A program made the position numbers and the translations under genes. The notes beneath the pieces were generated by a model, which saw nothing but the letters and a program-made list of their open reading frames with translations, did not search any database and had not been told where the DNA came from. Shown here one piece after another: positions 1 through 20,060 of a stretch of 20,060 nucleotides of DNA. The stretch comes from a virus. Where the stretch lies: positions 1-20,060 of the IMG/VR virus record IMGVR_UViG_3300047370_000128, one strand, 5' to 3'. The first letter of the stretch is position 1. Each line of letters starts with the position of its first letter.

Positions 1-1075
1 CAGAAATATCTGTAGGGTTATCAAGAACTCCACCGCTCGCTAATTTAATCTGATCATCAGGTCTGTCAATAACACCACCAGATGCAAACTTACGTTTTGG
101 TAGTGCTCTTGATTGCATACGTGGCATGAATCCACCCATTCCACCGCCTTGACCACGATTACTTGCCCATGGTTGACTAGATCCTCTACCTAATGGTCCA
201 ATAGGTTTAGTATATTGCCTGCTTTTTGACATGCGTGGCATTTTATTTCTGCCACCACGGCGACCTCTCCTTCCACCTATAAAACGTTTACCAACATTTA
301 ATATGTTGCCAAGAATACCACCACCGCCACCTTCAGGGCGGTCCCTTTCATTGTCATAACCAGTACCACCTACTTGCCTATTTCTACTTTCACCAGAAGT
401 TTCAATAGCAGCTGCTTCAGCACGATCTGCTGCTTTAATATTTTCAGTTAATTGCTCATTAGAAATAGTATTAGATTCTTCCTGGATCTTATTGTTCTTA
501 TTAAAATAAGACTTAAGACCATTAATATTGTCTGCTAATTTTACAACAACTGATGGTGTTTGATCTGCTGCTTCTTGATTCTTAAGACCATCAAGTTTAG
601 AACTAATTTCTTTAAACTTGATTGCAATTACACCTGCAAGTTTATCTACTGTGGATTGTTCTTTATATCCTGCATCTGATAAAGGTAACTCTGGTTGAAT
701 TACACCCTGCTTTGGTGGTGCTTGAAGTGATGCTTCAAACCTTTGTGCTTTTGTTAATGCTGGATCATTTTTATCGTCTGGATTAGATTGGAAGAACCCC
801 ATAGTTCTTCTTGCTTTATCACCTCCAAACTCACTGACCATTGCCTTACCAAAAAGACTACCAGGTTTTCGGTCAGTCTTTTCTTGTAGCAGATCTGATA
901 GTCTTAATTCTTCTTCGTCAGTTTTATTTGATTTTTCTTGAAGTTCTTTGATTTCATCTTCTCTACGCTTTCTAGCACTAGCAGCCATAGAAATGGCACT
1001 ACCAATCTTGTCTCCCATTGCGCCTGCAAGACTGCCATAGGATGGTTGTTCGTAACTTACAGTGCCTGCTGCCAT
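1..1075 (-). CDS. Tail/tape-measure-like structural protein, partial (cut by left edge)
   Basis: About 358 codons are present, from an ATG at 1073-1075; the 3' end lies outside the window. The N-terminal ~110 residues resemble the same part of the next gene upstream (1165-3786). Both carry a SLAG/TLAG-like helix followed by a short MAA-x-ARR/ARK stretch, then an FGGD motif, then DPAL with RF a few residues later. The middle is predicted coiled coil with many Gln, Glu and Lys. Gly/Arg-rich segments follow, and near the left edge ASGGV occurs twice about 17 residues apart, a motif typical of phage tape-measure and tail-hub proteins. A likely role is a virion tail-interior or hub protein. T4 gp29 and gp27/28 are alternatives that cannot be separated here. 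The fragment is real coding sequence, but its precise function is uncertain. Confidence 0.65.
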   Translation of the reverse strand, partial: MAAGTVSYEQPSYGSLAGAMGDKIGSAISMAASARKRREDEIKELQEKSNKTDEEELRLSDLLQEKTDRKPGSLFGKAMVSEFGGDKARRTMGFFQSNPDDKNDPALTKAQRFEASLQAPPKQGVIQPELPLSDAGYKEQSTVDKLAGVIAIKFKEISSKLDGLKNQEAADQTPSVVVKLADNINGLKSYFNKNNKIQEESNTISNEQLTENIKAADRAEAAAIETSGESRNRQVGGTGYDNERDRPEGGGGGILGNILNVGKRFIGGRRGRRGGRNKMPRMSKSRQYTKPIGPLGRGSSQPWASNRGQGGGMGGFMPRMQSRALPKRKFASGGVIDRPDDQIKLASGGVLDNPTDIS

Positions 1076-1158
1076 GAGTAAACCTTTTTAGCAAAAAATT
1101 AGCGGAGAATTTTTTTCGGAATTCGTGTAATCGTAAAGTTGATTTGCTTTCATCTATA

Positions 1159-1166
1159 TATTTATC
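1159..1166 (-). promoter_or_regulatory. Candidate T4-type late promoter (GATAAATA)
   Basis: On the minus strand the octamer GATAAATA matches the T4 late promoter box TATAAATA at 7 of 8 positions. It sits at the end of the upstream tail gene, about 84 nt before the start codon at 1075, in the only sizeable gap of the tail module. A transcript from it would have a leader of about 75 nt. Such AT-rich octamers occur often by chance, so this is tentative. Confidence 0.3.
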
Positions 1167-3786
1167 AATTAGTTCTCAACCTTTGGGTCTTAAAGTAATT
1201 GCCATCAACTTTCTGACCTTTTTCTGTGTAAAATACACGTTCAGTTGATCCCATTGGTCTTGGCGTAGACGCCACGTAACCAGAATTACCTCCCTCCATT
1301 ATGATAGGTACAATCACAGCACCTCCTTTCTTTGCTTGAGCTACAGTAGAAGGTAACACTGTAGCACCAGGTAGTACATCTGTTGGTGGACTTAATTGTT
1401 GTCCTCCACCAATGTGTTCATCAGCACTGTCTAAATTAGATGGTGTTTGAAGTCCACCAGCACCAACAGGATCAACACCTGCGGGTGTTTCAGTAGGTGG
1501 AGCATTAGGTGGTGTAGGTGGTGTGTCTGACATACCAGCAGTTAATCCCATCTTCTGAATCATACCTTCATAATAAGCAGGGGTATATTGTGCCTGAATA
1601 CGAGCAGCAGGGATTTCCCAATTTGCCATCCACCAATGTGCTGCAGCACCAGGTGAATCAAATGATTGTTTAAGATAGTCTGGTCCAGTAAATTCTTGTA
1701 GTGCATAATCTATCTGACCTTTCCAATTTGTTTTCCAATCAGGAACTGCTGCCATCATAGGACCACCACGACCTGCTGCCATATTCCATTGGAACAAACC
1801 AAACGATCCACCAATACCTTTATCACCATGAGCACCTAATTTAAATCCAGATTCTCTACTTATGTTTGCAACTAAACCTTTAGCATGGTTCTCAGTTAGT
1901 CCCTTAGATAGTAGATAGTTATAAACAGCGCCAGCAGTAGTTCTACCTTCACCGCCACCCATATCTACATCACCATTGAAATTTGCTGGTGCTCCTGTCA
2001 TTGTTTCACCAGGTTTAGCACCACCTTTACCTAAACCACCACCACCTGCTTCCAAGTCTTTATCATCTCCTGGATCAGTCAAGGATGATGTTGCTCCTTT
2101 TCCTAGTATACTTTTGACACTAAATTTAGCAACACCAAACAATCTAACCAGTGGTCCCATATATTGAGACAAAAATGGTTTCATCATATCAATACCAGGT
2201 GTACTATTGATGATATCCTGAGTAATGCCTAGAATAAATGGAACAGCAGAAACTGAACTACCAATATCAGATACTGCTTTAACTGTACTTCTTCCTACAG
2301 TAGATGTCAGATTAAATACTGATTCAGGTCCTGCTTCACCAGCAATAACACCACCTGATGCAAGTTTTTCTGGTGGTCCTTCTATAGGTCTATTAATATC
2401 AGGTCCAGGTCCATATGGGTCTGGTTGTGGTGTGTCTGCTTCATCTTCAAATCCAGACAGTCCTGCTGTTGGTGATGATGTGCCAGCATCAGATTCTTTT
2501 GGTTTAGTATCGCCCCCTCCACTACCACCAGTAAGTGCGTCATAAACAGCACCACCAACCATGTCACCAAGGAAACCACCAAGAATGGTTCCAGCAAGTG
2601 GTACAGGAATTAGTGTGCCTAATGCTCCACCAAGTGTAGCACCAACTGCTTTTGCTGCTGCTCTGCCAAGTGGTTCACCTAACATAAGTGACACTGCAAA
2701 GTCAATCAGACCACCAATAAGCGGAATGCGTTTAATGAGCGGTCTCATTAAACCTAGTGCTGCTTTCTTAATGAATGATTGAGTTACTTTAACTGCTGCA
2801 GTCTTGGCAAGTTTCTTACCACCAAATCGTAGTGCTGTCCTTTGGACAATTCTACCCGCACCTCGTCTTCCTACACTAGCAGACTTACCGAAGTAACTTC
2901 CACCATCTAATAAATCTAGAGCAGTGTCTAATAAACCTCCACCACCTTTTTCTTCTTCTTCTTTATCTCTAGGATCTTCTCTACTGTCATCAACTTTTAC
3001 GGTTGAAGCACGATCAACAGCAAACTCGCCGCGTTTCTCTACCTTTTTAACGTTTGCCGATTCATCTTGGTCACTTTGAAATCTAAGAAATCTATTCTTA
3101 ATTATATTTGATTTCTTTAGTAGTGTATTGTTTTCAGTTACTACTTCTTGTACTTGCTTGTTTGTATCCTGTTGGATTTCAATAGCAAGTGCGAGTTGTT
3201 CGCTACCTTTATCTTTAGCAGCAGATACTTCATCTATCTTACTGACAACTTCATCTGCAGCAGCAACTAACTCGGCGTTTGATTCACTACCTCCTTGCGG
3301 TGCTTGTAGTGGACCCTGCTGTATATCATAACTTGGTTGTACTTGTGCAGAAAATCTACCTGACTTACCCAGTGCTGGGTCTTGAACATCAGTAGGATCT
3401 GACGAAAACGTACCTTTAGTCCTGTTAACTAAGTCACCACCAAATTGAAACTTTAATGCTTTCTTTAGGTAGTGTCCTTTTTCCTTAGGAATTTTGTTTG
3501 GATCTTTACGACGTGCATCTGCCGCCATGTTAAAAGATTCCTTGACCTTACCGCCAAGAAATCCTGCTAGAGTATCACCTTGCCCAGTAGATGATACCTT
3601 AATGACTTGAAATTTTTTCTTTTTATACTTTACCTTAGATTCAGATGGTAAAGGTTGTGCTTCTCCATCAGGTTCATTATAAATCTGCTCCAACAAAGGA
3701 TCCAGCATGTTCTCATCAAAGCCCTTTGACATACGGTCAATGACTTCTTGTAACTGCTTTTTCCTTTGTGGATCTACTTCAGGCAT
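1165..3786 (-). CDS. Tape-measure/baseplate-hub-like protein with tail lysozyme domain
   Basis: This 873-aa virion protein probably acts inside the tail and digests peptidoglycan during DNA entry. Residues 1-150 are the module shared with the downstream gene. Residues 170-280 are charged and probably coiled coil. Residues 340-420 are a long Gly/Ala/Leu hydrophobic region typical of tape measures. Residues 476-490 carry LASGGV followed by GEAGPES, the tape-measure family motif. Residues 615-745 match the phage tail lysozyme fold (Phage_lysozyme2 type): NISRESGF places the candidate catalytic Glu at 645, and GSFGLFQW follows. A Pro-rich linker and C-terminal tail end the protein. Its position just after the gp26/gp51-like pair is where tape-measure genes normally sit. 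The start codon overlaps the end of the gp51-like ORF by 8 nt. T4 instead carries its lysozyme on gp5, so equating this with T4 gp29 is inference. Confidence 0.8.
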   Translation of the reverse strand: MPEVDPQRKKQLQEVIDRMSKGFDENMLDPLLEQIYNEPDGEAQPLPSESKVKYKKKKFQVIKVSSTGQGDTLAGFLGGKVKESFNMAADARRKDPNKIPKEKGHYLKKALKFQFGGDLVNRTKGTFSSDPTDVQDPALGKSGRFSAQVQPSYDIQQGPLQAPQGGSESNAELVAAADEVVSKIDEVSAAKDKGSEQLALAIEIQQDTNKQVQEVVTENNTLLKKSNIIKNRFLRFQSDQDESANVKKVEKRGEFAVDRASTVKVDDSREDPRDKEEEEKGGGGLLDTALDLLDGGSYFGKSASVGRRGAGRIVQRTALRFGGKKLAKTAAVKVTQSFIKKAALGLMRPLIKRIPLIGGLIDFAVSLMLGEPLGRAAAKAVGATLGGALGTLIPVPLAGTILGGFLGDMVGGAVYDALTGGSGGGDTKPKESDAGTSSPTAGLSGFEDEADTPQPDPYGPGPDINRPIEGPPEKLASGGVIAGEAGPESVFNLTSTVGRSTVKAVSDIGSSVSAVPFILGITQDIINSTPGIDMMKPFLSQYMGPLVRLFGVAKFSVKSILGKGATSSLTDPGDDKDLEAGGGGLGKGGAKPGETMTGAPANFNGDVDMGGGEGRTTAGAVYNYLLSKGLTENHAKGLVANISRESGFKLGAHGDKGIGGSFGLFQWNMAAGRGGPMMAAVPDWKTNWKGQIDYALQEFTGPDYLKQSFDSPGAAAHWWMANWEIPAARIQAQYTPAYYEGMIQKMGLTAGMSDTPPTPPNAPPTETPAGVDPVGAGGLQTPSNLDSADEHIGGGQQLSPPTDVLPGATVLPSTVAQAKKGGAVIVPIIMEGGNSGYVASTPRPMGSTERVFYTEKGQKVDGNYFKTQRLRTN

Positions 3787-3904
3787 TTTGCTTTTGCTTT
3801 TCTTCTAGTTCTTTAAGATACTGATTAAGCAGGGAGACATAGACGGTTCGCTCCCATGGCATCATGTCTTCAACTTCCGTCAAAGAGTATTTATGATGTT
3901 GCAT
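3779..3904 (-). CDS. 51: gp51-like / tail-assembly chaperone C-terminal ORF, probably expressed by -1 frameshift from gp26
   Basis: From its first ATG this encodes 41 aa, beginning MQHHKYSLTEVEDMMPWER and ending in a charged helix with EELEEKQK-like composition. The YS-LTE-x-E-x-M-PWER pattern is what I expect of the small downstream partner of tail-assembly chaperones and of gp51-like proteins in T4-type cyanophages. No Shine-Dalgarno precedes the ATG. The frame stays open upstream, with no stop, back to the slippery site at 3961-3967 inside gp26. It is therefore more likely made as a C-terminal extension of gp26 (coding 3779-3967 in the -1 frame, about 60 extra residues) than as a free peptide. 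Its stop overlaps the start of the tape-measure-like gene by 8 nt. The gene is confident; the gp51 name is less so. Confidence 0.65.
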   Translation of the reverse strand: MQHHKYSLTEVEDMMPWERTVYVSLLNQYLKELEEKQKQNA

Positions 3905-3911
3905 CAATGCA

Positions 3912-3967
3912 AAGTTTGTTCTATAGTAATTTTCAAGACTATTATAAAACAAACTTATCCGAAAAAA
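3912..3967 (-). other. Programmed -1 ribosomal frameshift site (slippery heptamer plus stem-loop)
   Basis: On the minus strand the last codons of gp26 read TCT TTT TTC GGA TAA. This contains T TTT TTC, a canonical X XXY YYZ heptamer in the correct frame, at 3967-3961. Four nucleotides downstream begins a 14-bp stem: AAGTTTGTTTTATA (3956-3943) pairs with TATAGAACAAACTT (3925-3912), with one G-U pair and a 17-nt loop. Slippage by -1 enters exactly the open frame of the gp51-like ORF. This matches the lambda G/GT arrangement just upstream of the tape-measure gene. The use of the site is inferred; the elements are seen directly. Confidence 0.8.
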
Positions 3968-4671
3968 GATGCCAAGCCCTCAAGTGTGTAAGAAGATTCG
4001 ACTCCAGTAGTAGGATTGACTACCTTAAATGTGTGACGTAACACAGGCATCGTCTTGAAAAACTTTTGAATAGATTCAAATTGTTTCTGTGTTAGTTGCT
4101 CAATAAATTCTACCTTCTCTTTATGAGTAGTTGTAGTCTCATCAAATACTTCATCGCCCTCAAATATTTGCTCGATGCAAGTTGCGACCATATTAAATAC
4201 AGTATCTGGATCATCAATCTCATTACCAATAAGTGTGATGTCAATAAATTCTTCGAGACCAGGATATCCCATGATAAGTCCAACCTTATCAGTCAGCATA
4301 ATTTTAGTATCATGTCCCTCTGGATAGTATACATGAACATCATTCAAATCAATAGTATAATCAACAACAGTTTTGTTATCATCTAGACAAGTAATCTTCA
4401 TGGGAATATCTTCACCCACAGATACTGATCTGATTTTTAGAAACAAATACTCTAGATCAAATGATGTAAGTTCAGACAATTTAATGCGTGACTTCACACA
4501 GTTGCTAACAATATCTTTTACTGCTCTTTTTATTTCATCTTTGTCTTCACTTTGTGTTGCAATGAGCAGAACTTTTTCTTCCCTGACTAAGAAAGGACGG
4601 TACTTAACTTTCTTTTTAGACGAAGGCAATTCAAGTTCATAACTCGGAGTAACAACTGATGGTAATGCCAT
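3955..4671 (-). CDS. 26: Baseplate hub / tail-assembly protein gp26
   Basis: This 238-aa protein resembles the T4 gp26 family (T4_baseplate). It opens with MALPSVVTPSYELELPSS followed by a basic YRPFLVREEKVL segment, then a helical region, and then a YYPEGHDTKIMLTDKVGL-like central part. T4 gp26 is slightly shorter, about 208 aa. It acts in assembly of the baseplate hub, and its genomic position suggests a tail-assembly-chaperone role. The ORF follows gp54 by 6 nt, so it is co-transcribed, and it ends in a strong -1 frameshift signal that joins it to the gp51-like ORF. The zero-frame product ends in ASFFG; the frameshifted product would continue for about 60 residues. Confidence 0.75.
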   Translation of the reverse strand: MALPSVVTPSYELELPSSKKKVKYRPFLVREEKVLLIATQSEDKDEIKRAVKDIVSNCVKSRIKLSELTSFDLEYLFLKIRSVSVGEDIPMKITCLDDNKTVVDYTIDLNDVHVYYPEGHDTKIMLTDKVGLIMGYPGLEEFIDITLIGNEIDDPDTVFNMVATCIEQIFEGDEVFDETTTTHKEKVEFIEQLTQKQFESIQKFFKTMPVLRHTFKVVNPTTGVESSYTLEGLASFFG

Positions 4672-4677
4672 GATAAT

Positions 4678-5484
4678 TTAACCTTTATAATTTTGAATAT
4701 TATTGTACGTAATGTTGTGCTTGGAATAATAAAAATTCGCTGTCACTTTTGTTGCTTGAGATGTTCCATATGATAATGGAACAGAGTCAATAGAATATGG
4801 GTACACATCTAACAGAGTGTATGTCATTGATGCTCTAGAATTAGGAGCATTTTCACCTTTCTCTGTCTTAGTTATGGTACAGTTAGCAAGGTACTCATCA
4901 GGATAAGATAGTCTAACAGACCTTTCTACTTGAAGTTTATTACCTTGTGCTGACTTATCTTTTTGAGATGATAGTGTCAATCCACTATTGAGATCAGGTT
5001 TTATTAGGTCACCGTTTGATGCAGCGTACTCCTGAAATATAGTACCATACCATAAGTTTAAAAACTTTAGCGGTGTCATATCAGCATCACAAATCCATCC
5101 CAGTTGAAAGTCGGTGAACACCCTAGTGTGTGGGTAATTAACTTGACCCTCACCTAAGAATCTACCTGTTGTCTGCCCTGTAGCAGCAGAAATATTAGGA
5201 AGTTGTGCTTCATCACAAAAATATTTAAGAATCATCCCCTTTTTATTTACATCAGTAGTTGGAATTAATCCACCAGCAAAACCTTCTTGGTCTCCAACCT
5301 TAGTTGTGCTACCACCTGAGAGACCCATTCCAAAGTCTTGCATGACTTTATACAATGAAGTGTCCTGTCTTTTCTGTGTCTCAGCATTTGTGAGAATAGG
5401 AAAGAACCATTCTATATCATAATTATTGCTATAGGAGAGACCTCCATGAGCATTGATAGTTTCTATAAAATTTCTTAATGACAC
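4678..5484 (-). CDS. 54: Baseplate tail-tube initiator-like protein gp54 (tail-tube fold)
   Basis: This 268-aa protein begins with GTG and reads MSLRNFIETINAHGGLSYSN. Its layout fits the tail-tube / gp54 family. It has an N-terminal SLRNF...GGLS...YDIEW strand region, then CDEAQLPN, then a loop before YPHTRVFTDFQLGWICD. After that come a DM-x-PLKFLNLWY segment and a C-terminal TYTLLDVYPYSIDSVPLSY followed by beta strands. These are the landmarks of tube proteins that polymerise on the baseplate. T4 gp54 starts the tail tube on the hub and is about 320 aa. No good Shine-Dalgarno is visible before the GTG. A candidate late promoter lies about 30 nt upstream. The tube-like fold is well supported; assignment to gp54 rather than another tube paralogue rests on context. 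Confidence 0.6.
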   Translation of the reverse strand: MSLRNFIETINAHGGLSYSNNYDIEWFFPILTNAETQKRQDTSLYKVMQDFGMGLSGGSTTKVGDQEGFAGGLIPTTDVNKKGMILKYFCDEAQLPNISAATGQTTGRFLGEGQVNYPHTRVFTDFQLGWICDADMTPLKFLNLWYGTIFQEYAASNGDLIKPDLNSGLTLSSQKDKSAQGNKLQVERSVRLSYPDEYLANCTITKTEKGENAPNSRASMTYTLLDVYPYSIDSVPLSYGTSQATKVTANFYYSKHNITYNNIQNYKG

Positions 5485-5492
5485 TCTAAATA
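5485..5492 (+). promoter_or_regulatory. Candidate late promoter for the plus-strand gp4 operon (TCTAAATA)
   Basis: The octamer TCTAAATA matches the T4 late box TATAAATA at 7 of 8 bases. It lies 25 nt before the gp4 start codon, so a transcript would begin about 20 nt ahead of the gene. It sits in the 33-nt gap between divergent structural genes, where a promoter is required. Confidence 0.4.
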
Positions 5493-5512
5493 AAAGTGAT
5501 GGTTTATAATTA

Positions 5513-5520
5513 TATTTATG
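5513..5520 (-). promoter_or_regulatory. Candidate late promoter for the minus-strand tail operon (CATAAATA)
   Basis: On the minus strand CATAAATA matches 7 of 8 bases of TATAAATA and lies about 30 nt upstream of the gp54 GTG start. It overlaps the gp4 start codon on the other strand. With the TCTAAATA box it would form a compact divergent late promoter pair. Confidence 0.35.
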
Positions 5521-5955
5521 GCATATTCAGGAGTGTATAAACCTACTAACCCAGAGAAGTACAAGGGCAATCCTACCCGCATCATTTATAGAAGTCTCTG
5601 GGAAAGAAAATTTATGTTTTTCTGTGACCATAGTAATAGTATAGTACAGTGGGGTAGTGAGGAAGTAATCATTCCTTATCGTTGCCCGACTGATGGTAGA
5701 GTACATCGCTACTATCCTGATTTTTATATCAAAGTGAAGTCTAAGTCAGGCGCTCTTTGTAAGTATCTAATCGAAGTTAAACCTAAGAAACAGACACAAC
5801 CCCCGAATGATAAACCAAAAAAGAAGACTGCCTCTTGGAAAAGAGAAGTCCTAACTTATGCTAAGAACCGCGCAAAGTGGGAGGCAGCTGAGGACTTCTG
5901 TGAGGACAGGCAGATGAAATTTTTAATCCTCACCGAAGATCATCTAGGAGTCTAA
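5518..5955 (+). CDS. 4: Head completion protein gp4 (nuclease-like fold)
   Basis: The 145-aa product starts MAYSGVYKPTNPEKYKG and continues with IIYRSLWERKFMFFCD, WGSEEVIIPYRCP, VHRYYPDFYIKVK and YLIEVKPKKQT. These are the landmarks of T4 gp4 (gp50/65), about 150 aa, which acts at head completion before tail joining. The spaced YPDFYI...LIEVKPK pattern resembles a TnsA-like / PD-(D/E)XK nuclease core, with the Asp in PDF and the Glu-x-Lys in IEVKPK as candidate metal-binding residues. It is the first gene of the plus-strand block and is separated from the next gene by one base, which indicates translational coupling. Confidence 0.9.
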   Translation: MAYSGVYKPTNPEKYKGNPTRIIYRSLWERKFMFFCDHSNSIVQWGSEEVIIPYRCPTDGRVHRYYPDFYIKVKSKSGALCKYLIEVKPKKQTQPPNDKPKKKTASWKREVLTYAKNRAKWEAAEDFCEDRQMKFLILTEDHLGV

Positions 5956-5956
5956 A

Positions 5957-6619
5957 ATGGCACAAGGATTTGGATCAATTCAACGCAATCTAAAAACCGA
6001 TGCTGGAAATACACTGTTTGAAAAAATAACATCCGCTACTGGTGGAGAAAAGAAAAGTTTGTCATGGTATAGAAGTGCAGTTCGAGCAGCAGCAACAACA
6101 TACAAGAAAGATTTAAGTAAGTTTGTGAGTGATGAAAGGAAATCTAATACTGATGGCAATGTCCTACGTAGGTATCCTAAAGAGGGACATCTTTTTATGT
6201 TTGAATACACAGCAAAGATGAGACACCTACCATACTATGATAAATTTCCACTTGTTTATGTTGTTAAAGCATCACCAACTGAATTCTTTGGTGCTAACCT
6301 ACACTATATGAATCCAAAGAAAAGAATACAATGTGTTTCTAAGTTAATGAATAACAGAATTGACATTCCTAAGAAATGCTTTCATAAATACTTGCAGAAT
6401 CATGTTGATGGTCTCTTTCTAGATCTTGCTGCTGATGAGTGGGACACAGCTATACTATTACCAACTGAAGATTTTGTAAAAAATATAGGTTCATCATCAT
6501 TTCCTTACGATAAAGAACTTGTTTGGGAAGAAACAAATGAATCTTTTTACGATAAGATCAAAGGCACTAGAGTAATACAAAGTTATGGTAAACAATCAGA
6601 CAAGGAGATGGTGACGTAA
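5957..6619 (+). CDS. 2: DNA end protector protein gp2-like
   Basis: This 220-aa protein has an N-terminal helical part (SWYRSAVRAAATTYKK), then GHLFMFEYTAKMRHLPYYDKF and PLVYVV, and later FGANLHYMNPKKRI. The -Y-x-PYYDKFPLV ... GxNLHY-x-P-x-x-R pattern is characteristic of the T4 gp2 / DNA-end-protector family, which binds packaged DNA ends and guards them from host RecBCD. T4 gp2 is longer, about 274 aa. Neighbours gp4 and gp53 are also next to gene 2 in T4. The stop overlaps the gp48 start as TAATG. The name depends on recalled family motifs. Confidence 0.6.
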   Translation: MAQGFGSIQRNLKTDAGNTLFEKITSATGGEKKSLSWYRSAVRAAATTYKKDLSKFVSDERKSNTDGNVLRRYPKEGHLFMFEYTAKMRHLPYYDKFPLVYVVKASPTEFFGANLHYMNPKKRIQCVSKLMNNRIDIPKKCFHKYLQNHVDGLFLDLAADEWDTAILLPTEDFVKNIGSSSFPYDKELVWEETNESFYDKIKGTRVIQSYGKQSDKEMVT

Positions 6620-7626
6620 TGCCTGACGAAAAACCAAAGTATACTTTTAATAATAAAAGCAATAGAACTAAAGCAGGAAGCGAAATTTTAAAGTATCCTG
6701 AAGGAAAACTATACACAGAACAAACTGATTATGTTTCGTTTGAATTTAAAGAATATTCCCCACCTTTTGCTAGAGATAAAAATCCTCTACAAAAAAACGC
6801 TATCCAAACATACAACTCTAGCATATCAAGTCTAAAAAGTATTCCTGGTATGCCTCGCATTTGTATGTACATGCCTGAAGATATAGGTACTGAGTACGGT
6901 GCAACCTGGGGTGGTAAAGCGTTTACTAACACTGGTGCTGATGCATTAAGATCTGCTGGTGCTTTATTGGGAGGCGATGGCAAAGGTGGATTTGGTGATG
7001 CTGCTGCAAGCATTACAAAAGATGTTGGTAACATGTTCCAACGTGGTGAAGCATTGTTAGCAGATGGTATCGCAACAGCAATTAATAATATACCAGGTAA
7101 AGTTGGTGGTTCTATTGGTATTAATGATGTACTAGGTGGAGTTGGTGGTGTTATTCTTAATCCAAATACAGAATTACTGTTCTCTGGATTTGATCTAAGA
7201 CAATTTGGATTAAGTTTTAAGTTGCAACCGAATAACGAAAAAGAAGCAAAAGAAATTCGCGATATTCTTACCACATTTAAAAGGGCAGCACTGCCTGGGT
7301 TCGGTACTAATGGTGCTAGATTGAATCCATTTAAGAATAATGATAAGCCTAAGGAAGGATCAAAAACAGAATCAAAACACAACAGAAACTACATCAGTCT
7401 TCCTTCACTGTGTATTATTAGATTCATGAAAGGATCTAATGAGCATCCATACTTGACACAATACAAACCATGTGCTCTAACAAATGTTGCCATTAGTTAT
7501 ACACCTGACGGTCAGTATTCTACATACAGTGACGGTTCACCCGTTGCGTCAACGTTGACATTACAATTCACAGAAACAAAACTTGTCTACCGCGATGAGA
7601 TCCGTTACGGAGGAGCATCACTCTAA
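6619..7626 (+). CDS. 48: Baseplate tail-tube cap protein gp48-like
   Basis: The 335-aa product has an N-terminal segment with YPEGKLYTEQTDYVSFEFKE and PGMPRICMYMPEDIG. A low-complexity Gly/Ala/Asp middle follows (about residues 95-185), with a helix-forming region likely to be flexible or membrane-like. The C-terminal half contains LFSGFDLRQFGLSFKLQP, then a SLPSLCIIRFM strand and TPDGQYSTYSDGSP before LTLQFTETKLVYRDE. This C-terminal pattern is typical of tube-initiator/cap proteins such as T4 gp48 (about 364 aa), which sits on the hub under the tail tube. It is coupled by TAATG overlaps to the genes before and after it. Confidence 0.7.
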   Translation: MPDEKPKYTFNNKSNRTKAGSEILKYPEGKLYTEQTDYVSFEFKEYSPPFARDKNPLQKNAIQTYNSSISSLKSIPGMPRICMYMPEDIGTEYGATWGGKAFTNTGADALRSAGALLGGDGKGGFGDAAASITKDVGNMFQRGEALLADGIATAINNIPGKVGGSIGINDVLGGVGGVILNPNTELLFSGFDLRQFGLSFKLQPNNEKEAKEIRDILTTFKRAALPGFGTNGARLNPFKNNDKPKEGSKTESKHNRNYISLPSLCIIRFMKGSNEHPYLTQYKPCALTNVAISYTPDGQYSTYSDGSPVASTLTLQFTETKLVYRDEIRYGGASL

Positions 7627-8288
7627 TGTATTTTAACTTACTACCAGAAATCCAGTACGATTCTAAACCAATCAAGTATCCGTTCTCGGAATCTGATTAT
7701 GTTATAGCAAAGAATTTCTTTCGTCGTTTTAAAATAAGCGATGAGTATTATTCTAGTGCAGTATACTTTAAAAAGTATCAAGTGTCAGACTTTGAACAAC
7801 CATGGGTTGTTGCTAATACATTTTATGGTGCTCCAGAAATGGACTGGATTATTTTGATAACAAATAATATTATTAATCCTATCTTTGATTGGCCACAAGA
7901 TCCACACATCTTACGTAAACGATTAGAAGCATCATATGCTAATCCATATGCAGAGATCGAACAGTATGAAGTTACATCTGCAGAGAGTCAGATTGCAATT
8001 CATGGTAAGGTAATTCATGAACCAGGACTGGTAGTCACTAAACGATTCATGGATAGCACTATCAAATTTTTTGATACTAATCAAACTATTCAAACAGTTG
8101 GTGCTAATACTATTGTGAAACCAGTTACTGTATTTGAATACCAAGAAAGACTTAATGAAAAGCGTAGAGAAATTTCTATTCTTAAAGAAAGATTTGTTGA
8201 ACCATTCAAGAATGAATTTAGGATAGCAAATAAGTATGCAGACTCAACAGATACTATCTCTACTAGAATAAAGAAGACTGGAGTTTGA
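7626..8288 (+). CDS. 53: Baseplate wedge subunit gp53
   Basis: The 220-aa product begins MYFNLLPEIQYDSKPIKYPF and has FFRRFKISDEY, then VANTFYGAPEMDWIILITNN with FDWP after it. The YG-x-PE-x-DWIIL-x-x-NN segment is the hallmark of gp53-type baseplate wedge proteins (LysM-like fold). T4 gp53 is about 196 aa and helps join six wedges around the hub. The C-terminal 60 residues are charged and helical. It is the last gene of the plus-strand operon, ending about 20 nt before the hairpin that separates the convergent units. Confidence 0.85.
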   Translation: MYFNLLPEIQYDSKPIKYPFSESDYVIAKNFFRRFKISDEYYSSAVYFKKYQVSDFEQPWVVANTFYGAPEMDWIILITNNIINPIFDWPQDPHILRKRLEASYANPYAEIEQYEVTSAESQIAIHGKVIHEPGLVVTKRFMDSTIKFFDTNQTIQTVGANTIVKPVTVFEYQERLNEKRREISILKERFVEPFKNEFRIANKYADSTDTISTRIKKTGV

Positions 8289-8303
8289 TCGACTTTTTTG
8301 GAC

Positions 8304-8330
8304 AAAAAAATGGGGGAAAAAATTTCCCCC
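8304..8330 (-). terminator. Intrinsic terminator between convergent gp53 and gp32 units
   Basis: GGGGGAAA (8312-8319) and TTTCCCCC (8323-8330) form an 8-bp stem with a 3-nt loop. Read on the minus strand the hairpin is followed by A and then seven T residues, a strong intrinsic terminator for the gp32 unit. In the plus direction it is followed only by GTTTATG, so it would be weak for gp53. Confidence 0.8.
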
Positions 8331-8341
8331 GTTTATGTAAA

Positions 8342-8542
8342 TTAAAAGTTCAATTTGTAACAGGAAGATCGTGCTAGTTCTGGGTTCTTTTTGAGTGTTC
8401 TATGCACATGACCATGAACGTCTGTCTCTAAAGTAAGGTGTGCCTTAGTGTGAACAATCTGAATCACCAACAGAAACCCAACCAATGAAAGGTTTAGATA
8501 GGTAACTGGATGATTCAGACCTTTCCAGATGAACTTAATCAA
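8342..8542 (-). CDS. Small putative membrane protein, unknown function
   Basis: This 66-aa product starts with TTG, overlapping the gp32 stop codon by 4 nt. Residues about 14-30 (YLNLSLVGFLLVIQIVH) are one hydrophobic segment. A His-rich, polar C-terminal part follows, with LETDVHGHVHRTLKKN and an isolated Cys near the end. There is no ATG in the frame and no clear Shine-Dalgarno, so expression would rely on translational coupling to gp32. It fills an otherwise empty stretch between gp32 and a terminator. No shadowing by another gene explains the open frame. A small inner-membrane protein is a reasonable guess, but I do not recognise a family with confidence. Confidence 0.5.
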   Translation of the reverse strand: MIKFIWKGLNHPVTYLNLSLVGFLLVIQIVHTKAHLTLETDVHGHVHRTLKKNPELARSSCYKLNF

Positions 8543-9450
8543 TCTTCTGCAGCAAGTTTAGCGAAGTAAGACAAGGCATCATCGTCTTCAGACTGTGCCA
8601 AGAACGGTGATGAACTAGTTACAGTGCTGGGTTCAGTGATGTCTGGTGCATTGAAGTCAGATGATGATGCAACTGGTGCTGGTTCATACTCTTCTTCTTC
8701 TTGTACTTGAGCACGTGCTTGGTCTTTACCAAGAACCATGTTCAAGCGATTCTCTAGGTCAGAATATGATTTGAACTTATCAGCATTAGTGAATTCTTCG
8801 AGCGAATATGCTTGCTTCCACAATGCTTCCATCTCTTCGTCATCAGCACTGATTGCACCAGGTGCAGCAAACTCAGACGAATCGTAGTTCCAGTAACCAG
8901 CAACGGTTTTGATCTTCAGTTTGAAGTTAGCACCTTCCCAGAAGTCAAAGACATTGATAGGTGTTTCGTCTTGGAACTCAGGTTGCATGGCAGCAAGGAT
9001 CTTGTCGTGGATCTTCTTACCATACTTGTAAAGGAATACTTTACCTTCGTTGTCAGGGTTTGCTTTATCAGTAACAACATAGATGTTGCTGTAGTAACTC
9101 AACTTGCGCTTACGGTTACGTGCAATGTCTTTGTCGCTATCGTTACCACTGTTCCACAGTTTGTTGTTTGATGCACAAACAGGACACTGGTCACCATTTG
9201 TGGTCAAGCAGTTGTCGATCAACCACCCACCTGTTCCTTGGAATGCGTGGGACCATACTTTTGCCCATGGAAGTGACTCACCTTCAGGGGCAGGAAGAAA
9301 GCGGATGACTGCATATCCATTGCCAGTGTTGTCTAGACGGGGCTTCCAGAGGCGTTCGTCAGCACCTCCTTCTTTAGTAGACTTGGTGAGTTCCTTCTGT
9401 AGGAAGTCAAAGTTTGCTTGCGACTTGCGCTTGAGATCTGCGAATGACAT
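8539..9450 (-). CDS. 32: Single-stranded DNA-binding protein gp32
   Basis: This 303-aa protein is close to T4 gp32 in length. It has an N-terminal basic tail (MSFADLKRKSQANFDFLQKE) for cooperative self-binding. An OB-fold core has WKPRLDNTGNGYAVIRFLPA and a zinc site made of His68, Cys81, Cys89 and Cys92. The H-x12-C-x7-C-x2-C spacing is very like that of T4 (His64, Cys77, Cys87, Cys90). An acidic C-terminal tail ends SEDDDALSYFAKLAAED, which recruits other replisome proteins in T4. It covers single-stranded DNA in replication, recombination and repair. A sigma70-type promoter lies 66-94 nt upstream, and the leader has a 5' hairpin that could support autoregulation. Confidence 0.95.
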   Translation of the reverse strand: MSFADLKRKSQANFDFLQKELTKSTKEGGADERLWKPRLDNTGNGYAVIRFLPAPEGESLPWAKVWSHAFQGTGGWLIDNCLTTNGDQCPVCASNNKLWNSGNDSDKDIARNRKRKLSYYSNIYVVTDKANPDNEGKVFLYKYGKKIHDKILAAMQPEFQDETPINVFDFWEGANFKLKIKTVAGYWNYDSSEFAAPGAISADDEEMEALWKQAYSLEEFTNADKFKSYSDLENRLNMVLGKDQARAQVQEEEEYEPAPVASSSDFNAPDITEPSTVTSSSPFLAQSEDDDALSYFAKLAAED

Positions 9451-9475
9451 GTTGGATTTATAGGATTTGGTTTAC

Positions 9476-9509
9476 GTTGGGTCTTACGCTAAGTACTGTG
9501 CTGCCCAAC
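9476..9509 (-). promoter_or_regulatory. 5' leader hairpin of gp32 mRNA
   Basis: GTTGGG (9509-9504, at the predicted transcription start) pairs with CCCAAC (9481-9476), enclosing 22 nt that contain a smaller CUUA/UAAG hairpin. It is followed by an A-rich unstructured stretch and no visible Shine-Dalgarno before the gp32 ATG. T4 gp32 represses its own translation from a 5' structured leader. A similar role here is inference. Confidence 0.4.
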
Positions 9510-9515
9510 AAAGAT

Positions 9516-9544
9516 ATTATAACAGGGTATGAGAGGGGCGTCAA
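9516..9544 (-). promoter_or_regulatory. Sigma70-type promoter upstream of gp32
   Basis: On the minus strand TTGACG (9544-9539) and TATAAT (9521-9516) are separated by exactly 17 bp. The predicted start is about 9509. This is close to the bacterial housekeeping consensus and suggests early or middle transcription of gp32 by host RNA polymerase. Confidence 0.85.
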
Positions 9545-9551
9545 CCCCATG

Positions 9552-9571
9552 GACCACTTTATCAAGTGGTC
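9552..9571 (-). repeat. 8-bp inverted repeat at the DUF1825 gene end
   Basis: GACCACTT (9552-9559) and AAGTGGTC (9564-9571) form an 8-bp stem with a 4-nt loop over the stop codon of the DUF1825 gene, just before the gp32 promoter. No T-run follows in either direction, so it is not a standard terminator. It could slow ribosomes or polymerase, or be an mRNA processing or stability element. Confidence 0.45.
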
Positions 9572-9900
9572 TCTAGTGTGTCCTTCATTTTATTGACTTT
9601 GCCAACTAGTTCATCGAACATCTCAAGGATGTCTTCTCTAGGTTCACCACCCAATAGAACTACAGATTCTTTCATGGATCGAACCATGTCTTTTGCTTCT
9701 GCATCATCGGATAGTGTAAGTCTCATGTAAAATACTTTTTGTTTCTCGATCAGTGCGATCAAAGCATTAAAGTATTCCACTTTCTTTTCGGAAGAAAGAA
9801 CTGGAAATGATACCATAGAACGCATACAAAACTGTTGCAGTTCAGACATTTCCTGAAGGTCACCTCGGACCATTTCTGATTTAAAGAAGTCGCTTGTCAT
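9562..9900 (-). CDS. DUF1825 family protein
   Basis: The 112-aa helical protein starts MTSDFFKSEMVRGDLQEMSE and contains EKKVEYFNALIALIEKQKVF followed by YMRLTLSDD and a C-terminal FDELVGKVNKMKDTLE helix. This spacing (F-x-SE-V-x-x-x-x-x-E near the start, then LI-x-KQK-x-FYMR-x-x-LSDD) matches my recollection of DUF1825, a family found in cyanobacteria and their myoviruses. Function is unknown. It overlaps the gp33 stop by ATGA, so the two are co-translated, and it lies between the late-transcription coactivator and gp32. The family call is moderately secure. Confidence 0.65.
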   Translation of the reverse strand: MTSDFFKSEMVRGDLQEMSELQQFCMRSMVSFPVLSSEKKVEYFNALIALIEKQKVFYMRLTLSDDAEAKDMVRSMKESVVLLGGEPREDILEMFDELVGKVNKMKDTLETT

Positions 9901-10118
9901 ACCAGCATTAATTTAGCTCTACTTGTTTTTTTAATAAAGTTTAGTTTCTGAGCATCGAACTTAAGTTTTTCCTTAAGTGGTTTGCTAATCAATTTAGAGA
10001 CTGATTCAATTTCAATCTCATTTGTTTCACAGTAATGTACTACTGCATCAATATAATTCATATCAGAATTATTCAGCACTAGTTTTTCCACATCCTGCGA
10101 GAATCTCGCAGCGGTCAT
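9897..10118 (-). CDS. 33: Late transcription coactivator gp33
   Basis: The product, 73 aa from the chosen ATG, contains NYIDAVVHYCETNEIEIESV and KLISKPLKEKLKFDAQKLNF, the signature of cyanophage gp33, which bridges the sliding clamp, gp55 sigma factor and RNA polymerase at late promoters. T4 gp33 is longer, about 112 aa. I chose ATG 10118 over the ATG at 10145 because GGAGG lies 8 nt before it, within the last codons of the nuclease gene. The longer start would overlap that gene by 23 nt and has no such signal. The start overlaps nothing, and the stop is ATGA-coupled to the DUF1825 gene. Confidence 0.8.
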   Translation of the reverse strand: MTAARFSQDVEKLVLNNSDMNYIDAVVHYCETNEIEIESVSKLISKPLKEKLKFDAQKLNFIKKTSRAKLMLV

Positions 10119-10122
10119 AAAT

Positions 10123-10809
10123 TTATCCTCCAAGTTTTCTGCCATGTTTTACCTGGTATTCGTGAATGTACTCCTGTAACCTCAAGAAATATTCTTTTTT
10201 TGGTTTCACAATGGAAACCTGAACGTCACTATCTTCGCATGCAATAATAGTTACCAGTTGCTTAACAGTAATCTGGTATCTTTCTTGTAGCATACAGGCG
10301 TATGCACATTCTTGTACATAATAATCGTATAACCATGCTTCTTTCTTCTGCTCAGCAGAAGTCTTGAAGTCGATGATGGAAAGTACACCATTATATTCTG
10401 CAATGCAGTCAACACGCCCTGCAATTTGTAAATGATCAGAATATAATGCTGCTTCTTGTAGGTATACTTTATTTATATTGTCAAGAATATGCTTGCTAGA
10501 GTTAAACATCAACCATGGCAAGGGTTGATCTTTATACTTAGTCTCATCCAACTCATTGTTAATGTAATCTTCTACTAGTTTATGGTATCTTGTACCACGT
10601 CCAGCAGCTCGAGTTGATTTTGCTTGTGCTTTCTCAGCACCTACTTTTGCTCTCCATTTTGCTAGTCCTGCTTGCTTCTTAGCATTGCTACCAATTACAG
10701 TAGTGACTGATGGATAGTGACCACCACTTGGGGTTACATAATATCGTTTCCCCTCGATAGTTACAGTGTGTAATTCAATGGGGTCAAGTCCCAAGTGATT
10801 AAAGATCAT
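10123..10809 (-). CDS. PD-(D/E)XK exonuclease (RecB/MGME1-like)
   Basis: The 228-aa protein has an N-terminal GKRYYVTPSGGHYPSVTTVIG motif region, then AGRGTRYHKLVEDYI with a His in a helix, and YSDHLQIAGRVDCIAEYNG followed by LSIIDFKTSAEQKK. The G-x-x-DCIAEYNG ... IIDFKTS pair gives the Asp and Asp-x-Lys metal-binding residues of the PD-(D/E)XK fold. The YYVQECAYACML segment fits the Q-x-x-x-Y motif of RecB-type nucleases. It probably degrades single-stranded or broken DNA, including host DNA, for recombination and nucleotide supply. It lies directly upstream of gp33, whose ribosome binding site is in its final codons. Confidence 0.75.
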   Translation of the reverse strand: MIFNHLGLDPIELHTVTIEGKRYYVTPSGGHYPSVTTVIGSNAKKQAGLAKWRAKVGAEKAQAKSTRAAGRGTRYHKLVEDYINNELDETKYKDQPLPWLMFNSSKHILDNINKVYLQEAALYSDHLQIAGRVDCIAEYNGVLSIIDFKTSAEQKKEAWLYDYYVQECAYACMLQERYQITVKQLVTIIACEDSDVQVSIVKPKKEYFLRLQEYIHEYQVKHGRKLGG

Positions 10810-10814
10810 GTAGT

Positions 10815-11567
10815 TTACAACCCTAGATTTAGTTTAGCAATTAGATAAGATTTGACAAGACCCGAACGAACGATGTCTTCGATACCAAATTCTACCAAAG
10901 AAAATTCATTCATGTTAGAAATAATTTTTTGGAAGTCTAAGATACCTGTACGCTCATTGGTCTTTTGCAAATCAGATTGCTGAGCATCTCCACAGAACAT
11001 AATCTTAGTGTCTTGACCACAACGTGTCATGATACTATCAAGTTCGTGGAAGTTAAGGTTCTGACACTCATCAATAATAACAATGGCATTATCAAGTGTA
11101 GTACCACGTAAGAATGATGTTGACCAGAATGAGATAGTCTCCTGTGCTTTTAGATTCTCATACAACATCTCGAAAGATGCATCATCAGGCATCTCGAACA
11201 TGTATTTTACCATGTTCTTGTATGGAATCTGATAAAGTGATGCTTTATCTTCATGTGTACCAGGAAGAAAACCAATCTCCCTCGTAGCTACTAACGAACG
11301 AACGATGTATACTTTTTCGTAAGGTGTTGTCTCACTTAGTACATCACGAAGAGCAAGGTACAATGCAACAAAAGTTTTACCTGTACCAGCACAACCATAT
11401 GAATAAATATTCTGACCAGAATTATACTGATCAAACATAACAGACTGGTTGTCTGTTAGCGGTTCAACTTTCAGAAGATAGTCTTCACTAATAGGCTTGC
11501 GACGTTTCTTCTGTTTTGCAGACATTCCAGCGATGTCAGGTTGTGTTTTCTTTCTAGATCTAGGCAT
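10815..11567 (-). CDS. phoH: PhoH-like ATPase
   Basis: The 250-aa protein has Walker A GCAGTGKT at 58-65, then VYIVRS, a GFLPGT loop near 99-104, Walker B IVIIDE at 162-167 followed by CQN, and GDAQQSDL near 193-200 (sensor region). These are the ordered motifs of PhoH, a RecD-like P-loop NTPase common in marine phages. In hosts phoH belongs to the phosphate regulon, but in phages its role is unclear and may concern RNA handling or stress. The start is supported by GGAG about 10 nt ahead. Spacing is 5 nt to the nuclease gene and 3 nt from the preceding gene, so it sits in one operon. Confidence 0.9.
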   Translation of the reverse strand: MPRSRKKTQPDIAGMSAKQKKRRKPISEDYLLKVEPLTDNQSVMFDQYNSGQNIYSYGCAGTGKTFVALYLALRDVLSETTPYEKVYIVRSLVATREIGFLPGTHEDKASLYQIPYKNMVKYMFEMPDDASFEMLYENLKAQETISFWSTSFLRGTTLDNAIVIIDECQNLNFHELDSIMTRCGQDTKIMFCGDAQQSDLQKTNERTGILDFQKIISNMNEFSLVEFGIEDIVRSGLVKSYLIAKLNLGL

Positions 11568-11570
11568 AGG

Positions 11571-11810
11571 TTACCACTCCACCTGTGATCCAGGCATTTT
11601 TGCCATCTTATTCATGTGTTCACTCCATCCAGGATGAGTCTTGTTCATTTTGTTACGCCAGTCTCCGACTTCTCCGACACCAGCACAACCTTGCGACCAA
11701 TCTTTATCCCATTCAGGATTTTCATCCTTCCAAGAACAATATTCTTTCATGGTCATGTGGAGTGTCTGTGTTTCTCCAGTAGATTTATTTATGACAGGGT
11801 ATGTAGGCAT
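11571..11810 (-). CDS. Small conserved phage protein, unknown function
   Basis: The 79-aa product starts MPTYPVINKSTGETQTLHMT, and has MKEYCSWKDENPEWDKDWS and a C-terminal segment with MNKTHPGWSEHMNKMAKMPG. The opening MPTY-x-V-x-N-K-x-TGE and the hydrophilic WK-x-ENP segment are typical of small conserved proteins seen in T4-like phages, sometimes compared to FmdB/zinc-ribbon-like proteins. It has only two Cys (one near 25, one near 42), so a zinc ribbon is not obvious. Its start overlaps the stop of the carbamoyltransferase N-domain gene as TAATG, and PhoH follows closely. No function is assigned. Confidence 0.6.
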   Translation of the reverse strand: MPTYPVINKSTGETQTLHMTMKEYCSWKDENPEWDKDWSQGCAGVGEVGDWRNKMNKTHPGWSEHMNKMAKMPGSQVEW

Positions 11811-12865
11811 TAATTTAGTCCAAGGTAGATGCTATGAGGATGTTTTGTTTGCGACCCAGTAGTATTATACCACAAATATTTCGCTGCGCCAAGGGCAGTT
11901 CCACAATCGAATGCTATTGGATCTACAAAGAAGTTAATGTCAGGAAATTTCTTGACATACTTATAGTTATTTACACAGTTCATAAAGTATCCACCACTCA
12001 GTACAATGTTATTAGGATTGTACTTGTCGATAACTTTTTGAATTGTATACATGGTGTGGTTACATGATTCTTGCTGAAGTTTAGCAGCAAAGTTTGCTTT
12101 TGAATCAAAGGTATCAGAAACACTATGCATCTCATTGTATACAACAGAATTATCTGTAAGGTAATGTCCTTTGTATTCTTTATACCATGACACATCAGAT
12201 TCTATCTGACCGTATGCTGCCATGCCCATAAGTTTACCAGCATCAGCACCTGAGTTATTGAATCCAAACATTTCACATGCTCTAGAAAAGATCCAACCAC
12301 ATGCAAGATGATTAGTATATGTCTTATGACCTATTGTTTCTACAAAACTATCACGATTAAACCCAGAATAATATTGTTCTAGTTCGTTGATACCATTGTA
12401 ACTACAATCGTAAATGGATTGTATTTCTCTAGACACACATTCTCTATTAGATGGAGCACCAGAACCATCCTTTACAATAGCGATAGCATTATCCATACCA
12501 GACATATAAAATGCATTAGATGCATGGTATATGTGATGACGGTACATATCATAGTGTGTCTTACCAAAGGTGACACCATGATCTGCTAACGCATTCTTAA
12601 CTACATGCATTCTTCGTGGATCGTTTCCTGGTGAACCATACGATGCGAAGATAAGATGATCAACATGTTTTACATATGGAATTGCTTGGAATCCATTACG
12701 AACAGTCTGATAAACATTACTCTTAGTACGAATGCTTTCTTGTGTTTCAATTCTAGAGTTTTTTGTTTTATTAAGACGTTCTTCTTCGATAAAGTATTGC
12801 ACTACACCATCTTTAAGTAAACATGATGACGGGTGATGTGATATGTTGACACTTAAGATGTACAT
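11810..12865 (-). CDS. Carbamoyltransferase, N-terminal (Kae1-like) domain protein
   Basis: The 351-aa product is the N-terminal half of a NodU/CmcH-type O-carbamoyltransferase. It begins MYILSVNISHHPSSCLLKDG, has HHIYHASNAFY near 110-119, VKDGSGAPS near 131-139, AGKLMGMAAYG near 209-219 and NIVLSGGYFMNC near 286-297, in the usual order. It stops near SIYLGLN, exactly where the second domain would normally follow in the single-chain enzyme. The remaining domain is encoded by the upstream gene (overlap 13 nt). The Kae1-like domain transfers the carbamoyl group from carbamoyl-adenylate to a hydroxyl of a sugar, antibiotic or modified base. The substrate is unknown. Confidence 0.85.
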   Translation of the reverse strand: MYILSVNISHHPSSCLLKDGVVQYFIEEERLNKTKNSRIETQESIRTKSNVYQTVRNGFQAIPYVKHVDHLIFASYGSPGNDPRRMHVVKNALADHGVTFGKTHYDMYRHHIYHASNAFYMSGMDNAIAIVKDGSGAPSNRECVSREIQSIYDCSYNGINELEQYYSGFNRDSFVETIGHKTYTNHLACGWIFSRACEMFGFNNSGADAGKLMGMAAYGQIESDVSWYKEYKGHYLTDNSVVYNEMHSVSDTFDSKANFAAKLQQESCNHTMYTIQKVIDKYNPNNIVLSGGYFMNCVNNYKYVKKFPDINFFVDPIAFDCGTALGAAKYLWYNTTGSQTKHPHSIYLGLN

Positions 12866-13395
12866 AGTTGAGCACTGTCAGGAAAATAAACAAAGTCAAT
12901 AGCAGATCGATTGAGTGTGTCTAATGCATCTGCTTCACTGTGAACTATAGTATCACCACTAAGATTGAATGATGTATTGAATAACATAGGTACACCTGTA
13001 ATTATTCTAAAAGCATCAAGAAGCATGTAGTAATTATAGTTCTGCTCTTTAGTTACTGTCTGGATACGACAAGTCTTATCTACATGTAGGACACCAGGAA
13101 TGATATCATATACTTCAGGATGAGCATCCATTGCATACGTCATGTAAGGACTCTCAGGTAGTCCAGCAAGGTCAAAGTAATCTGAAGCATACTCAAGCAT
13201 AACAGACGCTGCAAATGGTCTGTACCATTCTCTACGCTTGACTATGTTGATCTTATATTTTGCTTCTGGATCTCTGGGATCATAAAGGATAGATCTATTA
13301 CCCAGTGCTCTCGGACCTGCTTCATCTGCACCTTGAAAGATTGCTACAATCTTACCTTCACTGATTAGTTCAGCAACATCATGATAGGTAACCAT
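12853..13395 (-). CDS. Carbamoyltransferase, C-terminal (YrdC-like) domain protein
   Basis: About 180 aa, carrying DEAGPRALGNRSILYDPRD, REWYRPFAASVM and GVPMLFNTSFNLSGDTIVHS, which are the motifs of the C-terminal domain of NodU/CmcH carbamoyltransferases (Carbam_trans_C). That domain makes the carbamoyl-adenylate intermediate from carbamoyl phosphate and ATP. The gene lies upstream of the N-domain gene, reversing the domain order of single-chain homologues. A TTG start four codons earlier (13407) is also possible; I prefer the ATG at 13395, which keeps a 17-nt overlap with thyX. Its last 13 nt overlap the N-domain start, consistent with equal production of two subunits. No frameshift site is visible in the overlap. 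Confidence 0.8.
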   Translation of the reverse strand: MVTYHDVAELISEGKIVAIFQGADEAGPRALGNRSILYDPRDPEAKYKINIVKRREWYRPFAASVMLEYASDYFDLAGLPESPYMTYAMDAHPEVYDIIPGVLHVDKTCRIQTVTKEQNYNYYMLLDAFRIITGVPMLFNTSFNLSGDTIVHSEADALDTLNRSAIDFVYFPDSAQLCTS

Positions 13396-14026
13396 TTGCT
13401 TCAGCAATCACAGGGAACTGTTCAATAAAGATCTTCTTACATGCCTCAGCAATATCCATGTGTTCTTTTTGTGTGCCATTAGCAGATCTTAGATCGATAT
13501 AATGCATCCATGAACGCAAATTTCCTGTCATAAAAATACGAGTGCCAACAGCCAAAGGAAGAACAAAACGGGAGCATTCCTTAGCAACCCCTTGACGCAG
13601 AAGCTCGTTATAGAGATCAATACCCTCGGCAAAATGTCTTGCAATTGCCCCTTGTAATGCAAGTTTCTTTTCGGGGCTGATATCATCCACTGAGTTCTGT
13701 CTGTTCTTCGTATCTTGAGATCGAAGATCTGGGACAGGTATCTCACTAGTGAGGAGATTAGTGTCTGCATAGCGTTGCGAAAATTCTTGGAAAGTAAACG
13801 AACGATGACGCAGAATTTGGGCTGCGATACCGCGAGAGGTATTTATCTCCAAAGTCATGTGTGCCTGCTCAAAGACGCTCCAATGCCCATGCTTAATGCA
13901 ATAACTCAGTAGACCAGCGACCTTAGGGTTGTCTTGGTTATTGGGGTTGCTTACGCGAGCAATGTAACCGATCGTCTTCTCTGCCTCAGGTGTTACAGAT
14001 ACTAATTTAACATCCATGTTAGTCAT
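13379..14026 (-). CDS. thyX: Flavin-dependent thymidylate synthase ThyX
   Basis: The 215-aa protein converts dUMP to dTMP using FAD and methylenetetrahydrofolate. The signature R-H-R-x7-S-x-R-Y appears at residues 73-86 (RHRSFTFQEFSQRY), which binds FAD and dUMP. Other ThyX features are a HGHWSVFEQA motif near 46-55 and a C-terminal WMHYIDLRSANGTQKE segment with the conserved Arg. Length matches the family. It overlaps the carbamoyltransferase C-domain gene, suggesting co-translation and possibly a shared theme in pyrimidine nucleotide supply or DNA base chemistry. Confidence 0.95.
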   Translation of the reverse strand: MTNMDVKLVSVTPEAEKTIGYIARVSNPNNQDNPKVAGLLSYCIKHGHWSVFEQAHMTLEINTSRGIAAQILRHRSFTFQEFSQRYADTNLLTSEIPVPDLRSQDTKNRQNSVDDISPEKKLALQGAIARHFAEGIDLYNELLRQGVAKECSRFVLPLAVGTRIFMTGNLRSWMHYIDLRSANGTQKEHMDIAEACKKIFIEQFPVIAEANGYLS

Positions 14027-14063
14027 TTAATTTCAATTGTTTACTTGCTGCTGTTGTGAGTAG

Positions 14064-14294
14064 TTACTCATCAAATACTTTACACATGGGTGAACCAGGG
14101 TGATCATCACAGAACTTATCTAGAACTTTATCTTGATGTCTGTTTTGTGGATCAGCAATCTTACCTTCTGTCTTTGGATCCCACTCATCAGGTGAGTGTT
14201 CTTCATTAGCATGGAAGTCTACCTTGTATTCATTCCATTTATCATTAGGATCATAGAGTGGATCGGATGGATCTTTCTGGCGTGGTTGTGACAT
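14064..14294 (-). CDS. Small CP12-like protein (C-terminal GAPDH-binding tail)
   Basis: The 76-aa acidic protein has a Pro/Asp-rich N-terminal part (KDPSDPLYDPNDKWNEYK, then FHANEEHSPDEWDPK) and ends KFCDDHPGSPMCKVFDE. The last 17 residues match the C-terminal tail of cyanobacterial CP12 by pattern: Cys62, Cys71 with eight residues between, Pro after two acidic/polar residues, and an ending of basic, hydrophobic, aromatic, Asp and acidic residue. In CP12 this tail inserts into the GAPDH active site and its disulfide is redox controlled. The N-terminal Cys pair and PRK-binding region of full CP12 are absent. It starts inside the stop of the preceding gene (TAATG). Confidence 0.6.
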   Translation of the reverse strand: MSQPRQKDPSDPLYDPNDKWNEYKVDFHANEEHSPDEWDPKTEGKIADPQNRHQDKVLDKFCDDHPGSPMCKVFDE

Positions 14295-14473
14295 TATGTT
14301 TGCTCCTTATTGAATAGTTTACGACACTTTTTAACTTCTTTGAGTTCATCCTTGATCATTTGATACGCATCTTCGGGAGTGATGCGTCGTGACATTTCCA
14401 TAGCAATAGTGTATTCAACTCTAGTACCGAAATGTTTAAGTGCTTCTTCAAATGAATTTAGTTCTTCATACAT
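14294..14473 (-). CDS. Small hypothetical protein (59 aa)
   Basis: A 59-codon frame begins MYEELNSFEEALKHFGTRVE and ends with KKCRKLFNKEQT. It is strongly charged and helical, with no membrane segment. It is coupled on both sides by TAATG overlaps, to the 53-aa gene and the CP12-like gene. I do not recognise it. Clean coupling supports a real gene. Confidence 0.55.
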   Translation of the reverse strand: MYEELNSFEEALKHFGTRVEYTIAMEMSRRITPEDAYQMIKDELKEVKKCRKLFNKEQT

Positions 14474-14634
14474 TAATCAGGATCTCCATCATCATCATAT
14501 CCATCTTGAAATTTAGCAGTACCCTCATCTTTATGTGAAATGTATGCTTGAGGATCTGAATAGATTTCAGACTCAAGTGCATTGCATAATGATTTGAGAT
14601 TTTTATAAATCATTTTCAATTTTGCTCTGTCCAT
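14473..14634 (-). CDS. Small hypothetical protein (53 aa)
   Basis: The 53-aa frame begins MDRAKLKMIYKNLKSLCNAL and ends in a run of Asp and Gly (FQDGYDDDGDPD). Its N-terminal half is a likely amphipathic helix and its C-terminus is acidic. The start overlaps the end of the ParB-like gene by 19 nt and its stop overlaps the next start as TAATG. Function unknown. Confidence 0.55.
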   Translation of the reverse strand: MDRAKLKMIYKNLKSLCNALESEIYSDPQAYISHKDEGTAKFQDGYDDDGDPD

Positions 14635-15047
14635 GGTGATTCTACAAAGTATGGTATAAGGTTATTGAATGGGATAAGATAATACATACTCTCAGACATG
14701 CCAAGGTATCGCATCTTTTGCATTCTATGTTTTCCATCTATCATACGATAGTCATTATCATATGGGTTGTGTCCCTCAGTAATGATACCTGGATAACGTA
14801 TGTCACATGATAAAAAACGTTTGCCTTCACAACATAAACAATCATCTAGATTATGAAAAGGGTAATGATGTTTACCTTTCCATGCTATCTTTTTGTGAGT
14901 GATTAGTTGAAGTCTATCTTCAGTAAGAAGATGTTTTATGTGTTGTATTGGTAGTATTAAATTGTTTTTCTCACTCAATGAATGTATTCTCCAGTCACCA
15001 TAGGGTGGAGACCAGGAGCATTCATGGAAATGATATGGGTATATCAT
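14616..15047 (-). CDS. ParB-like nuclease-fold protein
   Basis: About 143 aa from the ATG at 15047. The C-terminal half has CDIRYPGIITEGHNPY, then YRMIDGKHRMQKMRYLGMSE and YYLIPF. The (R)-x-IDGKHR-x-x-K-x-x-x-LG pattern matches the ParB-like / sulfiredoxin-like fold seen in many phage proteins. The N-terminal half is rich in His and aromatic residues (YPYHFHECSW) with two Cys pairs. A longer start (TTG 15071) falls inside the terminator and is unlikely. No Shine-Dalgarno precedes the ATG, and it overlaps a TATGAT box, so the real start remains unsettled. The fold is probable; the function is not known. Confidence 0.5.
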   Translation of the reverse strand: MIYPYHFHECSWSPPYGDWRIHSLSEKNNLILPIQHIKHLLTEDRLQLITHKKIAWKGKHHYPFHNLDDCLCCEGKRFLSCDIRYPGIITEGHNPYDNDYRMIDGKHRMQKMRYLGMSESMYYLIPFNNLIPYFVESPWTEQN

Positions 15048-15052
15048 AATAC

Positions 15053-15079
15053 AAAAAAAGGAGGGTGTCAACCCCCCTT
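15053..15079 (-). terminator. Intrinsic terminator of the DUF4278 mini-operon
   Basis: On the minus strand AAGGGGGGT (15079-15071) pairs with ACCCTCCTT (15066-15058), with one G-U pair and a 4-nt loop, followed by further T residues (15057-15053). This is a textbook terminator just 8 nt past the DUF4278 stop codon. Confidence 0.85.
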
Positions 15080-15086
15080 AGTTAAA

Positions 15087-15254
15087 TCACTTGGTGTAAA
15101 GTTTACCGCGATAGCAGAATGTGCCATGGGTTTGCTTTGATTCTACACAACGTGTATTATACTCAACACCACGGTATGTAGTGTGACTAATCTGAGCGTC
15201 GTGAAGTGCAGATGCTTTTTGAATCTGCTTACGAATCAGGTTAAGTGTGTTCAT
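15087..15254 (-). CDS. DUF4278 family protein
   Basis: The 55-aa product starts MNTLNLIRKQIQKASALHDA and has two YRG motifs (YRGVEYNT and, near the end, CYRGKLYTK), the pattern I associate with DUF4278, a small family of cyanobacteria and cyanophages. AGGAGT lies 8 nt before the ATG, so it is well translated. It is second in the riboswitch-led mini-operon and ends just before the terminator. Function unknown. Confidence 0.7.
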   Translation of the reverse strand: MNTLNLIRKQIQKASALHDAQISHTTYRGVEYNTRCVESKQTHGTFCYRGKLYTK

Positions 15255-15293
15255 TTTGTTACTCCTAAAGTAGTTGGATTTTAATCCGTTCCT

Positions 15294-15461
15294 TTAGTCG
15301 TTTGCGTCCCAATACCACTCACATTCTGGTGCTGAGTCCTTAAGGGTCTCAACCAACTCTATCTTCACAATGGAAGATAGATTCACATTCTTCTCAATCT
15401 TCAACATGATAGCATCAGTTTGAGAGCAGGTGAGTGTTGTATAGAATAGTACTTCTAACAT
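15294..15461 (-). CDS. Small cyanophage protein controlled by a putative glutamine riboswitch
   Basis: The 55-aa product reads MLEVLFYTTLTCSQTDAIML, has a middle VNLSSIVKIELVETLKDSAP and ends CEWYWDAND. It is mildly acidic, with two Cys and a short hydrophobic N-terminus. I do not know a function. It is directly downstream of a leader that fits the glutamine riboswitch, whose Downstream-peptide class typically precedes short ORFs of 17-100 codons in cyanobacteria and phages. GGAG, 11 nt before the ATG, is the best ribosome binding signal, and it overlaps the 3' side of the riboswitch. Confidence 0.65.
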   Translation of the reverse strand: MLEVLFYTTLTCSQTDAIMLKIEKNVNLSSIVKIELVETLKDSAPECEWYWDAND

Positions 15462-15475
15462 GGGATGAACGGCTC

Positions 15476-15519
15476 CGTTCCGCGACTTACTTGCGTCCCA
15501 CCCAAGAGCGGGATGAACG
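15476..15519 (-). promoter_or_regulatory. Putative glutamine riboswitch (glnA / Downstream-peptide class)
   Basis: Read on the minus strand the leader contains, in order, CGUUCA, a UCCC...GGGA hairpin, GACG, AAGUAAG, and GGAACG. These are the conserved blocks of the glutamine aptamer in the right order. P1 forms from CGUUC (15519-15515) with GGAACG (15481-15476). The predicted transcript begins at about 15520, so the aptamer is at the 5' end. A second CGUUCAUCCC (15471-15462) just before the ATG can pair with GGAACG instead, giving a plausible switching partner. Confidence 0.75.
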
Positions 15520-15526
15520 TGTGGTA

Positions 15527-15555
15527 ATTATACCATAACTATTTAGTGGAGTCAA
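15527..15555 (-). promoter_or_regulatory. Sigma70-type promoter for the riboswitch operon
   Basis: On the minus strand TTGACT (15555-15550) and TATAAT (15532-15527) are separated by exactly 17 bp. The predicted start, about 15519-15521, coincides with the first base of the riboswitch. The -35 box lies just past the speD stop codon. Confidence 0.85.
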
Positions 15556-15558
15556 GTC

Positions 15559-15888
15559 TTATCTTTTAATATGCTGGATCGTTGCTTCGCGAGCCTTGAG
15601 TTGCACTTTAATTACATCGCATGCAAGTTTAGGTGATGCATCTTCACCACATGTATACACATCCACTGCTGCTTTACCTGTCTCTGGCCATGTATGAATA
15701 CTCATATGACTTTCAGAAAGTAAAGCAATAGCAGTTACACCTTGGGGATAAAATTTATAAGAAGTTATATTCAACACTGTCATCTTTGCACAGTATGCTG
15801 CATCATCCAACAATCTTTTAATGAATTCTTCATCATTAAGTATGTCTGGATCGCAGTCAAATAAGTTCAATAGATAATGATCACCCAT
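15559..15888 (-). CDS. speD: S-adenosylmethionine decarboxylase SpeD (prokaryotic class 1)
   Basis: The 109-aa product decarboxylates S-adenosylmethionine for spermidine synthesis. ESHMSIHTWPE is at 59-69 and VDVYTCGE at 75-82. Ser60 is the residue that becomes the pyruvoyl cofactor after cleavage at Glu59-Ser60, and His65 and Cys80 keep the spacing of the Thermotoga enzyme (63, 68, 83). The short length is normal for the proenzyme of this class. Polyamines could help pack phage DNA or protect the host during infection. Its ATG overlaps the stop of the preceding gene (TAATG). Confidence 0.95.
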   Translation of the reverse strand: MGDHYLLNLFDCDPDILNDEEFIKRLLDDAAYCAKMTVLNITSYKFYPQGVTAIALLSESHMSIHTWPETGKAAVDVYTCGEDASPKLACDVIKVQLKAREATIQHIKR

Positions 15889-16151
15889 TAAATTAACCAG
15901 AACTTATCGTTTCTTCCTAGGTTACACTTACGTACTTTAATATCAAAACCATTTTCCATCAACCACTGACAGTCTTCCCAAGTGTCTTGCAATGAAGTAT
16001 ACATAAACACTTCGGAAAACTTTTTGGTAGAAATAACTATTCCATTCTTATTAATTCTACGCATCACTTTGGGTTGTTCTGTACTACCAAAGGGCCAGTA
16101 CTGAATACAAAATGTATTCATTTTGCTACTAATTCTTGTAGTAATCGTCAT
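15888..16151 (-). CDS. Hypothetical protein (87 aa)
   Basis: The product begins MTITTRISSKMNTFCIQYWP, with mixed beta-like segments (KNGIVISTKKFSEVFMY) and a WEDCQWLMENGFDIKVRKCN segment before the end. It is ATGA-coupled to the preceding gene, which supports the longer start; the ATG at codon 11 is an alternative. It precedes speD with a TAATG overlap. No family recognised. Confidence 0.5.
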   Translation of the reverse strand: MTITTRISSKMNTFCIQYWPFGSTEQPKVMRRINKNGIVISTKKFSEVFMYTSLQDTWEDCQWLMENGFDIKVRKCNLGRNDKFWLI

Positions 16152-16405
16152 GTCTTAACAGGATTAGGGTTTACCCATAGTCTAGGATTGGCTCTACCTT
16201 CAGTCTTCACGAACTTTACAAAGTCTTTATGATATTGATCCCAGTAGTGGTCAAAAATATCCACTTCTTTTTTACACATTACAAGATCAGTTTTTAATTG
16301 ACCATCTAGATTATAATATACTAGGTATGTAGTATAGGGAAGTGTTCTATCATCACCTAACTTAGGATCACAATCTTCATTCAGGATTGTGATTTTTAAT
16401 TTCAT
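16148..16405 (-). CDS. Hypothetical protein (85 aa)
   Basis: The product begins MKLKITILNEDCDPKLGDDR and has YTTYLVYYNLDG, CKKEVDIFDHYWDQYHKDFV and a C-terminal GRANPRLWVNPNP. It looks like a small conserved cyanophage protein with a beta-rich N-terminus. Its start overlaps the previous stop and its stop overlaps the following start by 4 nt each. Function unknown. Confidence 0.55.
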   Translation of the reverse strand: MKLKITILNEDCDPKLGDDRTLPYTTYLVYYNLDGQLKTDLVMCKKEVDIFDHYWDQYHKDFVKFVKTEGRANPRLWVNPNPVKT

Positions 16406-16839
16406 TTAGATCTATTTCCCCAAACAATACTTGGAAATGCTTGCTCTACACAAGCGCGAGTAACCTTATATTTTTTCTGCAATGCTTTATCCTTAACAAG
16501 AATAAGCAGGTTTGCTTCTTCTTCACACAGACCTTCAAGCATCTGAATGAATAGGTTCTCACGTTGAGATTGCTTCAAAGAATTTGAACCACCTTGGAAG
16601 AACAGATACAAGCGACGGTACTCTTTCTCTAGTACAGTATGATCTGTACCTTTAGGTGCATCGTTTGCTTCAAATGGAACCACACCTTCAGGAAGCATAG
16701 AGATAATACTTTCGTCATAGTTTGCAATAAGAATTGCTCTCAATGCTGGTGTATTATGCTCCGTAAGGATCTTAACTTTTTGAGGTTTGGTTTTTGCATT
16801 GCTCACTTTCTGGAGCACTTCTGAAATTAATAGTTTCAT
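16402..16839 (-). CDS. Conserved phage hypothetical protein (DUF6433-like)
   Basis: The 145-aa helical product starts MKLLISEVLQKVSNAKTKPQ and contains ILTEHNTPALRAIL, EGVVPFEANDAPKGTDHTVL, EKEYRRLYLFFQGG and SQRENLFIQMLEGLCEEEAN before AFPSIVWGN. The P-x-x-ANDAPKGTDHT ... EYRRLY ... FIQMLEGL layout is conserved in T4-like phages in my recollection, possibly as DUF6433. Function is unknown. It is next to RNase H with an ATGA-type overlap, suggesting a replication-linked transcript. Confidence 0.6.
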   Translation of the reverse strand: MKLLISEVLQKVSNAKTKPQKVKILTEHNTPALRAILIANYDESIISMLPEGVVPFEANDAPKGTDHTVLEKEYRRLYLFFQGGSNSLKQSQRENLFIQMLEGLCEEEANLLILVKDKALQKKYKVTRACVEQAFPSIVWGNRSK

Positions 16840-17699
16840 TTTTTGAATGTTGTAGAACTACGAAAAAAATACTCCGCCATCATATCATTCAATTGATATT
16901 TTTGGAAGTATTCCAATGGAACTTTTTTCCCACTAGTATTTAGGGACTGAAACTGATCCATGATCTTCTGTTCAATCTCCTTAGGTACGTAATCGAAATC
17001 AATTAGGACACGATTGCGATGGTAGTTTGCTAACTGAGTTTCGTTAGCACAAAAGGCATCTGGTTCTTGATCAACCCACTTGGATAAGTTTTTTTGACTG
17101 ATAGGTCTTTGCCTCAAACCTGAGACAAAGCAGTCATCAGGTGAAAGGAAGTTTGGAATCCCATCAGACTTATCACCCTTGATTACATGTTCTTTAATGA
17201 ATGTATGGGGATCATTATATGCAATGCTTTTCTTAGTAATAGGATTGTATTGATACACTCCTGAATACTTTTGCAATTGAATAAAGTCTTTGTCGCCAGA
17301 TAGAATCAGTATAAGTTCTTTCGGACCTTTGTTTTTACACAGGGTAGAGATAACATCATCTGCCTCTGCGCCAAGAACTTCTACTACTTTGTATGGAAAG
17401 AATTCACGAATCTCATCTCGAATAGCATTGAGTAGATCGAAAATTGCTGACCAATCATGACCAGAACGTTCGCGATCTTTCTTTCTATTTTGTTTATAGT
17501 ATGGAAAATATTCTTTTCTCCAATACTTTTTAGAGTCGTAGGCAAGAACCATCTCGCCGTACTTCTGACCATATTGACGCTCATATGATCTCAGTGAATT
17601 GAGAACCATATGGCGTACTAGATTACCATTCAACTGATCATGTTTCAATTGAGCCATCAGGTTACTTATCATAACCTGATTCATATCAATGATTATCAT
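16836..17699 (-). CDS. rnh: RNase H (T4 rnh-type 5'-3' exonuclease)
   Basis: The 287-aa FEN-1-family nuclease removes RNA primers from lagging-strand fragments. It has the N-terminal MIIIDMNQ with the metal-binding Asp5, VLAYDSKKYWRKEYFPYYKQ (the Asp/Lys/Tyr-rich helical arch), GAEADDVISTL with the acidic cluster, ILSGDKDFIQLQKY, and a KGDKSDGIPNF helix-hairpin-helix region. Length is close to T4 RNase H (about 305 aa). It overlaps the previous and next genes by 14 and 4 nt, so it is part of the replication operon. Confidence 0.9.
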   Translation of the reverse strand: MIIIDMNQVMISNLMAQLKHDQLNGNLVRHMVLNSLRSYERQYGQKYGEMVLAYDSKKYWRKEYFPYYKQNRKKDRERSGHDWSAIFDLLNAIRDEIREFFPYKVVEVLGAEADDVISTLCKNKGPKELILILSGDKDFIQLQKYSGVYQYNPITKKSIAYNDPHTFIKEHVIKGDKSDGIPNFLSPDDCFVSGLRQRPISQKNLSKWVDQEPDAFCANETQLANYHRNRVLIDFDYVPKEIEQKIMDQFQSLNTSGKKVPLEYFQKYQLNDMMAEYFFRSSTTFKK

Positions 17700-17916
17700 C
17701 CTCCTCTTCGTCCTCCTTTACAAATTTTACTGAATAGAGTTCTTCATTAATCCACACACCATTATCATCATACATTTCTGGATGCTGTGTGTAACCTTGA
17801 TCCTGACTTCTTAATGCATAAACTACATCGTTAACATACCACCCAGAAATAAATCCAATAATTATTGATAGTAAACCAAAGACCGCCGAGAAAAAAAGAA
17901 TTACGGATACTTGCAT
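17686..17916 (-). CDS. Small membrane protein, unknown function
   Basis: About 76 aa from ATG 17916, chosen because GGAG lies 8 nt ahead; the longer TTG start at 17952 has no such signal and would overlap the preceding gene. One hydrophobic segment, VSVILFFSAVFGLLSIIIGF, is followed by a polar part, HPEMYDDNGVWINEELYSVK, and an acidic end (EDEEEDD). It fits an inner-membrane protein with a cytoplasmic C-terminal tail. I recall similar membrane-anchored acidic proteins in cyanophages, but no function. Confidence 0.6.
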   Translation of the reverse strand: MQVSVILFFSAVFGLLSIIIGFISGWYVNDVVYALRSQDQGYTQHPEMYDDNGVWINEELYSVKFVKEDEEEDDNH

Positions 17917-17930
17917 TGCTTGTGCTCCAA

Positions 17931-18101
17931 CTACTTGCGTGATTGTCCCCAAGTAAATTCAAACTTGAATTGAATTGTGTTACCAAGGAGAGTGAATGAA
18001 TGGTCAAGGACAACACCATTTTTTTTAGGTGTTTCGGGTTGCTCTCTCCTGAGCATAAGCTCTATGCCTTTATTTATTGCTGGTTCTGTGCTTTTATCCA
18101 T
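17931..18101 (-). CDS. Small hypothetical protein (56 aa)
   Basis: The 56-aa frame starts MDKSTEPAINKGIELMLRRE and ends with beta-like FTLLGNTIQFKFEFTWGQSRK. Basic and soluble. It overlaps the glutaredoxin end by 28 nt and stops 15 nt before the next start, so it is part of the same operon. Not a shadow of a longer gene. Function unknown. Confidence 0.55.
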   Translation of the reverse strand: MDKSTEPAINKGIELMLRREQPETPKKNGVVLDHSFTLLGNTIQFKFEFTWGQSRK

Positions 18102-18328
18102 TTGTTTTCCACAAATAATTTAGCGGTTTCTACCAGACCTCCAATGGGTTTCCCATCAATTATAACATACGGATAGGTCTTTGCGCCAGCATGTTCTGTT
18201 AAGAATTCCTGTCGTTGCTCTGGGGTCGAGATGAATCTTTCTTCATACTCAAACTGGGAGCGAGCCATGAGTTCCTTCACCTGACTACAATACTTACATC
18301 CTGATCTGGTATAGATTACAATATTCAT
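18074..18328 (-). CDS. grx: Glutaredoxin
   Basis: The 84-aa thioredoxin-fold protein starts MNIVIYTRSGCKYCSQVKEL. The Cys-Lys-Tyr-Cys site is residues 11-14 (C-x-x-C dithiol type), with TYPYVIIDG (cis-Pro region) and GG following. It uses glutathione to reduce disulfides and supports ribonucleotide reductase. Size and motif order match the family. It overlaps the oxygenase gene by ATGA. Confidence 0.9.
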   Translation of the reverse strand: MNIVIYTRSGCKYCSQVKELMARSQFEYEERFISTPEQRQEFLTEHAGAKTYPYVIIDGKPIGGLVETAKLFVENKWIKAQNQQ

Positions 18329-18849
18329 AATTGAGTTTTAAAATTAACGTTACCTGCGACAATTATACGATCATGATCTACTTTCAAACTATCAACACTA
18401 TGAATTGCCCAAGAAGGAAATGCAAATAGTGTATTTGATCTTTGATTCTTCGGGTAAAACTTATTACATTTAGAATCAATGAAGTGAAAACAATCTTGAT
18501 CTTCTGGAGCATCTATGATATGAACCCATGAAACTTGTGCTCCATCACCAAAATGCGAATGAGGTGTGTGAGATGTACTACCTAGGTAATACATTTGGGT
18601 CCAGTATTCTATATCATAAACAAAATGACCAAAAACACCAAGGTCTTTCATCATTATTTTTATATTTTCAGTATAAAAATCGATGAGGTAATCGCCTAGG
18701 ACAGGAATATTACTAAGTTTTTCACTGTCCGTATTGTAATTACTGTAGTATTTAGATCCTTGCTTATTTGTGTTTTCTTTTACAAAACATTTGAGTCTAT
18801 CAAACATTTCACTTTCATAAGAAAGTGTGTCATCATACCACAAGATCAC
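18325..18849 (-). CDS. 2-oxoglutarate/Fe(II)-dependent oxygenase-like protein
   Basis: The 174-aa protein has HTPHSHFGDGAQVSWVHIID at 94-113, then SNTLFAFPSWAIHSV at 138-152 and DHDRIIVAGNVNF at 158-170. The H-x-H / ...FPSW-x-x-H / R-x-x-x-x-x-N-F order is that of the 2OG-FeII_Oxy_5-type family common in cyanophages. His97 or His99 and His150 are candidate iron ligands, and Arg161 a candidate 2-oxoglutarate contact. The substrate is unknown. It overlaps purM and glutaredoxin by 4 nt each. Confidence 0.7.
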   Translation of the reverse strand: MILWYDDTLSYESEMFDRLKCFVKENTNKQGSKYYSNYNTDSEKLSNIPVLGDYLIDFYTENIKIMMKDLGVFGHFVYDIEYWTQMYYLGSTSHTPHSHFGDGAQVSWVHIIDAPEDQDCFHFIDSKCNKFYPKNQRSNTLFAFPSWAIHSVDSLKVDHDRIIVAGNVNFKTQL

Positions 18850-19769
18850 TTAACTGTACCAATAACCCATGATTCCAGACCTGTGGCAGCAATAAAAGTT
18901 TGAGTGTCTTCTACTACTTCTTTTGGCACCACCAAACAGAATCCAATACCAAGATTGAATACATTACGCATTTCATCCTCAGTAATGTCTCCTGCTTCCT
19001 GAATCTTATTAAACAACTCAGGTCGTTCCCAAGCATTGTAATCAACATCAACCGTAAGACCTGCTGGAAGGCATCGTGGAAGGTTCTCAGGCAGTCCTCC
19101 ACCAGTGATGTGTGCCATGCCTAGGATAGGAACTTCATCTAACAGGTGCTGAATGAGACGGGCATAGATGGTGGTTGGTGTTAGCAACTCAGGCATCTCC
19201 TTATAGTAGATGTAATTTCTCCACAACATATCATTGACCAGTGTGTATCCATTACTATGAAGACCACTACTCTCAATACCAATTACTACATCACCAGGTC
19301 TGATGTTACTACCGTCAACAATCTCAAACTTCTCTACAACACCAGTACAGAAACCAGCAAGGTCATAGTCAGTTGCTCTGTAATGTTCTGCTGTTTCTCC
19401 ACCTAGGAGTTCCATTCCTGCCATAGCACAAGCAGTAGCAACTCCATGTACGATTTCACTCACGTTAGCATCGAGTGATTTGGTAGAGATATAGTCTAGA
19501 AAATATAATGGTTTAGCGCCAGAACATATAACGTCATTGACACACATAGCAACCAGATCGATACCAATAGTGCTGTAATCGTTAGCAATTCTACAGATAT
19601 TAATCTTAGTTCCAACCCCATCAGCACCAGATACCAACACAGGTTTCTCATATCCTGATGGGAGCTCCATCATTCCATTGAACCCACCAACACTAGGTGC
19701 TAGTGCTTTGATATACTCTACAAAGGAACGTCCTTTGATAATGTCAACGCCAGAAGTTTTGTAATCCAT
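18846..19769 (-). CDS. purM: Phosphoribosylformylglycinamidine cyclo-ligase PurM (AIR synthetase)
   Basis: The 307-aa enzyme closes the imidazole ring in purine synthesis (FGAM to AIR, with ATP). Motifs in order are SGADGVGTK at 47-55 (ATP-binding), GIDLVAMCVNDV at 69-80, the GGETAEH stretch, and HITGGGLPENLPRCLP near residue 220. It is about 40 residues shorter than E. coli PurM, which is normal for phage copies. PurM supplies purine nucleotides during infection. It overlaps the small gene upstream and the oxygenase downstream by a few nt, consistent with one transcript. Confidence 0.95.
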   Translation of the reverse strand: MDYKTSGVDIIKGRSFVEYIKALAPSVGGFNGMMELPSGYEKPVLVSGADGVGTKINICRIANDYSTIGIDLVAMCVNDVICSGAKPLYFLDYISTKSLDANVSEIVHGVATACAMAGMELLGGETAEHYRATDYDLAGFCTGVVEKFEIVDGSNIRPGDVVIGIESSGLHSNGYTLVNDMLWRNYIYYKEMPELLTPTTIYARLIQHLLDEVPILGMAHITGGGLPENLPRCLPAGLTVDVDYNAWERPELFNKIQEAGDITEDEMRNVFNLGIGFCLVVPKEVVEDTQTFIAATGLESWVIGTVK

Positions 19770-19966
19770 TACTTATTTTTATCAGAAAGGTCTGTAAGTG
19801 TGTCAAGAAGTTCGTCCATTGTTCCGATACTCTCAATGTCAGAAATCATCTTGGAAATTTGGGTACAAACAATGGGACGTTCTTGTCTGGCAGCAAATGC
19901 CAGGGCATTGCGTAGTGATGATTCTGCACCATCAAGTGAGTTTTGAACTGAGTCAGATAGTGCCAT
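19769..19966 (-). CDS. Small conserved cyanophage protein (65 aa)
   Basis: The product begins MALSDSVQNSLDGAESSLRN and has ALAFAARQERPIVCTQISKM and a DELLDTLTDLSDKNK end. It is all-helical and soluble. Its stop overlaps the purM start, so the two are coupled, and its own start is TAATG-coupled to the upstream gene. I recall similar short proteins next to purM in cyanophages. Function unknown. Confidence 0.6.
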   Translation of the reverse strand: MALSDSVQNSLDGAESSLRNALAFAARQERPIVCTQISKMISDIESIGTMDELLDTLTDLSDKNK

Positions 19967-20060
19967 TAGTCTCTTCCTAAGCGAATGTATAATGTAATAA
20001 GTGATTGTGAGATAAGGTCACAAGAATAGGTGAATCCAATCTTGTCTTCCTTATCCCAGT
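19966..20060 (-). CDS. C-terminal end of a gene cut by the right edge
   Basis: The frame reads in from the right edge as WDKEDKIGFTYSCDLISQSL and ends in RLGRD followed by TAA, overlapping the start of the 65-aa gene as TAATG. Too little is present (about 31 codons) to name it. The coupling suggests a real gene of the same operon. Confidence 0.45.
   Translation of the reverse strand, partial: WDKEDKIGFTYSCDLISQSLITLYIRLGRD

Follow-up and report, generated by a model that had tools for sequence, protein, structure and literature searches.

Programmed −1 frameshifting very probably joins gp26 and gp51 into one G/GT-type (lambda-like) gene for tail assembly chaperones in the T4-like cyanophage contig analysed here (20,060 nucleotides of IMG/VR record IMGVR_UViG_3300047370_000128, henceforth called the window). 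In the proposed mechanism, most ribosomes would stop at the gp26 UAA to yield the 238-aa short form (gp26), and a minority would pause near the gp26 end, helped by base-pairing of 16S rRNA with a GAGGG some 10 nt upstream of the slippery heptamer and also by a hairpin 4–5 nt downstream of it. By slipping back one base on U_UUU_UUC, these ribosomes would read 60 more codons in the −1 frame, giving a predicted long form, gp26 extended by the gp51 domain, of about 297 aa. The ratio of the short to the long form would serve tail tube assembly around the tape measure. In T4, genes 26 and 51, which are separate paralogues, encode the counterpart pair. The occurrence and rate of slippage, any contribution of the SD-like element and the hairpin, and the chaperone role are what we infer from the comparisons given below, i.e., from heptamer conservation, selection on the −1 peptide, missing start codons, RNA structure, and homology to T4, which together support the earlier proposal that gp26 and gp51 are one G/GT-type pair.

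Frameshifted (−1) chaperones are known in long-tailed phages, T4-like phages included, and the contig is a previously unannotated member of this group. The reinterpretation of gp26 and gp51 away from the baseplate hub, as put forward in a preliminary description of this DNA, is right but not new, as the T4-like tail assembly chaperones (gp26/gp51) had been identified before by Vladimirov, Gautam and Davidson (2022, Virology 566:9–15), according to the passages of PMC10885494 and PMC12846349 that cite this work. The passage of the PRFect article (PMC10885494) summarising Vladimirov 2022 states that some T4-like phages do without frameshifting and carry two genes, a short one and a longer, fused one. 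The corresponding passage of PMC12846349 attributes the poly-T slip signals of T4-like phages to the same work. The SD-like element and the turnover of the hairpin may be additions to this picture.

The 3′ end of gp26 reads GCA UCU UUU UUC GGA UAA on the minus strand, so that a slippery heptamer of the form X_XXY_YYZ lies in frame near the stop of the upstream ORF, with GGA as the single sense codon between heptamer and UAA (Table 1). This confirmed the heptamer previously described in the gp26 frame near its stop, and the spacer and the 14-bp stem (17-nt loop, four extra pairs possible inside the loop) were likewise recovered as described. The stem-loop had an energy of −16 kcal/mol (z = −3.65 vs dinucleotide shuffles). 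A search of the window against Rfam gave no match. The bare TTTTTTC is not rare in the window (nine seen vs 7.3 expected) and is thus common by chance, so the case for the cassette rests on its position and conservation.

Table 1. Features of the gp26 region (window positions)
Feature	Positions	Strand	Remarks
Tail tube protein, upstream of gp26	4678..5484	−	PF23849
gp26, putative short tail assembly chaperone	3955..4671	−	238 aa, zero frame; PF12322 T4_baseplate E=1.4e-68; phrog_150
SD-like GAGGG, probable upstream stimulator	3977..3981	−	9 nt upstream of heptamer
Slippery heptamer U_UUU_UUC	3961..3967	−	UUUUUUC at 3967..3961, in gp26 frame
4-nt spacer GGAU	3957..3960	−	
14-bp stem, 5′ arm	3943..3956	−	3956–3943 pairs with 3925–3912
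14-bp stem, 3′ arm	3912..3925	−	
−1 frame extension (gp51 in other annotations)	3779..3967	−	62 codons from slip site + UGA; phrog_634, phrog_150
Downstream long ORF in tape-measure position	1165..3786	−	Tail lysozyme domain; tape-measure role by position only

gp26 is a member of the T4 gp26/gp51 family, with a score of 231 bits against PF12322 (T4_baseplate; curated cut-off 24.5). From the slip site, the −1 frame (translation beginning FFRISLFYNSLENYYRTNFALMQHHKYSLTEVEDMMPWER...) is uninterrupted up to the UGA at 3781–3779, and its end overlaps the start of the next ORF (AUG at 3786) by 8 nt. The extension matched phrog_634 (E=5.8e-28) and the C-terminal end of phrog_150 (E=2.8e-7). Of the earlier statement that the −1 frame runs open to a stop inside the start of the tape measure gene, the openness and the overlap thus held, but the tape-measure identity is positional only: family matches of the downstream ORF were to a tail-lysozyme domain and to a PHROG of unknown function, which leave that identity unconfirmed. 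The location is that of a G/GT-type pair, i.e., between the tail tube gene and, by position only, the tape measure gene. The ORF at 2–1075 (minus strand) is a neighbouring paralogue of the gene in tape-measure position, as the N-terminal regions of the two are related (25% identity over 233 aa, E=3e-14). Elsewhere in the window (11810–13407, minus strand), a carbamoyltransferase is split over two ORFs with swapped domain order: the ORF for the C-terminal domain (PF16861) lies upstream and overlaps the one for the N-terminal domain (PF02543).

For the assessment of conservation, viral contigs were scanned with gp26 as query, yielding 80 related loci, which were reduced to 36 non-redundant ones; searches for relatives in plasmids and a single-protein scan of bacterial genomes returned none. 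As the preliminary description had asked for in close relatives, the heptamer was kept: TTTTTTC occurred at the identical place, 3 nt before the gp26 stop, in 80/80 viral-contig relatives, directly followed in each by a −1 peptide of the same kind (FF[RQH][ILV]..). The Phe pair was encoded by TTT TTC in all 36 non-redundant loci, with a T run of exactly six phased as T_TTT_TTC, and the preceding codon varied (AGT, TCT, AAT, GCT, GAT, ACT) yet ended in T in every one of them. With the amino acids fixed and codon usage taken from these genes themselves, the probability of the heptamer in the 36 loci was about 10^-32 (shared ancestry ignored), and of the 38 Phe-Phe pairs that these genes have at other places, one carried it. 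Position and conservation make the heptamer non-random.

The −1 frame was then assessed for selection and for start codons. pN/pS in this frame was 0.54–0.62 in the first codons past the slip site and 0.22 in the core, and synonymous changes exceeded amino-acid changes from the third codon on, a pattern absent in the other two frames; on this comparison, selection acts on the protein encoded in the −1 frame from the slip codon onward. Upstream of the slip site, the −1 frame was closed within 0 to 14 codons, leaving a short open stretch without a start codon. The possible starts of the −1 ORF in this phage are UUG at codons 6 and 21 and AUG at codon 22, and no SD-like sequence was seen ahead of any of them, which bears out the earlier remark that the short ORF has no ribosome binding site of its own. 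In seven of the 36 loci (L011, L012, L014, L045, L054, L058, L063), no ATG, GTG or TTG occurred before codon 21, which lies inside the conserved core, after the conserved YY..NF block; the conserved peptide must therefore be reached from gp26 in these loci. Strong independent initiation of the gp51-like ORF, which had been named beforehand as an observation that would speak against frameshifting, finds no support in them. Judged by comparative sequence only, the downstream ORF is thus open in −1 and appears to be translated as an extension and not from its own start.

These data also bear on coupled re-initiation near the gp26 stop, by which gp51 would be a separate small protein and the heptamer would merely encode Phe-Phe. 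Such a reading would agree with the two genes annotated in public records, and with the TAATG stop-start overlap found, without a U6 heptamer, in some Vibrio Ackermannviridae-like relatives. It is nevertheless improbable, as conserved −1 codons lie ahead of any start, the core lacks a preceding start in the loci listed above, the Phe codons and the base before them are fixed far beyond codon usage, and, in T4, the homologue of the gp51 piece forms one protein with a PF12322 domain.

Frameshifting is further supported by elements on either side of the heptamer. A match of at least 4 nt to the 16S anti-SD was present 8–12 nt upstream of the heptamer in 36/36 loci, vs 23% of control positions (GGAGG in 13 loci, GAGG in 10, AAGG or AAGGA in 10, AGGA in two, TAAG in one). 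This match is partly due to a conserved Glu-Gly-Leu; GAG was the codon at the site in 23/33 cases vs 3/21 in other Glu-Gly pairs (p = 7e-5), and where Glu was replaced, the AGGA core persisted. The element resembles the dnaX stimulator, and GAGGG (GAGG or GGAGG in relatives), about 10 nt upstream, is a probable stimulator here as well.

The downstream stem was tested by comparing local folding in the 36 loci with that of synonymous recodings that leave the peptide unchanged, with covariation being too weak to serve as the main proof. Folding was stronger than in the recodings in 27 of 36 loci at p<=0.05, with a mean z of −2.4 vs −0.25 in a control stretch. Although they occupy the same place, the stems fall into at least three dissimilar classes: AAGUUUGUUUUAUA (this phage), GUAUGGCUCA../..UGAGUCAUAC (many relatives) and GCCCUC../GAGGGC (others). 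A few relatives having both ORFs lacked the stem-loop (L045, L054, L058, L063). The expectation of a conserved stem with compensatory changes was accordingly borne out in part: the excess of folding over recodings stood, but the stem varied among lineages and was absent in some. Covariation as the chief proof of the stem was dropped, with one compensated pair among 12 within one stem class.

Slippage of RNA polymerase on the T run, in place of the ribosome, could in principle join the two frames, and a T run is indeed present at the site. This explanation is very improbable, still more so than re-initiation: a run of six T is short for polymerase slippage, its length and its T_TTT_TTC phase do not vary among the non-redundant loci, and ribosomal frameshifting would account for both the SD-like element beside the site and the fixed spacing of the stem.

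Ribosomal frameshifting is also in line with the relation to T4. The matches of T4 gp26 (E 9e-64) and T4 gp51 (E 4e-52) cover the entire PF12322 profile, and those of the gp26/gp51 pair of 44RR cover nearly all of it. T4 gp51 has about 48 further residues, and its residues 200–246 align to the −1 peptide from the slip-site position on. Given this C-terminal tail and the PF12322 match of both proteins, the short and long forms of T4 therefore come from two genes, and the same likeness supports a short/long chaperone pair in the present phage. The systems thus share the PF12322 family and, in the long form, the same C-terminal piece, whereas the two forms are encoded by separate genes on opposite strands in T4 and 44RR and by one gene plus frameshift here.

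Shared with lambda are a short/long pair made via −1 frameshifting where the upstream ORF ends and a location flanked by the tail tube gene and the gene in tape-measure position. The lambda slip site is G_GGA_AAG, whereas the present phage is contractile and T4-like, with U_UUU_UUC, a hairpin and an SD-like element, and PF12322 is without clear sequence homology to G. For lambda, gpG and gpGT are tail assembly chaperones (Levin 1993 and Xu 2004, as cited in passages of PMC12859696 and PMC9024508). Phages of the Vandenendeviridae and Andersonviridae (PMC12846349) likewise have a T-rich slip site ending the short form and a −1 extension before the tape measure, but belong to other phage families and use the motif GTTTTT. 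An AlphaFold2 model of gp26 was confident (pLDDT 87.6) and strongly matched predicted gp26 proteins of other phages; within its top 21 PDB matches, the solved chaperones 2ob9 and 3fgx (HK97, Geobacillus) were weak matches (E ~3.5, prob 0.16–0.33). By sequence, gp26 had no significant match to solved tail assembly chaperones.

The same design, with U6C, U6U or U6G, was found in S-PM2, P-SSM2, ACG-2014b, HTVC008M, Caulobacter Cr30, Sinorhizobium phiN3, Rhizobium RL2RES and N34, Ochrobactrum OspM_OC, Pseudomonas Astolliot, Stenotrophomonas Moby, Desulfovibrio 7757, Vibrio ValKK3, D479 and 1.081.O (Schizotequatrovirus being among the holders of the U6 type), and Aeromonas Aeh1; a few T4-like lineages have U6U or U6G in place of U6C. 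Taken together, the T4-like signal may have three parts, i.e., an SD-like element, an invariant U6N and a hairpin fixed in position and rebuilt with another sequence from lineage to lineage, with the T4 branch having lost the signal when the two forms became two genes; we give this account, including that its anatomy and turnover may be undescribed, about an even chance.

All public annotated records examined, apart from those of T4 and 44RR with their two real genes, either list gp26 and gp51 separately or have no gp51, and no joined gp26-gp51 gene occurred among the annotated stretches examined. gp51 is absent from the annotation of ACG-2014b, Aeh1 and Magnus. Sullivan et al. 2010 (PMC3037559) described gp51 of cyanophages and marine vibriophages as being without the first ~200 residues of T4 gp51, and reported Aeh1 without gp51. 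With gp51 as the frameshift extension of one gene, the truncated look would be explained and the missing gp51 of Aeh1 supplied. In Aeh1 (L109), an unannotated −1 extension, FFRLTLVNDSVYDLFNVNYEMHKEGWTIEELETTTPFERAIY.., follows TTTTTTC from ~2244 across the gp26 stop. Abundant marine phages would thereby gain a testable ratio control of tail assembly, and the occurrence of a two-gene solution (T4) and a frameshift solution (cyanophage) in one family permits a direct test of the purpose of the ratio.

Ackermannviridae and similar phages (PM10, Magnus, K369, 1.244.A) kept the −1 ORF, and a canonical heptamer was not found in them. In the Ackermannviridae loci L084, L119, L100 and L103, a −1 ORF with ..DFHLIFEIDLLSYFVMCDEL..MPWHL.. 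and no early ATG lies just past the gp26 stop, with no canonical heptamer, and the shared GAGATTTTCATTTAATTTTTGAAATTGATTTA suggests another recoding signal.

Follow-up and report, generated by a model that had tools for sequence, protein, structure and literature searches.

Candidate tandem glutamine aptamers in a cyanophage transcript, the second with a short gene nested in it

Comparison among phage sequences suggests that an early cyanophage transcript carries two tandem glnA-type aptamers, that a short gene (ORF1) is nested in the second of them and is followed by another short gene (ORF2), and that the whole arrangement switches with glutamine; we give this reading a probability of roughly 60%. 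The unit lies on the minus strand of the window, by which we mean the whole stretch of 20,060 nucleotides that was analysed, and runs from the promoter through aptamer 1, then aptamer 2, whose P2 loop encloses ORF1, and ORF2 to the terminator (Table 1). The nested layout, the closure of P2 across the gene, the pairing of strand b1 with strand a2 and the strand complementary to the Shine-Dalgarno (SD) leader of ORF2 (the anti-SD strand) are supported by sequence comparison. The original prediction, in which a single glutamine riboswitch with a duplicated P1 strand controls a two-gene phage operon, had described a promoter, the ordered aptamer blocks, GGAACG and a second copy of the P1 strand before a start codon, and all of these are present on the minus strand at 15555-15294, with promoter-like and terminator-like sites at the ends of the two-gene unit. 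What it observed was confirmed but is incomplete, and its interpretation is partly supported.

Table 1. Features of the proposed transcription unit and their positions in the window
Feature	Position	Strand	Remarks
Sigma-70-type promoter TTGACT-17-TATAAT	15527..15555	-	11/12 matches, TG before the -10 box; TTGACT at 15555-15550, 17-nt spacer, TATAAT at 15532-15527
Aptamer 1, 5' half: P1 strand a1 (CGUUC) and P2 start (UCCC)	15510..15519	-	
Aptamer 1, 3' half GGGACGCAAGUAAGUCGCGGAACG, including P1 strand b1 (15481-15476)	15476..15499	-	Sub-threshold RF01704 and RF01739 matches
Alternative hairpin b1:a2 (GAACG-GAGC-CGUUC), just 5' of the ORF1 start codon	15462..15481	-	Compensatory change, spacer, folding
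Putative aptamer 2, 5' half: strand a2 of P1 plus P2 arm UCCC, directly followed by AUG	15462..15471	-	
ORF1, 55 aa, phrog_504, in the P2 loop of putative aptamer 2	15294..15461	-	Stop codon UAA (15296-15294) inside the 3' half of aptamer 2; A of the start codon able to pair in P2
Putative aptamer 2, 3' half GGGACGCAAACGACUAAAGGAACG, including P1 strand b2 (15292-15287)	15287..15310	-	
ORF2 anti-SD strand CUAAAG, overlapping the ORF1 stop codon and touching b2	15292..15297	-	Covariation, folding
ORF2 SD leader CUUUAGGAG	15262..15270	-	
ORF2, 55 aa, DUF4278-like, phrog_545	15087..15254	-	PF14105 below cut-off; phrog_545 E 1e-34
Terminator-like hairpin with T tract, likely unit end	15058..15079	-	

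The leader of the window was matched at E <= 1 by 431 of 50,697 phage records, whose names assign them to Synechococcus (357), cyanophage (65), Prochlorococcus (8) and marine (1) phages; it is therefore not a chance find. AdoMet decarboxylase and other genes lie upstream of the unit, in an arrangement as in T4-like cyanophages. A -10 box stands 7-9 nt upstream of CGTTCA in 85/112 local and 20/40 nested distinct aptamer-1 units. Elsewhere in the window, a carbamoyltransferase at 11810-13407 (minus strand) is encoded by two overlapping ORFs with a permuted domain order, the C-terminal domain PF16861 (13407-12853) being read ahead of the N-terminal domain PF02543 (12865-11810).

Two repeats place ORF1 within an aptamer. 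The element CGTTCATCCC occurs exactly twice in the window (15519-15510 and 15471-15462), as does GGGACGCAA-N9-GGAACGGA (15499-15474 and 15310-15285), which was seen for neither element in 100 shuffles. The first copies of the two elements together make up aptamer 1, whereas the second CGTTCATCCC ends directly at the ORF1 start codon and its partner, at the end of ORF1, holds the stop codon. In relatives including L118, L082, L099 and L196, the two halves of aptamer 2 are contiguous and form an ordinary tandem aptamer before the next gene, and S-PM2, by reading, also carries a contiguous second aptamer with no ORF inside. Because the partner lies at the end of ORF1 and the halves are contiguous in these relatives, the second CGTTCATCCC is best read as the 5' half of an aptamer that nests ORF1. 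The duplicated P1 strand had been taken for a switching partner, a role that stands; judged by these sequences, the second CGUUCAUCCC in addition supplies the 5' half of another aptamer, which would hold ORF1. Both aptamers of the window keep the fixed order CGUUCA-P2-GACGNAA-core-GGAACG.

A looser pattern applied to 297 phage records yielded 253 distinct aptamers whose P2 nests an ORF (213 aptamer 2 and 40 aptamer 1), counting a few wrong calls that were left in this set and in the sets of 67 and 59 representatives used below; examples are a unit of L027 wrongly typed as aptamer 2 and a start called too late in L181 (35 aa). The nested start codon is ATG in 252/253 units and lies 10 nt past the start of CGTTCA in 225/253, and in 207 of those 225 its A is opposite a U of the other P2 arm. 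The nested ORFs are 49-75 aa long, except in two cases, the 35-aa call of L181 and a gene of 182 aa. Stricter expressions, which undercount, called 120 unit groups in at least 120 motif-bearing viral stretches. Among the matches listed, aptamer 1 was local and aptamer 2 nested in 57 groups, both were local in 15 and both nested in 7, and aptamer 1 was nested and aptamer 2 local in 2, so that all four combinations exist; a further 8 groups had a nested aptamer 2 without a called aptamer 1, 19 had only a local aptamer 1 called, 1 had a truncated aptamer 1 with a nested aptamer 2, and 11 were of other kinds. Regular expressions miss variants: 21/80 ORF1 loci carry GACGCACACGAC, and a2 reads CGTTGA in L114, L138 and L150.

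Among 14 isolates, taken non-randomly from the match lists, 12 carry at least one nested unit (S-IOM18, S-H68, Syn9, P-RSM1, P-TIM40, S-TIM4, S-TIM66, Syn33, Syn1, S-CAM1, S-RSM4 and Sf-FP1), and the other two, S-PM2 and ACG-2014f, carry none. In Syn9 the two nested genes are annotated merely as gp196 and gp197, and in the deposited genome of Sf-FP1 (L551, 3033-3576) both nested ORFs are unannotated. A cyanophage tandem with a nested ORF was also found in L321 (NHGE01000071.1), a contig of the MAG of Euryarchaeota archaeon TMED129, and this sequence is probably phage DNA binned with an archaeal MAG.

With the 3' half kept, ORF stop codons were found at -3, -1, 0, 7, 11, 13, 15, 18, 28 and 31 nt relative to GACG; a stop 15 or 18 nt past the G of GACG is found in 202/213 aptamer-2 units, and a stop at 0 or +11 in 35/40 aptamer-1 units, with the others elsewhere. 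Since the stop position varies, the block from GACGCAA to GGAACG is read in several frames or left unread, yet it is kept. The core motifs GACGCAA and GAAGGAACG/AAAGGAACG were nearly invariant over 24 diverse nested units, a conservation that is partly built into the found set because the unit-finding patterns demand part of the motif. No such requirement enters the patterns for the P2 arms outside GA, for the codon test or for the anti-SD pairs described below.

By comparison, the P2 helix spans the gene. Its first 4 bp form in 64/67 representatives sharing <60% identity, as compared with a mean of 49.3 and a maximum of 57 in 5000 trials with shuffled partners. Over all units they form in 240/253 (shuffled mean 188.9, maximum 202), and over the aptamer-1 units in 30/40 (shuffled mean 13.9, maximum 22), so that 10 of the 13 units that fall short are among these 40; the shuffle controls leave shared ancestry in place. 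The arms are altered on both sides, as in UCUUA:UAAGA, UCUCAC:GUGAGA, UCUA:UAGA and UCCAA:UUGGA. Of the 52 nested aptamer-2 units available, 24 were also aligned with the ORF excised, and the covariance model R1 was built from these alone. In this alignment the covariation score was 0.155 as against 0.094 after shuffling, with 0/500 shuffles as high, and sliding the P2 partners abolished most of the pairing. P1 is invariant throughout the R1 alignment, and a2:b2 is for this reason without covariation support.

For 59 aptamer-2 representatives, ViennaRNA ensembles gave P2 across the ORF a median pairing probability of 0.84, with 45 above 0.5, and after permutation of synonymous codons, with the protein and the codon counts kept, the median was 0.19 and 13/59 exceeded 0.5. 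The natural sequence was above the permuted one in 53/59 (Wilcoxon 4e-10), the other 6/59 being ties or the other way, and the folding energy had a median z of -2.2 against the codon-permuted controls. These predictions suggest that codon choice within the ORF favours the closure of P2. In the transcript of the window, the predicted ligand-free pair probabilities of P2 across ORF1 were 0.79-0.97. Against a nested aptamer count the entropy cost of a loop of ~140-210 nt, the fact that translation would break P2, and the 14/59 representatives in which P2 was predicted below 0.5, with 0.00 in four.

The original prediction also held that the second CGUUC can compete for GGAACG, and natural variation supports this. 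In 8 records from 6 backgrounds, b1 reads GCAACG and a2 reads CGUUGA, with a1 and b2 unchanged. Through this double change b1:a2 is preserved, and the inner pairs of a1:b1 and of a2:b2 are lost. As far as sequence can tell, it supports b1:a2 and speaks against both P1 helices being strictly required in these records; because a 32-nt segment is identical in 7/8 of them, the double change is possibly one event spread by recombination. The gap between b1 and a2 is 3-4 nt in 144/152 distinct units. In the predicted ligand-free transcript of the window, b1:a2 (0.96-0.99) and the anti-SD hairpin (0.99-1.0) dominate, with a2:b2 at ~0 and a1:b1 at 0.01, whereas in the leader folded alone the P1 of aptamer 1 forms at 0.81-0.92. 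Over 54 representatives, b1:a2 was predicted above 0.5 in 37.

At the start of ORF2, CU(A/G)AAG pairs with CUU(U/C)AG before GAG, and in most units it holds the ORF1 stop codon UAA or UGA. At the position that varies in both strands, the nested units have 68 A-U, 71 G-C, 34 G-U and 0 A-C pairs (Fisher 2e-22), and the representatives have 16, 16, 9 and 0 (p 3e-5). The anti-SD strand is present with no such leader in 33 of all units and in 15 representatives. ORF2 had been called a DUF4278 protein; it resembles this family but scores 21.9 bits against PF14105 (E 2.2e-4), under the cut-off of 25.3, and among four counterparts in isolates that of P-TIM40 alone reaches the cut-off (25.8), the others giving 21.0-22.9. 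According to the part of PMC6316151 consulted, the DUF4278 domain is the N-terminal part of a cyanobacterial glutamine-synthetase inactivating factor, and host glutamine riboswitches activate expression on glutamine and mostly stand ahead of DUF4278 genes.

The identity of the aptamers was examined with the Rfam models. A glutamine-aptamer relative does lie in a cyanophage leader ahead of a short ORF and a DUF4278-like gene, as had been proposed, and aptamer 1 matches both glutamine families, but only below the gathering thresholds (23.8 bits against RF01704, gathering 33; 22.9 bits against RF01739, gathering 35); the Rfam scan of the window gave no match reaching any gathering score. By the covariance-model check set for the original prediction, aptamer 1 thus passes just as a match under the threshold. 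Aptamer 2 cannot be scored whole against RF01739, because the ORF interrupts it. Among the relatives scanned, 6/18 exceeded 35 bits with RF01739. In five of them the match lies on a local aptamer 2, and in L117 it spans both aptamers, with 40.3 bits and 97 nt. On the local aptamer 2 itself, 5/10 records passed with 35.3-37.7 bits, and four of the 10 (L099, L107, L149 and L162) had no RF01739 match above gathering.

The covariance model R1 found the local aptamer 2 in 20/20 phage records (42.8-68 bits). On 283,540 bases of bacterial loci, covering 39 of at least 118 stretches and chosen for carrying the glnA pattern, it gave 38 matches at E <= 1, all on glnA aptamers (37 with the full pattern and 1 with a partial one), with individually weak scores of 13.2-22.9 bits. 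These matches indicate, at the level of sequence, that the nested aptamer 2 is homologous to ordinary glnA aptamers. Over 292 cyanobacterial genomes, R1 with strict filters found nothing at E <= 0.001, a result that is uninformative because the model gives host aptamers only 13-23 bits. The phage aptamers have CGCAA where host glnA aptamers have CGGAA, and their core is shorter; the ligand could thus differ, and we infer from sequence that they bind glutamine and switch with it. In L216, L249, L267 and L301, the aptamer stands ahead of genes whose start, by reading, codes for DUF4278-like YRG motifs.

Several observations concern glutamine aptamers elsewhere. Aptamers of the glnA type, some in tandem, were found in SAR86 and other proteobacterial contigs (L213, L217, L239, L263 and others), whereas the portion of PMC6316151 seen states that glutamine riboswitches are restricted to cyanobacteria. 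In viral contigs with host-type glutamine aptamers, including L335, L351 and L398, the sequence directly 3' of the aptamer encodes YRG/DUF4278-like proteins or holds short ORFs that are often basic (a quarter of the aptamers listed). A scan of 120 viral stretches for host-type aptamers gave, among the matches listed, at least 123 aptamers that were local, and no aptamer lacking its 5' arm nearby; within these data, nesting is seen only in the cyanophage aptamer type. In addition, manA or PhotoRC-II RNAs share contigs with tandem glutamine aptamers in L118, L172, L196, L149, L181 and L199.

ORF1 and ORF2 belong to phrog_504 and phrog_545, respectively, both families of unknown function. ORF1 is a real gene, with a dN/dS of ~0.25 (600 sampled pairs of 60 ORFs). 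Its C terminus, WDAND, is written GGGACGCAAACGAC, with D52 and A53 invariant and W51 nearly so, and its last codons are fixed (GAC 49/49, GCA 48/49, GAC 49/49); because several codons elsewhere are equally fixed, the conservation of the end codons alone cannot separate RNA from protein constraint. Pfam gave nothing above chance for ORF1, whose best score was 12.6 bits (cut-off 25), and assigned none of the five other nested proteins searched to a family. The structure model of ORF1 is a helical hairpin (pLDDT 77.4, pTM 0.56), whose best structural match (Z 4.5) was unusable for assigning a function. The phrog_504 profile had 0 matches in 386 cyanobacterial genomes, with a positive control of 2/3 phage records; ORF1 thus looks phage-borne in that sample, which may not represent picocyanobacteria.

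In single one-to-one profile comparisons among the three main groups of nested proteins, the phrog_504 type matched the phrog_6471 type at E 1e-7 and the phrog_13397 type at 3e-7, and the latter two matched each other at 3e-6. These values suggest that one two-cysteine family was duplicated along with its aptamer. The exception in length is found in L050 (1727-2275), where a third aptamer nests in its P2 loop a 182-aa endonuclease-VII/HNH-like gene (phrog_1035, E 1e-17) that ends in the aptamer-coded WDASRA. A homing-endonuclease-like gene separates aptamer 1 from aptamer 2 in S-H68 (L203, 3041-3613), and S-TIM66 carries an HNH gene (L209, 1754-2248) immediately upstream of aptamer 1. The site may have been opened by invading endonucleases.

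These elements would allow the following mechanism. When glutamine is low, the starts of ORF1 and ORF2 would stay masked by the hairpins b1:a2 and anti-SD. At high glutamine, aptamer 1 would move b1 from a2 to a1 and open the ORF1 start. Glutamine-bound aptamer 2 would take up a2 and b2 and draw the anti-SD strand (AAG) into its core, and through this use of a2, b2 and AAG the ORF1 start would be masked again and ORF2 freed. The presence of ribosomes on ORF1 and the folding of aptamer 2 would be mutually exclusive, and a ribosome terminating at the ORF1 stop codon would open the anti-SD hairpin, so that either glutamine or the translation of ORF1 could activate ORF2. The sensor halves flank a gene that they probably help to control. 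That an aptamer is assembled from two halves around a translated gene, its loop carrying mainly the two-cysteine family and once an HNH-like endonuclease, is in our view evenly balanced; if this is true, the helix closes only while the gene is unread, and one RNA would read both glutamine and ribosome traffic.

The unit may also be read as translational coupling without any sensing of glutamine, the P2 stem, b1:a2 and the anti-SD pairing all being real and the translation of ORF1 opening the ORF2 start. The stop codon within an anti-SD strand that covaries with the SD leader, the P2 that forms ligand-free in the predicted ensemble, the 8 records in which P1 is broken and b1:a2 kept, and a window aptamer 1 under both Rfam thresholds all fit this explanation; however, it leaves unexplained the near invariance of the aptamer core over the 24 units, itself partly required by the search patterns, and the local aptamer-2 relatives that exceed the RF01739 gathering score, and we consider it unlikely, if still a serious alternative. 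Variant riboswitches for another, glutamine-related ligand seem improbable to us. The shorter core, CGCAAGUA in place of CGGAAGUA, and the about equally weak scores of aptamer 1 against types 1 and 2 would suit such a ligand. Against it, the type-1 glutamine threshold is attained by some local forms of aptamer 2, and these stand before DUF4278-like genes, with which host glutamine riboswitches are usually paired.

The model originally proposed has one aptamer, a duplicated P1 strand that is purely a switching partner, and a motif at the end of ORF1 without a role. It accounts well for the compensatory change in b1:a2, for the 3-4 nt spacer and for the predicted dominance of this hairpin in the window, but it is quite improbable in view of the covariation of P2 across the ORF, the ORF-free contiguous second aptamers of L118, L099 and S-PM2, and the retention of the 3' half even where the ORF stops ahead of it. 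Finally, coding constraint or chance would make the repeated motif merely the way in which a conserved WDAND is written, as the constraint on ORF1, its nearly fixed last residues and the equally fixed codons elsewhere might suggest; the same DNA is nevertheless kept in other frames and past earlier stop codons, the P2 arms covary across the gene and gene-free contiguous versions exist, so that the results contradict this explanation and it is scarcely credible. We thus retain the reading of two tandem aptamers, with ORF1 nested in the second, that switch with glutamine.

The usual picture of a riboswitch is a compact aptamer within an untranslated leader. The present system allows direct tests of whether an RNA that binds a ligand can assemble around a gene and of how ribosomes and ligand compete, and also of whether phages tune host nitrogen control via DUF4278-like proteins.

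Compared with known systems, the phage aptamers resemble type 1 glutamine riboswitches (RF01739) in the P1 pairing CGUUC:GAACG, in the P2 hairpin directly past CGUUCA, in GACGNAA, in the GAAGGAACG-like core of aptamer 2, in their tandem copies and in their position before DUF4278-like genes. They differ in the complete ORF that the P2 loop carries in one aptamer or in both, in a shorter core with C for G in CGGAA, and in an anti-SD strand that carries the stop codon of the nested ORF. With type 2 (Downstream-peptide, Glutamine-II, RF01704) they share CGUUCA, P2, the CGCA motif and a place before short ORFs, which type 2 has in marine cyanobacteria, whereas the window aptamer is without most of the long second hairpin of the consensus, and the gene here would be inside the second aptamer and not downstream. 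According to the part of PMC2864571 consulted, tandem glnA aptamers were already known and the RF01704 peptide gene sits downstream of the RNA; its supplement is said to discuss a conserved peptide sequence adjoining Downstream-peptide RNAs. A glnA cis-regulatory RNA was found with Rfam in T4-like cyanophages, with a match of 99 nt and 44.0 bits in S-CREM1 (PMC9964418), a span that resembles the 97-nt match covering both tandem aptamers in L117; compared by description, in the text seen, it is reported as a single element and no tandem or nested gene is described (PMC9964418).

Glutamine riboswitches, their tandem copies, the DUF4278 link and the cyanophage glnA RNA are thus already known, and in the literature searched, of which coverage was partial and in which priority is not certain, no gene nested in a riboswitch aptamer was found. 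Group I introns carry homing-endonuclease ORFs in peripheral loops. The phage units resemble them as structured RNAs with an ORF in a loop, most closely in L050, where the aptamer nests an endonuclease-VII/HNH-like gene, and differ from them in that the RNA here would be a regulatory aptamer and the usual nested genes encode proteins of 49-75 aa.
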